From a virus, in IMG/VR virus record IMGVR_UViG_3300006916_000046, positions 25,135-89,134 of that record: a stretch of 64,000 nt of DNA. One strand, written 5' to 3'. The translations under genes were made by a program, and so were the position numbers. Under the pieces are notes generated by a model. That model saw only the letters and a list, made by a program, of their open reading frames with translations, made no database searches and was not told the DNA's origin. How positions within the stretch are numbered: position 1 is the first letter of the stretch; each line of letters starts with the position of its first letter. This document shows, piece by piece, positions 1 to 64,000 of the stretch.

Positions 1-1
1 G

Positions 2-202
2 GTTGTTCTTTCTAGAGGACAAACAGAAGGAACAGTTGCTTTTATTCAGGAACAAGCATCTACGGAAACTTCCACCAATCAAGTTAATTATGGTTATATA
101 ACAGAATCACCTTCTCCTTCTCCAGCACCTTCTCCAGCACCTTCTCCAGCACCTTCACCTTCACCACCACCATCTGGAGGAGATTATGGTGGCGGTTACT
201 AA
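2..202 (+). CDS. C-terminal end of a virion protein (5' truncated)
   Basis: An open frame enters from the left edge and stops with TAA at 200-202. The visible 66 residues end in a low-complexity Ser/Pro/Ala tract (repeated SPAP units) and a Gly/Tyr tail. At DNA level the tract is a short tandem repeat of a 12-bp CCTTCTCCAGCA-type unit. A Pro-rich C-terminal tail of this kind is often a flexible linker or surface tail. The next gene is a spike-like beta-helix, so this may be the end of a baseplate hub or tail protein. The family cannot be told from this fragment. Confidence 0.75.
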   Translation, partial: VVLSRGQTEGTVAFIQEQASTETSTNQVNYGYITESPSPSPAPSPAPSPAPSPSPPPSGGDYGGGY

Positions 203-208
203 TAAATA
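201..208 (+). promoter_or_regulatory. T4-type late promoter octamer (AATAAATA)
   Basis: AATAAATA overlaps the preceding stop codon and lies 22 bp before the start at 230. T4-like phages use a TATAAATA-like -10 element with no -35 for late genes. Similar octamers precede most of the large virion genes in this window. It is short and the genome is AT-rich, so single instances are weak evidence. Confidence 0.4.
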
Positions 209-229
209 TTAAAAAGTAATTCTCATTAT

Positions 230-757
230 ATGTCAAAAAAAGAAAATTTTTGGACACAAGTGATTGCTGCAATGAATGGTGCAATGACTTTTGGTGGCCT
301 TAGTCCATCAGGAGATGTGCGTTCTAGCATTGAACTTCAAGGTGCTGATGGAAGACATTTTATAGATTTGTCTGAAGATGGTGTTCGTGAAGGATGGACC
401 ACTATAAATGCTCCAGGTGCAATTCAAATTAATGCAGGAGAAGATTTAGAGAAGGACCAACATGGTATTTTTATTAATACTGAAAATGGTGATATTATTC
501 TTCGAGCAAAAGATGGAAGAATAAGAATTGAAGGAACTGATGTTGAAATTGTAGCATCTAATAATTTTTTGGTAAATGCAGTTGAAGCTGTCAAGATAGA
601 TTCAAAAAATATTACAATTGATGCAGTACAATCACTTAAACTTTTGACAACAGGTGCATTAACAATTGATGGTAAATTAGCTACACAAATTTTATCACCA
701 ATAGTTCATGCAATAACATGTGCTACAGACCCAGAGAAAAAACCAGGAGAAATTTGA
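230..757 (+). CDS. Beta-helical spike-like virion protein
   Basis: 175 aa. After a polar N-terminus (MSKKENFW), residues about 80-160 form a run of short beta-strand-like repeats (GDIILRAKDGRIRIEGTDVE and similar, with alternating hydrophobics and Gly/Asn turns). This resembles the triple-stranded beta-helix at the C-terminus of T4 gp5 and VgrG spikes. The position beside other structural genes and behind a late-promoter octamer fits a tail-spike or baseplate role. That is fold-level inference; no catalytic residues are evident. The next gene starts 12 bp downstream, so the two are co-transcribed. Confidence 0.65.
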   Translation: MSKKENFWTQVIAAMNGAMTFGGLSPSGDVRSSIELQGADGRHFIDLSEDGVREGWTTINAPGAIQINAGEDLEKDQHGIFINTENGDIILRAKDGRIRIEGTDVEIVASNNFLVNAVEAVKIDSKNITIDAVQSLKLLTTGALTIDGKLATQILSPIVHAITCATDPEKKPGEI

Positions 758-769
758 GGAGAAAATAAA

Positions 770-1588
770 ATGGCATTTCAAGCAGATGAATTTTGGGCTT
801 ATGGTGGACAACTTCTTTGTTCAGAACCAAATAAAATACCAATTGCTCTTGGTGTAGGACCAAGTAAAATTATTGGTTCTTCTTACATTCAGGGTCCAGC
901 AATGGTAGGAAGTCCAGATAGATTTCCTAATGTGTATGCAACGATGATGATTGGACCACCAGCACATTCTGGTCCTCAACCTGTTATTCCAGGTGCATTA
1001 TGTTATGGAGTTAATAATCCATATTCACTAGCAGTTTCAGGACCCTCTGCACTTATGGGTCCGGTAGATGCGAATGGTAATATAAGTGCTCAAGGTAATG
1101 TTCAGGCACAGTCTGATGTATTGGCTAAGTGTGGAACAGTATCTTTAACAGAGACATATGCAATTGCAAAGTCCAAAAAAAGTTTTGATATTCCTCATCC
1201 ATCAAAAGAAGGATGGAGATTGAGGCATGTTTGTCCGGAAGGTCCATCTAGTGATGTATATTTTAGAGGAAGAGTTACAAATAAAAAAGAAATTCAACTT
1301 CCATTATATTGGGAAGAACTTGTTGATCCAACAACAATAACGGTCAATTTAACACCAATTGGAGCTCATCAGAATGTAATTGTAAAAAGAATTGCTGATA
1401 ATAAAATTTATCTACAAGCAAATGGTGGGATGCCAATCAATTGCTTCTTTCATGTTTATGCAACTCGTATTGATGGCGAGAGATTAATTCCCGAATATGA
1501 AGGAACTTCACCTGCAGATTATCCAGGTGATAATAGTGGATATTCTATTGCTAGTTACACTTACGACATTCCATCTGGAGAACAATAA
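770..1588 (+). CDS. Virion structural protein with a fibre-tip-like domain
   Basis: 272 aa. A good Shine-Dalgarno (GGAG, 8 nt before ATG) supports the start. The N-terminal half is rich in Gly/Pro and short beta turns. From about residue 135 a conserved-looking block reads FDIPHPSKEGWRLRHVCPEG followed by VYFRGR. Comparable 'HP-K-G-LRH-EGP-VYFRG' blocks occur in many marine phage tail-fibre proteins, usually just before the distal tip. The stop codon directly abuts the ATG of the following repeat-bearing fibre, suggesting translational coupling and co-assembly. Probably a tail fibre or its attachment protein; the exact role is not known. Confidence 0.6.
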   Translation: MAFQADEFWAYGGQLLCSEPNKIPIALGVGPSKIIGSSYIQGPAMVGSPDRFPNVYATMMIGPPAHSGPQPVIPGALCYGVNNPYSLAVSGPSALMGPVDANGNISAQGNVQAQSDVLAKCGTVSLTETYAIAKSKKSFDIPHPSKEGWRLRHVCPEGPSSDVYFRGRVTNKKEIQLPLYWEELVDPTTITVNLTPIGAHQNVIVKRIADNKIYLQANGGMPINCFFHVYATRIDGERLIPEYEGTSPADYPGDNSGYSIASYTYDIPSGEQ

Positions 1589-3226
1589 ATGGCAGATCCT
1601 AATTTAGAGTTTATTAAACTAGATGTATCACCATTACCAGTGATAGAAGATGGTGCTCCTGGTGTTGATATTGACTCATCTGGAATAGCTGTTGTTGGAA
1701 TTATCACTGCAACAACTTTTGTTGGTGATGATATTACAATTGGAACTGGTGTTACTATTAATGACTCTGGAATACATGTAACAGGAGTCATCACTGCAAC
1801 ATCTTTTGTTGGTGATGGTTCTAATGTAACAGGTATTTCAACACTTAACATCACAGGTTATAGTGGTGGTGGAGGAGGAGCATTTTCGTATGATAACACC
1901 ACAAATGTCTTTACAACAAATCTAACATCATTACCAGATAGAGATACTGGTTCTAATAATTTCTTTGTAGGGGCAAATGCGGGAAATCGTATTACAACGG
2001 GTTCTCATAATATAGGAATAGGAACCTCTGCCGGAAATCAACTTACTACTGGAAGTTGTAATAACTTCTTTGGTAATTGTGCAGGAAGATGCAACACCAC
2101 TGGATGCAACAATAACTTCTTTGGTAATCAGGCAGGATACAATAACACCTGTGGATGTCATAATAACTTCTTTGGTTGTTGTGCAGGACACTGCAACACC
2201 ACTGGATGCAACAATAACTTCTTTGGTCGTTATGCAGGATGTCTCAACACCTCTGGAAGTCATAATAACTTCTTTGGTTGTTGTGCAGGAAGATGCACTA
2301 CCGTTGGAAGTTCAAATAACTTCTTTGGTTATCAGGCAGGATATAGAAACTGTAGTGGAGTATTTAATAACTTCTTTGGATATTGTGCAGGATACAACAG
2401 CACCACTGGATGTGGTAATAACTACCTTGGTTATTGGGCAGGAAGATTAAACAGTTGTGGAAAATTTAATAACTTCTTTGGATATCTTGCAGGATGCAGG
2501 AACAGCACTGGATGTTGTAATAACTTCTTTGGATATCAGGCAGGATACAACAACACCACTGGATTTGAAAACAACTTTATTGGTGCTCATGCGGGATGTA
2601 ATAATACCTTTGGGGATTATAATAACTTCCTTGGTACATGTGCAGGAAGATGTAATACCAGTGGAAACCATAATACTGCCATTGGTTGTAATTCAGGATA
2701 CAACAACAGCACTGGAAACAATAATGTTTCAATAGGCCAAAGTGCAGGATGTTTAGTAACCGGTTCCAATAATATTATGATTGGTTGTGGAACTGGTATT
2801 GGTGTGAATGGAATGGGAGACCATACTGGTAGTGATACAATCTATATGGGTAATACTAGTCATACAAAGGCTTGTATTCAAATTGCATGGACAACAAACT
2901 CTGATGTTCGTAACAAGTGTATTTGGGGTAATGTTTCACATGGAAGAGATTTCTTGAGAAACGTAAATCCAATTAAGTATTCATTTAAGAGTAGAGATAC
3001 AGATGAACTTATTGATGAAAAAATGAGATATGGTTTCTGTGCTCAAGAAATTTTATCTCTTGAACTTCCAGAAAATCCAGTTATTACTAATGTAGATAAT
3101 GCAGATAATTATGGTGTCACCCATGAGTATTTGATTCCTATCTTGGTAAATGCTATTAAAGAACTTGATGCAGAAAACAAAGCAATTCTTGCTCGCTTGG
3201 AGGCCCTAGAGAAAGAAAGCCCTTGA
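1589..3226 (+). CDS. Tail fibre with NNFFG repeats and S74 chaperone domain
   Basis: 545 aa. Residues about 1-110 are Gly/Thr/Val-rich beta repeats (GVITATTFVGDD type). About 16 copies of a 17-residue unit follow, NNFFG-xx-AG-xx-NTTG-xx, a YadA-head-like left-handed beta-roll pattern with unusually many Cys. The last ~110 residues (from TTNSDVRNK through NVNPIKYSFK, YGFCAQEI, and a final coiled coil ending ALEKESP) match the peptidase S74 intramolecular chaperone of endosialidase, which trimerises fibres and cleaves itself off. The start abuts the upstream stop codon. Likely a trimeric receptor-binding fibre. The same repeat unit is in the genes at 10438 and 16587. Confidence 0.85.
   Translation: MADPNLEFIKLDVSPLPVIEDGAPGVDIDSSGIAVVGIITATTFVGDDITIGTGVTINDSGIHVTGVITATSFVGDGSNVTGISTLNITGYSGGGGGAFSYDNTTNVFTTNLTSLPDRDTGSNNFFVGANAGNRITTGSHNIGIGTSAGNQLTTGSCNNFFGNCAGRCNTTGCNNNFFGNQAGYNNTCGCHNNFFGCCAGHCNTTGCNNNFFGRYAGCLNTSGSHNNFFGCCAGRCTTVGSSNNFFGYQAGYRNCSGVFNNFFGYCAGYNSTTGCGNNYLGYWAGRLNSCGKFNNFFGYLAGCRNSTGCCNNFFGYQAGYNNTTGFENNFIGAHAGCNNTFGDYNNFLGTCAGRCNTSGNHNTAIGCNSGYNNSTGNNNVSIGQSAGCLVTGSNNIMIGCGTGIGVNGMGDHTGSDTIYMGNTSHTKACIQIAWTTNSDVRNKCIWGNVSHGRDFLRNVNPIKYSFKSRDTDELIDEKMRYGFCAQEILSLELPENPVITNVDNADNYGVTHEYLIPILVNAIKELDAENKAILARLEALEKESP
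1948..2790 (+). repeat. 51-bp tandem repeat array coding for NNFFG units
   Basis: About 16 degenerate tandem copies of a 51-bp unit. The conserved core AATAACTTCTTTGG and the GCAGGA and ACCACTGGA blocks alternate with variable codons. Each copy encodes one 17-residue beta-roll repeat. The phase is always a multiple of three, so copy-number change keeps the reading frame. Confidence 0.85.
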
Positions 3227-3251
3227 CGACCCCATCGCTCTCTGTTATACT
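3223..3251 (+). promoter_or_regulatory. Sigma-70-type promoter
   Basis: TTGACG at 3223-3228 and TATACT at 3246-3251, with a 17-bp spacer. The -35 box overlaps the TGA stop of the fibre gene. It drives the small genes from 3279 on and possibly the tRNA cluster, separating early-type expression from the late fibre operon upstream. Confidence 0.75.
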
Positions 3252-3278
3252 ATATGAGTAATCAAGGAAACCCACCGA

Positions 3279-3461
3279 ATGCAAGACGAGTTTCTCACCC
3301 GTTGTGTTGTTGATCCTACTAAAAGGAAGTTCTATTTGTTTTCAAACGAAGGTGACGAGAAAGTGATTGATTGTGAAACAATGGAACAATTCATGAGCGT
3401 TCTTCAATTTGTTCGTGCTACTTGTAGTGAAGATGTTCTTGCATATTCCAATCCTCTTTGA
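3279..3461 (+). CDS. Small conserved-type cyanophage protein
   Basis: 60 aa, starting 28 bp after a consensus promoter. It has a mixed charge pattern (FLTRCVVDPTKRKFYLFSNEG then an acidic end). I recognise the 'DEFL-V-DP-RKFYLYSNEG' style from small proteins common in marine T4-like phages, but no function is known. No membrane segment or nucleotide motif is visible. Confidence 0.7.
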   Translation: MQDEFLTRCVVDPTKRKFYLFSNEGDEKVIDCETMEQFMSVLQFVRATCSEDVLAYSNPL

Positions 3462-3465
3462 TAAG

Positions 3466-3630
3466 ATGAATGCATATTCTCCAGAGCTTTACAAAGATAT
3501 CCTAGAATGCTATAATTATGAGACCAGAAACCCGACAGTCTATGGAAATGTTATTTGCAGCAAAATGGAATTTACCAAAAGCAGCGAAAAACGCAGGACT
3601 GACCAACAAGGAGATGAAAATTACATTTAA
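3466..3630 (+). CDS. Short ORF, possible 5' part of a frameshifted gene
   Basis: 54 aa from an ATG 4 bp after the previous stop. The first ~19 residues (MNAYSPELYKDILECYNY) look protein-like and the rest reads like out-of-frame sequence. Skipping one base near 3520 would join it to the frame starting at 3518, giving a continuous ~68-aa protein. Either this genome carries a one-base disruption or the two are separate overlapping genes. Confidence 0.4.
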   Translation: MNAYSPELYKDILECYNYETRNPTVYGNVICSKMEFTKSSEKRRTDQQGDENYI

Positions 3631-3673
3631 CGAGTATTGTACTTTTCATCCACCAACATATAAACCTGAATAA
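3518..3673 (+). CDS. Small protein, LPKAAKNAGL type
   Basis: 51 aa from the ATG at 3518. The middle (FAAKWNLPKAAKNAGLTNKE) resembles a helix-turn-helix-like helical pair, and the end is FHPPTYKPE. It looks more gene-like than the overlapping +1 frame. No clear Shine-Dalgarno lies before this ATG, so translation may depend on the upstream ORF at 3466, either by frameshift or reinitiation. Small, possibly DNA-binding; function unknown. Confidence 0.55.
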   Translation: MRPETRQSMEMLFAAKWNLPKAAKNAGLTNKEMKITFNEYCTFHPPTYKPE

Positions 3674-3683
3674 GGTTTTTCTT

Positions 3684-3755
3684 GGGAGTGTCGCATATTG
3701 GTTAATGCCCATGCCTTATAAGCGTGTGAACCGAGTTCAATTCTCGGCATTCCCA
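3684..3755 (+). tRNA. tRNA-Ile (anticodon UAU)
   Basis: A full cloverleaf: acceptor stem GGGAGTG/CATTCCC, D-stem GCAT/ATGC, anticodon stem CATGC/GCGTG with loop CTTATAA (anticodon TAT), T-arm CCGAG-TTCAATT-CTCGG, discriminator A. No CCA is encoded. It reads AUA, a codon common in AT-rich phage genes and rarer in the host. Confidence 0.85.
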
Positions 3756-3758
3756 CTT

Positions 3759-3831
3759 GCTCCTTTAGCTCTCTGGTGAAAGCTCTCTGCTCATAACAGA
3801 AGAAAGGTCAGTTCGATCCTGACAAGGAGCA
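3759..3831 (+). tRNA. tRNA-Met (anticodon CAU)
   Basis: Acceptor stem GCTCCTT/AAGGAGC, T-arm GTCAG-TTCGATC-CTGAC, anticodon loop CTCATAA (CAT). The D-stem has one C-A mismatch and the anticodon stem has one end mismatch. It begins 3 nt after tRNA-Ile. CAU could also be an Ile2 tRNA if C34 is modified to lysidine; elongator Met is the simpler call. Confidence 0.8.
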
Positions 3832-3834
3832 CTC

Positions 3835-3906
3835 GGGTGATTGGCGCAGAGGTAGCGCAGTAGATTTACATTCTATTGGTCACTGGTTCGAATCCAGTAT
3901 CACCCA
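3835..3906 (+). tRNA. tRNA-Val (anticodon UAC)
   Basis: Acceptor stem GGGTGAT/ATCACCC, D-stem GCGC/GCGC, anticodon stem GTAGA/TCTAT with loop TTTACAT (TAC), T-arm ACTGG-TTCGAAT-CCAGT. It lies 3 nt from the preceding tRNA, so the cluster is transcribed together. Confidence 0.88.
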
Positions 3907-3910
3907 CCTT

Positions 3911-4193
3911 GCGAGTATGGTGGAATCGGTAGACACACCAGACTTATGAAAATTGAGCCTCATTTGAGAAATCTTATGAGTGTAACTCCTCAAATTCGGG
4001 GAAACCTGTAAAATGGCAATCCCGAGCCAAGCATCGCAAGATGAAGGTGTAGAGACTAGACGGGGAGCACCTAAACCGAAAGGTATGGTGAAGGGATAGT
4101 CCAGACCACAAACCGTAAGGGCAAGGAAACTTGTAGTGGTAAGAAAATCTGTTGACCATTGCGGTCGTGGGAGTTCAAGTCTCCCTACTCGCA
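3911..4193 (+). tRNA. tRNA-Leu (anticodon UAA) interrupted by a group I intron
   Basis: Exons 3911-3945 and 4144-4193 join to an 85-nt class II tRNA. It has acceptor GCGAGTA/TACTCGC, a D-loop containing GGTAGA, anticodon loop CTTAAAA (UAA), a long variable arm (GACC/GGTC stem) and T-arm GGGAG-TTCAAGT-CTCCC. The interruption falls between U34 and A35, the position of the cyanobacterial and plastid tRNA-Leu(UAA) intron. There is one mismatch at the base of the anticodon stem. No CCA is encoded. Confidence 0.88.
3946..4143 (+). ncRNA. Group I self-splicing intron in tRNA-Leu
   Basis: 198 nt with no ORF. The 5' exon ends in U and pairs with an internal guide (AGACTT with GAGCCT, giving the U-G wobble of P1), and the intron ends in G. 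P7 is visible as GACTA (4054-4058) with TAGTC (4097-4101). Around it are the conserved AGAGACTAGACGG and AAGGGATAGTCC blocks, and between them lies a P8 hairpin with a GAAA loop. AATCCCGAGCC near 4020 fits the Q (P4) element. The core and insertion site match the cyanobacterial tRNA-Leu intron (IC3 type). Confidence 0.85.
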
Positions 4194-4223
4194 TTAAAAT
4201 AAATAAGACAAAACGGTAAGTAT

Positions 4224-4535
4224 ATGTCTTATCAATACAAAATCACCAGTTCATATTGTTGGTATAATAATGGCAGTATGATTGTGAAAATGTATTTCAT
4301 AAATGGCCTTCCATTTACTTTTGATGAACTTCCAGATGGACATTTACGCGATAAAGAATTAATTAAAGAAGCAAATAAATCAATATCTTATGAACCAGAT
4401 GAAATGTATCGATATTCATTTTATCTGATTGATGAAGAAATGCATCCGATGCTTTTTCCTGTTGATTTGGAAAATCCGGAAGATATGCCAGACCAAGAAA
4501 TAGAACTTTGTGATGAGCAAGATTTTATGCGATAA
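4224..4535 (+). CDS. Hypothetical protein, 103 aa
   Basis: Starts 30 bp after the tRNA cluster. Contains aromatic-rich N-terminal strands (YKITSSYCWYNNGSMIVKMYF) and a strongly acidic C-terminal third (DLENPEDMPDQEIELCDEQD). No known motif is recognised. It sits between the tRNAs and a late-promoter octamer, so it probably belongs to the early/tRNA transcript. Confidence 0.65.
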   Translation: MSYQYKITSSYCWYNNGSMIVKMYFINGLPFTFDELPDGHLRDKELIKEANKSISYEPDEMYRYSFYLIDEEMHPMLFPVDLENPEDMPDQEIELCDEQDFMR

Positions 4536-4538
4536 ATA
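4531..4538 (+). promoter_or_regulatory. T4-type late promoter octamer (GATAAATA)
   Basis: GATAAATA overlaps the stop codon of the preceding gene and lies about 30 bp before the 1941-aa virion gene. This is the placement expected of a gp55-dependent late promoter. Confidence 0.5.
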
Positions 4539-4568
4539 AAATATAAGGAATTACTTGCAGAAAATAAA

Positions 4569-7500
4569 ATGGGTCTCTCAAGATTAGAGAATTTTATCAA
4601 GAATGTTCGTGGCAATATTTTGTATGTGAGTCCCAATGATTTGGACTCTACTGATAGTATTGAAAATAGTGGAAATTCACTCACTCGACCATTCAAAACA
4701 ATACAAAGAGCACTGGTTGAAGCATCTAGATTTTCATATCAAAAAGGATTGAATAATGATAGATTCAATCAAACAACTATTTTAGTATATCCTGGTGAGC
4801 ATACTATTGATAATAGGCCTGGATATATTCCTGATGGTTTGGGTACATTTAAAACTAGAAGTGGATTTAACGCTGAAGATTTTACAGCATGGGATGGAAA
4901 CACTGTATATGATTTAAATACCGAGAACAATGCACTATACAAATTAAATAGTGTTCATGGTGGTGTTATTGTTCCTCGTGGTGTATCAATTATTGGTATT
5001 GATTTAAGAAAAACGAAAATAAGACCAAAATATATTCCAAATCCAACTGATAGTAATATTCCAAGTTCTGCCGTGTTCAGATTAACCGGTGGTTCTTATG
5101 TACAAAATTTTACTATTTTAGATGGTGATCCAAATAGCACATCATATAGAGATTATTTGAACAGTGACTTTATTCCTAATTTTTCTCACCATAAATTAAC
5201 CTGTTTTGAATATGTTGATGGTACAAATAATGTAAAAATAAGTGATACTTTCTTAACATATGAATCAACCAGAACAGACCTTGATATGTATTATGAAAAG
5301 GTCGGATTGGTCTATGGTACTGCAAGCGGAAGAGAAATTCAACCAGATTATCCGTCCACTGGTTTAGACATTGAACCTAAAGTTGATGAGTATCGTCTTG
5401 TTGGTCCTACTGGCCAATCTGTAGAAATTTCTGCCATACAAGCAGGTAATGGTGTTGTTGCCACAACAACTATCACAGTTACAACGGCAACTGCAATTGA
5501 TGGTTTAGATGTAGATAATGTTATAGTTATTGATGGATTAGCAGATACAGAATATAATGGAAGATATACTGTTACTGAAAAAATTAATTCAACACAATTT
5601 AAATATATTACAAATAATCCTCCTGTAGACCCAAATCCATCATCAACTGCAACTGCAACAGCATCTATTGTCGTTGATAATATAACATCAGCATCTCCGT
5701 ATATCAATACAATCACATTGAAATCTGTTTATGGAATGTGTGGTGTTCTTGCAGATGGATCAAAATCTTCAGGATTTAAATCAATTGTTATTTCGGAATT
5801 TTCAGGTATCTCTCTTCAGAAAGATGAAAATGCCTTTGTAAAATTTAATAAGACCAGTGGTGTATACGAAGATACTACAATTCCTGGTAATGAGAACTTA
5901 AGTTCTGATATAGATGCAGTTTATAAACCAGCATATTCAAATTTCCATATTAAAGGAACTGGAGATACTTATATTCAAGCAGTATCTTGTTTTGCTATCG
6001 GTTTTTCAGAGCAATTTGTTTCTATTGATGGAGCAAATTTATCGTTAAGTAATTGTAATTCAAATTTTGGAGCTAAATCATTATCTTCATCTGGTTTCAA
6101 AAATACTGCAACAAGTACTGAAGATTTAGGATACATTTCTCATATTCTTCCACCAAGAGAAGTGGATGAAGATGAAATTAGTGTATCTTTTGCTCCGATT
6201 GATATTAAAACTACTATTGGAATTGGTACAACTAATGAAAGATTATATTTGTATGATCAAAAAAATGTAGACTCTATACCATCAAGTGAGTTCAATGGAT
6301 ATAAAATTGGTGCAAAAGCATCTGATAAACTTTATATTTTAACCTCAAATGGTGAGCAAAAGGTAGAGCATTTTTCAAGAATTGTAATGTCTAATTCTCA
6401 GTCTAGTTCTGAAAAAGTATTTAATGTTCTCAAAACAAATGTTGGTATCAATAGTATTGTTTCTAATACCATTACATTAACAGAAAATCATACTTTCCAG
6501 AATGCAGAATCGGTGAGAGTTATCAGTGAAGATGGTTCTCTTCCAGATGGAATAGAATCAAACACCGTATATTATGCAATTACCTCTGGAGTAGATCCTG
6601 ACGAGATTAAACTTGCGAGTAGTGAAGCTAATGCAAGAACTTTAAGTGCGATTTCATTTAATAATTTTGGAGGTTCTTTAAAGATTGTCAGTAGGGTATC
6701 TGATAAAAAATCTGGTGATGTTGGCCACCCAATCCAATATGATACTGGTTCTAGTCAATGGTATATTAAGGTAGCAACTGCTAATACAGAGAACTTAATT
6801 TATTCAAATGTAATTGTTGGTTTAGGAACAACTGCATTTAATAATGACGCATCACCTAAAACATATGTGAAGAGAACACCTGATAATAGGCAATTAAAGG
6901 ATTCAATTTATCGTCTTCGTTATGTTATACCTGAAGTTGATTCAACAGTGGCAAAACCACCATCTATTGGAGCAGTTATTCAAGAATCAAGTACTTCAAT
7001 TGGTAGCACAGCAATAGAAGTAGGAAAATATTTTGGTTCCGGCACACTGACTAATTCAAATCAATTAAGAAATTTTAAAATTATATCTGATGTTTCATGG
7101 GATACTGAATTAGCATATTTCACAACAGAAGTTCCACACAAGTTGAATGTGGGATCACAAGTTCAAATTAATAATGTAAAGAGCACCTTGAATGTTGCTG
7201 GAGTAGGAAATTCAGGATTTAATAGAACTTATTCTGTTGTTGGGGTAGGAAGTGCTAAACAATTTAGTGTAGGATTATCAACAGATCCAGGATCTTTTAC
7301 GAGTGATATTACAGTAAGAGATACAAATCTTCCAAACTTCTCAAGAAAAAGATATAGAAATACTTATTATGTGCAAAATGTTGAAGAAGTTCAAGAATAT
7401 ATTAGTGGAGTTCAACCTGGAGTTTATTATCTAACAGTTTTGAATTCTACTAATTCTCCATCAATATCACCATTCACTGGAGAAAGTTTCTCTCAACCAA

Positions 7501-10394
7501 TACAGAATCTTTATCCAGAAATTGATAGAGATAATTTATTGTCTGACATAAATGCTACAATTTCTGTAGCTTCACCATCTCCAATTGGAAAAGTTACTGT
7601 TGATGATTCGAAAAATAGCATTACAAGAGAAACATCTGATAAATTTATATCCGATATCAATATTGGTGTGGGATTAACTGATATTTTAACAAATGTTGTC
7701 GGTACTGGTGGAACTATTCATGAATTACGTACAAAAATTGACCATGGACTTAATGGTGCAATAAAAGTTAGCATTGCTTCCAGTGGTGCAAATTATGGTA
7801 CGGGTTCTGCTTCTGAAGTCATTTATTATGGCGCAAAACTAGTTGCATCTGCATCATCAACTGGACCAACAGGAAAACATGCATCTGCTAGAGTTACTGT
7901 AGATGCAAATGATGGCGGAATTACTGAAGTATTAATAACTGATGGTGGAAGTGGATATTTCCCAGGAAATCAATGCAAAATTGTTAGTGTAGCAACTACA
8001 ACAGGACATAGTGCGGCAGAAGTAGTAATTGAAAAAGTCAATGATAATGTTGGAGATGTTGTTAAGATTGTAGGAGTTTCTTCCGATACTTATGAACCAT
8101 ATAATACATTATACAGAATTACTTCTGTTGGTATTGGTTCCGAAAAAGATTTTAGAGCCGAGTCTATTTCTGAAATTAGTGGGGTTACAACCACCGGAAT
8201 TGGTGCAACTGTTCTATCAAATGCAGTTTTATATAATGTTGGAAAATCTGTTGGCATTTCAAGTATCAATTATTTTTCAAGCACTGGTATTGCAACAGTC
8301 ACAACAAATTCTAATCATGGATTTGGCGTAAACAATAAAGTTAGAATTGTTACTGGTATTGCAACAATGCCAGAATTTGATGGTGAATTTATCATCAAAA
8401 AAGATGAAAGTCTTACATCATTCTCATTTAATTTGGGTATTGGTGTCACAGACCAACCTGTTGCTATGGGTTCATCTATGTTTGTACTTCCAACAGGATG
8501 GACATCAAATGCAGGGACACTTGGTGAAAAGGATAGTAGTGTTAATGCTAGAATGGTTTCAAATTATGCTGGAATTACAACAACACTTTCATCTGGTATT
8601 GCCAATGCCACAACCGATGAAGTATCATTAACAAACGTTGGTGATTTAAATCTTGCCGCAGGTGATTATCTATCCATTGATAATGAAATAGTAAGAATCA
8701 AAACAAATCCATCAAATCCGTTAAGCAATCCACTTTTAGTCTTTAGAGGGGTTCTTGGATCAAAAGCAACATCTCATGATTCTGGATCAATTGTTCGTAA
8801 AATACAACCACTTCCAATTGAATTTAGAACACCATCTAAAAATGTAGCTCAAAGTCATGTTTGGGAACATGTTGGTTTTGGACCAGGAAATTATTCTACA
8901 GGTCTTCCTAGTAATCAAACTCGTGGAAAAACACCTGAAGAAGAAATATTATCACAGTCATATAAGAAGGATGGTGGTCTTAATTTCTTTGATGGAATTG
9001 ATAATGAAGGATCTAGTTACTTTGGAAATAAGAAAATTAATAATATTTCTGGAGAAGAGGAAGTATTTGATGGACCAAATCTTAATAGTGAAACTGTAAT
9101 CAATACAAAATCAACTACATTTGAAGGAAAATTAACTTCAACTTCAGATGAAGGTGTTGAGGCAAAAAATATACTATTAAAAGGAAATGTAGACCTTGCC
9201 AAAAAACATACTGTAGAAAAAGAAGCACCATCATATACAGGAAATCCTGGCGACATTGTTTATTCGGATCTTCCAATTGAGGGTCAAAATTCTGCCTGGA
9301 TATATGCAAATGATAAGAGTTGGAAGAGAACAGGACCAATAGCATTGTCAGCTGACACCGATTCTTACCTATTCAGTAGTGTAGGTATTGGAACTACAAC
9401 GTTATCTCTAAAAGATCATATTGTGCAAATTGGTTCTGGTTCAAGTATTGTTACCATTGGACCAAATGGAAGTGTTGGTGTTGGATCAACAGGGCATATA
9501 TTTAAGTTCAGAGTAGAAGGTACATCACATTTCTCCGGTAGTGTTTCTGCAGGTGATGCTATTACTGCGAGTAGCTTTATTGGTGATGGCTCTGGTCTAA
9601 CAAATCTGAACGTATCGGCAACTGGATGGGCACAAGTTGAAGCTGGACTTGGAACTGGTATTTACAATACTCAACTAAACAGAGTTGGTATTAATACTGC
9701 TGCTCCACAAGTTGTTCTTGATGTTGGTAGTCCCACATCTGGTGTTGGTGGAACAGATTTAAGAGTACGTAACATTGCAAAATTTGATAGTTCAGTAGTT
9801 GCACAAAATATTAGTGTAGGTGGTATTCTTACGTCAACAAATTATCGTCTTGATAGTACGTTATCTAGAATTAGATCAGGGATTGTAACTACATCCACAT
9901 TAGTTGTTGGTACTGCTGGAACTGTTATTACAACAAACTCTTCCCAGAATATTGGTATTGGAACACTTGCAGCAAGAACTAAATTGGATGTTGAAGGAAG
10001 ATTGAGAACTAAATCTCATTCCGAAAATATTGAAGTCGTATCTGTTTCTGCTGGAAACGTTAATATTGATTTGAACAAAGCAACAATATTTGATTTAGAT
10101 CTTTCAACTTCTGGCACTGATGTTACCCAATTTACCCTTCTTGGAACTCCAGATTCTGCAGCTTCTTCGGAGTTTGTTATTAGAATTAAATCAAATGGTT
10201 CTAATTCTGTTGGTATCAATACATTCAAGAATCAATCTGGAACTAATTTGAGAGTATATTGGCCATCATCTGTTCCCAATGTTTCAATATCTACAGATAA
10301 GTATGATTTCTATAGATTTAGAACTTTCTCAAGGTCTGGAGCGATTGACGTATTTGGTTTTGTTGATGGACAAAACATGGGATATCAATACTGA
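4569..10394 (+). CDS. Giant virion structural protein with N-terminal beta-helix
   Basis: 1941 aa. Residues about 15-90 (ILYVSPND, then FKTIQRALVEAS, then TILVYPGEH) look like the start of a right-handed parallel beta-helix of the pectate-lyase type. Such folds anchor many phage fibres and spikes. The remainder is Ser/Thr/Gly/Val-rich beta-structure with recurring GVGTT/GIGTT turns, ending in a compact segment (VDGQNMGYQY). Long proteins with this N-terminus are regular members of cyanomyovirus structural modules. The gene lies among fibre genes behind a late-promoter octamer. It is probably a baseplate-attached fibre or long-fibre component; which one is unknown. Confidence 0.75.
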   Translation: MGLSRLENFIKNVRGNILYVSPNDLDSTDSIENSGNSLTRPFKTIQRALVEASRFSYQKGLNNDRFNQTTILVYPGEHTIDNRPGYIPDGLGTFKTRSGFNAEDFTAWDGNTVYDLNTENNALYKLNSVHGGVIVPRGVSIIGIDLRKTKIRPKYIPNPTDSNIPSSAVFRLTGGSYVQNFTILDGDPNSTSYRDYLNSDFIPNFSHHKLTCFEYVDGTNNVKISDTFLTYESTRTDLDMYYEKVGLVYGTASGREIQPDYPSTGLDIEPKVDEYRLVGPTGQSVEISAIQAGNGVVATTTITVTTATAIDGLDVDNVIVIDGLADTEYNGRYTVTEKINSTQFKYITNNPPVDPNPSSTATATASIVVDNITSASPYINTITLKSVYGMCGVLADGSKSSGFKSIVISEFSGISLQKDENAFVKFNKTSGVYEDTTIPGNENLSSDIDAVYKPAYSNFHIKGTGDTYIQAVSCFAIGFSEQFVSIDGANLSLSNCNSNFGAKSLSSSGFKNTATSTEDLGYISHILPPREVDEDEISVSFAPIDIKTTIGIGTTNERLYLYDQKNVDSIPSSEFNGYKIGAKASDKLYILTSNGEQKVEHFSRIVMSNSQSSSEKVFNVLKTNVGINSIVSNTITLTENHTFQNAESVRVISEDGSLPDGIESNTVYYAITSGVDPDEIKLASSEANARTLSAISFNNFGGSLKIVSRVSDKKSGDVGHPIQYDTGSSQWYIKVATANTENLIYSNVIVGLGTTAFNNDASPKTYVKRTPDNRQLKDSIYRLRYVIPEVDSTVAKPPSIGAVIQESSTSIGSTAIEVGKYFGSGTLTNSNQLRNFKIISDVSWDTELAYFTTEVPHKLNVGSQVQINNVKSTLNVAGVGNSGFNRTYSVVGVGSAKQFSVGLSTDPGSFTSDITVRDTNLPNFSRKRYRNTYYVQNVEEVQEYISGVQPGVYYLTVLNSTNSPSISPFTGESFSQPIQNLYPEIDRDNLLSDINATISVASPSPIGKVTVDDSKNSITRETSDKFISDINIGVGLTDILTNVVGTGGTIHELRTKIDHGLNGAIKVSIASSGANYGTGSASEVIYYGAKLVASASSTGPTGKHASARVTVDANDGGITEVLITDGGSGYFPGNQCKIVSVATTTGHSAAEVVIEKVNDNVGDVVKIVGVSSDTYEPYNTLYRITSVGIGSEKDFRAESISEISGVTTTGIGATVLSNAVLYNVGKSVGISSINYFSSTGIATVTTNSNHGFGVNNKVRIVTGIATMPEFDGEFIIKKDESLTSFSFNLGIGVTDQPVAMGSSMFVLPTGWTSNAGTLGEKDSSVNARMVSNYAGITTTLSSGIANATTDEVSLTNVGDLNLAAGDYLSIDNEIVRIKTNPSNPLSNPLLVFRGVLGSKATSHDSGSIVRKIQPLPIEFRTPSKNVAQSHVWEHVGFGPGNYSTGLPSNQTRGKTPEEEILSQSYKKDGGLNFFDGIDNEGSSYFGNKKINNISGEEEVFDGPNLNSETVINTKSTTFEGKLTSTSDEGVEAKNILLKGNVDLAKKHTVEKEAPSYTGNPGDIVYSDLPIEGQNSAWIYANDKSWKRTGPIALSADTDSYLFSSVGIGTTTLSLKDHIVQIGSGSSIVTIGPNGSVGVGSTGHIFKFRVEGTSHFSGSVSAGDAITASSFIGDGSGLTNLNVSATGWAQVEAGLGTGIYNTQLNRVGINTAAPQVVLDVGSPTSGVGGTDLRVRNIAKFDSSVVAQNISVGGILTSTNYRLDSTLSRIRSGIVTTSTLVVGTAGTVITTNSSQNIGIGTLAARTKLDVEGRLRTKSHSENIEVVSVSAGNVNIDLNKATIFDLDLSTSGTDVTQFTLLGTPDSAASSEFVIRIKSNGSNSVGINTFKNQSGTNLRVYWPSSVPNVSISTDKYDFYRFRTFSRSGAIDVFGFVDGQNMGYQY

Positions 10395-10400
10395 TAAATA
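10393..10400 (+). promoter_or_regulatory. T4-type late promoter octamer (GATAAATA)
   Basis: GATAAATA overlaps the preceding stop codon, about 40 bp before the 2034-aa fibre gene, which also has a strong purine-rich ribosome-binding site (GGGGGAGAG). Confidence 0.5.
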
Positions 10401-10437
10401 ATAAAAAAAGTAGTATTCTGGGGGAGAGTGAACCCAA

Positions 10438-13400
10438 ATGGCAGGAATTAATAAGAATTTTGTTATTAAGAATGGCATTGAGGTCAACACTAATTTAATT
10501 GTAGGTAATACTGAATTAGGTCGAGTTGGTATTGGAACCACTCAACCTCTTCAAAATTTACATGTTGTCGGTGGTATTGGTGCAACATCCATCGATGTTA
10601 CTGGGGTTGCAACCATTCGAACATTGAATGTCCTTGGAGTTACAACTCTCCCACAATTGGTTCTTGGTGCTGGAGATCCTGTCATAACAGGAACACCAAA
10701 TCAGATATTAGCTGTTTATGATGGTGTACATATTGAGGGAAATACTGGTATTGGTATCACCTTACCAAATGCCAGATTAGATGTTGTTCCACCATCAGAT
10801 AAAAGTGCAGGTATATTTTCAGGATCATCTTCTGAAGGGATGGTTCATATTGTTCAGAAAGGTGAGGGGGATGCATTAAGAGTTGAGAGTATTCCTGCAG
10901 GTATCAACACAACTGCTTTTGTCGTAACAGGAGTCGGAACAGTTGGTGTAGGAACCACTAATCCAGATGTTAAACTTACTGTTTGGACATCAGTATCTAC
11001 AGGAACCACTGCAATTTATGCAAGAGGTGATGTTGTTGGCACTGGTATTGGTTCCTTTATTAGTTTGCAATCAGAGACTGCAAATGTTGCTATTGGAACG
11101 ATTGGTAAATTAGTAGGTCAGTCTTTAAATTATAGTGGAATTAATACATTAACAAGCATTGAATCTACAGAACTAACAGTAAGTGGATTCTCTACGTTAG
11201 GTAGTGCCAAGTTATCAAATACAATTCTTGCTGGTGTTAATACTGGATTGTATGCTCCAGGTATTTCTACATTAACTTATCTAACAGGTCAATCTGCAAA
11301 CTATAGTGGAATTTCTACATTAACTTCTCTTGATGGAGTATCATTAAATTATACTGGTATTTCTACTATTAGTCATGTAAGTGGAACAACTTTGGTTGTT
11401 TCTGGATTCTCTACATTAGGTAGTGCCAAGTTATCAAATACAATTCTTGCTGGTGTTAATACTGGCCTCTATGCTCCAGGTATTTCTACATTAACTTATC
11501 TAACAGGTCAATCTGCAAACTATAGCGGTATCAATACTCTTGGTTTTGTCGAGTCAATAACCTTAAATGTTTCTGGATTTAGTACTCTTGGTGCTACTTC
11601 TGCATCATTATTAAGTGTTTCTGGTGTCTCTACACTTACTGGAGGTGTTAATGCTGATGCAGGTATTAAGGCCGCAAGATTAAGTGTTGCTGGAATTTCT
11701 ACATTAGGACAAACCACAACTGCAGGTCTCAAGAACACTGGAATTTCTACATTAGGTAATGCAACAGCAGACACATTAGTTGTTTCTGGATTTAGTACTC
11801 TTGGTGCTACTTCTGCATCATTATTAAGTGTTTCTGGTGTTTCTACACTTACTGGTGGAGTAAATGCTGATGAAGGTATTAAGGCCGCAAGATTAAGTGT
11901 TACTGGAATTTCAACATTAAGTGATGCAACATCAACTAACCTTGTTGTATCTGGATTTAGTACTCTTGGTGGTTCATCTGCAACATTATTGAGTGTTTCT
12001 GGTGTCTCTACACTCACTGGTGGAGTAAACGCCGATGAAGGTATTAAGGCCGCAAGATTAAGTGTTACCGGTATTACTACATTAGGTCAAACTACAGCAA
12101 CAGGATTAAAAGTTACTGGAATTTCTACATTAGATCAAACTACCACAACTGGTCTTAAGAACACTGGAATTTCTACATTAGGGAATGCAACAGCAGACAC
12201 TTTAGTTGTTTCTGGATTTAGTACTCTTGGTGGTTCATCTGCAACATTATTAAATGTATCTGGATTTAGTACTTTTGGATCTATTAGTGCAATAAATGCA
12301 AACTTCACGGGCGTTACCAGTATAACATCACTTGCTCTTGGTGAACAATTAGCATTAAGTTCTTTCAGTGTAAGTTCAGAATTTGTTAGTACTGCAGGTG
12401 TTAGTACACTTTCTGCCACACAAATATCAACATTAGAAGTCACTGGCATTTCCACATTAGGTCAAACCACAACTGCAGGTCTTAAGAATACTGGAATTTC
12501 AACATTAGGTAATGCAACAGCAGACACTTTAGTTGTCTCTGGATTTAGTACTTTTGGTGGTTCATCTGCAACTTTACTTAACATTTCTGGTGTCTCTACA
12601 CTTACTGGAGGTGTTAATGCTGATGCAGGTATTAAGGCCGCAAGATTAAGTGTTACCGGTATTACTACATTAGGTCAAACTACAACTACTGGCTTTAAGA
12701 ACACTGGAATTTCTACATTAGGGAATGCAACAGCAGACACTTTAGTTGTTTCTGGTGTCTCTACACTCACTGGTGGAGTAAATGCTGATGCTGGAATTAA
12801 GGCTGCCAGATTAAACGTTACTGGTATTACTACTTTAGGTCAAACTACAGCATCAGGATTAAATGTTGCTGGTATTACTACATTAGGTCAAACCACAACT
12901 GCAGGTCTTAAGAACACTGGCATTTCCACTTTAGGTAATGCTACGTCAGATACTTTAGTTGTTACCGGTATTACTACATTAGGTCAAACCACAACTGTTG
13001 GTCTCAAGAACACAGGCATTTCTACATTAGGAAATGCAACAGCAGATACATTATCTGTCTCTGGTGTTGCTACTGCAAGTTCCTTCAGTGGTTCTGGTTC
13101 TGGTTTAAGTGATGGAACTGTACCAATTGCATCTCTTGATATTGATGGTGGTACAGAACTATCATCTCTGGCTAATGAAGATTTATTCATTGTTGATGAT
13201 GGTGCAGGTGGAACTAATCGTAAAATTACTGCAAGCAACGTAAGTGCATATGTTCTTGGTGGTGCATCAGGAAGTGTTAATTTCCAGAACTTGAATGTGA
13301 GTGGTATTGGTACAATAGTTAATCTTATATCAACTAATGCAAATATTAGTGGAGTATTAACAGCTACTAATATTGAAGGTAATGGTGATGGAATTACTTC

Positions 13401-16400
13401 AATTCGTGCAGGTATTCTGACCGGTTCTCTTCCTCCGATTGATGGAAGTCAACTGACAGGAATTGTTGCAACTGGTACTGGTGTTCAAATATTTGATGGA
13501 TATGGTGGTTCTTATGGATATGGTGCTGTTTATTCGGGTATTGGTATTACTTTTGTATATAATACTGATAACGTTACTGTAGATTTCAATGCAGGAATAA
13601 CAACAATTGGCCTTTCAACCTCTGTGAGCATTGGAGGTTCAATGACTGCAACATCATTCCATGGTGATGGTGCGGGTCTTACAAATGCTGGTGCTTTCAA
13701 CTATGATAACACCACAAATATTTTTGCACAAAATATTACATCATTACCAAATAGAACTGATGGTGCTGATAACTTCTTTGCAGGTAGATCTGCAGGACAT
13801 AATATTACTAGTGCAGACAACAATATTGCAATAGGATCTTCTAGTGGTTTAAACCTTACATCCGGACACAATAATATATTCCTTGGTGCTTGTGCAGGAT
13901 GTAATACTGATACTGCATATCATAATGTATTCCTTGGTGCATGTGCAGGATGTAACAATAGCGGTGGCGATTATAATACCTTCATTGGTCAGCATTCGGG
14001 ACGTGATAACACATCTGGAAATTATAATACTTTCATTGGTCGTTCTGCAGGATACAACAACAATACTGGCGATTATAATACCTTCATTGGATATTGTGCA
14101 GGATATGACAATTGCAATGCTTCAAACAATACCTTCATTGGATATCTTGCAGGAAGGTGCAACAGCACTGGAGCTGGTAATTTCTTCGTTGGTCAGTGTG
14201 CAGGACATTTCAGTTGTAGTGGATTTTACAATAACTTCCTTGGTGATAGTGCAGGATATTGCAACACCTCTGGAACCAATAATAACTTCCTTGGTAGATG
14301 TGCAGGATGTAGTAATACCTCCGGATCTTATAATAACTTCTTTGGACATGATGCAGGATGCAAAAACACCACTGGAAGTTGTAATAACTTCATAGGCGAG
14401 TGTGCAGGATTCTGCAACACCGATACTAATGGCTCAGTAGCAATTGGACAATCAGCAGGATATCATAATGATGCTTCTGATAATGTCTTCTTGGGAAGAA
14501 ATGCTGGATTTACTACTGTTACTCGTTCTTCAAGTGACCTTATTACGGGTTCTCATAACTTCATATCGGGTGTTGGAGCTGGTTCCTCATTAACCACTGG
14601 ATGCAATAATACCTTCATTGGTAATAGAGTAGGAAGATACAACACCACTGGAGATTACAATAACTTTCTTGGCAATTTTGCAGGAGGAAATAACACCACT
14701 GGAGGTTGTAATAACTTCTTTGGTAATCAGGCAGGATACTACAATACCACTGCAAATAATAATAACTTCCTTGGTAGTTCTGCCGGATACAAAAACACCA
14801 CTGGAAGTCATAATAACTTCCTTGGTGATAGTGCAGGATATTGCAACAATTCTGGAAGTAATAATAACTTCATTGGTGAGCGTGCAGGATTCTGCAGCGT
14901 CGATGGATGTCACAACAACTTCTTTGGTTGTCGAGCAGGATGCAAAACCACTGGAGTTTGTAATAACTTCTTTGGTGCAGCTGCAGGTGTAAGTAACACC
15001 TCTGGAAGTAATAATAACTTCTTTGGTAATGCAGGAGGAAATAATACCACTGGAAGTTATAATAACTTCTTTGGTCAGTCTGCAGGATGGGTCAACTCTT
15101 GTGGATGCCATAATAACTTCTTTGGTTGTTGTGCAGGATACAGCAACAGCACTGGATGTTATAATAACTTCTTTGGTCCTTTTGCAGGAAGATGCAACAC
15201 CACTGGTTATGATAACGTAGCAATTGGCCGATGTGCAGCACATTGCAGAACCACTGGTCATAGTAATGTTTCTATAGGTAATTCTGCAGGTTACTTTAGT
15301 ACTGGTAATAATAATACCTTTATTGGTGTCCTTGCAGGTTCAGGTTTTGCTAGTGCATCTGGTTCGTATAACATATTCTTTGGACATTGTTCAGGTCGTT
15401 CAAATACTAGTGGAGCATGTAACCTTTTTGCAGGTTTAAGAAGTGGTGCATGTAATACAACAGGAGAATTCAATATCTTCTTTGGACATTGTGCAGGACA
15501 TTGCAACACTGATGGAGATTGCAACATTGTTGCTGGTTATAAGGCAGGTTTCTCAAATGAAACAGGTTGTCATAATGTCTTCCTTGGTTGGTGTGCTGGT
15601 GCCACAAGCACTAAAGGAGAACAGGTTGCAATTGGATATAATGCAAGAGTTGCTGCACCTACAGAAAGCACCCAATTAGCAATTGGTATTGGTAATACAA
15701 ATTGGATTGATGGTAATGAGTCATACTTTGTTGGATTTGGAATTACTAATCCAACACAAAGAGTTGATGTTGGTGGAAACATAAAGGTTTCTGGAGAACT
15801 TCATGGTCCAACTAACTTCGTCATTGATCCAGCGGCAGTTGGTGATAATACTGGTTCGGTAAGAATTAAAGGAGACCTTTATGTTGATGGTGATAACTTT
15901 GTTGTCAATTCGGAAACAATTACTCTTGGTGATTTTGTAGTTGGTATCGCATCCACAGTTCCAAATCGCACTGAATTGGATGGTGCAGGAATTGGAATTG
16001 GCAGTGATGTTACTTTCCTTTATGATGATACAAATACTGCACTTAAATCTAATGTAAATCTGAATCTTTCTTCTGCTGATAAAACATATAAGATTAATGG
16101 AACTGATGTTCTGTCTGCAACAACGCTTGGATCTGGAGTTGTTAATTCTTCACTAACATCTGTTGGAAATCTTACATCATTAACTGTTAGTGGGGATGTT
16201 AGTGTCAATGGTAGTGGAGGTATTTCGGTTGTCGGTGTTGTAACTGCATCTGACTTCAATTCAACTTCTGATCAAAAACTGAAGACAAACATACAGAGAG
16301 TTGAAAATGCAGTTGATAAGGTACAACAAATTGATGGTGTATCATTCAATTGGATTGAAAATAATAAACCTTCTATGGGTGTTATTGCTGACCAGGTTGA

Positions 16401-16542
16401 AAAAGTTCTGCCTGAACTGGTAAGTAATACCGATCCGAAGACGGTTAATTACAACGGATTGATAGGTCTTCTGATTGAGGTTGTAAAAGAACAACAAACA
16501 CAAATTAATGATTTGAACGAAAGACTATCAAGACTTGAGTGA
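10438..16542 (+). CDS. Long tail fibre: VSG/STLG repeats, NNFFG repeats, S74 end
   Basis: 2034 aa, preceded by a strong Shine-Dalgarno. Three blocks are visible. Residues about 1-230 are fibre beta-structure with GVGTT turns. Residues about 230-890 are Leu/Ser/Thr/Gly repeats such as VSGFSTLG, TGISTLGNATADT and VSTLTGGVNAD. Residues about 1100-1740 hold about 35 copies of the 17-residue NNFFG-xx-AG unit with frequent Cys. The last ~95 residues (SDQKLKTNIQRVE, VSFNWI, GVIADQVEKVLPEL, coiled coil ending LSRLE) are a typical S74 endosialidase-type chaperone. It is presumably a trimeric receptor-binding fibre that matures by self-cleavage. Confidence 0.88.
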   Translation: MAGINKNFVIKNGIEVNTNLIVGNTELGRVGIGTTQPLQNLHVVGGIGATSIDVTGVATIRTLNVLGVTTLPQLVLGAGDPVITGTPNQILAVYDGVHIEGNTGIGITLPNARLDVVPPSDKSAGIFSGSSSEGMVHIVQKGEGDALRVESIPAGINTTAFVVTGVGTVGVGTTNPDVKLTVWTSVSTGTTAIYARGDVVGTGIGSFISLQSETANVAIGTIGKLVGQSLNYSGINTLTSIESTELTVSGFSTLGSAKLSNTILAGVNTGLYAPGISTLTYLTGQSANYSGISTLTSLDGVSLNYTGISTISHVSGTTLVVSGFSTLGSAKLSNTILAGVNTGLYAPGISTLTYLTGQSANYSGINTLGFVESITLNVSGFSTLGATSASLLSVSGVSTLTGGVNADAGIKAARLSVAGISTLGQTTTAGLKNTGISTLGNATADTLVVSGFSTLGATSASLLSVSGVSTLTGGVNADEGIKAARLSVTGISTLSDATSTNLVVSGFSTLGGSSATLLSVSGVSTLTGGVNADEGIKAARLSVTGITTLGQTTATGLKVTGISTLDQTTTTGLKNTGISTLGNATADTLVVSGFSTLGGSSATLLNVSGFSTFGSISAINANFTGVTSITSLALGEQLALSSFSVSSEFVSTAGVSTLSATQISTLEVTGISTLGQTTTAGLKNTGISTLGNATADTLVVSGFSTFGGSSATLLNISGVSTLTGGVNADAGIKAARLSVTGITTLGQTTTTGFKNTGISTLGNATADTLVVSGVSTLTGGVNADAGIKAARLNVTGITTLGQTTASGLNVAGITTLGQTTTAGLKNTGISTLGNATSDTLVVTGITTLGQTTTVGLKNTGISTLGNATADTLSVSGVATASSFSGSGSGLSDGTVPIASLDIDGGTELSSLANEDLFIVDDGAGGTNRKITASNVSAYVLGGASGSVNFQNLNVSGIGTIVNLISTNANISGVLTATNIEGNGDGITSIRAGILTGSLPPIDGSQLTGIVATGTGVQIFDGYGGSYGYGAVYSGIGITFVYNTDNVTVDFNAGITTIGLSTSVSIGGSMTATSFHGDGAGLTNAGAFNYDNTTNIFAQNITSLPNRTDGADNFFAGRSAGHNITSADNNIAIGSSSGLNLTSGHNNIFLGACAGCNTDTAYHNVFLGACAGCNNSGGDYNTFIGQHSGRDNTSGNYNTFIGRSAGYNNNTGDYNTFIGYCAGYDNCNASNNTFIGYLAGRCNSTGAGNFFVGQCAGHFSCSGFYNNFLGDSAGYCNTSGTNNNFLGRCAGCSNTSGSYNNFFGHDAGCKNTTGSCNNFIGECAGFCNTDTNGSVAIGQSAGYHNDASDNVFLGRNAGFTTVTRSSSDLITGSHNFISGVGAGSSLTTGCNNTFIGNRVGRYNTTGDYNNFLGNFAGGNNTTGGCNNFFGNQAGYYNTTANNNNFLGSSAGYKNTTGSHNNFLGDSAGYCNNSGSNNNFIGERAGFCSVDGCHNNFFGCRAGCKTTGVCNNFFGAAAGVSNTSGSNNNFFGNAGGNNTTGSYNNFFGQSAGWVNSCGCHNNFFGCCAGYSNSTGCYNNFFGPFAGRCNTTGYDNVAIGRCAAHCRTTGHSNVSIGNSAGYFSTGNNNTFIGVLAGSGFASASGSYNIFFGHCSGRSNTSGACNLFAGLRSGACNTTGEFNIFFGHCAGHCNTDGDCNIVAGYKAGFSNETGCHNVFLGWCAGATSTKGEQVAIGYNARVAAPTESTQLAIGIGNTNWIDGNESYFVGFGITNPTQRVDVGGNIKVSGELHGPTNFVIDPAAVGDNTGSVRIKGDLYVDGDNFVVNSETITLGDFVVGIASTVPNRTELDGAGIGIGSDVTFLYDDTNTALKSNVNLNLSSADKTYKINGTDVLSATTLGSGVVNSSLTSVGNLTSLTVSGDVSVNGSGGISVVGVVTASDFNSTSDQKLKTNIQRVENAVDKVQQIDGVSFNWIENNKPSMGVIADQVEKVLPELVSNTDPKTVNYNGLIGLLIEVVKEQQTQINDLNERLSRLE
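11140..13080 (+). repeat. Nested VSG/STLG repeat block
   Basis: Shuffled copies of a few modules (GTTTCTGGATTTAGTACTCTTGGTG-type and ACTGGAATTTCTACATTAGG-type) recur in varying order. They include a near-identical ~140-bp direct repeat at about 11188 and 11404, and three ~100-bp GGTGTTAATGCTGATGC-type copies. The mosaic looks recombination-driven rather than a simple tandem array. Confidence 0.8.
13750..15640 (+). repeat. 51-bp tandem repeat array coding for NNFFG units
   Basis: About 35 degenerate copies of the same 51-bp unit as at 1948-2790. The conserved blocks are AATAACTTC-TTTGGT, GCAGGA and ACCACTGGA, with occasional one-codon length differences. All keep the reading frame. Confidence 0.85.
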
Positions 16543-16544
16543 TT

Positions 16545-16552
16545 ACTAAATA
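16545..16552 (+). promoter_or_regulatory. Late promoter-like octamer (ACTAAATA)
   Basis: ACTAAATA lies just after the fibre stop codon and 35 bp before the next start. It departs from TATAAATA at the first two positions, so it is weaker than the octamers at 4531 or 10393. Confidence 0.35.
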
Positions 16553-16586
16553 ATAAAAAACTACCCAGTATATACGAGGACGGTAG

Positions 16587-19500
16587 ATGGCTATTAAAAT
16601 TTCCAATTCTACTATTATCGATGATAATAGAGATATTCTAAATGCTGGAACCACGGGTGTTGGAACTATAACCGTTGGTTCTGGCGTTACAATTTACAAT
16701 GAGGGTGGTGGTAGTGCATACATTGGATTTGCAACTCATAATGTTAGAATTGGAGATAGCACAACAGGTCAATCATTAACAAGCGGAAAAAATAATACTT
16801 TTATTGGTGTTGGTGCAGGACGTAGCAACACCTCTGGAACTAATAATATCTTCTTTGGTCAACAATCAGGATTCTGTAATACTTATTCTAATGGTTCTGT
16901 AGCAATTGGTGCATCAGCAGGATATCATAATAATGGTGATGACAATGTTTTTATTGGCCGAAATGCTGGATTTACTACTGCTACTCGTTTTTCAGGTAAT
17001 CTCATTTCAGGTTCTAATAATTTTATATCAGGTGTTGGAGCTGGTTCATCATTAACCTTTTCAAACCATAATGTCTTTATTGGTCTTTGTGCAGGACACT
17101 ATACCACTACCGGAAGTTATAATATATTCCTTGGAAAATTTTCAGGATGTAGCAACACTACCGGAGGATATAATAATTTCTTTGGGGCATGTGCAGGATA
17201 TTCTAACACTAGTGGATGTCATAATAACTTCTTTGGACACTATGCAGGATGTTCTAACACCAGTGGAAAGTATAACAATTTCCTAGGCCTCAGTGCAGGA
17301 TGTAATAATACCGAAGGATGGTATAACAACTTCCTTGGTATTTGTGCAGGATTCAAAAACACCACTGGATGTGATAACAACTTCCTTGGTCAGTGTGCAG
17401 GAGTTTGTAACACCACTGGATGTAATAACAACTTCCTTGGTGAGTGTGCAGGATTAAAAAACACCACTGGATGTGATAATAACTTCCTTGGTCTTCGTGC
17501 AGGAGTTTGTAACACTGAAGGATGTCATAATAACTTCCTTGGTGAGTGTGCAGGATTCAAAAACACTACCGGATCATATAATAACTTCCTTGGTCCCTCT
17601 GCAGGCAAATGTAATACTACTGGAGGTTCAAATAATTTCTTCGGAGTTCTTGCAGGATTCCGTAATACTGTTGAGTGTGGAAATGTTTATATTGGGGAAT
17701 GTGCAGGATATAATTCACAGGGACATACTGCATGGGATAGTGTTGATGCAAGTGAGCAATATAACACCTTTATAGGATATAGAGCTGGATTCTCTACAGC
17801 ATCTCCATATGGATTTTCGCGTAGAAACGTTGCAATCGGATATTGTGCAGCTGGTTCTATAGGAGTAGCTTTCCCTCAACAAGGTGGAATAGATTATTGC
17901 CCAATTTCCAACATATTCATTGGAGAATGTGCTGGTTATAATGCTAATGGCGACATGTATGATAACGTTTTCCTTGGAAGATATGCAGGGGAAAAAGCTT
18001 CAGGTTGTGTCACCAATAACGTTGCTATTGGACGTAGTGCTCTTGGTTATGCTGAAAATAATTTATGGAATGCCTTGTCCAAATCCGAGCATAATATAGC
18101 AATTGGATATTTTGCTGGTTATTTATCTCGTGATGGATGTTATAATAACTTCCAGGGATATCAGGCAGGATGTAGTAACACTACTGGATGGCATAATAAC
18201 TTCTTTGGACAACAAGCAGGATTGTGCAACACCACTGGATGCTATAATAACTTCCTTGGACGATGGGCAGGATGCTTCAACACCACTGGAAGTGTTAATA
18301 ACTTCATTGGTTATTGTGCAGGATGTAGCAACACCACTGGATCCAATAATAACTTTCTTGGACAAGGTGCAGGAAAGTGCAACACCTGTGGAGGTTGTAA
18401 TAACTTCATTGGATGTGCTGCAGGACGGTCCAACACCACTGGATGTTATAATAACTTCTTTGGCAGAAGGGCAGGATACGGTAACACCACTGGATTCCAT
18501 AATAATTTTATTGGTCATATGGCAGGATGTAATAACCTCTCTGGAAATTCCAATAACTTCATTGGATATCAGGCAGGCCTGAACAACACCTCTGGAGATT
18601 GTAATAACTTCTTTGGATCTATGGCAGGAAGAGCCAACACCACTGCATGTCATAATAACTTCATTGGTTCATGTGCAGGATGCAGAGTCAACACCGGAGG
18701 TTATAATAATTTCTTTGGTAATTTTGCAGGAAGGTATATCACTACTGGATGTCATAATAACATCCTTGGCCATTGTGCAGGACATGGCACCTTTGCAATT
18801 GGAGAAACAATAAATGGATGCCATAACAACTTCTTTGGACAATATGCAGGGATCTCGATTACTTCCGCAAGTTATAATAACTTTATTGGTTTTCGTGCAG
18901 GTGAAGGTCAGAAAAATGTATTATTTTACAGTAATTGTGCGACAGGGTGCCATAATAACTTCTTTGGAAGTTATGCTGGTCGTTATAATCTCTCTGGTTC
19001 TAGCAATATTTTCCTAGGTCAATGTGCAGGTAACACAAATACCACTGGTTCTTGTAATATTGCCATTGGTAGGGATGTAGAGCTTCCATCTGCAACTGGT
19101 GACAAACAACTTGCAATCGGTGATGGAACTGATCGTTGGATTAGTGGTGATAGTGATTTCATTGTAACTGCAAATGTAAGAGGATCCACACGTCAGATTG
19201 TTGGTTATAGCACTGATGCTACTTTTACACAACCAATAACTGCAGCCCAATTTAACACTATTGATGATATGGCTATTGAGATTACTCTTAACAGTGCTTC
19301 AAATAAAGTTCTTGTTACTTTTGATCTTACTGGAGAATTTGCTAATACCGCTAGTAATTATGATACTGGCATTTCTATTCAAAGACATAGTGGCAATTAT
19401 GCAGGTGGATTCATAGATGTGGCACCAGGAGAGACCGCTGCCGGATATCATAATTCTGCTGGAAGCAGAAATCGTGGAATAACAACACCAGTTGTGAATT

Positions 19501-19709
19501 ATTCTCAAGACGCTGCCAGCACTGCAGAAAAACTATCAATTATCAATTTCCTGGATAGTCCAAATACAACTGGTATTGTGACATATTACCCAACAATTTA
19601 TCCAAGAATCACCGACACTTGGTATGGTAATAGAACGGTCGCTGATACTGACGGCAATCAACATGAAAGATTTATTTCATACATCACTCTTCAAGAAATT
19701 GTTGGTTGA
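16587..19709 (+). CDS. Tail fibre of NNFFG repeats with a distinct C-terminal head
   Basis: 1040 aa. A short N-terminus (MAIKISNSTIIDD) is followed by about 40 NNFFG-xx-AG-xx-NTTG repeats (residues about 60-830), many with Cys in the variable positions. Unlike its two relatives in this window it has no S74 chaperone. The last ~200 residues form a globular beta-rich domain (ITLNSASNKVLVTFDLTGEF, then YPRITDTWYGNRT, then ISYITLQEIVG) that looks like a jelly-roll or C1q/TNF-like tip. It probably carries receptor specificity on a rigid beta-roll shaft. It follows directly behind the 2034-aa fibre, so the two may form one adhesion apparatus. Confidence 0.82.
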   Translation: MAIKISNSTIIDDNRDILNAGTTGVGTITVGSGVTIYNEGGGSAYIGFATHNVRIGDSTTGQSLTSGKNNTFIGVGAGRSNTSGTNNIFFGQQSGFCNTYSNGSVAIGASAGYHNNGDDNVFIGRNAGFTTATRFSGNLISGSNNFISGVGAGSSLTFSNHNVFIGLCAGHYTTTGSYNIFLGKFSGCSNTTGGYNNFFGACAGYSNTSGCHNNFFGHYAGCSNTSGKYNNFLGLSAGCNNTEGWYNNFLGICAGFKNTTGCDNNFLGQCAGVCNTTGCNNNFLGECAGLKNTTGCDNNFLGLRAGVCNTEGCHNNFLGECAGFKNTTGSYNNFLGPSAGKCNTTGGSNNFFGVLAGFRNTVECGNVYIGECAGYNSQGHTAWDSVDASEQYNTFIGYRAGFSTASPYGFSRRNVAIGYCAAGSIGVAFPQQGGIDYCPISNIFIGECAGYNANGDMYDNVFLGRYAGEKASGCVTNNVAIGRSALGYAENNLWNALSKSEHNIAIGYFAGYLSRDGCYNNFQGYQAGCSNTTGWHNNFFGQQAGLCNTTGCYNNFLGRWAGCFNTTGSVNNFIGYCAGCSNTTGSNNNFLGQGAGKCNTCGGCNNFIGCAAGRSNTTGCYNNFFGRRAGYGNTTGFHNNFIGHMAGCNNLSGNSNNFIGYQAGLNNTSGDCNNFFGSMAGRANTTACHNNFIGSCAGCRVNTGGYNNFFGNFAGRYITTGCHNNILGHCAGHGTFAIGETINGCHNNFFGQYAGISITSASYNNFIGFRAGEGQKNVLFYSNCATGCHNNFFGSYAGRYNLSGSSNIFLGQCAGNTNTTGSCNIAIGRDVELPSATGDKQLAIGDGTDRWISGDSDFIVTANVRGSTRQIVGYSTDATFTQPITAAQFNTIDDMAIEITLNSASNKVLVTFDLTGEFANTASNYDTGISIQRHSGNYAGGFIDVAPGETAAGYHNSAGSRNRGITTPVVNYSQDAASTAEKLSIINFLDSPNTTGIVTYYPTIYPRITDTWYGNRTVADTDGNQHERFISYITLQEIVG
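16780..19080 (+). repeat. 51-bp tandem repeat array coding for NNFFG units
   Basis: About 40 degenerate copies of the 51-bp unit, the longest of the three arrays. Some neighbouring copies are nearly identical (17340-17580), a sign of recent local duplication. Others are interrupted by longer non-canonical repeats near 17690-18100. Confidence 0.85.
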
Positions 19710-19735
19710 TCTCTTTTTATAGAGAATGTTATAGT
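19706..19735 (+). promoter_or_regulatory. Possible sigma-70 promoter before the sulfotransferase
   Basis: TTGATC (19706-19711, overlapping the fibre stop codon) and TATAGT (19730-19735) with an 18-bp spacer. A late-type ACTAAATA at 19759-19766 follows. Each match alone is moderate. Confidence 0.4.
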
Positions 19736-19795
19736 GTAATTGAGGTTATTGATTAAGAACTAAATACAGTATGATTGATTGAGTTGTATTATTCT

Positions 19796-20704
19796 ATGGC
19801 ATTTCTTTCACAATTGAGCAACAAGAATAAGTCAGGTTCAGAAAGAAAGTTTTACTTTATGGCAGGTCTTCCACGTTCTGGAAGTAGTTTATTATCTGCA
19901 CTATTGAATCAAAATCCAAGATTTTATTCTGGACCTTCAAGTCCTGTTCTTTCAACAATGTATTCAATTGAAAATCATCTGGCAAATGATGAATTATATC
20001 ATGGTTATCCAAAAGAACAACAGGCATTTGAATTGATTTCTAGTGTCATTCATCACTTCTATAGTGATGTATCTGACCCAGTGATTATAGATAAAAATCG
20101 TGCATGGCCTGCAAGAGTATCATATATTGAAGGGTATATTGGACATAAAGCAAAGATTATTTGTCCTGTAAGAGACATTGATGAGATTCTGACATCAATG
20201 ATTACGATGATTCGTCGTAATCCTTACAAAGAGGGACAATCAAGAATTAACTTTATTGATGAACAATTGGTTAAACTCAATATTCCAATCAGTGATGATA
20301 ATCGTTGCGAGTATATTGCAGGTCCTGAAGGTATTTTGGGACAATCACTCAATGCAATGATGGAAGGTGTAAATCAAGGATTTGCAGATAGATTGCATTT
20401 TGTAGAGTATAAAGACCTCGTAAATAAACCTCAAGAAACACTTAATCAAGTGTATGAATTTCTTGAAGAAGAACCATTTGAGCACACATTTGATAATCTT
20501 AAGAATGAAAATCAAGAGAATGATTTGAATACTTATGGGCTTGCAGATATGCACCATGTTCGTGCAGAACTTAAATCAACAGCATCAAATCCAGAAGAGA
20601 TTCTTTCTCTAGATGTTAGAAAAAGATGTGAAGGCATGGACATTTGGCGTCAAATCAATTATAATCAGAATGAACAAGTTGTACCTAATGTAATTAAGAT
20701 ATAA
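19796..20704 (+). CDS. PAPS-dependent sulfotransferase-like protein
   Basis: 302 aa from the ATG at 19796; an in-frame TTG at 19775 is a less likely start. Residues 22-31 (MAGLPRSGSS) are the 5'-phosphosulfate-binding loop. KIICPVRDIDEILTSM (about residues 117-132) fits the 3'-phosphate-binding strand and helix with its Arg/Ser pattern. Such enzymes move sulfate from PAPS to sugars, peptides or small molecules. It follows the fibre genes and sits 1 bp before a GT9-like glycosyltransferase, so the pair may modify virion proteins or the host surface. The acceptor cannot be predicted. Confidence 0.75.
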   Translation: MAFLSQLSNKNKSGSERKFYFMAGLPRSGSSLLSALLNQNPRFYSGPSSPVLSTMYSIENHLANDELYHGYPKEQQAFELISSVIHHFYSDVSDPVIIDKNRAWPARVSYIEGYIGHKAKIICPVRDIDEILTSMITMIRRNPYKEGQSRINFIDEQLVKLNIPISDDNRCEYIAGPEGILGQSLNAMMEGVNQGFADRLHFVEYKDLVNKPQETLNQVYEFLEEEPFEHTFDNLKNENQENDLNTYGLADMHHVRAELKSTASNPEEILSLDVRKRCEGMDIWRQINYNQNEQVVPNVIKI

Positions 20705-20705
20705 A

Positions 20706-21620
20706 ATGAAAGAAAAGTATTGTATTTTTCATGTTCAAGGTGGACTTGGAAAGCACATTGCATCTACAGCAGTTGCAAAGTGTATTAAAAATAATTATCC
20801 AGAACGAAAACTCATCGTAGTTGCCGTTTATACTGACGTATATCTTAATCTTCCCTTCATTGATAGGGTATATCAATTAGGAAATACGAATTATTTTTAC
20901 CAAAACTATATTGAAAATAAGGACTCTTTGATTTTTCATAATGAGCCTTATTTTACAACAGATCATGTTCATAAACGTCTTCCACTAATTCAAACTTGGT
21001 GCAAGATGTATGGTTTGAATTATCGTGGAGAGATGCCACAAATTAAATTCAATCCACTACAAAAGAAAATTTCCAAAGATGTATGGAAAAAAGGTGATAA
21101 ACCAATGATGGTTATTCACACTAATGGTGGATTGATTGAACCAAATGCAAGACCATATCTATGGGCACGAGATATGCCCATAGATATTGCACAAGAAATT
21201 GTTGACAAATACCATAAAGATTATACGATTTATCAGTGCACAAAGGTCAATTCAGAAAAATGTATCAATGCCGAAATCATTGAATTCGGATTTGAACAAG
21301 GTAGTATGCAGTTAGGAATCCTTGAGTTTTTGAGTATTATTTTACATAGTGACAAGAGGATTCTGATTGATAGTTCACTACAACATGCTGCAGCTGCACT
21401 GAAACTTCCATCATTGGTTCTTTGGAATGGAACAAGTCCAAAGGTATTTGGATATGATATGCACACAAACCTTGAAACTATCAAACCACAAAACTTCAAA
21501 CTTCCCGGAAGTTATTTGTTTGATTTTGATTTCAATGGTCCAGAGCATGAATATCCATTTGATGAGGATGAGAAGTTATTTGATACTGACAAAATTTTTC
21601 AATACATAGAAGAGAAGTAA
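20706..21620 (+). CDS. GT9 (heptosyltransferase)-like glycosyltransferase
   Basis: 304 aa. The N-terminus CIFHVQGGLGKHIASTAVAK is the GGLGD-like start of the GT-B fold in family 9 transferases. The C-terminal half has LIDSSLQHAAAALKLPSLVLW-type sequence (positions about 219-240) followed by GTSPKVFGY, the nucleotide-sugar site of this family. GT9 enzymes add heptose or related sugars to LPS cores. It starts one base after the sulfotransferase stop, so the two are one transcription unit. A role in glycosylating fibres or altering host LPS is inference from context. Confidence 0.75.
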   Translation: MKEKYCIFHVQGGLGKHIASTAVAKCIKNNYPERKLIVVAVYTDVYLNLPFIDRVYQLGNTNYFYQNYIENKDSLIFHNEPYFTTDHVHKRLPLIQTWCKMYGLNYRGEMPQIKFNPLQKKISKDVWKKGDKPMMVIHTNGGLIEPNARPYLWARDMPIDIAQEIVDKYHKDYTIYQCTKVNSEKCINAEIIEFGFEQGSMQLGILEFLSIILHSDKRILIDSSLQHAAAALKLPSLVLWNGTSPKVFGYDMHTNLETIKPQNFKLPGSYLFDFDFNGPEHEYPFDEDEKLFDTDKIFQYIEEK

Positions 21621-21632
21621 AGGAGTAAAGTT

Positions 21633-21866
21633 ATGCCTTCAGAAGAAATGACCCCAGAAGAAATCGCAGGAACATACAATGCTGCGATGGACAGTGTAAA
21701 TCTCATCAATAGAATTGTAGAGCAAGAAATTCTTTCAGAAGATGATGAAGATACTGTTAGTCGTAATGTAGAACATCTTAAGATTCAAGTAGGAAAAGAT
21801 TTTTGGACTACAGAAGATCTAACACCATTCAATGATGCGATCACAGCTGGTGAAGCAGTTCTCTGA
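21633..21866 (+). CDS. Small acidic protein, 77 aa
   Basis: Good ribosome-binding site (GGAG, 7 nt before ATG), 12 bp after the glycosyltransferase. Mostly helical and acidic (MTPEEIAGTYNAAMDS, then EILSEDDEDT, then DFWTTEDL). The 'PEEIA-YNAAMDSV' type of short protein recurs in marine T4-like phages without known function. Confidence 0.75.
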   Translation: MPSEEMTPEEIAGTYNAAMDSVNLINRIVEQEILSEDDEDTVSRNVEHLKIQVGKDFWTTEDLTPFNDAITAGEAVL

Positions 21867-21924
21867 TTATCATTCGTAACAACACTTACCTCTTGAACTT
21901 TTGTTTCAGGAGGTTTTTTAATGC

Positions 21925-21953
21925 TTGACAAACACTTAAAATATGTGTACAAT
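21925..21953 (+). promoter_or_regulatory. Consensus-like sigma-70 promoter
   Basis: TTGACA (21925-21930), 17-bp spacer, TACAAT (21948-21953), 54 bp before the start at 22007. A late-type octamer GCTAAATA at 21983-21990 follows, so the gene may be read both early and late. Confidence 0.75.
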
Positions 21954-22006
21954 TACCTTTGTGGAGGTTGATAAAAATAAAAGCTAAATATTTCTTTTAG
22001 ATACTT

Positions 22007-22486
22007 ATGAAAACGATTGAAAGACACAGATACAAAGACAAGGAGATATTTGAGACACGCACTCTAAAGTTTAGACCATTTGAATATAAAGATATTGATT
22101 TGGTGATGTTAATGATTGCAGAGAATCTCACACCAAAGATGGTATCAAAAAAATATAGAGAAGAGAATAAAGATAATCCAATGTTTGGACATTGCTATCA
22201 TTCTTCTCAAGCATTATATTATCTTATGAATACAGATGTATTGGAACAAATGAGTGCAATTGATTATCATGATGAAGCACATTGGTGGTTAAGAGATAAG
22301 TATACGCATGAAGTGTATGATATTACTGCAGATCAATACTATTCAGTCAATCAAGTTCCACCATATGCACAAGGTAAAAAGAAAGCTTGGTATGGATGGA
22401 AACAGAGACCACATCAAAGAACATTAGATTTGATGGTAAAGGTTTTAAGTAATAGACTTATTTCAGATGAAGTGTTGACATATTAA
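22007..22486 (+). CDS. Conserved cyanophage-type protein with Cys-His/His-Trp/Asp pattern
   Basis: 159 aa. The core reads GHCYHSSQALYYL (from about residue 65), DEAHWWLRDKYTHEVYDITADQY (about 89-111), and a basic Trp-rich end (WYGWKQRPHQRTLDLMVKVL). The order Cys, then His-Trp, then Asp resembles papain/transglutaminase-fold hydrolases, but that is pattern-level inference. It has its own strong promoter, and the first copy of the GGGCCC element follows right after its stop. Confidence 0.65.
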   Translation: MKTIERHRYKDKEIFETRTLKFRPFEYKDIDLVMLMIAENLTPKMVSKKYREENKDNPMFGHCYHSSQALYYLMNTDVLEQMSAIDYHDEAHWWLRDKYTHEVYDITADQYYSVNQVPPYAQGKKKAWYGWKQRPHQRTLDLMVKVLSNRLISDEVLTY

Positions 22487-22519
22487 ACTGGGCCCTGTAA
22501 AGTGTCCTAGTGATGTGAG
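22487..22519 (+). repeat. GGGCCC intergenic element, copy 1
   Basis: GGGCCC at 22490-22495, AAAGTGT, then TAGTGATGTGAG. It starts directly after the TAA of the gene at 22007. A sigma-70 promoter lies between this copy and the next gene. Confidence 0.9.
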
Positions 22520-22546
22520 GGAGAGCAATCAACTTCACAACACCAG

Positions 22547-22575
22547 TTGACAACGGTTCTCCGATTTGTTATACT
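22547..22575 (+). promoter_or_regulatory. Consensus sigma-70 promoter
   Basis: TTGACA (22547-22552), 17-bp spacer, TATACT (22570-22575), 60 bp upstream of the DUF262-like gene. Near-perfect host-type early promoter. Confidence 0.8.
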
Positions 22576-22635
22576 GACCTCATCAAACGAAACACTGTTT
22601 GATCTCGTATCCTTCTTCTAACATATTGAAGAAGT

Positions 22636-23874
22636 ATGCAAAAACCCACACTTTTTCAAACTTCAATTATGCAGACCAATCAAAATTTTATGATCCCGCT
22701 CAAGGAGCCTATTAGTCTTCTTGAATATGCTTACCTTCTGCTTAAGACCCGTAAGTTTTGTGCTCCAGAGCAATTCCAACGCCCTGAAGCATGGCAAGTA
22801 AAGGATCGTAAATCATTTTTTCAATCAGTGTTGATGAATCGTGCAGAAGGCACTCTTGTCTTGGTTGATATTCAACAATGTATCGAACGTATGGAATATG
22901 GCGGAGATACAAGTAGCGATACTTATAAATTTTTCAAAAAATACTTTAATGAAGGGTTCAAGTATTTTGTTCTAGATGGTAACAACCGTCTGTGCTTTAT
23001 CACTTCTCTTCTAGAAGATAATTATCTTATTCCCGAAGGGACTTACGAATTTATCAGTGATGAAGTCAACGGAAACATTTCATCATTTACTGTTCGCAAG
23101 GGAAAGCAAAAGTTCTCTGACCTGCCTACACGAGTTCAACGTGTTATTCAATCTCGAAAGTCTGTGTTGAGTGTCTATACTCAAATTACCTTGGAAGGTA
23201 TGTCTGAAGTGTTCCAAAATGTGAACTCTGGTGTTCCTCTTAACGCACAAGAACTTCGCAACGCATATTCTTCTCCTTGGGCTGAGTTTTTTCGCGATCT
23301 TTCAAAGGAGGTTGCACCTCTTCTTGGTTACACTCACAAAGACCCCATTTTCCGTCTTAAGGGTCAAGAATGGTTGGTTGATTGTATTGCCATGGCAATT
23401 GATGGAATTGCAATCAATGAAGTTACTGGAGAACTTCAATTTACTGGAGTTACACAAACATCTAAAAACAAACTGTATAAGAGCACTTTCTTTACTCAAG
23501 AGGAGCAAAACTTCTATACTAATAAATTCATTGAATTGATGGATTTCATTTCTCAAATGCTCCATGATGAAATTCTTGAAGAAAAATCTCTCAAGCAAAA
23601 ATCTAAAATCCAAAATCTTTATTGGATGATGACAACTGTTGATGGAATTGAGACCTATGATCAAGCAGTTGCAGCTGTTGAAAAGCAAGAAATTGCTTAT
23701 CTTGACAAGCAACGTAAGTTTGGTGAAGAGGACAAAACCTTCCGTCAATGTTGTGAAGGCATGAATGCTGAAAACTTGGAGGTTCGATACACAATTCTTA
23801 CCGAAATTCTTACCGAAGTGGTCGGTGAGCGCAATGATTTCTCTACTCTCAATGAAGTTTTTGAAAGTGTCTGA
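22636..23874 (+). CDS. DUF262 (GmrSD N-terminal type) protein
   Basis: 412 aa. QFQRPEAW at 46-53 and FVLDGNNRL at 111-119 match the 'YQRxxxW ... DGxQR' motifs of DUF262, a ParB/Srx-like fold. VFQNVNSGVPLNAQELRNAY (about residues 195-214) is the family's 'F-N-G-L-ELRNA' block. DUF262 is the GmrS-type half of modification-dependent restriction systems and also occurs alone. Here there is no GmrD/HNH half, and DGQQR is DGNNR. It has its own sigma-70 promoter. Possible roles include regulation, nuclease activity or interference with host or rival phage; none is shown. In-frame ATGs at codons 12 and 19 are alternative starts. Confidence 0.7.
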   Translation: MQKPTLFQTSIMQTNQNFMIPLKEPISLLEYAYLLLKTRKFCAPEQFQRPEAWQVKDRKSFFQSVLMNRAEGTLVLVDIQQCIERMEYGGDTSSDTYKFFKKYFNEGFKYFVLDGNNRLCFITSLLEDNYLIPEGTYEFISDEVNGNISSFTVRKGKQKFSDLPTRVQRVIQSRKSVLSVYTQITLEGMSEVFQNVNSGVPLNAQELRNAYSSPWAEFFRDLSKEVAPLLGYTHKDPIFRLKGQEWLVDCIAMAIDGIAINEVTGELQFTGVTQTSKNKLYKSTFFTQEEQNFYTNKFIELMDFISQMLHDEILEEKSLKQKSKIQNLYWMMTTVDGIETYDQAVAAVEKQEIAYLDKQRKFGEEDKTFRQCCEGMNAENLEVRYTILTEILTEVVGERNDFSTLNEVFESV

Positions 23875-23920
23875 ACCTTGCGTTAGTTAGGAAGGAGTTT
23901 CAAGGGTTCTTTGAGTAATC

Positions 23921-23952
23921 ATTGGGCCCTTCAAAGTGTTTTAGTTCTGTAA
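23921..23952 (+). repeat. GGGCCC intergenic element, copy 2
   Basis: GGGCCC at 23924-23929, then AAAGTGTTTTAG and TGTAA. 40 bp before the ATG of the gene at 23964. Confidence 0.9.
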
Positions 23953-23963
23953 CCATCTATTCT

Positions 23964-24155
23964 ATGAAACGAGAATTTATCTGCGTTCAACCAAAATCCA
24001 ATAAAGCAAAGAATCGTTTTGCTAATGAGATGGATAAACTTCATTCTTGTGTTGTTGAACAACGCACAGGAGGAAAGGTGTTTCTATCTTCTATCAGTGG
24101 AAAATACTCTTTTTGGATGAGTGAATCCTCTGATGATAACTGGGACGTTATTTAG
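23964..24155 (+). CDS. Small protein, 63 aa
   Basis: The ATG at 23964 is preferred over an earlier in-frame start that would translate the GGGCCC element. Basic N-terminal half (FICVQPKSNKAKNRFANEMDK), then beta-strand-like GGKVFLSSISGKYSFWM and an acidic end. No family recognised. Confidence 0.65.
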   Translation: MKREFICVQPKSNKAKNRFANEMDKLHSCVVEQRTGGKVFLSSISGKYSFWMSESSDDNWDVI

Positions 24156-24205
24156 CACTAGGCATAAATTTTTGTTGCCAAATGTCCTGATTTTCACACA
24201 TTTTT

Positions 24206-24213
24206 GATAAATA
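24206..24213 (+). promoter_or_regulatory. T4-type late promoter octamer (GATAAATA)
   Basis: GATAAATA in the 130-bp gap after the gene ending at 24155, about 70 bp before the ATG at 24286. Confidence 0.45.
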
Positions 24214-24285
24214 GTGATAGAATTATGAGGTACACCCATGAATCCGTATTCTACATTATGATGTTCAATGTGCTTGGAGGATATT

Positions 24286-24462
24286 ATGCACAATCTTATT
24301 TCTTACAATCAACTTGCGGGTTGGAAGCAATTTGAAACGACACTGAATCATTTCAATGAGCAAAGCGATGTCATCAATGATTACTACCAATGTTTAATAG
24401 AATGTGATGACAAACAGCATATCTGCAAAAAAATTTGTAAGGAGGTGCTCAATCAAGAATAA
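24286..24462 (+). CDS. Small Cys-containing protein, 58 aa
   Basis: The start at 24286 is set by a GGAGG Shine-Dalgarno 7 nt upstream. Helical, with three Cys in the C-terminal third (CLIECDDKQHICKKICKE), a spacing that could bind a metal or form disulfides. Function unknown. A short overlapping ORF in another frame (24225-24335) is less convincing. Confidence 0.6.
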   Translation: MHNLISYNQLAGWKQFETTLNHFNEQSDVINDYYQCLIECDDKQHICKKICKEVLNQE

Positions 24463-24475
24463 TAATAATACATAG

Positions 24476-24507
24476 CCCTTGACGTAACCCGTCAGGGGTT
24501 TTATACT
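24476..24507 (+). promoter_or_regulatory. Stem-loop plus sigma-70 promoter
   Basis: TTGACG (24479-24484), 17-bp spacer, TATACT (24502-24507). The -35 box lies in the left arm of an inverted repeat, CCCTTGACG (24476-24484) with CGTCAGGGG (24490-24498, one G-T pair), followed by TTTTA. The hairpin could end upstream transcription while the promoter starts the next unit, as in the promoter-early-stem-loop elements described in T4-type phages. Confidence 0.65.
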
Positions 24508-24527
24508 AAAACTGGATGGTAAATCTC

Positions 24528-24953
24528 ATGAAACTGCAACCTCTTCTTCTGGCATTAACTGTTTTTTGTTCTGCTGCTCCTGCAAGTGCAGAGGTTTATA
24601 TGTATCATGAATCATATTGCTATGAGAATATAGAAGAATATGTGCCAGGGTATCGTAATCGTTGGGGAAGATATGTTGGTGGTTATGTAAAGACAACTAG
24701 ATCTAGAGTTCCATGCCACAGACATAGAAGTTATAGATCTGAACATCATCACTATCATTCCAATAACAACAATAATCAAAGCAAATCTAATGGAAAGAAA
24801 GACGATAATTCATGTATTGAAGGAAGTATATTAGGTGGTATTGCTGGTGGTGGTGCCGGTGCAGCTTTGTCTAGAGGAGATGGACGCTTTTGGGCGATTC
24901 CTACAGGCATTGTAGCTGGTGCATTAGTTGGATGTCAAATTGATGGCGGCTAA
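24528..24953 (+). CDS. Secreted glycine-zipper protein, host-like
   Basis: 141 aa from the ATG at 24528; the in-frame ATG at 24516 would leave almost no leader after the promoter. MKLQPLLLALTVFCSAAPASA is a clear signal peptide ending in an AxA site. A Cys/Tyr-rich segment follows, then a low-complexity His/Asn tract (about 70-88) and a C-terminal glycine-zipper (GSILGGIAGGGAGAALSRGD, then IPTGIVAGALVGCQIDGG) of the kind that inserts in the outer membrane. Similar proteins occur in picocyanobacteria, so this looks host-derived. A role in the infected-cell envelope is inference. Confidence 0.7.
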   Translation: MKLQPLLLALTVFCSAAPASAEVYMYHESYCYENIEEYVPGYRNRWGRYVGGYVKTTRSRVPCHRHRSYRSEHHHYHSNNNNNQSKSNGKKDDNSCIEGSILGGIAGGGAGAALSRGDGRFWAIPTGIVAGALVGCQIDGG

Positions 24954-25140
24954 ACAAAAAAACATAGTCACTTATGTAACCATGAATCTGGGGCAAGACA
25001 ATACGTTTTGCAAATATCCTGGTAAAATGGTTACTATAGGAACGATGTCAATTGCACTATACTGGTTAGTAATGCTTGGTATGGTTGTAAACGCATATTA
25101 TCATCATCACATCAACGTTGATATTGTTACAAAGTGTTAA
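24943..25140 (+). CDS. Small membrane protein, 65 aa
   Basis: Overlaps the end of the secreted protein by 11 bp. It has one convincing transmembrane stretch (TIGTMSIALYWLVMLGMVVNAYY, broken here by a Gly pair), followed by His residues and a short tail. Either ATG 24943 or a later ATG could be the start. Co-expression with the secreted envelope protein is suggested by the overlap. Confidence 0.5.
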   Translation: MAAKQKNIVTYVTMNLGQDNTFCKYPGKMVTIGTMSIALYWLVMLGMVVNAYYHHHINVDIVTKC

Positions 25141-25217
25141 GCAAATAAAAAGAGAATCTTAAAAAAACGGATCAGGTCAAAAATTCATAGTAAAATATTT
25201 TGAATCACACATAATCA

Positions 25218-25379
25218 ATGACCCGACCATCAAAATCCACCGAACTCACTCAAGAAGAGTGGAACGATATGAAAGCAATCCGAAATGCTATCAAAGAAAG
25301 ACCACATTCAGTTCATCCTGATAAGATGGAGGCATTTACAGAGTATTTGATTCGTAGCATGAGGGGAATGGATTGTTGA
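25218..25379 (+). CDS. Small protein, 53 aa
   Basis: ATG at 25218, TGA at 25377-25379. Charged and helical (MTRPSKSTELTQEEWNDMK, then AIRNAIKERP, then EYLIRSMRGMDC). The next GGGCCC element begins right after its stop codon, the same layout as at other genes here, which supports it as a real gene. Confidence 0.6.
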   Translation: MTRPSKSTELTQEEWNDMKAIRNAIKERPHSVHPDKMEAFTEYLIRSMRGMDC

Positions 25380-25380
25380 A

Positions 25381-25413
25381 ACTGGGCCCTTCAAAGTGTT
25401 CTGTTAATGTAAG
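25381..25413 (+). repeat. GGGCCC intergenic element, copy 3
   Basis: GGGCCC at 25384-25389, then AAAGTGTTC and AATGTAAG. Starts 2 bp after a stop codon and ends 18 bp before the ATG at 25431. Confidence 0.9.
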
Positions 25414-25430
25414 CACCATTCCAATGTAGC

Positions 25431-25613
25431 ATGATAGATTTAGATAAACTTTCGCACGAAGAAAAGGAAGCCCTTGCAGAAGATTGTGAGGACTATCTTT
25501 TACATCGTAACATTCCTCTCTTTTCGCATTCATATGATAACATCATTTTACATGCGTTAAGAGAGGGTTATCAGATAAAAAAGTTCGATCGTTTCACGAA
25601 TAAACCACAATGA
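25431..25613 (+). CDS. Small acidic/helical protein, 60 aa
   Basis: Starts shortly after copy 3 of the element. MIDLDKLSHEEKEALAEDCE is an amphipathic acidic helix, followed by a basic end. Overlaps the next start by ATGA. Unknown function. Confidence 0.7.
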   Translation: MIDLDKLSHEEKEALAEDCEDYLLHRNIPLFSHSYDNIILHALREGYQIKKFDRFTNKPQ

Positions 25614-25756
25614 ACAATAAAAAAACAAACAAATCAAATCGTCAAGAAGAAAAATTTTGGAATCAAATTGAAAAGGAAGCTTCAAAGTATGAAGTAACCG
25701 TTGATTATTATTTGGATGAATTTGTTATTGATAATCAATACTTCATGAAAGATTGA
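25610..25756 (+). CDS. Small protein, 48 aa
   Basis: ATGA overlap with the gene before. Lys/Asn-rich N-terminus (NNKKTNKSNRQEEKFW), then YEVTVDYYLDEFVIDNQYF. Its TGA lies within the TTGACA box of the next promoter. No family recognised. Confidence 0.6.
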   Translation: MNNKKTNKSNRQEEKFWNQIEKEASKYEVTVDYYLDEFVIDNQYFMKD

Positions 25757-25781
25757 CAAGGACTTCATTTTTTATTATACT
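25753..25781 (+). promoter_or_regulatory. Consensus sigma-70 promoter
   Basis: TTGACA (25753-25758), 17-bp spacer, TATACT (25776-25781), 23 bp before the ATG at 25805. Drives a cluster of overlapping small genes. Confidence 0.8.
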
Positions 25782-25804
25782 TTTGAGGTAATCTAACCAA
25801 ATCA

Positions 25805-26041
25805 ATGACAAAGTATTTCTACACTGTTGACCACTTCATTCCCTTTCCCCGTTCTGAATATGGTGGAGTGTGGGTTGTTGTTGCCGAAAATGATGAAGAA
25901 TGTTTTGATCTGATCACTGCTGAAGATGAAGGAGCGAACGATGACTATTATGGTCGTCTTCGTGAAAACATCATGAAGGCACCAACATATGCTCTTGCTG
26001 AAGAGTATGATTCTGGTATTGTGGAGCAATTTACGACATGA
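25805..26041 (+). CDS. Small acidic protein, 78 aa
   Basis: Beta-rich start (KYFYTVDHFIPFPRSEYGGV then WVVVAENDEECFDLI) and an acidic centre. The layout suggests a small alpha/beta protein of the 'response to DUF' kind often seen in cyanophages. Its TGA overlaps the ATG of the next gene. Confidence 0.7.
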   Translation: MTKYFYTVDHFIPFPRSEYGGVWVVVAENDEECFDLITAEDEGANDDYYGRLRENIMKAPTYALAEEYDSGIVEQFTT

Positions 26042-26325
26042 ATCTCAAAGATATTGAATTTGGTCATAAACCACCAAAAGGATTTCGGTATGAGGTAAGA
26101 GATTTCAAACGTAATGTTATTTCTATTTGGTTATGTCATCCAAATGTATACACATACAAATCTGAACCCATAAAAACAATCTGGGGATTTTATGATACCA
26201 AGAAAAAACAATATCTTGCTCCTAAAGATTGTAAAACTGTAGGTAAAGTTGTAGATTTTGCAGATACAAGAAATTATACTGCGATGCAACTCAATCTAAA
26301 TCCTCTAGAGAGAGCTTTTTTATGA
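26038..26325 (+). CDS. Hypothetical protein, 95 aa
   Basis: ATGA overlap on both sides, so translation is coupled. Basic and aromatic (KPPKGFRYEVRDFKRN, then IWGFYDTKKKQYLAPKDC). Could be a nucleic-acid-binding or inhibitor protein, but no motif supports a call. Confidence 0.7.
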   Translation: MNLKDIEFGHKPPKGFRYEVRDFKRNVISIWLCHPNVYTYKSEPIKTIWGFYDTKKKQYLAPKDCKTVGKVVDFADTRNYTAMQLNLNPLERAFL

Positions 26326-26594
26326 CATATACGCCAAAGGTTAATGATTATGTAAAATGGCATCATGGCGAATTTATTGATGAAGGATGGGTTTATTTTC
26401 GATGTAGTGATTACATCACAATTGAAGTTGGAACAAAGGATAAACCAGATACATTAGTTGATATTCACAAGAAGACTCACATTCTTGTTGTATGTCAAAA
26501 CTGGTATTGGCACGAGTTAGAGTATCTCCACAGTCGTGGGGATATTGGTGTAAGTGAGTATAAATCTCAAGAACATAGACCCATTGACCCTTAA
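26322..26594 (+). CDS. Hypothetical protein, 90 aa
   Basis: Third gene of the overlapping set. Starts TYTPKVNDYVKWHHGEFIDEG with a WVYFRCSDYITIEVG strand pair, an SH3-like or small beta-barrel pattern. His/Trp-rich C-terminal half (VVCQNWYWHELEYLHSRG). Function unknown. Confidence 0.7.
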   Translation: MTYTPKVNDYVKWHHGEFIDEGWVYFRCSDYITIEVGTKDKPDTLVDIHKKTHILVVCQNWYWHELEYLHSRGDIGVSEYKSQEHRPIDP

Positions 26595-26597
26595 ATC

Positions 26598-26741
26598 ATG
26601 TATCAAGTGAATTATCTTAAACCTAAAAAGAAAGGTTTTGCAAATCATTCAGCATCTTTCATCAAAATTGAAGATGCTATTTTTTGGGAGAAACTCAAAA
26701 AGACAGAGGGATGTAAGGATTTTCAAATTCTGGTTAAGTAA
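26598..26741 (+). CDS. Small protein, 47 aa
   Basis: ATG at 26598, three bases after the previous stop. Begins YQVNYLKPKKKGFANHSASF and contains AIFWEKLKKTEGCKDF. The fourth GGGCCC element starts right after its TAA. Confidence 0.6.
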   Translation: MYQVNYLKPKKKGFANHSASFIKIEDAIFWEKLKKTEGCKDFQILVK

Positions 26742-26742
26742 A

Positions 26743-26775
26743 ACTGGGCCCTCTAAAGTGTTCCACTATTGTAAT
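26743..26775 (+). repeat. GGGCCC intergenic element, copy 4
   Basis: GGGCCC at 26746-26751, AAAGTGT, ATTGTAATC. 2 bp after a stop codon and 17 bp before the next ATG. Confidence 0.9.
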
Positions 26776-26791
26776 CAACGATTCACACAAA

Positions 26792-26932
26792 ATGGATTGG
26801 TTCGACGACATTCAAATTGAAGAACTTTCTAACTTTGATTATCAAGAAGATCCTCTCGAAGAGGAACTCTTTGAAGAAAACAATGATGAGAAAGCTTTTC
26901 AAGCATTTCTAAAGTCTAACTGGGATTTTTGA
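26792..26932 (+). CDS. Very acidic small protein, 46 aa
   Basis: MDWFDDIQIEELSNFDYQED and PLEEELFEENNDEKAF give about one third Asp/Glu. Very acidic short phage proteins are sometimes DNA mimics or RNA-polymerase binders; here that is speculation. Preceded by element copy 4. Confidence 0.6.
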   Translation: MDWFDDIQIEELSNFDYQEDPLEEELFEENNDEKAFQAFLKSNWDF

Positions 26933-26971
26933 TCTAAACATTTATAACTTTTCACCTCAACTGTACTCAAA

Positions 26972-27151
26972 ATGAACTCTTCTAGCACTCTTTACGAACT
27001 CCAAGAACTCAAGAAACTCTGGAGGAATCAATCTTTCTACTTTTCTCAAGAGCAAAAGAAACGTTATGAAGAACTTACGAAACTTCGTCATGCTCGTGTC
27101 AAAGAATTGTATGAAAATGATATGGTCTTCAAACCTGGAGTAACTAAATAA
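26972..27151 (+). CDS. Small coiled-coil protein, 59 aa
   Basis: ATG at 26972. Nearly all helix, with heptad-like Leu/Lys/Glu (STLYELQELKKLWRNQ, then KKRYEELTKLRHARVKELYE). No enzyme motif. Probably a small dimeric helper or regulator. Confidence 0.6.
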   Translation: MNSSSTLYELQELKKLWRNQSFYFSQEQKKRYEELTKLRHARVKELYENDMVFKPGVTK

Positions 27152-27177
27152 TCTGAATATATGTGGGCAGTCAACGC

Positions 27178-27237
27178 TGCAGGGGTGTAATGTTGACGTA
27201 AGTCCCACTTTATGTTATAAATAATGATACCCCTGCA
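27178..27237 (+). promoter_or_regulatory. Promoter flanked by a perfect inverted repeat
   Basis: TTGACG (27193-27198), 17-bp spacer, TATAAATA (27216-27223). The octamer is at once a sigma-70 -10 and an exact T4 late-promoter sequence. The whole promoter sits between a perfect 9-bp inverted repeat, TGCAGGGGT (27178-27186) and ACCCCTGCA (27229-27237). The next gene starts at 27246. Confidence 0.65.
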
Positions 27238-27245
27238 AAAGAATT

Positions 27246-27554
27246 ATGAAAGATGTATTCGCGTCCCTGCAAGAAATGGAGTGGGACGACTATATCCCAC
27301 CCGAAGATATTATCTCCATTCATGATACCGACTTCACAAAACTTCCACGCTGCGAATGGAAGACTAAAAGGTATTGGTGGAATAATGGAGTTGATGAAAC
27401 ATTGCAAGAAAAATGTCCTCCTGGATGGAAAAGGGGCAGGGCAATGAGTGAAGAGCATAAAAATAAATTTAAATGTCAACCTGGCAGGCAAAAAGGTATC
27501 CCAAAAAATACAAACAGAAAAAGAGACAGTAAAGGGAGAGTTTGTGGCAGTTGA
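27246..27554 (+). CDS. NUMOD-like protein, possible homing-endonuclease remnant
   Basis: 102 aa. The segment YWWNNGVDETLQEKCPPGWK, then RGRAMSEEHKNKF, resembles the 'WWNNG ... PEGW..GR' and 'SEEHK.K' NUMOD blocks found C-terminal in HNH and GIY-YIG homing endonucleases. There is no HNH or GIY-YIG core in the 102 residues. It may be a DNA-binding remnant or a small regulator. The promoter in an inverted repeat lies directly before it. Confidence 0.5.
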   Translation: MKDVFASLQEMEWDDYIPPEDIISIHDTDFTKLPRCEWKTKRYWWNNGVDETLQEKCPPGWKRGRAMSEEHKNKFKCQPGRQKGIPKNTNRKRDSKGRVCGS

Positions 27555-27572
27555 AGAGGTGTCCCTGACCCC

Positions 27573-27601
27573 TTGACTTCTAGCGGCAATAAATATAAGA
27601 T
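27573..27601 (+). promoter_or_regulatory. Possible sigma-70 / late promoter
   Basis: TTGACT (27573-27578), 17-bp spacer, TAAGAT (27596-27601), overlapping a late-type AATAAATA (27588-27595). 20 bp before the ATG at 27622. Confidence 0.45.
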
Positions 27602-27621
27602 ATGAGTAGTCAAGAACACCA

Positions 27622-28191
27622 ATGAAAACCTTTTCTTCTTTTTTAGCAGAAGTTTATGATCGTGATGTCATGGGTTCTTCACAAATTCGCAAACAAGGCG
27701 AAGGTGGAAGAGTTGGAGCTGATCGTAGAAAGACAGAAGCTGAAAAGCGTCGCACCAAGTTAGGACCAGGAGGAACAAGAGTTCCTGCTAAATCTTACAA
27801 ACCAAGAAAAGATATTGGTACGCAAAGACAAGCATCTACAAGATTGCAGCAACCAGAGAAAGAAAGAGGTGCTGCTGATGTAAAAGCAAGAGCAGCTGCA
27901 GCAGCAAAGGAAGAAAGAAAGAAAGCAGCACAGGCAAGAATTGCTGCAAGAAAAGCAGGCAAACCTGCACCAACAGCACAAAAACCAAAATCAAAAGATG
28001 CTGAAAAGGAAGGCACTAAATTACTCTCAAAAAAAGGGACTACTCAAAAGAAAACTGGTGAGAAAATTGAAAGAACAACTTCACGCCAATACACCAGAGA
28101 TGAAAAGAAAAGAATGGTAAGAGCTGGCAAGAGATTGCAAAAAGATTTGCAAAAAGGAGTTGATAGACCTGCTTCACATTACCAACCATAA
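27622..28191 (+). CDS. Basic, Ala/Lys-rich protein, head- or DNA-associated type
   Basis: 189 aa, strongly basic, with Ala/Lys/Arg helices (ARAAAAAKEERKKAAQARIA and neighbouring stretches) and a Ser/Lys/Gln-rich tail. The N-terminus MKTFSSFLAEVYD resembles the short amphipathic start of many T4-like virion and prohead proteins. It could be packaged with DNA or act as an internal scaffold-like protein. The late-type promoter fits a virion role; no catalytic motif is visible. Confidence 0.6.
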   Translation: MKTFSSFLAEVYDRDVMGSSQIRKQGEGGRVGADRRKTEAEKRRTKLGPGGTRVPAKSYKPRKDIGTQRQASTRLQQPEKERGAADVKARAAAAAKEERKKAAQARIAARKAGKPAPTAQKPKSKDAEKEGTKLLSKKGTTQKKTGEKIERTTSRQYTRDEKKRMVRAGKRLQKDLQKGVDRPASHYQP

Positions 28192-28195
28192 TCTC

Positions 28196-28228
28196 ACTGG
28201 GCCCTTCAAAGTGTCCTTGTAGTGAGTC
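28196..28228 (+). repeat. GGGCCC intergenic element, copy 5
   Basis: GGGCCC at 28199-28204, AAAGTGT, TTGTAGTGAG. Five bases after the stop of the basic protein. A sigma-70 promoter follows before the helicase. Confidence 0.9.
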
Positions 28229-28241
28229 CATAATCGTCCAT

Positions 28242-28276
28242 AACACCCTTGACACTGACGTTGAGGGTGTTATACT
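28242..28276 (+). promoter_or_regulatory. Sigma-70 promoter inside an inverted repeat
   Basis: TTGACA (28249-28254), 16-bp spacer, TATACT (28271-28276). An 8-bp perfect inverted repeat, AACACCCT (28242-28249) and AGGGTGTT (28264-28271), spans the -35 and reaches the -10. It could be a hairpin terminator/promoter unit or an operator. Confidence 0.7.
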
Positions 28277-28299
28277 ATCTTTATCGTAATTCTATTTTG

Positions 28300-29490
28300 A
28301 TGGTCACACTTCGTCCTCATCAGCAACGTATTCTTGATCGTATGCTTGCCTATGATAAGGGTCAAATTATTGTGCCTACTGGTGGTGGCAAAACTATCTG
28401 TATGATTCAAGATGTTGCAGAGAATTGTAAGCACATTGATAACGGAATGACCACGGTTGTGGTTGCTCCTCGTATTCTTCTTGCAGAACAACTTTGCAGC
28501 GAGTTTCTGGAGATTATTGATACAAATTACAATCACATTATGCACGTTCATAGTGGTGAGACACATCACTTCTCTACCACTAATCCAGAGAAGATTGCAT
28601 TGTTTGCTAACACTGCTCGCACAGCTGGTGAGAATGTAATCATCTTCACCACCTATCATTCTCTGGACAGAGTTCGTCAAGCAGATATTGAAGTTAATAA
28701 CATTTACTTTGATGAAGCACACAATTCTGTTCAACGAAACTTCTTTCCTTCTACAGAGTTTTTCTCTCATGATGCTGATCGTTGCTATTTCTTTACTGCG
28801 ACTCCGAAACATTCTCTTACGGTGAGCAAACCAGGGATGAATGACCCAGAAGTTTATGGTCAAGTCCTGGTCAATGTTCCTGCTCCAGAGCTTGTTGATG
28901 GTGGATACATTCTCCCTCCCAAAGTTGTTGTAAAGCAACTTGATATGGTTCAGGATAAGTTCAAGATTTGGTCTCGTGATTGTGACTTTCTGATGCAGAC
29001 CATTGATGACCAGCAAACTGATAAAGTTCTGGTCTGTGCTCGCACTACCAAACAGATTGTTGGTCTTATCGGTGAGAGTGATTTTGCACTTGAATGTGCC
29101 AAACGTGGCATGTCTTGGATGACAATCACCAGCAAGACTGGTGCTATCATTGACGGTCAGAAAGTGAACCGTGAGGTATTTTTTGACACTCTCAATGCTT
29201 GGGGTAAAGATTCCAACAAGAAGTTTGTGGTTCTTCATCACTCTATTCTATCTGAAGGTATCAACGTAAATGGTTTAGAGTCGGTAATTTTCCTCCGCAA
29301 CATGGACTTTATAGGTATTAGCCAGTCTATTGGACGAGTTATACGTCTAGGAGGCAGCCACAAGACCTTTGGATTGGTCTGTGTGCCCGTTTATGACTCT
29401 GTGGGTATCTCTACCTCCCGCAAGGTTCAGGCAGTCGTTGACACCGTATTTGAGCAAGGTTTGCCAGCAGTTTCGGAGATCCGCAGATGA
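28300..29490 (+). CDS. SF2 DEAH helicase, UvsW-like
   Basis: 396 aa from the ATG at 28300. Motif I PTGGGKT (26-32), DEAH (138-141), TATP (166-169), and QSIGRVIRLGG (342-352, motif VI) give a complete SF2 core. T4 UvsW has a similar core plus an N-terminal domain that is missing here (UvsW is about 590 aa). UvsW-type helicases unwind branched DNA and R-loops and help switch from origin to recombination-dependent replication. It has its own promoter. A second, fuller helicase elsewhere in the genome is possible. Confidence 0.85.
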   Translation: MVTLRPHQQRILDRMLAYDKGQIIVPTGGGKTICMIQDVAENCKHIDNGMTTVVVAPRILLAEQLCSEFLEIIDTNYNHIMHVHSGETHHFSTTNPEKIALFANTARTAGENVIIFTTYHSLDRVRQADIEVNNIYFDEAHNSVQRNFFPSTEFFSHDADRCYFFTATPKHSLTVSKPGMNDPEVYGQVLVNVPAPELVDGGYILPPKVVVKQLDMVQDKFKIWSRDCDFLMQTIDDQQTDKVLVCARTTKQIVGLIGESDFALECAKRGMSWMTITSKTGAIIDGQKVNREVFFDTLNAWGKDSNKKFVVLHHSILSEGINVNGLESVIFLRNMDFIGISQSIGRVIRLGGSHKTFGLVCVPVYDSVGISTSRKVQAVVDTVFEQGLPAVSEIRR

Positions 29491-29729
29491 GTTATCAACC
29501 AACAAATTCTTATATTCTTGAACCACAACAATCCCCACTAGGTTTTATTGTTGGTAACTGGAATGACCCTAATGTTTATGCAGCAGTGCCATTGTCTGGT
29601 AGTAAAACACAATTAGTTGTTATACATCGCGGGAGACAAATTAAAACATGTCGCAATCGCCAATCAGCAATCAACTTTATTGAAAAACATAGAAAAGGTA
29701 AAAGTGTAGCAAAACTGCCCATTGATTGA
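29487..29729 (+). CDS. Small basic protein, 80 aa
   Basis: ATGA overlap with the helicase gene, so co-translated. Beta-rich first half (YILEPQQSPLGFIVGNWNDP), then basic (KTCRNRQSAINFIEKHRKGK). Possibly nucleic-acid binding, based on charge and partner only. Confidence 0.65.
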   Translation: MSYQPTNSYILEPQQSPLGFIVGNWNDPNVYAAVPLSGSKTQLVVIHRGRQIKTCRNRQSAINFIEKHRKGKSVAKLPID

Positions 29730-29730
29730 T

Positions 29731-29763
29731 AGTGGGCCCTTCAAAGTGTCCTTATAGTATGCA
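29731..29763 (+). repeat. GGGCCC intergenic element, copy 6
   Basis: GGGCCC at 29734-29739, AAAGTGTCC, TATAGTATG. It begins just after a stop codon. The ATG of the next gene (29759) lies inside its conserved 3' end. Confidence 0.9.
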
Positions 29764-30658
29764 GAACAAACACATCGAACACCCCGAAGATTTTATTCTC
29801 ACTGGTGACTTATCTGTTTTGGATTGGTTTTGTGAGGATGACAGTTATGTTTCTCTCAAGATTGATGGTGCTCCCGCTATTGTTTGGGGTATCAATCCTG
29901 CCACCAATCAATTCTTTGTAGGAACCAAATCAGTTTTCAACAAGAAACTAATTAAAATCAATGAAACGCATGATGACATTGATCAGAATCATTCTGGCAA
30001 TGTTGCTAACATATTACACCATTGTTTTGATTACCTTCCTCGTATCAACGGGATTATTCAAGGTGATTTTATTGGGTTCGGTGGTAGTGATACTTTTCAG
30101 CCCAATACGATTACTTACAAGTTTCCGGAGACGATAACTCAAAACATTATCATTGCTCCACACACTTTTTATACGGCAGAGCATGATCTTCGAGATGCTA
30201 TTGCACAACCATTGAAGTTCACTATCACTGACACAATGTATTGTAAGATTGTGCATCCTGATGCGTGGATTCTTGATGACATTGATTTGCACAAGTCTGC
30301 ACGATTTGCACGTCAGATGTCAACTCTGGTTGAATTTGCGACACCAAAGCAACTTCCACTCATCAAGAAAGTTCTCAATACCTACTTCAAGATTGGTGCA
30401 GAGATTGATGAGGATGAAATTGCATATATTGCACAATGTGATGTCAACCTGATTCGGCTTTGGAAGTTGGTAAGGTCTATCAAACAGGATATGCTTTACA
30501 TGTGTCAGAATGATTCTGATATGCAATGTGAAATCAATGATGAAGAAGTTGATCATGAAGGTTATGTTTGCACAAATCAGTTTGGTACATACAAACTGGT
30601 AGATCGCGAGGTCTTTAGTCGCCAAAATTTTATTAACGATAAAGTATGGGCCCCTTAA
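29759..30658 (+). CDS. Nucleic acid ligase / nucleotidyltransferase-like protein
   Basis: 299 aa from the ATG at 29759; an earlier in-frame start would only translate the repeat element. VSLKIDGAPAIVWG (31-44) has the KxDG adenylation motif (K34). QGDFIG (101-106) fits motif III, EGYV (267-270) motif IV and YKLV (278-281) motif V of the DNA/RNA ligase and capping-enzyme superfamily. I recall related phage proteins labelled DUF6267, not verified here. Size and order fit a minimal ATP-dependent ligase, but substrate and activity are unknown. It follows a helicase and precedes a restriction-modification-like pair. Confidence 0.65.
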   Translation: MQNKHIEHPEDFILTGDLSVLDWFCEDDSYVSLKIDGAPAIVWGINPATNQFFVGTKSVFNKKLIKINETHDDIDQNHSGNVANILHHCFDYLPRINGIIQGDFIGFGGSDTFQPNTITYKFPETITQNIIIAPHTFYTAEHDLRDAIAQPLKFTITDTMYCKIVHPDAWILDDIDLHKSARFARQMSTLVEFATPKQLPLIKKVLNTYFKIGAEIDEDEIAYIAQCDVNLIRLWKLVRSIKQDMLYMCQNDSDMQCEINDEEVDHEGYVCTNQFGTYKLVDREVFSRQNFINDKVWAP

Positions 30659-30677
30659 AGTGTCCTATTGATGAGAA
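30645..30677 (+). repeat. GGGCCC intergenic element, copy 7
   Basis: GGGCCC at 30648-30653, AAAGTGTCC, TATTGATGAG. The GGGCCC is inside the last codons of the ligase-like gene (Trp-Ala-Pro-stop). 35 bp before the next ATG. Confidence 0.9.
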
Positions 30678-30687
30678 CGAAATTATC

Positions 30688-31263
30688 ATGAATCTAACTG
30701 CAATCGTTGAACTCTATGAGACTGAAGTTGATCAACTTCCCCAGACTCATTTTGAGTTAGGTGGTGGTGCTGCTCGTTCTGAATCTGGTTTGGTTTATGA
30801 GAACCTGATTGAACGTACTTGTAATGAACTGGCTTTAGATGCCCGCAAAAATGATTACAAAAGCACTGAAGTAGTTGATGGCACTTGCCTGAAGAATCTT
30901 CAAGTTGATAAGCACATCTATCGTAATGGTGTGATGGTAAAAGCAGTAGAATCTAAAACATATTTGGATGCTTGCTATCTGAAACGTGCTGTAATGGATT
31001 TCATCGAACTGGAGCAATCTCCTGAAGTTCCTGAATGGGTAGAGTACGCAATCTTTGCAGGACAAAATGCTTGTGGTAAAGATGCTTTTGCATACTATCA
31101 AGCATTTTTCAAAAAGATTACTGGCAAAGAAGTAAAGATCTTCTTTGTGAATCCTTCCCGCAAGCGTTCATCTTCTCGCCCCATCTACAAGGAAGAGTAT
31201 CGTGAAGATTTTAAGCTTGACTCTGTAGTGTATAATGAGTTTGTGGAATGGTTGAACAAGTGA
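30688..31263 (+). CDS. PD-(D/E)XK-type restriction endonuclease-like protein
   Basis: 191 aa from the ATG at 30688. LQVDKHIYRNGVMVKAVESK (71-90) has Asp74 and Glu88-Ser-Lys90, the D-x(13)-ExK layout of type II restriction enzymes, with beta-strands on either side. The Gly-rich start (ELGGGAARSESGLVYENLIE) and the helix after ESKTYLD are typical of that fold. The stop TGA overlaps the ATG of an adenine/cytosine methyltransferase, the usual layout of a restriction-modification pair. Restriction activity is inferred, not shown; anti-host or anti-phage use are both possible. Confidence 0.65.
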   Translation: MNLTAIVELYETEVDQLPQTHFELGGGAARSESGLVYENLIERTCNELALDARKNDYKSTEVVDGTCLKNLQVDKHIYRNGVMVKAVESKTYLDACYLKRAVMDFIELEQSPEVPEWVEYAIFAGQNACGKDAFAYYQAFFKKITGKEVKIFFVNPSRKRSSSRPIYKEEYREDFKLDSVVYNEFVEWLNK

Positions 31264-32000
31264 TGCTGTATAACGATGATATGTTCAATGTTCTGGGCAA
31301 TCTTGAACCCCAGAGCATTGATCTTTTGCTGACAGATTTTCCCTATGGCACACTCAACAAGTCCCGTAATCAATGGGATCGTGTGATTGATTATGAAAAG
31401 TTCTGGGAGATTGTTGATATTATCTGCAAACCAAATTGTGCTATCATTTCTACAGCAGCACAACCATTTACATCGGTATTGATCTCTACAAATTATAGGG
31501 ATTTTAAGTATTGCTTGGTATGGGAAAAAAGTAAAGCAACTGGATACCTGAATGCTAAAAAGCAACCGATGAGAGCACATGAAGATATTGTAGTTTTTTA
31601 CAAGAAACAACCAATCTACAATCCCCAGATGACAAAAGGTACTCCATATGATAAGGGTAAAGCTGTGAGGGATGCAGAACAATATGGAAAGCAAACTAAA
31701 GCTGTGCATGTCAAAAATGAAGATGGGACAAGATACCCTCGCAGTGTACTATATTTTAAGACAGCAGAAGATGAGGGTAAATTGCATCCTACACAGAAAC
31801 CTGTTGCACTCTATGAATATCTGATTCGCACATATTCTAATGAAGGTGATACTGTGCTCGATCCTTGTATGGGTAGTGGCACCACTGGAATTGCTGCTTT
31901 TAATACTAATAGAAACTTTATTGGAATTGAACGTGAAAAGAAATACTTTGATGCTGCACAGGAAAGGTTAAATCTACCACTATTGAATGCGATGGCATAA
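31263..32000 (+). CDS. DNA methyltransferase (N6-A or N4-C, beta type)
   Basis: 245 aa from the ATG at 31263, overlapping the upstream stop (TGATG); an in-frame ATG at 31248 is also possible. TDFPYG (24-29) is motif IV, with the usual DPPY reading DFPY. DPCMGSGTTG (200-209) is motif I, placed after motif IV as in beta-class enzymes. WEKSKATGYLNAKKQPMRAH and LHPTQKPVAL are typical of phage and type II methyltransferases. It would protect sites cut by the linked nuclease-like protein, or act alone. The Pro-to-Phe change in motif IV deserves a check. Confidence 0.85.
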   Translation: MLYNDDMFNVLGNLEPQSIDLLLTDFPYGTLNKSRNQWDRVIDYEKFWEIVDIICKPNCAIISTAAQPFTSVLISTNYRDFKYCLVWEKSKATGYLNAKKQPMRAHEDIVVFYKKQPIYNPQMTKGTPYDKGKAVRDAEQYGKQTKAVHVKNEDGTRYPRSVLYFKTAEDEGKLHPTQKPVALYEYLIRTYSNEGDTVLDPCMGSGTTGIAAFNTNRNFIGIEREKKYFDAAQERLNLPLLNAMA

Positions 32001-32032
32001 TTGGGCCCCTTAAAGTGTCCTATTGATGTAGG
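32000..32032 (+). repeat. GGGCCC intergenic element, copy 8
   Basis: GGGCCC at 32003-32008, AAAGTGTCC, TATTGATGTAGG. Starts at the stop codon of the methyltransferase and ends 9 bp before the next ATG. Nearly identical to copy 7. Confidence 0.9.
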
Positions 32033-32040
32033 TAAAGATT

Positions 32041-32556
32041 ATGATTTCACTTCCTAACCCAAACAGAACCATGATTGTTGAATCTACCAATTCTGAAACT
32101 TTTTCTGATTTCTGTGCTCAACGTGATGCACAGAATACCATTCAGTTGAATGTCACCAAGTATTGTTTTATGCTTTGTGATGCACTGCTGAAGAATTTCA
32201 TTGATTACAGCATCAAGTCTCATCAACGTGCGATTGCTAACTACAACTACACTTATGGTAATGATGATTCAACTCAATCAAATTATCATCAGGCATGTAT
32301 TGAAGACCTGAAGAATGGTCAATGTGGTTATGAGTTCACTGTAGAGTCTGGTCGTAAGTATCACAAAATTATGATGAGTGCCAATGGTTCTCGTTCCGTT
32401 CATGCTTTTGTTGATAGAAAGACTGGCGAAGTTTACAAACCTGCCAGTATCAAAGCTCCTGCCAAAGGTGTTCGTTATGACTTGCGATTGATTGAACAAC
32501 GTGAATGGTTGTTTGAAAATGCAGATTGGGCAGGAGGGTATCTTTATAAGAGGTAA
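32041..32556 (+). CDS. Hypothetical protein, 171 aa
   Basis: Asn/Thr-rich start, a helical centre, and a conserved-looking C-terminal part: YHKIMMSANGSRSVHAFVDR, TGEVYKPASIKAPAKGVRYD. An in-frame ATG at codon 11 is an alternative start. This block recurs in short phage proteins of unknown role. No catalytic residues can be assigned. Confidence 0.7.
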   Translation: MISLPNPNRTMIVESTNSETFSDFCAQRDAQNTIQLNVTKYCFMLCDALLKNFIDYSIKSHQRAIANYNYTYGNDDSTQSNYHQACIEDLKNGQCGYEFTVESGRKYHKIMMSANGSRSVHAFVDRKTGEVYKPASIKAPAKGVRYDLRLIEQREWLFENADWAGGYLYKR

Positions 32557-32558
32557 TG

Positions 32559-32567
32559 TGCTATACT
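32559..32567 (+). promoter_or_regulatory. Extended -10 promoter
   Basis: TG-C-TATACT (32559-32567) is an extended -10 element with no clear -35. It lies 25 bp before the ATG at 32593, which has an AGAGG ribosome-binding site. Confidence 0.45.
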
Positions 32568-32592
32568 GAACATGTTCAATTAAGAGGTTATT

Positions 32593-32760
32593 ATGAACGA
32601 TCAACGTCATTATCATACTGAAAGTGAGCGTAAACAACTTGATGGAGTTGTCACTGATTCTGATATAAATGGGTGGAACATTTCTAAATTGAATCGCATG
32701 AAAGTTCGTGCAAACAATCTTCCTGATGACTCTCTGATTATTGATGATGAACTACACTAA
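32593..32760 (+). CDS. Small protein, 55 aa
   Basis: AGAGG Shine-Dalgarno 7 nt upstream of the ATG. Polar, with WNISKLNRMKVRANNLPDDS. Overlaps the next gene by 14 bp. No family recognised. Confidence 0.6.
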   Translation: MNDQRHYHTESERKQLDGVVTDSDINGWNISKLNRMKVRANNLPDDSLIIDDELH

Positions 32761-32953
32761 ACAACAACTTGTTGATGCACTTCAACATGAATATGAGTAC
32801 ATGATTCATGATGATTATGATCCTGATGTTGATATGACTCTGGAAGAACATCTTGAATGGTTACATACACTGACCATTCAAGAATTGGTTGAAGAAACAT
32901 CAACCGATGAAGATTATTATACGCTTGATCAATTCATGTATAATCATTCATGA
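32747..32953 (+). CDS. Very acidic small protein, 68 aa
   Basis: Starts at ATG 32747 (32744 is an alternative), overlapping the gene before. Helical and Asp/Glu-rich (DDYDPDVDMTLEEHLEW, ELVEETSTDEDYYTL). A candidate DNA-mimic-like or inhibitor protein on composition alone. Confidence 0.65.
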   Translation: MNYTKQQLVDALQHEYEYMIHDDYDPDVDMTLEEHLEWLHTLTIQELVEETSTDEDYYTLDQFMYNHS

Positions 32954-33084
32954 CAAGTAAAGAAAAACTTCTGTTCATTTCATCATTCGTTTGGTTTCTA
33001 CACTGGGGAACATGTCTAGCATCTACACTTCTGGATACGGTTATTCTAAAAAGCTCTGTGAGAGTGTTACCTCTTGGTTTTTGA
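32950..33084 (+). CDS. Possible small membrane peptide, 44 aa
   Basis: ATGA overlap with the acidic gene. KLLFISSFVWFLHWGTCLAS is a possible transmembrane segment. It overlaps the metallopeptidase-like gene by 73 bp in another frame, which makes it doubtful. Confidence 0.3.
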   Translation: MTSKEKLLFISSFVWFLHWGTCLASTLLDTVILKSSVRVLPLGF

Positions 33085-33434
33085 AGAAGTATTATCCACG
33101 TCATAAGATTGATGTGGATATTTTACATCGTGGATTGAGACGTGAAAATGTACTGGGGTATTGTGATGTAGTTGGTCCTTCTTATCGACCAAGACATTTC
33201 CTGATTGAACTTCAGACCGATATGTGTAAGGAGTTGTATATAAAAACTCTTTTACATGAATTGACTCATCTTGCACAATGGGTAAGAGGTGATCTACGAC
33301 ACCGATATGGAAAATTGTGTTATTCACAAGAACCAGTGGAAATCTATGACTATGAAGATCAACCACATGAAATTGAAGCACGAGAGGAAGAAGAAAGACT
33401 CTACAATCTGTACTGTAATGAAATCTTAACATAG
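33012..33434 (+). CDS. Zinc metallopeptidase-like protein (HExxH)
   Basis: 140 aa from ATG 33012 with a GGGG run 3-6 nt upstream; a TTG at 32991 is the alternative. TLLHELTHLAQWVRGDLRHR contains HELTH (82-86), the zinc-binding motif, and PHEIEAREEE near residue 122 can supply the third ligand Glu. Size and layout resemble SprT-like or short phage metallopeptidases. Its target is unknown. The next gene has its own promoter just downstream. Confidence 0.7.
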   Translation: MSSIYTSGYGYSKKLCESVTSWFLKKYYPRHKIDVDILHRGLRRENVLGYCDVVGPSYRPRHFLIELQTDMCKELYIKTLLHELTHLAQWVRGDLRHRYGKLCYSQEPVEIYDYEDQPHEIEAREEEERLYNLYCNEILT

Positions 33435-33463
33435 TTGCACTTAAGAATTTCTTCAACTACAAT
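33435..33463 (+). promoter_or_regulatory. Sigma-70-type promoter
   Basis: TTGCAC (33435-33440), 17-bp spacer, TACAAT (33458-33463). The ATG at 33472 is only 8 bp after the -10, so either the message is almost leaderless or translation starts at the in-frame ATG 33490. Confidence 0.5.
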
Positions 33464-33471
33464 AAAGAAAA

Positions 33472-33663
33472 ATGGAAAATGGTCAAGAGATGCAAGCTAT
33501 CAGGGACTTTCTAACAGATGAGCAGTGGCACATTGTGATTGATGCTATCGAACAAGAAGCATTTTTATTGGATGAAAGTGAGGAGTATTTTGATAAGTGT
33601 GAGGACATTATAAACAGAATCCATTCATTGCTTCACATTACTGGGCCCTCTAAAGTGTCCTAG
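33472..33663 (+). CDS. Small helical protein, 63 aa
   Basis: Helical and acidic (MQAIRDFLTDEQWHIVIDAI, then DESEEYFDKCEDI). Its last residues (TGPSKVS-stop) are encoded by copy 9 of the GGGCCC element, whose TAG is the stop codon. This shows the element tolerating translation into it. Confidence 0.65.
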   Translation: MENGQEMQAIRDFLTDEQWHIVIDAIEQEAFLLDESEEYFDKCEDIINRIHSLLHITGPSKVS

Positions 33664-33672
33664 TTGTATGAA
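33640..33672 (+). repeat. GGGCCC intergenic element, copy 9
   Basis: GGGCCC at 33643-33648, AAAGTGTCC, TAGTTGTATGAAG. It overlaps the end of one gene (the TAG stop) and the first ATG (33668) of the next. Confidence 0.9.
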
Positions 33673-34012
33673 GACCACTATGAAAGAAAACAAGATGACA
33701 ACACTTTTCCGTCAAGGAATCAAATTTGAAGAGTATTGGGGCACTGAAGTTCGTGCTCATCATATGAACACTCGTTCTGTTTATCGTCTGCTGGAAGATG
33801 ATGACATTGCGATCACACATTCCGCACCATATGTTGATGGTGAAAGTGTTGATCAATTTGCTGTAACTTTCACCGAAGTTACTGCATATCATGAGAATGG
33901 AAATGTGTTATCATCAACCACAAAAACACTTGGAGTTTATGATAACTGGTTGGATGCTTATTACCGAGCATTCTCTATTCTAAACAAGAAAACATTAGCA
34001 CAACTTGTGTGA
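33668..34012 (+). CDS. Hypothetical protein, 114 aa
   Basis: First ATG at 33668 lies in the element; ATGs at 33680 and 33695 are equally possible starts. Alternating strands and acidic turns (GIKFEEYWGTEVRAHH, then VYRLLEDDDIAITHSAPYV), ending in a helix (DNWLDAYYRAFSILNKK). Unknown function. Confidence 0.7.
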   Translation: MKTTMKENKMTTLFRQGIKFEEYWGTEVRAHHMNTRSVYRLLEDDDIAITHSAPYVDGESVDQFAVTFTEVTAYHENGNVLSSTTKTLGVYDNWLDAYYRAFSILNKKTLAQLV

Positions 34013-34014
34013 TC

Positions 34015-34245
34015 ATGAGAATTGACATTGTAGGTCGAATTATCGGAAGCTTTCTGGTTGTTTCTGCTTATTTTGTTGTTTTACATGTAAATGTAACATT
34101 TGGAGTTCTGATGCACTTCATTGCCGATGCAATTTCCATTCCATTCTTTATACGAACAAAGTCATGGGATGTTGTAATTATGTTGGCATTTCTTTTAATC
34201 ATTTCAACTAGCAAACTGTTCAATTTGGGAGGAATCGTATCATGA
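34015..34245 (+). CDS. Small two-helix membrane protein, 76 aa
   Basis: Start at ATG 34015 (a GTG at 34009 also reads in frame). Two hydrophobic stretches: IIGSFLVVSAYFVVLHVNVT and VVIMLAFLLIISTSKLFNL, with a charged FIRTKSWD loop between. Possibly an inner-membrane phage protein. ATGA overlap with the next gene. Confidence 0.65.
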   Translation: MRIDIVGRIIGSFLVVSAYFVVLHVNVTFGVLMHFIADAISIPFFIRTKSWDVVIMLAFLLIISTSKLFNLGGIVS

Positions 34246-34385
34246 AATGGGATGTGAAACTGTATGTTGCCGGAAAGGTATTTACCGAAGAAGTTTATGC
34301 CCGAGATGCACAAGATGCAAGGGAGACAGCATTAGCACGAAATCCCACTGCTAAAGTTATTGGAGTGAATGGGAGTTTCAAATAG
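34242..34385 (+). CDS. Small protein, 47 aa
   Basis: ATGA overlap with the membrane protein. Starts KWDVKLYVAGKVFTEEVYAR, with an Ala/Arg helix and a beta end. The '(V)KLYV-G-x-F-E-V-A-D-x-A-A' style resembles small phage proteins of unknown role. The next GGGCCC element starts at its stop codon. Confidence 0.65.
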   Translation: MKWDVKLYVAGKVFTEEVYARDAQDARETALARNPTAKVIGVNGSFK

Positions 34386-34416
34386 TGGGCCCCTTAAAGT
34401 GTCTCATTAGTGTAAG
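34384..34416 (+). repeat. GGGCCC intergenic element, copy 10
   Basis: GGGCCC at 34387-34392, AAAGTGTCTC, TTAGTGTAAG. Follows a TAG stop and ends 14 bp before the ATG at 34431. Confidence 0.9.
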
Positions 34417-34430
34417 CACAGTTCAGAAAA

Positions 34431-34595
34431 ATGCAAGAATCAAAGTTCCTTCTTCACGGTCAACATCATCGTTCTAATGGTTGGGTGATGAATGATTGTT
34501 TAGGTTACATCAAAGAAACAAAAGAGGATGCGATTGCTACATGTAATCGACTCAATCCTAACTTTGTGATTCACTCTATCACTGTTGAAGAATGA
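34431..34595 (+). CDS. Small protein, 54 aa
   Basis: Begins QESKFLLHGQHHRSNGWV with several His, then an ordered KETKEDAIATCNRLNP helix. ATG 34431 follows copy 10. No known family. Confidence 0.65.
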   Translation: MQESKFLLHGQHHRSNGWVMNDCLGYIKETKEDAIATCNRLNPNFVIHSITVEE

Positions 34596-34635
34596 CCAAA
34601 GCAACACACAAACGATTCACACACATCTTTTGATT

Positions 34636-34788
34636 ATGAACGAAACTGAACTCGAAGCTCTTGAAGTGATGGAAACCATTGAGGATTCCGTTGAATATAT
34701 TTGTAATGAGTATATGTTAAGTGGAGAGAAAGTTTGGACTATGATTGCAGCACTTGCTGATGCAAAGATTGCACAATTTCCTGATTGA
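34636..34788 (+). CDS. Small acidic helical protein, 50 aa
   Basis: ATG 34636 is the likely start; the frame opens earlier without a plausible site. MNETELEALEVMETIEDSVE forms an acidic helix, followed by a short Met/Ala helix. Element copy 11 follows its stop. Confidence 0.6.
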   Translation: MNETELEALEVMETIEDSVEYICNEYMLSGEKVWTMIAALADAKIAQFPD

Positions 34789-34793
34789 TAATG

Positions 34794-34826
34794 AGTGGGC
34801 CCTTGAAAGTGTTTCAGTAGTGTAAG
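34794..34826 (+). repeat. GGGCCC intergenic element, copy 11
   Basis: GGGCCC at 34797-34802, AAAGTGTTTC, GTAGTGTAAG. 18 bp before the ATG at 34845. A clean match to the consensus. Confidence 0.9.
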
Positions 34827-34844
34827 TCGTTCGTTATTTCAGTC

Positions 34845-35096
34845 ATGCAACTCACTTCCAAAGATGGTAACATGGTTGTTGATTTCTATCCCGTCAAATT
34901 TGCAGACGGTGGGATTCACAATCGTTTGATGCTCAAAGTTGTGACTTTTATTGGTGCAACTCAATCCAAATCTTACATCAACAAGAAAGATTTTCAGCAT
35001 GAGGTTGATTCTCGTGTGAAGGGTTATGGTTATCAAGTCACTGATGATTCGATGATTCCACAACTCTTTAACTCTGCAATGTGTCTTGCTTGCTGA
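34845..35096 (+). CDS. Hypothetical protein, 83 aa
   Basis: Beta-rich (MVVDFYPVKFADGGIHNRLM, VVTFIGATQSKSYI) with a helix and a Cys-containing end (SAMCLAC). TGATG overlap couples it to the next gene. Function unknown. Confidence 0.7.
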   Translation: MQLTSKDGNMVVDFYPVKFADGGIHNRLMLKVVTFIGATQSKSYINKKDFQHEVDSRVKGYGYQVTDDSMIPQLFNSAMCLAC

Positions 35097-35287
35097 TGTC
35101 AATTATTCAATCTTATCTTCACAATAAAATGATGGATCGTCTTGAAATGCTTTCTCAACGTGAACAATTGATGGAGGACATTGATTGTATTGTATCGGCA
35201 CAATATGGTCAAGGAAATGAAGAACTTGCTGATGAAATGATTAAGTTGTTATGTGATGCTGTTTGCAAAAACTTTCCTGCTAACTGA
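35096..35287 (+). CDS. Small acidic helical protein, 63 aa
   Basis: Starts at ATG 35096 in a TGATG overlap. Mostly helix (MMDRLEMLSQREQLMEDIDC) with an acidic tail. Overlaps the next ATG (35287). Part of a run of four coupled genes of unknown role. Confidence 0.65.
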   Translation: MSIIQSYLHNKMMDRLEMLSQREQLMEDIDCIVSAQYGQGNEELADEMIKLLCDAVCKNFPAN

Positions 35288-35523
35288 TGTCATTTGTTTC
35301 CACCTTTGATCATACTAATTCCATGACTGACAACATCATCAACCGTGACGAATTGCAGGACAATCTTATTCATCAGATTCTGGATGATATGGATTTGAAG
35401 ACGATGTATGCTTGCTTATATGATTACATGTCTGAAAGCTATGACAAGTATTCAGTTGATGAAATTGTCGAAGAAGTCGAAGAGTATTACCCACAATTGT
35501 TGGAGGATGCAGATAACTCTTAA
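35287..35523 (+). CDS. Acidic small protein, 78 aa
   Basis: Overlaps its neighbour by one base. High Asp/Glu (DELQDNLIHQILDDMDLKTM and VDEIVEEVEEYYPQLLEDAD). Helical; no motif seen. Confidence 0.65.
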   Translation: MSFVSTFDHTNSMTDNIINRDELQDNLIHQILDDMDLKTMYACLYDYMSESYDKYSVDEIVEEVEEYYPQLLEDADNS

Positions 35524-35526
35524 AAC

Positions 35527-35598
35527 ATGTCAATTTACAAAGATTACTGGACTAAACCAAAACCAACGAAAGAACCCAAATCAAAAGAATCCAAATGA
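35527..35598 (+). CDS. Very short basic peptide ORF, 23 aa
   Basis: ATG 35527 to TGA 35598: MSIYKDYWTKPKPTKEPKSK and a short end. Tightly packed (3 bp after the previous stop, ATGA overlap with the next gene), which supports it despite its size. Confidence 0.4.
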   Translation: MSIYKDYWTKPKPTKEPKSKESK

Positions 35599-35750
35599 AA
35601 ACATCATTTTGTAATGGCAATTCATGGTCTAAATTTGATGCTTACTATCATGATGATAGTGAACAATGGACTTATGAATTGATTGATGGACATCACCGCA
35701 CAAGTTTAATTTACGAGGATAATGATGATGAAATTCTACAAGATTACTGA
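35595..35750 (+). CDS. Small protein, 51 aa
   Basis: ATGA overlap with the short peptide. Polar/aromatic (KTSFCNGNSWSKFDAYYHDD) with an acidic end. The next gene starts inside its last 23 bp. Unknown. Confidence 0.55.
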   Translation: MKTSFCNGNSWSKFDAYYHDDSEQWTYELIDGHHRTSLIYEDNDDEILQDY

Positions 35751-35922
35751 TATTGAGTTTGATTTTGATTATGAAGACATTACATTGGAGGAACAGAATG
35801 AAGTGATCGAAGGTGCCAAAGCTTGTCTATGGGATGCAACAAATGAGGATGATCTTTGTGATGTCATTAGTGACAACACCGGATGGTTTGTGAAGTCATT
35901 CTCTTATGATGTTATTCGATAA
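35728..35922 (+). CDS. Acidic small protein, 64 aa
   Basis: Three consecutive in-frame ATGs (35722, 35725, 35728); the last is used here. ITDIEFDFDYEDITLEEQNE is strongly acidic, followed by an alpha/beta end (CLWDATNEDDLCDVISDNTG). Ends 5 bp before element copy 12. Confidence 0.65.
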   Translation: MKFYKITDIEFDFDYEDITLEEQNEVIEGAKACLWDATNEDDLCDVISDNTGWFVKSFSYDVIR

Positions 35923-35927
35923 CAAAC

Positions 35928-35960
35928 ACTGGGCCCCTTAAAGTGTTTCAGTAGTGTAGA
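35928..35960 (+). repeat. GGGCCC intergenic element, copy 12
   Basis: GGGCCC at 35931-35936, AAAGTGTTTC, GTAGTGTAGAA. 19 bp before the ATG at 35980. Confidence 0.9.
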
Positions 35961-35979
35961 AACGAAACAACTCTCTCAA

Positions 35980-36147
35980 ATGTCTCAACAACTCAATGCT
36001 TCTATCTATCGTCAACTCTTCACTGATTGTGAGTGGGATGCTATCTCTTCTGCAATGAAAGATTATGCTGATTATGGTGACGAAGAAGCAAACATTGCTG
36101 ATTCGATTGATGCAAAGATCACTCAAATTTTCAAACTTACTGCCTGA
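35980..36147 (+). CDS. Small protein, 55 aa
   Basis: Begins SQQLNASIYRQLFTDCEWDA, followed by a helical acidic middle. ATG 35980 follows copy 12, TGA 36145-36147. Two bases separate it from the next gene. Unknown. Confidence 0.6.
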   Translation: MSQQLNASIYRQLFTDCEWDAISSAMKDYADYGDEEANIADSIDAKITQIFKLTA

Positions 36148-36149
36148 TT

Positions 36150-36311
36150 ATGTTACATCAACTCCCTAACGGTAAAATCATCATGCACGATGGATTAATC
36201 CGTGAACTTGCTATTCAACGAATGGAAACTTATGATCGTTGGATACAAGACAATCGTGAACAATTAAAGATCGAATCTCAACAACTTTTCGATGATATGT
36301 TCGGAGGTTAA
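36150..36311 (+). CDS. Small helical protein, 53 aa
   Basis: MLHQLPNGKIIMHDGLIREL, then a basic/acidic helix (RMETYDRWIQDNREQLKIES) and a short end. No motif recognised. Confidence 0.6.
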   Translation: MLHQLPNGKIIMHDGLIRELAIQRMETYDRWIQDNREQLKIESQQLFDDMFGG

Positions 36312-36382
36312 TTCTTTCAATGACTCCGAAATCTTCCGAGGTTTTCCGAGTCGAGTCACGCCCCTAATTTTATCAAAAAACT

Positions 36383-36595
36383 ATGATTCTTCTGACATCT
36401 GATTCTCACGGTTGTGTGTATACTATTGACAGTGAAGGTTGTTTATACTATATGCCCAAACATCTTGATGGATCAATTAACTTTGAAGAACTTGCAGAAG
36501 TTGAATCTGTTGATGAATTAGATGATGAAGATACTTCTCAAATTCATTCTCAATTGATTACAATGTCCAAATCAATTGGTCATTACTTCTGTTAG
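36383..36595 (+). CDS. Acidic small protein, 70 aa
   Basis: SDSHGCVYTIDSEGCLYYMP is beta-hairpin-like; FEELAEVESVDELDDEDTSQ is very acidic. Its TAG stop adjoins element copy 13. Confidence 0.65.
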   Translation: MILLTSDSHGCVYTIDSEGCLYYMPKHLDGSINFEELAEVESVDELDDEDTSQIHSQLITMSKSIGHYFC

Positions 36596-36626
36596 TGGGC
36601 CCCTGAAAGTGTTTCAATAGTATAGG
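36594..36626 (+). repeat. GGGCCC intergenic element, copy 13
   Basis: GGGCCC at 36597-36602, AAAGTGTTTC, ATAGTATAGG. Overlaps the previous stop and ends 14 bp before the ATG at 36641. Confidence 0.9.
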
Positions 36627-36640
36627 ATACCATTTCTCTC

Positions 36641-36985
36641 ATGCGTAAGATCGAACAACAAATGAACAATGCCATTTCTAACAACAAGTCCTGGCAATCT
36701 GCAAACACCAGTGTTGTTTGTGATGACAATGGTGTCTCTCATGTGTATCTTCATGGCAACAAGATTGCAGAGGTTGGTGATGACTTTGTTCAGATCTTTG
36801 ATGGTGGTTGTCAATCCAATACCACCAAATCCCGTCTGAATGCTATTCTCAAAGAACATGCAATTGATGGTGAGTGTGTGTATCAAAAGAACTTCAAATG
36901 GTATGTTGATAAGTTCATTGGATGTGCCGGAACTTTCAAGGTTTATAACACTTTCGAGTTCACTGATGGTTTCATGTTTGCCTGA
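36641..36985 (+). CDS. Hypothetical protein, 114 aa
   Basis: RKIEQQMNNAISNNKSWQSA then strand-rich TSVVCDDNGVSHVYLHGNKI and a Gly/Cys end. The pattern resembles small cyanophage proteins of unknown function. It is followed by an intrinsic terminator, so it closes the transcription unit. Confidence 0.7.
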   Translation: MRKIEQQMNNAISNNKSWQSANTSVVCDDNGVSHVYLHGNKIAEVGDDFVQIFDGGCQSNTTKSRLNAILKEHAIDGECVYQKNFKWYVDKFIGCAGTFKVYNTFEFTDGFMFA

Positions 36986-36990
36986 TTGAT

Positions 36991-37794
36991 TTAACTCTCT
37001 TCTCTATACCATCTGCAACCCTTCCAACTATATCTGGAAGGGTTTTTTAATGCCTTCGTTACACCTGTAGCTTTGCCGCTACCTAACACTCTACCCGCTT
37101 CTCTTATACTATCAAAGTGATATATGATTTTCCCGTCTAATATACGCTTGCCATAGATTTTATGGGAGTAAGGTCTATTATCTAATTTCTCCCACTTATA
37201 TCCATATGCCACAATCTTCTGTTTGATTGCTCTACTGATGTTGCCAGAACCTCCTTTGATTCCTATACTCTTCCGCGCTTCAGTTATGCTATCAAATTCA
37301 AGAACTTCTCCCGTCTCGACATTAGTTGCTCTGACTTTTCTCCTAGCATGTTTACCATCACCGCTCTTATCTCCGAATGGATTAACCCCTTGATATTTGT
37401 CTTTTAGAGTATTACGTATTGAAGCAATATGTTCAGGAGACTTTTCTTTCCCTTGCATAGTTGTTGATATTCTATCCCGAACTTCTTCGCTTATCTCTTT
37501 TGCTTGTTCTCCGCCTGTTGTTAGATTGTATCCGTTGTTAAATGTATCAAACTGTTCTATCCAATATCTCTCCCTATCCGAGAGTTGCGCCGCTGGGATA
37601 TTAGTTTCTATTTCACGGACAGTAAACATAGAGACGCCATATTTCTTGATTGCTCTATACAATGGTCTGTGTGATTTACTCTTCGATTCTGTTATATGAT
37701 GCCGCCATCTTTCGCCCACGGTCTTGATAGTCTGACCGATATATCTCTTGCCATTTACCTTACAAATGATTGAGTAGATTGTCCCAGTTGTCAT
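36991..37794 (-). CDS. GIY-YIG homing endonuclease with NUMOD domains
   Basis: 267 aa on the minus strand, the only convincing antisense gene in the window. TIYSIICKVNGKRYIGQT is the GIY-YIG signature (here IYS...YIG), with the catalytic Arg/Glu region downstream. NUMOD3-like (EEVRDRISTTMQGKEKSPEH) and NUMOD1-like (FDSITEARKSIGIKGGSGNI) DNA-binding units follow. It is a free-standing mobile gene of a type common between phage genes. Its C-terminal codons contain the terminator hairpin of the + strand gene at 36641. Confidence 0.9.
   Translation of the reverse strand: MTTGTIYSIICKVNGKRYIGQTIKTVGERWRHHITESKSKSHRPLYRAIKKYGVSMFTVREIETNIPAAQLSDRERYWIEQFDTFNNGYNLTTGGEQAKEISEEVRDRISTTMQGKEKSPEHIASIRNTLKDKYQGVNPFGDKSGDGKHARRKVRATNVETGEVLEFDSITEARKSIGIKGGSGNISRAIKQKIVAYGYKWEKLDNRPYSHKIYGKRILDGKIIYHFDSIREAGRVLGSGKATGVTKALKNPSRYSWKGCRWYREES
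37017..37048 (+). terminator. Intrinsic terminator
   Basis: A perfect 10-bp stem, AACCCTTCCA (37017-37026) with TGGAAGGGTT (37035-37044), 8-nt loop, then a T run to 37048. It ends transcription of the gene at 36641 and lies inside the coding sequence of the opposite-strand endonuclease. Confidence 0.85.
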
Positions 37795-37969
37795 AAGATA
37801 GCGTGTGATAGAAGGCTTTACTATGTATGATAAAATGCCCCGCTAAATGGTGTCTATATAAAGGTTTAGCGAATTTATTGTTAGTAACTCCGAATGCACT
37901 GTGTAGTTACTTTGGGGCGTATTTACAGTGTTTTTAATGTGTCTAGGAGTAGTGATTTTAGACTGCCCC

Positions 37970-37998
37970 AGCTTATCACACCACCGAGAAATTGTCAA
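37970..37998 (-). promoter_or_regulatory. Possible minus-strand promoter of the endonuclease
   Basis: On the minus strand: TTGACA (37993-37998), 17-bp spacer, TAAGCT (37970-37975). The -10 is poor; the -35 is exact. About 180 bp before the GIY-YIG start at 37794. The 37795-38071 gap is otherwise without a gene. Confidence 0.35.
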
Positions 37999-38052
37999 CC
38001 CCCCGATGTCAGAATTTCCAGAAATAAGACTTACAAAAATCACACTGATTCT

Positions 38053-38060
38053 GATAAATA
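38053..38060 (+). promoter_or_regulatory. Late promoter-like octamer (GATAAATA)
   Basis: GATAAATA 12 bp before a consensus sigma-70 promoter. It could give late read-through of the gene at 38130. Confidence 0.35.
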
Positions 38061-38071
38061 CCTGCAATGAC

Positions 38072-38100
38072 TTGACAGAAATGCTCTGTTAGATTATACT
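38072..38100 (+). promoter_or_regulatory. Consensus sigma-70 promoter
   Basis: TTGACA (38072-38077), 17-bp spacer, TATACT (38095-38100), 29 bp before the ATG at 38130. Confidence 0.82.
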
Positions 38101-38129
38101 ATAAAAGTCACTCAAATCCCCCCAAAGAT

Positions 38130-38303
38130 ATGTCAGTTGCTTATCGCCAGGCACAGAAACAGCGTTATCGCATTACTCTTGAGCTTGATGTAATGCATGA
38201 CTTCGACCCGCACCAGCTTGATTGGGAGAAACTCTTTGAGCTGGAACCGGCAGAGAAGGTGACAGCTTATGTGGAGGACTTGAGCACACCGGACTTTTGG
38301 TGA
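38130..38303 (+). CDS. Small protein, 57 aa
   Basis: Starts VAYRQAQKQRYRITLELDVM and continues DFDPHQLDWEKLFELEPAEK, with a basic start and an acidic end. Base composition is visibly more GC-rich than its neighbours. It has its own strong promoter. No known family. Confidence 0.7.
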   Translation: MSVAYRQAQKQRYRITLELDVMHDFDPHQLDWEKLFELEPAEKVTAYVEDLSTPDFW

Positions 38304-38312
38304 GTTATAAAC

Positions 38313-38345
38313 AGTGGGCCCTGTAAAGTGTTCTAGTAGTATAAG
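38313..38345 (+). repeat. GGGCCC intergenic element, copy 14
   Basis: GGGCCC at 38316-38321, AAAGTGTTC, TAGTAGTATAAG. The last copy. The next gene starts 87 bp on (38433), a longer gap than usual. Confidence 0.9.
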
Positions 38346-38392
38346 GGACGCAATCGGACGGACCCACTGACACCTCACCGATTGAATCTCAA

Positions 38393-38430
38393 GATCAGAT
38401 CTGATCATCAGTCAACGTTAATCATCAGTC
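38393..38430. promoter_or_regulatory. Perfect palindrome plus direct repeat, possible operator
   Basis: GATCAGATCTGATC (38393-38406) is a 14-bp perfect palindrome. ATCATCAGTC then occurs twice (38404-38413 and 38421-38430), just before the ATG at 38433. Such a layout suits a dimeric regulator; no protein is assigned. Confidence 0.45.
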
Positions 38431-38432
38431 TT

Positions 38433-38708
38433 ATGACATCAACTTTGCAGTCTAATCTCACCGATACCACTTACAACGGGTGGGCGAATTATGAGACCTG
38501 GAACGTATCACTCTGGATCGGTAATGATGAGTTTCTTTATAACACTGCCAAGGCATGTGTAAAGTACGTGAGTGATAACGAAACACCCTACGATAGGTTC
38601 GTTCGTTGTATGCACAATAACGAAGATTTCGTCACTGGTGATAACGTGCGTTGGGATGATGATAACATCGACCGTGATGAAATTATGGAGATGATGGAAG
38701 AACTCTGA
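38433..38708 (+). CDS. NGWxNYETWNV-type conserved protein (DUF7249-like)
   Basis: 91 aa from ATG 38433; a TTG at 38382 is less likely. YNGWANYETWNVSLWIGNDE is the signature of a small protein family widespread in phages and plasmids, which I recall as DUF7249 (not verified). It ends in an acidic helix (DRDEIMEMMEEL). Family function is unknown; an early role is plausible from its neighbours. Confidence 0.75.
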   Translation: MTSTLQSNLTDTTYNGWANYETWNVSLWIGNDEFLYNTAKACVKYVSDNETPYDRFVRCMHNNEDFVTGDNVRWDDDNIDRDEIMEMMEEL

Positions 38709-38790
38709 TCCGTCAGCTACCAGTCTAACAAATTGACCTGGAGATGTCAATAAACTCTCTGTCAGTTCTTTACACTTTTCTCTCGTTATT

Positions 38791-38946
38791 ATGTCTCGCG
38801 AAGTTGCACTCGGTCTTCTCCGTCAAGGTAACACTGGCAGTGAAATTCTGTCGATTCTGGATGTGATCGTCTCTGATATTGAAGATGCTAATATTCAGGA
38901 TTGTGCAGAGCATTATGCTGCTATCAGTGCTGATTTTGCGTTCTGA
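38791..38946 (+). CDS. Small conserved-type protein, 51 aa
   Basis: MSREVALGLLRQGNTGSEIL and continuing SILDVIVSDIEDANIQDC. The 'VALGLL-QG-TG-EIL-ILD' pattern is one I associate with short cyanophage proteins. It is the last gene before the promoter and terminator pair at 38969-39169. Confidence 0.7.
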   Translation: MSREVALGLLRQGNTGSEILSILDVIVSDIEDANIQDCAEHYAAISADFAF

Positions 38947-38968
38947 TTGATAGTTACCGTGCGGGGAG

Positions 38969-38997
38969 TTGACATCAGTCTCTTCCCGTATTATAAT
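38969..38997 (+). promoter_or_regulatory. Perfect consensus sigma-70 promoter
   Basis: TTGACA (38969-38974), 17-bp spacer, TATAAT (38992-38997): both hexamers are exact. The strongest promoter in the window. No sizeable ORF follows within 250 bp. Confidence 0.85.
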
Positions 38998-39003
38998 GAG
39001 TTT

Positions 39004-39169
39004 ATATCAGTGAATGAGCAGTGTTTTGCGCGGTTCGTTGATATCGCCCGGCGGGCGTTGTCCCCGTATATAAAAATCCATCACTACCCTAACCTACAGA
39101 GGTGACAAAATGCGAGCTAAATATAAAAACTGAAAAAAAATTTTGAGGGGCTGAGAAGTCCCTTTTTTA
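39004..39169 (+). ncRNA. Candidate small RNA between promoter and terminator
   Basis: About 165 nt from the expected start of the consensus promoter to a terminator. It contains a GC-rich hairpin (CGCCCGGCGGGCG near 39047-39059) unusual for this AT-rich genome. It also has a 7-codon ORF (39110-39133, MRAKYKN-stop) with an AGAGG ribosome-binding site, so it may be a leader/attenuator instead. Inference from arrangement only. Confidence 0.5.
39146..39169 (+). terminator. Intrinsic terminator
   Basis: GGGGCT (39147-39152) pairs with AGTCCC (39157-39162, one G-T), GAGA loop, then a run of six T. Good Rho-independent terminator. Confidence 0.8.
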
Positions 39170-39252
39170 GTTTTTTATAAAATTTGATATATAATTTTAA
39201 GATGTAAAACAAATTGAGTAAAAAAATTTCCGAAAAAATTTTTGAGGACCCT

Positions 39253-39459
39253 ATGGAAAAAATATATCACATATATGCAAAGAATAAATGTATATTTCAT
39301 TCATTAAAGGAAGAGGAGTTTCGAAGGACTTGGAATCAATTGAATAGTATGGTAGGATTAATGAAGACAGATTATACAACGGAAGATTTAAGTTATGAGG
39401 AGGCTGTATTTTTAAGTGAACATGGTGGAGGAGGATCTTTCGAATCACCTTCGTATTGA
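39253..39459 (+). CDS. Small conserved-type cyanophage protein, 68 aa
   Basis: ATG 39253 with GAGG upstream is preferred over a TTG at 39214. MEKIYHIYAKNKCIFHSLKE, then EFRRTWNQLNSMVGLMKTDY and a Gly/Ser end. I recognise the 'EKIYHIYAK-K-LFHSLKEEEF' style from marine T4-like phages. Unknown function. Confidence 0.75.
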   Translation: MEKIYHIYAKNKCIFHSLKEEEFRRTWNQLNSMVGLMKTDYTTEDLSYEEAVFLSEHGGGGSFESPSY

Positions 39460-39471
39460 CGCCCTTGGGTA

Positions 39472-39500
39472 TTGACTGAACATATATAATCTGTTAGAAT
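39472..39500 (+). promoter_or_regulatory. Sigma-70-type promoter
   Basis: TTGACT (39472-39477), 17-bp spacer, TAGAAT (39495-39500), 23 bp before the glycosyltransferase ATG. An inner TATAAT-like ATATAATC adds ambiguity. Confidence 0.6.
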
Positions 39501-39523
39501 TGAACTGAAAGTTTATTTCCATT

Positions 39524-40294
39524 ATGGCAAAAGGATTTACTGTAAAAACTGTAGCACCAAAGAAGGAATCAAAACCTGATTTTGACATTCCTGCGATTAA
39601 GGAACGTATGAAAGGGAAGACGATTGTATTTTGTCTTCCAGGAAGGGGATGTTCATATATCTTTCTGAAGAACTTTGTACAACTATGTTTTGATATGGTA
39701 CAGAATGGTATGGCCATTCAGATCAGTCAAGATTATAGTTCAATGGTTAACTTTGCACGTTGCAAGGTATTGGGAGCAAATGTACTTCGTGGACCAAAGC
39801 AAATTCCTTGGGATGGTAAGTTGGAGTATGACTATCAGTTATGGATTGATAGTGATATTGTATTTGACACTAACAAGTTCTGGCAGTTGTGTGATCTTGC
39901 ATTATCTGAAGATGGCACAGAACGAGAGATTACTGCTGGGTGGTATGCCACAGAGGATGGTCAAACTACATCTGTCGCACACTGGTTAGAAGAGGATGAT
40001 TTCCGTAAGAATGGTGGAGTGATGAATCACGAAACTGTCGAATCAATGTCCAAGCGTAAGAAGCCATTCACGGTGGACTACACAGGATTTGGATGGGTAT
40101 TGATTAAGAAGGGAGTTTTTGAGAATCTTGAGTATCCATGGTTTGCACCGAAGATGCAAGTCTTTGAATCTGGAAATGTACAAGACATGTGTGGTGAGGA
40201 TGTCTCATTCTGTCTTGATGCAAAGGATGAAGGATTTGAGATTTGGTGTGATCCTCGAATTCGTGTTGGACATGAAAAAACTCGTATTATTTGA
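39524..40294 (+). CDS. GT-A-fold glycosyltransferase-like protein
   Basis: 256 aa. YQLWIDSDIVFDTNKFWQLC has the DxD-type metal-binding site (here DSD, about residue 109). DIPAIKERMKGKTIVFCLPG starts the fold, and GEDVSFCLDAKDEGFEIWCD (about residue 225-244) matches the ED-x-C... end motif of family 2-like transferases. Enzymes of this type modify sugars, DNA or proteins. The neighbours are small conserved phage proteins and the baseplate genes. A target on the virion, host surface or DNA cannot be chosen. Confidence 0.75.
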   Translation: MAKGFTVKTVAPKKESKPDFDIPAIKERMKGKTIVFCLPGRGCSYIFLKNFVQLCFDMVQNGMAIQISQDYSSMVNFARCKVLGANVLRGPKQIPWDGKLEYDYQLWIDSDIVFDTNKFWQLCDLALSEDGTEREITAGWYATEDGQTTSVAHWLEEDDFRKNGGVMNHETVESMSKRKKPFTVDYTGFGWVLIKKGVFENLEYPWFAPKMQVFESGNVQDMCGEDVSFCLDAKDEGFEIWCDPRIRVGHEKTRII

Positions 40295-40318
40295 TTTTTA
40301 TTTACAGGAGAAAGTATT

Positions 40319-40453
40319 ATGGCAATGATGAAAGGTGGTTCTTATGTTGAAGGTAAGCCTAAAAAAACTCGTCAAGGCTCGTCTCAATATACTAAACTCG
40401 CAGCGTCTTCTCGTAATGGTAAAAAGAAGAGGTATAGGGGTCAAGGAAAATGA
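40319..40453 (+). CDS. Small basic protein, 44 aa
   Basis: ATG 40319 with GGAG 8 nt upstream; the stop overlaps the next start (ATGA). MAMMKGGSYVEGKPKKTRQG and a Lys/Arg tail (RNGKKKRYRGQGK). Highly basic, DNA-binding or head-interaction type. I recall similar short proteins in cyanomyoviruses. Missed by length cut-offs but well supported by spacing. Confidence 0.75.
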   Translation: MAMMKGGSYVEGKPKKTRQGSSQYTKLAASSRNGKKKRYRGQGK

Positions 40454-41214
40454 GTGAGTTAATTGTAAATCTACCTGCACAAAAAGTATGGGTTCGTAAG
40501 GAATACTTACGTGATTTACAAGATGGACATGGTGAATTTGTAGAAGGCGTTTGGGTATCGGCAAAGTCCATACCTGGACGCACTTTTTATTTTGAGACTT
40601 ATTTACCAGAGTATGCGGCAATGTTTGATAAATTGCCTATCAGTGCCTTCTGTAGTCGCCCTGAGCTGCCTTCTCCTGACCTTGACTTACCCAACCTTCA
40701 GTTTTGGAATTGTATGGATTATGGAGTCACTAATATTCATAAGCAATTTACTGGTTCAATGCGTTGGGAAATTAGAACAAGGAATTTTGGATCACTTAAT
40801 GGGTCATATATTTGCACTTTAGACAATTATCATCATAGTGCGAATGAGATTGACTACAGTACAAGTGAGATTCCACAGGAACATAAGTCATTTAACCTCA
40901 TTGAACTTGAAAATGGGCAATATGCACTATATCCAAACAACCGTTGTCGCATTTATGACATCTCATTAACACCATCAGAAGCTAAAATACCTGATTTTAA
41001 GGTATCTACGGAGTATTATGAGGTCGAAAATGATATTGACTGGGGTCGATTAGGTGATACTGATGAATATTTTTGGGAAACACCCGAAGAAAAGTTAAAA
41101 AAAGAAGTAGAAATGCTTGAAAATGGTCCAATTTCTTGTGGCCCGGGTCATTTTACTCAAGGATATGGATTTTTTGGAAAAACAAATCAAAATAATTCAG
41201 AATCTCAAAAATAA
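40450..41214 (+). CDS. Conserved-type cyanophage protein, 254 aa
   Basis: ATGA overlap with the small basic gene. Mixed alpha/beta (VNLPAQKVWVRKEYLRDLQD, NLQFWNCMDYGVTNIHKQFT) with a Glu/Lys-rich helix and Gly-rich end. It directly precedes the baseplate genes behind a late-promoter octamer. No motif gives a function. Confidence 0.7.
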   Translation: MSELIVNLPAQKVWVRKEYLRDLQDGHGEFVEGVWVSAKSIPGRTFYFETYLPEYAAMFDKLPISAFCSRPELPSPDLDLPNLQFWNCMDYGVTNIHKQFTGSMRWEIRTRNFGSLNGSYICTLDNYHHSANEIDYSTSEIPQEHKSFNLIELENGQYALYPNNRCRIYDISLTPSEAKIPDFKVSTEYYEVENDIDWGRLGDTDEYFWETPEEKLKKEVEMLENGPISCGPGHFTQGYGFFGKTNQNNSESQK

Positions 41215-41228
41215 CTCAATAAATCCTT

Positions 41229-41236
41229 AATAAATA
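41229..41236 (+). promoter_or_regulatory. T4-type late promoter octamer (AATAAATA)
   Basis: AATAAATA, 31 bp before gp25, within a small imperfect palindrome CCTTAATAAATAAGG. Start of the baseplate operon. Confidence 0.55.
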
Positions 41237-41267
41237 AGGTAAGATTTGCTGTAAAAACAACAAAAAA

Positions 41268-41678
41268 ATGCCATTAGAACGGGTCAGTCGGGGATTTAAG
41301 GATGTGAGTTTGGCTTTTTCGCCAAATCCAGTCACTAATGACTTGATTGTACTCAATAATGAAAGAGCAATTGCAAGATCTATTCGTAATCTAATATTTA
41401 CACAAACTGGGGAAAAATTTTTCAATCCAGATCTTGGCACTCATACATTAAATCCAAATTTTCCACTATTTGAAATCATTGATAATATCAATGCGACCGA
41501 ATTTAGGGAAAATCTTCTCAATTTGATACAAAATTATGAACCAAGGGTTTCTGTTATAAATGTATTAGTAGAACCTGATTGGGATAATAATGGATATAAT
41601 ATTACAATTTCATACAGAATCATAGGAGCAGATATTGTTCCGCAGCAATTAGAATTTGCAATTTTACCAACAAGATAA
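41268..41678 (+). CDS. 25: gp25-like baseplate wedge protein
   Basis: 136 aa (T4 gp25 is 132). RAIARSIRNLIFTQTGEKFF, then PDLGTHTLNPNFPLFEIID and REN-LLNLIQNYEPRVSVINV, matches the GPW/gp25 lysozyme-like family. In T4, gp25 bridges the wedge core bundle to the tail tube/sheath start. The next genes, gp6 and the gp7-position giant, follow with gaps of 9 and 12 bp. Confidence 0.9.
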   Translation: MPLERVSRGFKDVSLAFSPNPVTNDLIVLNNERAIARSIRNLIFTQTGEKFFNPDLGTHTLNPNFPLFEIIDNINATEFRENLLNLIQNYEPRVSVINVLVEPDWDNNGYNITISYRIIGADIVPQQLEFAILPTR

Positions 41679-41687
41679 GTGCTTTAA

Positions 41688-43616
41688 ATGGCCCTCCAAA
41701 ATTTTACTGGTCTAGATTTTGACCAAATAAAAACAACACTTATAGATTACATAAGATCAAATTCCAATTTTACGGATTATGATTTTGAGGGATCTAATCT
41801 ATCGACAATTATTGATCTGTTAGCATATAACACCTATATTACTTCATATAATGCCAATATGGTATCAAATGAGGTATTTTTGGATAGTGCGACATTGAGA
41901 GAAAATGTTGTTTCACTTGCTAGAAATATTGGATATGTCCCAAGATCAAAGAAAGCTTCTAAAACAAATATAAATTTTTCAGTTGATACTACGTTAATAT
42001 CACCAAAACCAACATCTTTGTTACTGAATAAAGGTGTGGTTGCAGTATCACAGAATCAATTTGCAAATCAATCATTTACTTTTATAATTCCTGAAGATGT
42101 AACGGTTCCAGTAATAGATAACACTGCAAGATTTGATAATATTGAAATTTTTGAAGGCACATTACTTAAGCAATCTTTTACAGTAAATTATAGAAATCTC
42201 AAACAAAGATTTATATTACCAAATACGGGAATTGATATTGACACCTTGAGAGTAAAGGTAAGATCTAGTGAATCATCTAGTGTTGCGACAACTTATTATA
42301 AAAAGGATAATCTTTTTGATAATAATTTGAATAGCGTTTTAAATGAAGAATCGACCATATTTTTCCTTCAAGAAGTAGAAGGTGAGCAATATGAATTAAT
42401 ATTTGGCGATGGTGTATTTGGTAAAAAACTTGAAGATGGAAGTATTATAGATGTTACATATGCAGTAACATCTGGAGAATCTGCAAATGGTGTTAGTAAT
42501 CTTGATTTTAGTGGAAAGTTATCTTATGTAAGAAATTCTATAGATTATACAGTTGTAAGTGGAATTAGTTTTTTAACTTTAGATAATGTTACTACTGGTG
42601 GGGAATCTATCGAAAGTGTAGATTCTATTAGAAAATATGCTCCTCAAATATATTCAACTCAAAATAGAGCTTTAACTGCATCAGACTATGAAACTTTAAT
42701 ACCAAGAAAAATTTATACTGAAGCAGAATCAGTATCAGTATTTGGTGGTGAAGATCTTGTTCCACCACAATATGGAAAAGTTTTTATCAGTATAAAACCA
42801 AGAACTGGAGATTTTGTTCCCAATTCAATTAAACAAAATATCAAAAATCAACTTAGAAGTTATGCAGTAGCAGGAATTGTCCCTGAAATTTTAGATTTAA
42901 AATATCTTTTCCTTGAAACAGATAGTAAAATTTATTATAATCCAAATTTAGTTGAAAGTTCTAGTTTTTTATCATCATTAATCCAGTCAAATATCAATAA
43001 GTACGGAGAATCTGCAGAGTTAAATAGATATGGTGCAAGATTCAAATATAGTAAATTTTTAGGTATTATTGATCAAAGCCATGAAGCAGTTTCATCTAAT
43101 ATTACAAGTGTTAAGATGAGAAGAGACTTAGGTCTTGCTATTAATTCATTTGCCGAATATACAATTGACTTTGGAAATGAATTTCACATTCAATCTATGA
43201 ATGGTTTCAATATTAAGTCAAGTGCTTTTAGAGTTTTAAATATTTCTGATGATGTTTATCTTTATGATGTTCCATCTACAAATAGAACAACTGGAACAAT
43301 TTCTTTATATTCTGGCAAATTCACTGATCCGGTTATAAGAAGAAGAAATGTTGGTACAATTGACTATATGAAAGGCAGAATTACTCTTAGACCTATTAAC
43401 ATAGTTTCTGGAAAGAGTAAAAATGATCAACAAATTATGGAAATTACTGCTTGCCCACACTCCAATGATGTTATAGGACTACAGGACTTGTTTATTCAAC
43501 TAGATAGAGTTGATGTTGAAATGATTGCCGATCCAATTTCTTCTGGAAATGATCTTTCTGGTTCAACATTTACTTCATCATCTAGTTATGTAAACGTAAA
43601 CAATAATCCATATTAA
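41688..43616 (+). CDS. 6: gp6-like baseplate wedge protein
   Basis: 642 aa (T4 gp6 is 660). Starts LQNFTGLDFDQIKTTLIDYI, contains NMVSNEVFLDSATLRENVVS near residue 60 and YAPQIYSTQNRALTASDYET near 310, the baseplate-J/gp6 core. T4 gp6 forms the iris dimer ring of the wedges. Strong synteny with gp25 and gp8 supports the call. Confidence 0.92.
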   Translation: MALQNFTGLDFDQIKTTLIDYIRSNSNFTDYDFEGSNLSTIIDLLAYNTYITSYNANMVSNEVFLDSATLRENVVSLARNIGYVPRSKKASKTNINFSVDTTLISPKPTSLLLNKGVVAVSQNQFANQSFTFIIPEDVTVPVIDNTARFDNIEIFEGTLLKQSFTVNYRNLKQRFILPNTGIDIDTLRVKVRSSESSSVATTYYKKDNLFDNNLNSVLNEESTIFFLQEVEGEQYELIFGDGVFGKKLEDGSIIDVTYAVTSGESANGVSNLDFSGKLSYVRNSIDYTVVSGISFLTLDNVTTGGESIESVDSIRKYAPQIYSTQNRALTASDYETLIPRKIYTEAESVSVFGGEDLVPPQYGKVFISIKPRTGDFVPNSIKQNIKNQLRSYAVAGIVPEILDLKYLFLETDSKIYYNPNLVESSSFLSSLIQSNINKYGESAELNRYGARFKYSKFLGIIDQSHEAVSSNITSVKMRRDLGLAINSFAEYTIDFGNEFHIQSMNGFNIKSSAFRVLNISDDVYLYDVPSTNRTTGTISLYSGKFTDPVIRRRNVGTIDYMKGRITLRPINIVSGKSKNDQQIMEITACPHSNDVIGLQDLFIQLDRVDVEMIADPISSGNDLSGSTFTSSSSYVNVNNNPY

Positions 43617-43628
43617 TAGAAAAAAACA

Positions 43629-46600
43629 ATGGCAGAACAAAGAGTTAAGGTTAGTCAAATTGTTTCTAATCAACTTCCCGAATATGTAAGACTACAATAT
43701 CCACAATTTGTTCAATTTTTGACGCAGTATTATCAGGGTCAGGAATATCCAGGAGCTCCTCTTGACTTAATACAAAATATAGATTCATATATTAAAATAA
43801 ATGAGAATGGAAATACTGTTGGTTTTACGTCTCTTTCTAATGATATTGATGTTATTGACAATTCCATTCAAGTAGATAATACTAGTGGATTTCCTGAAAA
43901 ATATGGATTATTAAAAATTAATGATGAAATTATCACATATTCTGGAACAACTTCAACTTCATTTACTGGTTGTGTACGTGGATTTAGTGGTATTACTTCA
44001 TTTACATCATCAGACAATATAGAAGATCTTGTATTTTCAAATTCAGAGGCATCTTCACATTCTGAGGGCGATAATGTTGAGAATTTAAGTAGATTATTCT
44101 TACAAGAATTTTTTAAAAAGATAAAAAAACAATATCTATATGGACTAGGTGATCAAAAATTAACGGATAATTTAAATAAATCCCAATTTATCAGGAGTGC
44201 GAAAGATTTTTATTCAATAAAAGGAACTGATGCTTCGTTTAAAATTCTTTTTAAAGCACTTTTTGGCGAAAACGTTGAAATAGTTAGGCCATCGGACTAT
44301 GTTATTTCACCTTCAAATGCCATTTATCAAAAAACAAAGGATTTAGTAGCAGAATTTATATCTGGAGATCCATATGATTTAGTTAATAAAACTCTTTATC
44401 AAAGTGGTGATGAAAATATACCGGAAGCATATTCGCCAGTTTCAAATGTAGAGAAAATATCTACTGGTTCATTAAATAAGGATTATTATCGAATAACCAT
44501 AGATGGTTCTTATCTCAAAAAAGAGGGATCAAATACAGAATCAATATATGATAATTTTTCAATACACCCAAAAACAAAATGTATTGGTGAGATTGGTATT
44601 GGACAAACATTCATAGATGTTGACTCTACAGTAGGATTTCCAAATTCTGGCTCTTTAGATGTTGTATATAATGATTTCACTACGGATACTATCACATATT
44701 CAAACAAGACAATTAATCAATTTTTGGATGTATCAGTAATATCTAAAAGAATTTTAGATGGTTCTGATATAGATTATTCATCCTTTGCATATTCTGCTGG
44801 ATTAGGTAGAACTGATGGGATTAAATTAAGAATAAGATCGGTGATAGGTGGATATAATATTCCAAAAGTAACTTATCAACAAAATATTGGTTCTAAGATA
44901 AAAATAAAATCTTTAGGAAAAATTGGCAATAAACTTAAAGAAAATAATTGGATATTTAACAATTCCCAATCATATAATGTGGAGTCTTTGGAATTAATTG
45001 ACTCTAGAAATTTCGTTTATAGATTAACAACTATTGATGATAATATTCTAAGAGTTGGCGATACTTTGAGATTAAAATCACTAAATGATGTATTTTTAAC
45101 TGATGATTTTACAGTTACAACGATAATTAATAATAAAATTTCTTTAATACGTGGAAGTGACGTTGAAAATCCCAACGGAATAGTAAGTGTTAATAGAATT
45201 TTAAATAAAGTTAAAACTAATATACACCCACAACTTAGTAAATTTACTGCAAATGTTCAAAATGTTTATATCGATAATGATGATGATAGTGTTTTAGTAG
45301 CTTCAAATTCTTTGCCGTATTTTGAGTCACCTACAAATCCAGATATTCAAAAAATAATTCTTTCTGGTTTAGTTGCAAATAATCAAACTACACTTAAAGT
45401 TACTGAAGATTTTGATCATAATTTTTTCACTGGAGATTCAATTTATTATACTCCAAATAAAGATAATAATGGTAATGTGATTAGTAAAATTTTTGATGAA
45501 GGTTTATATTTTGTTCATAGAGTTGATTCTAATAATGTAAAGTTGGCAAAAAGTGGATCTGATTTATATAACGAAAAATATGTTACAATTGATGATCTTT
45601 CCGGAAAAGCAAACGTAGATATTACTAATCATATTATAGAAAAATATGCATTTAATGGGAAGATTATTGAGCCGCAAAAATTAATCAGAAAAATTCCCAA
45701 TATCCATAATCAGAGAGATGATGAAGTAAATGAAAAGTCACTTGCCACTAAAGCAGGGGCTACTGGAATTTTTATAAATGGTGTTGAAATTTTAAATTAT
45801 AAGTCTCATAGTTATGTGCATTATGGAGAAATTGAAGAAATTAATCTTACCTCCCCTGGTTTTGGATACGATGTGATTAACCCACCACTATTATCAATTT
45901 CAGATTCTGTTGGTAGTGGAGCCACTGGAGTCTGTGGCGTGAAAGGAAACTTTGTAGATATTGATTTAATCGATGGGGGATTTGATTATCTTGATATTCC
46001 ATCTATTCAAATAACCGGTGGAAATGGAAAATCAGCCAAAGCATCTGCAAATACAACGTTTGTAGATCATACACTCTCATTTGATTCCTCCAATCTACTC
46101 GACATTTCTGTAGATTTTGAATTGAGATCTGGTTTTGGTGGAATTTCAACTGAAACATCAAAAATTGGATTTTCAACATATCATAGATTTAAGAATGGAG
46201 AATCTGTAGTATATAAAACTCTTGGAGGAAATGCAGTCACAGGATTGTCAACGGATTCAACATATTATGTAAATGTAGTTAATGATTATGATATAAAGTT
46301 ACATTTATCTAAAGGAGATGCATTAGCATCCTCTGGAACTGGTATTAATACAATTTCTTTATCGGATTTTGGAACGGGTAATCATTCTTTTACTGCAATA
46401 CCAAAACTATCAGTTTCTTCAATAAGAATTATTGATCCTGGATTTGATTATGAAAATAAAAAGAGAATGTGTTCATCAGCGGGTATTAATACTTCCATCA
46501 ATACGATAGATATACTAAATCATGGGTATAAAACTGGCGAAATAATTAGATATTCTTTTAATGAAACATCTATTGGAGGTCTTTCTACAACAAAGGATTA

Positions 46601-49600
46601 TATAGTAACAACTATTAATAATGATTCCTTTAAATTATCTGATGTTGGAATCGGTTCTGATTTAAAATATTTGTATTTTAATAGAAACGTCTTTAAAAAT
46701 TTAACGTCTTCTGGTTCGGGATTACACACTTTCAATTATCCAGAAATTTCTGTAAAAGTTATTGGAAAAGTTGGAGTAACTTCTATAGGTGAAGATACTT
46801 TTGAAGCTAAAGTTCAACCAATAGTTCGTGGTGAGTTAACTTCAATACATTTAACTAATAATGGACAAAATTATGGAACTAGTAGAATCTTAAACCTTAA
46901 AAGATTGCCAAAGGTAAGTTTAATTAGTGGAACTGATGCTGCACTAAAACCTGTCATACTAAATGGACAAATTGTCAATGTCGTAATTTTAAATTCTGGA
47001 AAAGATTATACATCTATACCAGATTTGATTGTACGTGGTACAGGAACATCTGGAAAATTAGTACCGATATTAAAAGATGGTGCTATTGTTGATGTTAAAA
47101 TATCCAGACCTGGCGTTGGATATGAGCAAAATTCCACATCAATTGAAGTGTTGCCGGCCGGCAATAATGCAGAATTTGAATCAGTAATTCAATCGTGGAG
47201 AGTGAATGAGGTTCGAAAAAATCTATCAAATGTCAAGGATGATGATATTTTTGTTTCTCCTAGTATGAATGATGGCAAAGGATTGCAGTGTTATTTTGCT
47301 TATGGCCCAAGAAATTTAAGAAAATTAGTATATTCCACTGATAGGGGTGGGAGAATTTTGTATGGTAGAAATGATCTAAGAATTGTGAATGGATTAGAGT
47401 CTAGCAATATAAACCACTCACCAATTATTGGATGGGCATATGATGGAAGTCCGATATATGGTCCATATGGATACAAGACAAATAAAGGAACTGGAGGAGT
47501 AACACAACTTAAGAGTGGTTATACATTAAAGTTATCCCCCAATAGACCTCCATTAGTAAATTTTCCTGAAGGATTTTTTGTTGAGGACTTTGAGTGGAGT
47601 TATTCTTCTTCTGAAGATACTCTTGATGAAAATAATGGAAGATTTTGCATAACACCAGAATTTCCAAATGGAATCTATGCGTATTTTACAACTTTTGACG
47701 CAATACCATCAGAGGATGGGGTATTTAAAAATTTTAAAGCACCCACATTTCCATATGTAATTGGAAATTCATATCATAAAACTCCAGATGAGTTTAATTT
47801 CAAAAAAAGATCAAATCAGGATGATATAAATTTAAATGATTTTAATATAAGTAGAAATACATATCCATATTTGCTGTCTAATGATAATAGTGGTTATGAT
47901 TATCTGGTAGAATCTTACAAATTTACCGATCAAGATCCTACTATTACATCAGTAAATAGGGGAAATATTACATCAATTGGTATTGTTAGTGAAGGTATAA
48001 ATTATCAAGTTGATGATACAGTCGTTCTTGACGCATCGACCACCTCTAGAGATTTTGGGCAAAGTAACAAAGTTTCTCTGATAGGAGGAGTTGGTGTATC
48101 TTCAATATCTTGCGAAACCTTTATCGTACCAAACTTAGAATTTTATCCAAATGGAAGCACTGTAGTAGCTGTACACACTACTAACCATAATATTAGTAAT
48201 AATGAGGCATTGAATGTAGTTGGACTGAGCACTGAAAAATACATTAAACCGGGTCAGTATACTGTTGGTATTTCTTCATTAACATTTGAACTGCAAAATA
48301 CTTTAAATGCTCAAAATATAACCGGAATTGTTACTTACATAAACATTAAGGCTAATACAACTTCATTTTTCTCAGACTTAAAGTTTGTAGAACCAAATGA
48401 TGTATATAATTTATATGCAAATAAGACGTATACTGAATCAGTTCGTGTTCTTCTCCCACAGGTCGGAACTGCAATTACAAGCAAGGCTTTGGATCCTGAA
48501 AGCAATCCTACAAGATTTACCGATGCTGCCGTATATGACTATATATGGGATAATTATGATGAATTTGATGTTGATGGTGATGGAGTAGTTTCTTTTAATG
48601 ATGCGATAGTTATAGTAAGACACCTGTATGGAGACGAGGTTAAGGAAAGGGGTGCTTTTTCTGGAAATCGTATTTTTTCTACAGGTGGCGGTATTAGTGG
48701 AATTGGTTATAGTGGTGTGCCGGCCGCCGCCACAAGAACTACCAACAGAGAAGTGAGAGATTTCTTGGATTTCAGATCTTTTCATTCTAGGGAAGGTAAT
48801 ATTGGAGTTTCTACAAATGTAATTACTGGTATACAAACGGGATATCTTTTTTATGGATCAGATCCAGATAATGTTGTTCGTGGAAAAGTTAGTATTGGCC
48901 AATCCGTCAACAGTACATTTGTGGCTGCTGGCACTACAGTGACTGCTATTGGTAAAAATTCTATTACTATCAGCAACACTACAACAAATACAGAAACTCA
49001 AGTAGGAACTTCAATTACATTTGGAAATGGATTGTATGATGTTGATGGTAATGGTCAAATAACTGTTTTTAGTGATGGCATAATGATAGCTAGAGTTTTT
49101 GGCCCTAGTGAATTTAAAAATCCATCTGATAATGGCATAGCTGGTTTTGCTACTGATAATACAATTTTTGATACTCTTAAGGTTTTAAATATAGATCCAG
49201 ATTTGGGAAGAATTAGAGTATTACGAACAGGTAATGGAACATATAGTGGTGTATTTGGTTCTAACAGTGAACTTGTAGAAAGATCTAGAAAAGTAGAGAT
49301 TCCATTCATTGGAATTTCAACAGTTAATGACTCAAGAAAAACCTATGAGTATTATTTTAATCCTACAGAATCCATAGGAATAGGGGAAGACATTAGTGCA
49401 GGTGCAGGTACTACAATTACATTTACGAATCCTGGTGCTGGCCAAACTCAGGTCTTTGTTCCAACCAGAGCAATTTATCTTCCATATCATACATTAAGAA
49501 CTGGTGATAAAGTTGTATATAAGACAAATATTGGAGATACAATAGGTGTATCTACTGTTAGTGGAGGTTCTAGTGTACCTCTTACCCAATATTCCGAGTT

Positions 49601-52600
49601 ATATGTTGGAAAAATAAATGACAACTTTATTGGACTTTCTACAGTAAAAGTTTCTGCGGGAACAACGGATGGAATTTTTGTTGGGGTTACACCAGAAACA
49701 GAGCATCATGAATTGCTCTATTTTGTTGGGTTGGGGACAGGTGTATATCACAGTTTAACATTTAATAATCCAGACACAGTAACTGGTAATTTAGAAAAGA
49801 ACATCGTTACTGTTTCAACTTCAAGTACGCATGGATTATCTCTTCTTGATAATGTTTTTGTTGAAGTAAAACCAAATATTAATGAAACAATAAAAGTAAA
49901 ATATAACAAGAGTATTAGAAAATTAATTGTCAATGAATATGATTATGTCACATCAGGAATTTCTTCCGAAAATAGAACAATTTCTATAACAGATCATAAA
50001 CTTTCAACAGGCCAAAAAGTTATTAATTTTTTAAATACATCTATTAATGATGATTCTTTTAAAGATGAGGGAGAATATTATGTATACGTTGTTGATAGAA
50101 ATACAATCAAGTTAACAAATGAAAAATATGAATTATTCGAAAAAACTCCATCATTTATTGGACTTTCTACTCTTTCTTCAGGATCTTTATCTTTAATAAA
50201 TCCCCCCTTAAATCTAGTTAAAAATTCTACGGTTAAATTTGATTTATCGGATTCTTCGTTATCTTATGTTCAAAATAATATTTCATATTCAGCGTTTAGA
50301 TTTGATTTTTATAGAGATTCTAGTTATAAAGACATATATGTTACTAATGAGTTAAATTCATTATTCGCAGTATCTTCTGAAGGACAAATTGGAGTAACTG
50401 CAGGTGCAAATTATACATTGACAGTCAATGATAATACTCCAAATAGACTTTACTATAAATTAACTCCCATTGATTTAAATCAAAATGTAATAGAAAATAA
50501 ACAAATTTCCGTAGATAAAGAAGTAGAATTTTTTAATTCTATTTTTCCAATAGATAGTGATTATTCTGGAAAGCATACGGTTACTGGAATTGGATCTACA
50601 TCTTTTTCATATTTACTTTCAGTAAAACCAGAAGCATCTGCTTATATTTCAACAAACACATCACTATCATATAATACTACATCATCTAGTGCATATGGAC
50701 CAATAAAAAATATATCTGTTGGTAATGGGGGCAAATATTATTCAGAAATTCCAGGAATTTCTGAAATAGTGACTGGAATAGGAACTGGAGCTATTCTTAA
50801 TGTCTTCAGTGACAGTATTGGTAAAATTAATTCAGTAAGAATTGATGATATTGGATTTGATTACCCATCAGATTTAACTTTAAAACCTGAAGTATACATT
50901 CCACAAATATTAAGAGTTGAACAATTATCAAAGTTTAAGTCAATTAGTATAATCACAGATACTCAAGGTGCTACAGGGCCCACTAATATTTTTAGACACA
51001 ATATACCACCAAAACTTGTTGTAGTTGATGGAATTACTAACAAAGTTGTGGATGATGCAATTTTGAAAATGAATCTACCTGAAAAAAAGGTAGACATTCT
51101 TCAAAATACATTTTCATTATCTGATGCTATACCAAAATTAATTCCTACAGAAAATGTAACTGGAATTGGATTCACTTCTTTAACATATGACATTTCAACC
51201 AAGGAAGTCACTGTTTCTTTGACTAACGCTCAAGGACCAAAATTTGCAAATCTCAATCAAAATACCACCGAAGATTTTGTAAATATTAGAGTTGGTGATA
51301 ATGTTTTAGTAGAAAACGTAAGTGTTGGAGTAGGAACTACTGGAACTGGATATAATTCTTCAAATTATAATTACAAATTATTCCCAGTGGTAGGTGTTAC
51401 TACTGCAACAGGAATTGTTACATTTAGTATGAGTAGTGTTATTGAGGACGATTATAATCCAGGTAAATTTATTAGTAATTTATCTTCACCTTCATTATTA
51501 CCAGAAAGACTATTTCCAAAGTTCTCTATAGAGTTAGATAAAACTGGATTTAAAGAATCCGAAATTGTGAAGTCTGGTTCTAAGACAGGAAAGGTAATAA
51601 AATTTGATAGTTTCAATAAATTAGTTCATATTGAAAGCGCAGACGAATTTTTTATCAATGATACGTTAATTTCAGAATCCTTCGGAACAAAAGCTATAGT
51701 AAAAGATAATACTTTCTTTGAAAGTAGATTAGATTTAGACTATTATTCTATAATTGGAAGAAAATGGTCAAACACCACAGGTTTTATAAGTGATAATTTG
51801 CAAAGGGTACATGACAACGACTACTATCAATATTTTTCATATGCAGTAAAATCTAAAATTGGTATTGATAAGTGGGATGAAAGTGTAAGTACTCTTAATC
51901 ATGCTGCAGGATTTAAAAAGTTTAGTGATTTACAAATTGAATCTTCGGTCCCAACTTCTTTGAGTATGAAACCAACGATTGAAGAAGTTACTACCGTGTT
52001 TATTACTCTCGATAATATTGTAGATTTGAACTGCTATGATAACTTTGATTTAGTTCATGAAAATTTACTTATTTCTGATGGTAATAGGACATTTTCAAAT
52101 GAAATTAATTTTACATCCACAATCTTAACAGATTATGATGAATCTATTTCAAATAGAGTAGTTAATATTGATGATGTCAGTGGAGAGTTTAATAGTAATC
52201 CAAGATCAACACCATTTTCGGAAATATTCAGAACATTAACAGAAGACACAAGATCTCAAAAATTTATCACATACGTTAGAGATAGAACTTTTGTTGGAGA
52301 AAGGCAATTGATGGTGGCCACTGTTCTAACTGATACTGATCGCGCCTTAGGCATGATTAATCAATATGGAACTGTCTATACTCAATCTGATTTAGGATCT
52401 CTCGATTATGTGATTGACGGCAATGATGGTGTGCTTCGTTTTTATCCGACAAAATATCAATATAATAATTATAATGTTTCGTTCTTTGCATATTCTTTAG
52501 AAGATATAGTATCAATATCAACAGTATCTTCATCGCATACTGTAGGAATTTCTTCAGAATTAGCAGGAAAACCTCAAGGAAGTATAGCCAGTATAGGATC

Positions 52601-55600
52601 TTCCGAAATACTTACAGTTGGTACTGCGGTTACAAATTTAGTGGTCATTTCGGGTATTGGAACTACCCTTCCTAGTGTTAGGTCTGCAAAAGTTTTAGTC
52701 AATATTGAAGTCGATGATGGTCAAACTGAATTTAATGAACTTAATGTTATTCATAATGGAACAGATGCACATCTATTAGAATTTGGTCAACTAAATGCAC
52801 ATTCAATTGATACTTTTGGATCATCTGGTCTTGGAACATATGGTGCATCAGTTTCTAGTGATAATGAATTGATAATTGAGTTCACTCCATCAGTAGGACT
52901 TGGAACAACTGCAGTAATTAGTGCAAATACTATTACTGTGGGTCTCTCTACAGAAATCTATAATAATCAAAATTCTGGACTTGGTTCTGAGTCTACATTA
53001 AGTTCGGGAACATTAATAACAAAATGTACAGAATTAATAGGTGGTTCTGCAGAGTCTGTTGCAGAATTTTCAAGTGAGTTTGATGCTGCGTATTCAATTA
53101 TTCAAGTTGCAGATCTTGATAATGATATGTATCAAATGTCAGAGGCTATCATTGTTTCTGATGGAACAGATGCTCACATTACAGAATTTGGAAATGTAGA
53201 AACTAATCATAGTTTGGGTGAAATGACTGGAGGTGTTAATTCAGGAATAACCCAGATTACATTCACTCCTGCTGCTGGAGTTGGAGATCTTCATGTCAAA
53301 TCATTTACACATGCAATTAAAGTGGATACTGGAACTGATTCTGGAGAAATTGATTTAGATAACTCCAAATTGATAACAAATTCAGGAACTTACACTGGAA
53401 CTGAATTAGATGTTAGAAAAGATTTTGAAATTCTCCATAAAACATATCCAGTATTTAAGAGAGTATTTGATGGATCTGACAGCAGTTTTGTTGATGTGGT
53501 CAATAATAAAATTATTCTACCATACCATTTCTTTACAACAGGAGAGAAAGTAGAATACAGACCTAAAACAGGAATTGGTACTAATAGTATAGGTATTGAT
53601 GATATAACTGTTGGAAGTGGTACTACAGATAAATTACCAACTACAGTATATGTAATTAAATTAAGTGAAAGTGAAATTAGATTTGCACAAACCGCTGAAA
53701 ATGCCCTTAAACCTTTCCCAGAACCAATTACAATAACTTCAGTTGGAATTAATAGTGATCATAGCATAACTTCAACTAATCAAAATCAGAGAGTATTAAT
53801 TTCTATTGATAATTATATACAGTCTCCTATAGTTTCTACATCAGTAACAACATCTTTAGCAGATCAAGTTTTGATAACAGAGGATTCCGTCAAATTCTCG
53901 GGAATAACTTCGTTCTTTAGTGGTGATTATATTAAGATTGATGATGAAATCATGAGAATACGTGGAGTTGGTATTGGTTCCACTAATGCAATTACGGTCT
54001 TTAGAGCCTGGGCAGGAACCTCACTTGCTGGACACTCTACGGATAGTTTAGTTACAAAGATCAAAGGAAATTATAATATTATTGGAAATACACTAAACTT
54101 TATTGAAGCTCCTTTTGGCAATAATCCAATAAGTTCTACAACTAATGCACCATCTGAAAGAGATTGGGAAGGTATTACTACATCATCTTCATTCCATGCA
54201 AGAGCGTTTATGAAAACGGGTGTTGTTGGAGCTACCACAGACACATATGCAGGAAACTACATATTTGACGACATTTCTCAAAACTTTAGTGGAAGTGAGG
54301 ACACTTATATAATAACTTCAGGAAATTCAAATGTTGTAGGAATCTCTACTAATAATGCGATAGTATTGATAAATGGTATTTTACAAGAACCAGGACTTAA
54401 TAATGATTTTACTATAACTGAAGATTCTGATGTTGGAATAAGTTCTATTAAATTTACGGGAACAGCGAGTGCCACTTCTACTGATCCAAATTCACTTAAT
54501 GTTCCTGTAGGAGGTATTATAGTTTCTGTAGCCTCATCTAGAGGACTTGGATATCAACCTTTAATATCTGCAGGTGCAACTGCTGTAATTTCAGTTGGAA
54601 ATACTGTTGAATCTATTACTATTGGAAATACTGGTTCTGGTTATAGATCAAATAACATTTATGAAATTGAAACAACAACAAAATATTCTGTTGGTGTAGG
54701 ATCTACTAACATTTTACTTTCAAATACTAATAGTGCCCTTAATGTTATTAATTTGAACACAAGTTCTACTAATACTATTGCAATTGGTACATACATTAAA
54801 GAAACAACATCTATTGTTTCTATAGCAAATACATTTGTTGGTATTGGTTCCACTTCTCCATATGAAATACCTGCAGGCACTTCAGTGAAGATTCAGATAG
54901 AGAATCCGGATGTCGGTATTGTAAATGTTGGTGTTGCTACGACTTCTTTGGGTATTGTGAATGTAACTCATGTCGGTTTTAGTACAATAAATGCAGGATT
55001 TGTTACGTCTGTGACAATAACAAATGGTGGAGATGGATTCTCATCAACAAATCCCCCATATGTAATATTTGATGAACCTCTCCCATATTCCAACATACCT
55101 TTAGTTTATAGTGAAACTTCTGTTGGAAGTGGAGGAACACAGGCAAAAGTTAATATTACTGTTGGACAAGGTTCTAGTGTGATTGATTTTGAAATCATTA
55201 ATCAAGGTTATGGATATGGTCAAGGACATGTGCTTACCATTCCTACAGGAGGTATTACCGGTATTCCTACAGATTCTTCAATTGGAACATCATTTGAAGA
55301 ATTTAAATTGACAATACAAGAAACATTAACTGATGAATTTTCTGCATGGTTTATCGGTGAAATAGAACCACTTGATGATTTCTCCGATCTTTTTGATGGA
55401 TCCAGAAAAACATTCTCATTATTTAGATCTGGAAATAGATTGTCAGTTCAGTCTGATTATGGATCAATTGTAAACGTTGATGATGTCTTAATTGTTTTCA
55501 TTAATGATATTTTACAAATTCCTGGCGATTCCTATACATTTAGTAGTGGAAGCACAATTACTTTTAGTGAAGCTCCAAAATCCGGAGATAGATTAAAGGT

Positions 55601-56918
55601 ATTGTTCTATAAAGGAACGAGTGGAACTGATGTATTGCCAAAAGAAGTTACTAATGAAGTGCATGAGGGTGATGAGTTAATAATAAATTATGATAAATCT
55701 TTAAATCAAAACAAATTTAATCAACAAGACAATAGATCTGTTTATAGTGTACTTAGTTCTGGAACAGTTAAAACAAATTCATATTATGGTCCAGGACTAT
55801 TATCAGACTCTTCTATTCATAGACCTGTTACTCTTTGCAAGCAAACTGAAGATAAAATGATCGAAGGGTTTGTAGTAAATAAAGATCGTGAGCAGTATGA
55901 ACCAATCATTTTCCCCACAGCACATTTAATTACTAATATTGGAATAGGTTCTACAATAGCATTTGTTGATAATATTCGACCATTCTTCAATCCATCAAAT
56001 GAAGCATCTAATTTAGATTTCCAAAATGATATAATTATTGTAGAAAATGGAGAAAAGGTTTCTGCAGCTGCTACTGCAATAGTTGGAGATGACACTCTAA
56101 TTCAATCTATTGTTATTTCTGAAAATGGTGTTGGTTATAGTACAGCAACTGTGAGCATTGCAAGCACTGATGGTACTTTGGGTGTTGGAACAACAGCAGT
56201 AGCTAAAGCATACGCTATTATAAGTATTGGTGGAACAATAAATTCCATAGCTATTACAACATCTGGAATAGGTTATACGAATACAAATCCACCATCAGTG
56301 TTAATTTCGCCACCACAATTTGAACAAGAAACTAATAAAGTTGTATCTTTTGAAGGCGATTTTGGTATTATTGTTGGTGTTGGAACAACTAATGTTGGGG
56401 TTTCTACTGGAATAGCATTTGATTTAATAATACCTCAAGATTCTTATTTGAGAGATACTTCAATTGTCGGAACTGCAACAACATTAACAGGATTAAAAGA
56501 GGGTTATTACTTTACTGTCTTTAATTCAAACGTTGGATATGGTGTGACTTCACTTGATGAAAATAATGAAATAGTTGGAATTGGAACCACTTGTTTAGAT
56601 AATGTTTATAGAGTTTCTGGAATCACCACTGCTCTTGAAAGAGATATAATAGGATATGGTTCAACTTATGTGACACGAGTTATTGTTAGCATTTCGACTT
56701 ATTATGGATTGGATAGTGATATTCCATCTCCAGATCAAGTTGTTTCCGGATTTACCACAGATTTCTTTGGTAAATATAGTTGGGGAAGGTTAATGCTTTC
56801 TCAAAGAACTGGAGTAATAACTTATTCAGCACAAACAAATAATGGTGTTGTTGGAATTAATACTGGATCTTTTGTGAGGAGAAAAAATTCTTTAAAATTT
56901 AGAAATTATACCACATAA
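43629..56918 (+). CDS. Giant wedge protein in the gp7 position
   Basis: 4429 aa, over four times T4 gp7 (1032). The N-terminal ~200 residues (LPEYVRLQYPQFVQFLTQYY, YSIKGTDASFKILFKALFGE) are the conserved wedge-attachment part. The rest is beta-rich fibre-like sequence. GWAYDGSPIYGPYGY near residue 1268 is YHYH-domain-like. DVDGDGVVSFNDA near 1647 and DVDGNGQITVFSD near 1804 are EF-hand/dockerin-like calcium loops, 157 residues apart. Late-gene location between gp6 and gp8 fits T4 wedge order; the extra domains suggest added host-contact functions. Sequence similarity to T4 gp7 itself was not checked. Confidence 0.75.
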   Translation: MAEQRVKVSQIVSNQLPEYVRLQYPQFVQFLTQYYQGQEYPGAPLDLIQNIDSYIKINENGNTVGFTSLSNDIDVIDNSIQVDNTSGFPEKYGLLKINDEIITYSGTTSTSFTGCVRGFSGITSFTSSDNIEDLVFSNSEASSHSEGDNVENLSRLFLQEFFKKIKKQYLYGLGDQKLTDNLNKSQFIRSAKDFYSIKGTDASFKILFKALFGENVEIVRPSDYVISPSNAIYQKTKDLVAEFISGDPYDLVNKTLYQSGDENIPEAYSPVSNVEKISTGSLNKDYYRITIDGSYLKKEGSNTESIYDNFSIHPKTKCIGEIGIGQTFIDVDSTVGFPNSGSLDVVYNDFTTDTITYSNKTINQFLDVSVISKRILDGSDIDYSSFAYSAGLGRTDGIKLRIRSVIGGYNIPKVTYQQNIGSKIKIKSLGKIGNKLKENNWIFNNSQSYNVESLELIDSRNFVYRLTTIDDNILRVGDTLRLKSLNDVFLTDDFTVTTIINNKISLIRGSDVENPNGIVSVNRILNKVKTNIHPQLSKFTANVQNVYIDNDDDSVLVASNSLPYFESPTNPDIQKIILSGLVANNQTTLKVTEDFDHNFFTGDSIYYTPNKDNNGNVISKIFDEGLYFVHRVDSNNVKLAKSGSDLYNEKYVTIDDLSGKANVDITNHIIEKYAFNGKIIEPQKLIRKIPNIHNQRDDEVNEKSLATKAGATGIFINGVEILNYKSHSYVHYGEIEEINLTSPGFGYDVINPPLLSISDSVGSGATGVCGVKGNFVDIDLIDGGFDYLDIPSIQITGGNGKSAKASANTTFVDHTLSFDSSNLLDISVDFELRSGFGGISTETSKIGFSTYHRFKNGESVVYKTLGGNAVTGLSTDSTYYVNVVNDYDIKLHLSKGDALASSGTGINTISLSDFGTGNHSFTAIPKLSVSSIRIIDPGFDYENKKRMCSSAGINTSINTIDILNHGYKTGEIIRYSFNETSIGGLSTTKDYIVTTINNDSFKLSDVGIGSDLKYLYFNRNVFKNLTSSGSGLHTFNYPEISVKVIGKVGVTSIGEDTFEAKVQPIVRGELTSIHLTNNGQNYGTSRILNLKRLPKVSLISGTDAALKPVILNGQIVNVVILNSGKDYTSIPDLIVRGTGTSGKLVPILKDGAIVDVKISRPGVGYEQNSTSIEVLPAGNNAEFESVIQSWRVNEVRKNLSNVKDDDIFVSPSMNDGKGLQCYFAYGPRNLRKLVYSTDRGGRILYGRNDLRIVNGLESSNINHSPIIGWAYDGSPIYGPYGYKTNKGTGGVTQLKSGYTLKLSPNRPPLVNFPEGFFVEDFEWSYSSSEDTLDENNGRFCITPEFPNGIYAYFTTFDAIPSEDGVFKNFKAPTFPYVIGNSYHKTPDEFNFKKRSNQDDINLNDFNISRNTYPYLLSNDNSGYDYLVESYKFTDQDPTITSVNRGNITSIGIVSEGINYQVDDTVVLDASTTSRDFGQSNKVSLIGGVGVSSISCETFIVPNLEFYPNGSTVVAVHTTNHNISNNEALNVVGLSTEKYIKPGQYTVGISSLTFELQNTLNAQNITGIVTYINIKANTTSFFSDLKFVEPNDVYNLYANKTYTESVRVLLPQVGTAITSKALDPESNPTRFTDAAVYDYIWDNYDEFDVDGDGVVSFNDAIVIVRHLYGDEVKERGAFSGNRIFSTGGGISGIGYSGVPAAATRTTNREVRDFLDFRSFHSREGNIGVSTNVITGIQTGYLFYGSDPDNVVRGKVSIGQSVNSTFVAAGTTVTAIGKNSITISNTTTNTETQVGTSITFGNGLYDVDGNGQITVFSDGIMIARVFGPSEFKNPSDNGIAGFATDNTIFDTLKVLNIDPDLGRIRVLRTGNGTYSGVFGSNSELVERSRKVEIPFIGISTVNDSRKTYEYYFNPTESIGIGEDISAGAGTTITFTNPGAGQTQVFVPTRAIYLPYHTLRTGDKVVYKTNIGDTIGVSTVSGGSSVPLTQYSELYVGKINDNFIGLSTVKVSAGTTDGIFVGVTPETEHHELLYFVGLGTGVYHSLTFNNPDTVTGNLEKNIVTVSTSSTHGLSLLDNVFVEVKPNINETIKVKYNKSIRKLIVNEYDYVTSGISSENRTISITDHKLSTGQKVINFLNTSINDDSFKDEGEYYVYVVDRNTIKLTNEKYELFEKTPSFIGLSTLSSGSLSLINPPLNLVKNSTVKFDLSDSSLSYVQNNISYSAFRFDFYRDSSYKDIYVTNELNSLFAVSSEGQIGVTAGANYTLTVNDNTPNRLYYKLTPIDLNQNVIENKQISVDKEVEFFNSIFPIDSDYSGKHTVTGIGSTSFSYLLSVKPEASAYISTNTSLSYNTTSSSAYGPIKNISVGNGGKYYSEIPGISEIVTGIGTGAILNVFSDSIGKINSVRIDDIGFDYPSDLTLKPEVYIPQILRVEQLSKFKSISIITDTQGATGPTNIFRHNIPPKLVVVDGITNKVVDDAILKMNLPEKKVDILQNTFSLSDAIPKLIPTENVTGIGFTSLTYDISTKEVTVSLTNAQGPKFANLNQNTTEDFVNIRVGDNVLVENVSVGVGTTGTGYNSSNYNYKLFPVVGVTTATGIVTFSMSSVIEDDYNPGKFISNLSSPSLLPERLFPKFSIELDKTGFKESEIVKSGSKTGKVIKFDSFNKLVHIESADEFFINDTLISESFGTKAIVKDNTFFESRLDLDYYSIIGRKWSNTTGFISDNLQRVHDNDYYQYFSYAVKSKIGIDKWDESVSTLNHAAGFKKFSDLQIESSVPTSLSMKPTIEEVTTVFITLDNIVDLNCYDNFDLVHENLLISDGNRTFSNEINFTSTILTDYDESISNRVVNIDDVSGEFNSNPRSTPFSEIFRTLTEDTRSQKFITYVRDRTFVGERQLMVATVLTDTDRALGMINQYGTVYTQSDLGSLDYVIDGNDGVLRFYPTKYQYNNYNVSFFAYSLEDIVSISTVSSSHTVGISSELAGKPQGSIASIGSSEILTVGTAVTNLVVISGIGTTLPSVRSAKVLVNIEVDDGQTEFNELNVIHNGTDAHLLEFGQLNAHSIDTFGSSGLGTYGASVSSDNELIIEFTPSVGLGTTAVISANTITVGLSTEIYNNQNSGLGSESTLSSGTLITKCTELIGGSAESVAEFSSEFDAAYSIIQVADLDNDMYQMSEAIIVSDGTDAHITEFGNVETNHSLGEMTGGVNSGITQITFTPAAGVGDLHVKSFTHAIKVDTGTDSGEIDLDNSKLITNSGTYTGTELDVRKDFEILHKTYPVFKRVFDGSDSSFVDVVNNKIILPYHFFTTGEKVEYRPKTGIGTNSIGIDDITVGSGTTDKLPTTVYVIKLSESEIRFAQTAENALKPFPEPITITSVGINSDHSITSTNQNQRVLISIDNYIQSPIVSTSVTTSLADQVLITEDSVKFSGITSFFSGDYIKIDDEIMRIRGVGIGSTNAITVFRAWAGTSLAGHSTDSLVTKIKGNYNIIGNTLNFIEAPFGNNPISSTTNAPSERDWEGITTSSSFHARAFMKTGVVGATTDTYAGNYIFDDISQNFSGSEDTYIITSGNSNVVGISTNNAIVLINGILQEPGLNNDFTITEDSDVGISSIKFTGTASATSTDPNSLNVPVGGIIVSVASSRGLGYQPLISAGATAVISVGNTVESITIGNTGSGYRSNNIYEIETTTKYSVGVGSTNILLSNTNSALNVINLNTSSTNTIAIGTYIKETTSIVSIANTFVGIGSTSPYEIPAGTSVKIQIENPDVGIVNVGVATTSLGIVNVTHVGFSTINAGFVTSVTITNGGDGFSSTNPPYVIFDEPLPYSNIPLVYSETSVGSGGTQAKVNITVGQGSSVIDFEIINQGYGYGQGHVLTIPTGGITGIPTDSSIGTSFEEFKLTIQETLTDEFSAWFIGEIEPLDDFSDLFDGSRKTFSLFRSGNRLSVQSDYGSIVNVDDVLIVFINDILQIPGDSYTFSSGSTITFSEAPKSGDRLKVLFYKGTSGTDVLPKEVTNEVHEGDELIINYDKSLNQNKFNQQDNRSVYSVLSSGTVKTNSYYGPGLLSDSSIHRPVTLCKQTEDKMIEGFVVNKDREQYEPIIFPTAHLITNIGIGSTIAFVDNIRPFFNPSNEASNLDFQNDIIIVENGEKVSAAATAIVGDDTLIQSIVISENGVGYSTATVSIASTDGTLGVGTTAVAKAYAIISIGGTINSIAITTSGIGYTNTNPPSVLISPPQFEQETNKVVSFEGDFGIIVGVGTTNVGVSTGIAFDLIIPQDSYLRDTSIVGTATTLTGLKEGYYFTVFNSNVGYGVTSLDENNEIVGIGTTCLDNVYRVSGITTALERDIIGYGSTYVTRVIVSISTYYGLDSDIPSPDQVVSGFTTDFFGKYSWGRLMLSQRTGVITYSAQTNNGVVGINTGSFVRRKNSLKFRNYTT

Positions 56919-56921
56919 ATA
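56914..56921 (+). promoter_or_regulatory. Late promoter octamer (CATAAATA)
   Basis: CATAAATA overlaps the stop codon of the giant gene, 15 bp before gp8. Confidence 0.45.
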
Positions 56922-56936
56922 ACTAAAAACATAAAA

Positions 56937-58487
56937 ATGGCTGCAATTGTAACAGACAAGATTAGAATATTAAATGCGAAAAATTTTGTAGCAGGTATTT
57001 TGACTACTACAAATTCATACTATACTTTTGTGGGATTACCAAATCCCACATCTATTCAAAGTGACTGGAATGAAGACCCTCCATCTCCTGTAGATAATTT
57101 TGATAATGAGTCTGATATTTGGGATACGGCAATAGCACTTAAAAAGATAACAACGAATGATGTCAGACAAGTTGTCAATAAAAATACTTGGGAATCTGGA
57201 ACGACTTACGATTACTATCGTCCAGATTATAGTGCTTCAAACCCACCAAAAAATTCAAATGGAACATCTTTATACACAGCAAATTATTACGTAATTAATA
57301 GTGATAATCGTGTTTATATTTGTCTTCAGAATGGAACTGCACCAGAAACTCCTGATGGAAAACCATCACTAGATGAACCACAATTTGTGGATTTAGAACC
57401 TAGATCCGCAGGCACTAGTGGAGATGGTTATATATGGAAATATCTTTATACTATAAAACCATCAGAATTAATTAAGTTTGATTCTACAAGTTATATGCCA
57501 GTCCCATTAAACTGGCAAACTGATAGTGAGCATGATGCAGTGAGAAATAATGCTGTTGATGGGAGTATTAAAGTTGTCGTAATTCAAAATAGAGGTGTAG
57601 GAGTAGGCACTGCAAATAGAACTTATCGTAGAGTTCCAATTAAGGGAGATGGTTCAGGTGCTGAATGTACTGTTACTGTAAATAATGATCAAGAAATAGA
57701 AAGTGTAACTATTTCTAATCAAGGTTCTGGATATACTTTTGGAAATGTTGATTTAAAGTCTGGAGGAGTTCCTGATGCTTCAACAATACCAGTTTTAGAT
57801 GTAGTAGCAACTCCTGCTGGAGGTCATGGTTATGATATCTACAATGAGCTTGGTGCATCTAATGTGCTTTTATACACTAGAATAGAAAATGATTTGGAAA
57901 ATCCAGATTTCATTACAGGAAATGAAATATCTAGAATAGGTGTTGTTGAAAATCCACTTTCATTTGGTTCAAATCAACTATTGAATTCAGATAAGGCAAG
58001 TGCCGTTTATGCAATTCGTTTAACTGGTATTGGTTATAGTTCGGCAGTTTTTACTGCAGATTCTACTATAACTCAAACTGTTGGAACCGGAGTTACTGCT
58101 GCTGGAAAAGTTATTAATTACGATAAAGAAACTGGGGTGCTAAAGTATTGGCAGGATAGAACATTAGCTGGGTTTAACACGGTTGGAACTTCCCAAACTA
58201 ATCCACAATATGGATATAACCTAACAAGATTCACGGCATCTCCAACTTCTGGAGGAAGTTTTTTGATTAATGGTGGAAGTGTAACTTTATCAATTAGTAC
58301 CTCTTTTAGTGGTTTCTCGACCACAATAAATAATAGAACATATTTCCTTGGGCAATCTTTCGAAAATGGATTATCAAATCCAGAAGTAAAAAAACATTCT
58401 GGAAATATTATCTACATCGATAACAGACCCGCTATAACAAGATCTTCAAATCAAAAAGAAGATGTCAAGATTATTTTGCAATTCTAA
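56937..58487 (+). CDS. 8: gp8-like baseplate wedge protein
   Basis: 516 aa (T4 gp8 is 334). IRILNAKNFVAGILTTTNSY, WDTAIALKKITTNDVRQVV and the C-terminal HSGNIIYIDNRPAITRSSNQ correspond to T4 gp8, whose end is very similar (HSGEMIYMENRPP). GDGYIWKYLYTIKP is the matching central block. The extra ~180 residues relative to T4 lie in the middle. It dimerises beneath gp7 in the wedge. Confidence 0.9.
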   Translation: MAAIVTDKIRILNAKNFVAGILTTTNSYYTFVGLPNPTSIQSDWNEDPPSPVDNFDNESDIWDTAIALKKITTNDVRQVVNKNTWESGTTYDYYRPDYSASNPPKNSNGTSLYTANYYVINSDNRVYICLQNGTAPETPDGKPSLDEPQFVDLEPRSAGTSGDGYIWKYLYTIKPSELIKFDSTSYMPVPLNWQTDSEHDAVRNNAVDGSIKVVVIQNRGVGVGTANRTYRRVPIKGDGSGAECTVTVNNDQEIESVTISNQGSGYTFGNVDLKSGGVPDASTIPVLDVVATPAGGHGYDIYNELGASNVLLYTRIENDLENPDFITGNEISRIGVVENPLSFGSNQLLNSDKASAVYAIRLTGIGYSSAVFTADSTITQTVGTGVTAAGKVINYDKETGVLKYWQDRTLAGFNTVGTSQTNPQYGYNLTRFTASPTSGGSFLINGGSVTLSISTSFSGFSTTINNRTYFLGQSFENGLSNPEVKKHSGNIIYIDNRPAITRSSNQKEDVKIILQF

Positions 58488-58502
58488 TATCCAATAACTC
58501 CC

Positions 58503-61500
58503 ATGGCTCAACAAACAAATTTAAATGTTTCTCCATATTTTGACGATTTTGATGCTGACAAGAATTATCATAAAATTCTGTTTAAACCGGGATATCCTGT
58601 TCAAGCCAGAGAGTTAACAGGTGTTCAATCCATAATACAAAATCAAATTGATAGATTTGGGCAACATGTGTTTAAAGATGGTGCCAAAGTTATTCCCGGA
58701 AATTGGTCTTACTACTCAAACTATCCTGGAATTAGAATAAACAATACTCATCTTGGTGTTCCAGTATCACTATATACTGATCAATTGGTTGGTAAAAGAA
58801 TTATTGGTCAAACTTCAGGAATTACAGCTATAGTTGATTATGTATTACCTCCAGAACTATCTAGTACTGGAGATACTGTTTTATATGTTCAATATGCATC
58901 ATCATCTGCAACCGATAAAGAAAGTGATACTTTTTTGGATGGAGAATTTTTAAATTTACAATCAGATGTTATCACGACAGAGTTAAATGATAATTTTATA
59001 CCTCAAGGAGAGTCATTTGCATCAACAATATCGTCAAACTCTAATATCACAGGTTCATCATTTTCAATAAATGATGGTGTTTATTTTATTAGAGGATATT
59101 TTGTAGATGTACAATCTGAAAGAATTTTGTTGGCAGAAAATAATGCTGATGTTGAAAGATTTAATGTAAGAATTGGATTTAGAATACTCGAAGAAATTGT
59201 AACTTCTGATTTTGATGAATCTTTAACAGACAATGCTAAAGGATTTAATAATTATGCAGCACCAGGAGCAGATAGATTTAAATTATCAGTGTCTCTTGCA
59301 TATAAATCATTAACCGATTCCAATGATGCAGATTTTGTAGAATTAGCTAGAGTTGAAAACGATACTCTTCAAGAGATACAAAAATATACTGAGTATGATC
59401 ATCTTGCTGACGAATTTGCTAGAAGAACATTTGAAGAATCTGGCGATTATTTTGTAAAAGATTTTGATATAAGTGTTTTAGAATCATTAAATAATGGTAA
59501 CAATGGTGGTATTTTTTATGATGGAGAAACAACATATTCTGGTGGAACGCCAAATCCGAGCACTGCAATATACAAAATTTCTCCTGGATGTGCTTATGTT
59601 AGAGGATACAGAATTGATAGAACTTCTCCAACATATTTGGATATTGCAAAACCAAGAACTACAAAAGAATTAACAGGTCAAAGTATAGAATATAATACTG
59701 GAGCAACTTTTAAACTGAATAGAGTTAAAGGTGCTCCCACGATTGGAATTGGAAATACTTATATTGTAAGTTTAAGAGATCAACGTATAGATCCAAGAGC
59801 TGCTGGTTTGGGAACAGATCCTGTTTTGCCGAATAAAGAAATTGGTATTGCTAGAGTATATGATTTTGCATTGGAAGGTGGTTCTTATGATACTACTGAT
59901 GGGGACATAAATCAATGGGATATTACATTATATGATATTCAAACGTTTACTGATATTAAATTAAATGAGCCAATAACTCTTAGTGTTCCTACCCATATTA
60001 AAGGAAAATATTCTGGAGCAACAGGATTTTTAAGAAGTCCTGTAAGTGCAGGAACAGCGATGACTGTATATGACACAAAGGGTGATTTTGTTTTAAATGA
60101 ACCATTCATATTTGATGGTGTAGAAAATAGTAGAATTGGTGTGGGTCTCACAATTCACAAACTATCTGATGCAAAATCGATTATTGGTGGAGCAGGTTTA
60201 TTAGGGGATGTTGGTTCTGGAGTTTCATTTACTGCAGATATTATGCTTTCCAGAATTGGTTATAATATTGGTCTTGGAACTATTACTTCTTCCAGCATCA
60301 GCAATAGCGTGACGAGCTATCATCTTTTCGGTACTTTAGATCCTGACGGAAATCCTGGAGTATCTACATTTATTGCCGAAAATATGAACGGACTTCTCAA
60401 TAATGTGGAAGTTAATGATATTATCAGGTATACCACAACGGGTTCAAATGGTGGTTCTGATGTGCCTGATGGTGGAAGAACCTGGTATAATAGAGTTGTC
60501 AAGATTGTAAGGACCGAAGAAGACACGGAAACTGCACCATCACCTGGATTAGCAGGTATGGGAAGTTTTGGAAGATATGGACAACACTTACTAGTAACTC
60601 CAATTCCGAATATTCCTGGTAGAGTAGAAGCTACTGGTCCAACTGTAAATAATATTGCCAGTGGTAGAAATCCGTACGGATTTGTAGGTCACTCTGGTAG
60701 AATACTTGGTGGAACTAATGCAACCTGGAATGTACAAGATGCAGTTATCTTAAAATCCCCCCTAATCAGTTCCACTAACAATACTTTATATACAAAAATA
60801 CCAAAAAATAATATTTCCGATGTAACTTTAGATGATGCACAACTGGTTATTAGAAAAACATTTGATGTAACAATTGCTGATAACCAGTTGTCATCTGCAT
60901 TGGTAGCAGGTGACAATGAAACATTTGAACCTTTTGATGAAGAAGATTATATTTTAATTCGCACTGATGGTGATGATGGGGGAACAGAGGTTCTTACGGA
61001 AGATAAATTTGAGATAACTTCAGGCGGAAAATCTTTACAAATAAGAAATTTAAGTGACACTGGTGGTGCAGCAAAATTAATAGCAACTCTTCGTAAAGTA
61101 AAACCAACTTCAAAAATAAAAATAAAGAACAAAATTAATACTATTGTAATTGATAAATCAAATGATGTTGGTTCTGGAGCAGGGTCAACTACTCTCAATG
61201 ATGGTTTAACATATGGAAATTATCCGTTTGGTACAAAAGTTCAAGATGAATCAATATCTTTAAATGTACCAGATGTTGTGGAAGTTCTGGGAATTTTTGA
61301 ATCAAAAGATACCTCAGCTCCATCGGCACCAAAATTAACATTGAATGCACTAACCGGTCCTTCTGGAACAACGGACGATTTAATAATTGGTGAAAAGGTA
61401 TTTGGTCAAACATCCAAAGCAGTTGCTATTGTTGCATCAAAATTATCATCAAATCAAATAGAATGTTTATTTAAAACAGATGTCAAATTTGAAATTGGAG

Positions 61501-64000
61501 AGGTTTTACGATTCCAAGAATCGTCTGTTCGTGCTCTTCCGTCAGCATTAGATGAAACAAGTAAAAATATATCATCACATTATCTTTATAATAGTGGACA
61601 AACTGGTTCGATCTATAATTATTCTTCCATAAAAAGAAAACCAGGTTTTGAAAAACCAAAGAAACAAATAAAAGTATATTTTTCAAATTTATATTTTAGT
61701 TCATCGGATGATGGCGATATTGTAACTGCAAGATCATATAGCACTGGAATAGATTATGCTAAAGATATTAGAACGGTTAATGGAATAAGAAACACTGATA
61801 TTATTGACATTAGACCAAGGGTTTCTACTTATGGTGTTGAAGTTGATAAGAGGTCTCCTCTAGAATTTTTTGGTAGAACTTTTAATCAAAGTGGAAATTC
61901 TGCTGCAAATATTTTAGCCTCAGATAAATCAATACTTATTGATTATACATTTTATCTTGGAAGAATTGATAGGATTTATCTTTCAAAAACGGGAGCTATT
62001 ACAGTTCAAAAAGGAGATCCATCAGAACATCCCAAAAAACCAGTTTCAATTGATGAAGCTTTAGAGTTAGGATTTATAAATCTTCCACCATATCTATATT
62101 CTTCTAGACAAGCAAAAGTTTCATTTTTAGAACATAAGAGATATAGAATGAAGGATATCTCTAAATTGGAAAATAGAATTAAAAATTTAGAATATTATAC
62201 TTCTTTATCATTACTGGAAACGAATACTGAAAATCTATTTGTACCAGATGATGAAGGATTGAATAAATTTAAATCTGGATTTTTTGTTGATAACTTCAAG
62301 ACAAATCTCAATCAAGAGGGCAGTATTCCTCTTAAAAATAGTATTGATATTGGAAATAGTGAATTGCGCCCAAGACATTATACAAATTCTGTAGATTTAG
62401 AAATAGGACCTGTTGATGGAGTTTCTCCTGATACTGATGCTAGATGGAGTATTCCCGAAGGTACTAATATTGCAAGAAGTGCAAATAATTTATTAACATT
62501 GTCTTATAATGAATTACTCTGGAAAACACAACCATTTGGTACAAGAGAAGAAAGTGTAACCCCATATTTGATAGATGTATGGTATGGTAGATTAACTCTA
62601 GACCCATCATCAGATACCTGGGTAGATACTGTAAGAATAGATGCAAAAGTAATTCAAGTTGAAGGAAATTATAATGATACGATTGCCATTCTTGGTGCAG
62701 ATCCACAAACTGGGTTAGGGCCAATAATTTGGGATGCTCCAGAGACTGTTTGGACTGGCACGAGGACCAATTCATTCTCTGTTCAAAGAACCGAAGTTGG
62801 TAATTTTTCAATTGATACAGACCTTGAAACTAATATTAACACATCGCAAGATGCACTTAGAGCAGGTCAAACAACTACGGTGAATGGAAGTGTTTCTAGT
62901 ACATTTGAGGTAGAACTATCAGGTACGGAAACAGTATTTGAAGATACTATTACAGAGACGTTCAATACAGGTACAGAAACAAGGAATGGTGTAAGGGCTC
63001 TTATTACTGAAAGATATGATCAAGAATCTCAAGGAGATAAAGTTGTAAGTAGAGAGTTAATCACTTTCATGAGGAGACGCAATATTACTTTTATTGGTTC
63101 TCAATTGAAACCACAGACTAAACTCTATGCGTATTTTGATGGCGTTAAAGTTGATAAGTATGTTACTCCAAAACTTTTACAAGTTGAAATGATTTCGGGG
63201 GTATTTCAAGTTGGAGAAACTGTTGCAACTGATATAGTTCCTGGTACATATACAAATCCTTATATAAAATTTAGACTTGCAAGACCTGATCATAAAGAAG
63301 GTCCTTTCAATGATCCATCTAGGACATATACTTCAAATCCATATACTACTGTTGTTTCTACATCAACTGAAAGTTATTACGACTTAGCAGCTAGATCTGA
63401 ACTTAATGCCATTCCATCTTCATACTCATCAACTTCAGATATATTAAATATTGACCTATTATCTTTATCAAGTCGTGGTAATGGATTCTTTGGTTATGCT
63501 TCAGTTGGAATGATATTGAAGGGTCAAACTAGTGGTGCCATTGCTCGTGTAACAGCTAAAGATTTAATAACTGATATTGCTTCTACAATATATGGAGATT
63601 TACGTATTCCAAATCCAAATTTTGCATCTAATTTGAAATTTGAAACTGGCAGTAAAGTTTTAACTTTAACTGATAATCCAAATTCTTTCAGCTCATTTAA
63701 TAAAACAAGTGCTCAAGCAGAATTTGTATCTTCTGGTACATTAGAAACGGTTCAAGAAGAAATTATCAGTACAAGAAATGCTCAAGTTCGATATCAAGAA
63801 CTTCAAACTTCACGCACAGTTGAGGAATTTGTAGGATCTGACGTTGTGACAGAAGTTGTAAGCACTACAAACTTTACAGATAATGGTTCAACTACTTCAA
63901 ATGACACTTTTAGTCTTCAGATACCTCCAGGTGCACAAGGTGCCACAGGTGCACAAGGTGCCACAGGTGCCACAGGTGCACAAGGTGCACGAGGTGGAAC
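58503..64000 (+). CDS. DUF4815-type structural protein (3' truncated)
   Basis: The frame is open from ATG 58503 to the right edge (over 1830 codons). MAQQTNLNVSPYFDDFDADK, then NYHKILFKPGYPVQARELTG, then VQSIIQNQIDRFGQHVFKDG is the start I associate with DUF4815 phage tail proteins. The following ~1700 residues are beta-rich. The visible end is a collagen-like GAT/GAQ Gly-X-Y tract (63931-64000). In T4 this place holds gp9/gp10, so it is probably a fibre-connecting or fibre protein. Confidence 0.8.
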   Translation, partial: MAQQTNLNVSPYFDDFDADKNYHKILFKPGYPVQARELTGVQSIIQNQIDRFGQHVFKDGAKVIPGNWSYYSNYPGIRINNTHLGVPVSLYTDQLVGKRIIGQTSGITAIVDYVLPPELSSTGDTVLYVQYASSSATDKESDTFLDGEFLNLQSDVITTELNDNFIPQGESFASTISSNSNITGSSFSINDGVYFIRGYFVDVQSERILLAENNADVERFNVRIGFRILEEIVTSDFDESLTDNAKGFNNYAAPGADRFKLSVSLAYKSLTDSNDADFVELARVENDTLQEIQKYTEYDHLADEFARRTFEESGDYFVKDFDISVLESLNNGNNGGIFYDGETTYSGGTPNPSTAIYKISPGCAYVRGYRIDRTSPTYLDIAKPRTTKELTGQSIEYNTGATFKLNRVKGAPTIGIGNTYIVSLRDQRIDPRAAGLGTDPVLPNKEIGIARVYDFALEGGSYDTTDGDINQWDITLYDIQTFTDIKLNEPITLSVPTHIKGKYSGATGFLRSPVSAGTAMTVYDTKGDFVLNEPFIFDGVENSRIGVGLTIHKLSDAKSIIGGAGLLGDVGSGVSFTADIMLSRIGYNIGLGTITSSSISNSVTSYHLFGTLDPDGNPGVSTFIAENMNGLLNNVEVNDIIRYTTTGSNGGSDVPDGGRTWYNRVVKIVRTEEDTETAPSPGLAGMGSFGRYGQHLLVTPIPNIPGRVEATGPTVNNIASGRNPYGFVGHSGRILGGTNATWNVQDAVILKSPLISSTNNTLYTKIPKNNISDVTLDDAQLVIRKTFDVTIADNQLSSALVAGDNETFEPFDEEDYILIRTDGDDGGTEVLTEDKFEITSGGKSLQIRNLSDTGGAAKLIATLRKVKPTSKIKIKNKINTIVIDKSNDVGSGAGSTTLNDGLTYGNYPFGTKVQDESISLNVPDVVEVLGIFESKDTSAPSAPKLTLNALTGPSGTTDDLIIGEKVFGQTSKAVAIVASKLSSNQIECLFKTDVKFEIGEVLRFQESSVRALPSALDETSKNISSHYLYNSGQTGSIYNYSSIKRKPGFEKPKKQIKVYFSNLYFSSSDDGDIVTARSYSTGIDYAKDIRTVNGIRNTDIIDIRPRVSTYGVEVDKRSPLEFFGRTFNQSGNSAANILASDKSILIDYTFYLGRIDRIYLSKTGAITVQKGDPSEHPKKPVSIDEALELGFINLPPYLYSSRQAKVSFLEHKRYRMKDISKLENRIKNLEYYTSLSLLETNTENLFVPDDEGLNKFKSGFFVDNFKTNLNQEGSIPLKNSIDIGNSELRPRHYTNSVDLEIGPVDGVSPDTDARWSIPEGTNIARSANNLLTLSYNELLWKTQPFGTREESVTPYLIDVWYGRLTLDPSSDTWVDTVRIDAKVIQVEGNYNDTIAILGADPQTGLGPIIWDAPETVWTGTRTNSFSVQRTEVGNFSIDTDLETNINTSQDALRAGQTTTVNGSVSSTFEVELSGTETVFEDTITETFNTGTETRNGVRALITERYDQESQGDKVVSRELITFMRRRNITFIGSQLKPQTKLYAYFDGVKVDKYVTPKLLQVEMISGVFQVGETVATDIVPGTYTNPYIKFRLARPDHKEGPFNDPSRTYTSNPYTTVVSTSTESYYDLAARSELNAIPSSYSSTSDILNIDLLSLSSRGNGFFGYASVGMILKGQTSGAIARVTAKDLITDIASTIYGDLRIPNPNFASNLKFETGSKVLTLTDNPNSFSSFNKTSAQAEFVSSGTLETVQEEIISTRNAQVRYQELQTSRTVEEFVGSDVVTEVVSTTNFTDNGSTTSNDTFSLQIPPGAQGATGAQGATGATGAQGARGG

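Follow-up and report, generated by a model that had tools for sequence, protein, structure and literature searches.

Does the perfect promoter at 38969-38997 of this cyanophage DNA lead into a small RNA or an attenuated leader, as originally predicted, or does the stretch behind it carry some other function? The window, by which we mean the whole 64-kb stretch analysed, is part of an 89-kb contig of a T4-like cyanophage whose relatives in the phage collection are Kyanoviridae. The sigma-70 (early-type) promoter TTGACA-17-TATAAT on the plus strand matches the consensus at 12 of 12 positions, as claimed, and it is the only such match in the window, where 0.13 are expected from mononucleotide shuffles. 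A transcript likely starts from it. The positions of promoter and terminator predict an RNA of 39004-39169 on the plus strand, and in the window's lineage the transcript may end near 39169. The intrinsic terminator (39145-39169, plus strand), with its stem at 39145-39164 followed by TTTTTTAGTTTTTT, is also found where it was predicted, and so are the GC-rich hairpin CGCCC-GGC-GGGCG (39045-39057, plus strand) and a 7-codon ORF (39110-39133, plus strand) with the ribosome-binding site GAGGTGA ahead of it. The terminator segment 39130-39172 folds well (-13.0 kcal/mol, z -2.5), and the number of terminator-type sites in the 6-kb region scanned is unremarkable (3 against 3.2 expected). The fold of 39004-39172 (-42.5 kcal/mol, z -1.6) gains slightly over shuffles, and that of 39004-39084 is no better than shuffles (z -1.07). 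Elsewhere in the window, 3684-4125 holds tRNA genes for Ile-TAT, Met-CAT and Val-TAC and, within 30 bases after them, a match to a group I intron (63 bits, 3936-4125).

The RNA features are not shared by the relatives. A terminator-like site after the conserved box described below is found in 1 of 110 loci, the window itself, against 2 of 110 in shuffled sequence, so the terminator belongs to the window's lineage only. A start codon stands at the place of the 7-codon ORF in 6 of 121 loci (ATG in 3), and the ORF is judged accidental. The covariation term of RNAalifold is 0 in six of six alignments, relatives show no consensus structure upstream of the box, where the GC-rich hairpin lies in the window, and Rfam 15, at gathering and relaxed thresholds, gives no credible match in the interval. 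The idea of a promoter reading into a functional non-coding stretch holds; as the conserved function, a small RNA is rejected, and so is an attenuated leader that encodes a peptide. Hairpin conservation was expected to outlast that of the primary sequence, and it is a sequence box that is conserved instead. A ~165-nt RNA ending near 39169 in the window's lineage is possible as a by-product, a primer or a regulator. The mechanical ORF list also holds a 52-aa ORF with a TTG start (38947-39105) that spans the region. Its frame meets a stop within the box in 76 of 110 loci and is open for at least 45 codons in 11 of these 76, and it is therefore not taken as a gene.

When the interval was compared by BLAST with 50,697 phage records, mainly its middle was matched in relatives. 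A 55-base query around this middle finds 302 records at E <=10, and 286 of them are named Synechococcus, Prochlorococcus or Cyanophage; gene-25 matches under the same three names number 458 records, so that 286 is a lower bound and 458 a loose denominator. The matched core is a 24-bp box, ACTACCCTAACCTACARAGGTKMC = ACTACCCTAACCTACAGAGGTGAC, at 39083-39106 on the plus strand of the window. With at most 3 mismatches it occurs once each, on the same strand, in 8 of the 9 records searched whole, in which its reversed control is never found. In the remaining record, S-SCSM1, the left end of the copy has diverged. The neighbourhood is shared: the box lies in a gap before small genes, a few kb upstream of the baseplate gene 25 and on the same strand. 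In Syn9 it is at position 53503. After gp25 and a presumed gp6 the window continues with a single open frame of 4429 aa (43629-56918), and relatives have here a gene whose annotation reads virion structural protein or baseplate protein.

At least 120 IMG/VR stretches were retrieved via an exact 17-mer, and therefore invariance at those positions proves nothing. Because of this bias, 13 isolates of 13 genera were chosen independently of the element, by gene 25 or by name: Syn9, S-PM2, S-SRM01, ACG-2014f, Syn1, P-TIM40, S-CAM9, S-H9-1, S-WAM2, ACG-2014j, S-SSM5, S-H34 and ACG-2014e. Some were picked after the first BLAST listing, so the sample is element-blind and not random. A profile built from 107 non-redundant copies of the element matches 8 of the 13 with E<0.01 and three more weakly (S-CAM9, 0.07-0.08; S-H9-1, 0.25; S-PM2, 0.9-1.1). 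In ACG-2014f the element was recognised by eye alone, and the 6 kb ahead of gene 25 in S-H34 show none. With another profile, to which some diverged copies were added, S-H9-1, itself not one of them, reaches E 3.7e-4. A gene-25 query of viral contigs yields 9 loci, of which 4 extend far enough upstream and all 4 carry the element, three of them (L150, L153 and L154) being hardly independent since their gp25 is identical to that of the window. The box, present in nearly all Kyanoviridae examined, most likely belongs to a single, family-wide cis-acting element. A small hairpin within it, ACCT-ACAR-AGGT, was considered and dropped: it is invariant in the profile set, which was retrieved by a pattern covering most of the hairpin, and is broken by eye in diverged copies.

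The box, which the original prediction did not mention, is one part of a longer arrangement. In family coordinates, where 0 is the C following the first A of the box, an A-tract at -11 to -8 (ATATAAAAA, 39068-39076, plus strand in the window) is A in 96-100% of 107 loci. Further positions at fixed spacing are T19 (98%), C22 (99%), G28 (99%), and A37 and T38 (93-96%); all of these, like the A-tract, lie outside the retrieval pattern. At a fixed distance from the box, the hexamer at +38 to +43 (TATAAA, 39122-39127, plus strand) agrees with TATAAT at 5-6 of 6 positions in 52 of 107 loci; shuffled sequence gives 1 of 107. If it serves as the -10 element of a second promoter, the box covers about -48 to -28 and is centred near -38 relative to the predicted start site. 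The strong promoter upstream is conserved as well. On the plus strand, 69 of 101 loci have a sigma-70 promoter matching at least 10 of 12 positions at -190 to -20, and in 21 the match is perfect; the same scan finds 3 of 101 on the minus strand, 2 of 101 in shuffles and 5-30 of 77-105 in eight control windows. Base composition changes at the A-tract, being G/T-rich ahead of it, C/A-rich in the box and 25-26% GC at +30 to +75. This last segment has the lowest duplex stability in the family, the property that marks the A+T-rich unwinding element of an oriF-type origin. In the window the candidate unwinding region is the A/T-rich stretch around the terminator (39118-39250), with 89% A+T at 39118-39145 and 83% at 39165-39250, a level reached by 0.03% of 86-base windows. 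CAGT is frequent ahead of the box (208 against 45.8 expected), and little weight is placed on this excess since CAGT is by eye also common in other spacers of the region.

Grouping the first downstream ORF of each of 123 loci gives sets of 35, 29, 26, 7, 4 and 3 and smaller ones, a few of the ORFs being probably spurious as their choice was mechanical. The element is thus kept while the downstream genes change, so it probably acts for itself and not for one gene, which leads away from an ordinary leader. Some lineages show further detail. In Syn9 (L148 5464-5482), S-WAM2 (L290 4453-4475) and S-H9-1 (L289 ~2393-2413) a hairpin of a G-run and a C-run, with CAGT in its loop, comes immediately after the -10-like sequence, so the early RNA would start with the hairpin. 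In the window (39165-39250) and S-SCSM1 (L009 2177-2400) there is by eye an apparent second TATATAAT-like site ~60-100 bases downstream with a hairpin between the two sites, which looks like a duplication of the element's right half.

What could such an element do? According to the accessible text of PMC3016281, T4 oriF and oriG take up ~100 bp. Their promoter has a -10 hexamer and, in the -30/-35 region, a box for an activator; an A+T-rich unwinding element follows, where an R-loop formed by the oriF transcript very likely primes synthesis. The parts of the cyanophage element follow in the same order, and we therefore favour, tentatively and with doubts of nearly equal weight or slightly more, the reading that the interval is the window's copy of an oriF-like replication origin of Kyanoviridae. 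Starting at the strong promoter upstream, the host sigma-70 polymerase would read across the site early in infection. A box-recognising protein would set the second promoter, made of the conserved box in the -35 region and the -10-like hexamer. RNA running into the A/T-rich stretch may stay annealed as an R-loop, which would open the duplex, and could then serve as primer for a leading strand that grows towards gene 25. Host DnaA, bound 0.5-1.3 kb upstream, might assist in several lineages. The single copy per genome, the promoter that reads into the box, the box near -38, the unstable stretch and the unrelated downstream genes all argue for an origin, as do the DnaA-box words enriched upstream in part of the family, the place of T4 oriF beside gene 25 and the theta origin predicted for Syn9. 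The likeness of place to T4 is loose, because in the T4 record oriF (115321) lies 83 bases from gene 25 (115404-115802) and beyond it in the direction of transcription, while the cyanophage element comes before the gene. Cumulative GC skew gives the origin no support: in six genomes there is no minimum at the element, which counts against it, and in 5 of the 6 the maximum lies 4-13 kb upstream.

The possible link to DnaA comes from the sequence upstream. The word TTTTCCACA, given as the species-specific DnaA box of cyanobacteria in the available parts of PMC4674748 and PMC10225481, is the most widespread 9-mer between -1400 and -130 of the box, occurring there in 42 of 104 loci. It is found 110 times in 115 kb upstream against 13 times in 257 kb downstream, with at most 10 copies for each single-base variant. 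Its density per 250 bases and locus is 0.36-0.46 at -1000 to -500 and 0.00-0.04 beyond +250. Among loci with at least 1.3 kb of upstream sequence, 33 of 69 have one or more copies near the element, mostly 0.5-1.3 kb upstream, and many copies come in pairs, inverted with a spacing of 23 or direct with one of 12 or 21. The enrichment is upstream, as just 4 of 107 loci have the word within +25 to +130. In whole records, we compared the words lying directly behind the box or up to 1.4 kb ahead of it with the record total: S-ShM2 has 4 of 7 there, P-SSM7 4 of 6, Syn33 3 of 5, Syn9 2 of 4, S-SM2 2 of 3 and S-SCSM1 1 of 1, and the other 10 of the 16 whole records, the window's included, have none near the element. 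Three copies in a row lie 5.9 kb upstream in S-PM2, and three at 3.4 kb in Syn1. The TTTTCCACA words are a real, lineage-limited feature, and their reading as putative host DnaA sites is plausible. The marine picocyanobacterial hosts WH7803, RCC307 and SynAce01 all have DnaA; none of the three genomes has a TTTTCCACA cluster at dnaN, and this, like the restriction of the word to some lineages to the exclusion of the window, counts against an origin. Upstream of the element the window has two-copy repeats only, and loci without TTTTCCACA have no other repeated 9-mer in common. In the 1.4 kb that precede the box in such loci, TGAGAATCA occurs 7 times in L073, and ATCACGAAT 3-4 times in L071 and L083, possibly as other iterons. 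The window encodes a GIY-YIG homing endonuclease with a NUMOD1 domain (36991-37794, minus strand) some 1.3 kb ahead of the element, at the place of the DnaA-box clusters of relatives.

A promoter-like unit beside A/T-rich DNA could also be just a promoter. The box would then bind an activator, from phage or host, in the -35 region of a dedicated promoter or early-to-late switch that just controls the transcription unit leading to gene 25, with no part in replication. We consider this rather unlikely: it is unusual for a genome to use a regulon site just once, the downstream gene differs among lineages, and the -10-like match is partial in about half of the loci. Such an activator-dependent promoter would agree with the fixed spacing of box and hexamer, with the early promoter ahead of the box and with the place of the box, from which a long run of genes on the same strand starts. 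Some copies resemble late promoters instead, CTAAATA at +33 being exact in 9 of 107 loci and ATAAATA being visible by eye in S-PM2 and Syn1.

Function in RNA is less probable still, and we rate it as quite unlikely. The interval would encode a non-coding RNA or RNA leader in which the box, left unpaired, is a site for a protein or for base-pairing to a second RNA, appearing as a discrete RNA of ~165 nt in the window's lineage. Conservation of the promoter on a single strand, the terminator in the window and hairpins near the 5' end in some lineages, for example S-WAM2, are what one would expect of it. The lack of covariation and of an Rfam match and the terminator in a single locus are not, and the box matches the three host genomes no better than reversed controls do; its fixed spacing to the A-tract and the -10-like hexamer is a feature of DNA type. 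Very improbable, finally, is a pausing or antitermination site, comparable to ops or nut, where the box, in the form of RNA or of non-template DNA, would act on polymerase as it passes and cause read-through of later terminators. A promoter ~60-160 bp upstream on the same strand, a sequence conserved on one strand and the head of a long gene run suit this mechanism, which predicts neither a -10-like hexamer at fixed spacing nor an A/T-rich stretch.

The oriF-like origin may be part of a wider scheme that we regard as doubtful, in which one family-wide Kyanoviridae origin would combine the box and its putative initiator with a dedicated promoter and a primer transcript in the unwinding region, several lineages being coupled to DnaA through TTTTCCACA. 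A review states that a single theta origin was predicted for Syn9 (PMC2984593). The full-text literature searched, which mostly leaves out subscription papers, yielded no description of the box among work on cyanophage origins, intergenic elements, promoters, small RNAs and DnaA boxes, and no paper that locates a replication origin by sequence in T4-like cyanophages; a prior mention of the box is possible. The core letters CCTAACCTACA occur there in papers that concern human, mouse or rat by their title or the start of their abstract, and in no phage paper. Among the viruses of the sunlit ocean, T4-like cyanophages are abundant. A family box found once per genome offers a precise, testable origin candidate, a way towards the putative protein that recognises it and a stable reference point when Kyanoviridae genomes are compared or oriented. 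If the DnaA link is true, viral replication in some lineages would be tied to the host initiation protein; if the family-wide origin is true, T4-like phages would include ones with a single defined origin tied to that protein.

As far as the accessible text of the papers cited here goes, several known systems share traits with the element. The cyanophage RNAs CfrI, PhotoRC-II, wcaG, manA and the glutamine riboswitch are likewise conserved, non-coding and from the same phages (PMC9964418, PMC2864571), but the interval has no Rfam 15 match to them and no conserved RNA structure. The promoter early stem-loop cassettes (PeSLs) of T4-like phages also have an early promoter followed by hairpins, as seen in some of our lineages; they are dense in shuffling regions (PMC4503421), whereas the cyanophage box is found once per genome. 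Cyanobacterial oriC resembles several lineages in the clusters of exact TTTTCCACA upstream of the element (PMC4674748, PMC3480399, PMC10225481), and differs in that the word is missing from about half of the loci and from the window, and in that the box is unrelated to DnaA boxes. T4 oriF, or ori(uvsY), shares with the element an A+T-rich stretch within a few kb of gene 25, and the box with its -10-like hexamer would correspond to the activator-type promoter that oriF holds in its ~100 bp. Unlike oriF, the cyanophage element has an extra strong sigma-70 promoter upstream and a single site per genome, and in place of the MotA box of oriF it carries the family-wide 24-bp box.
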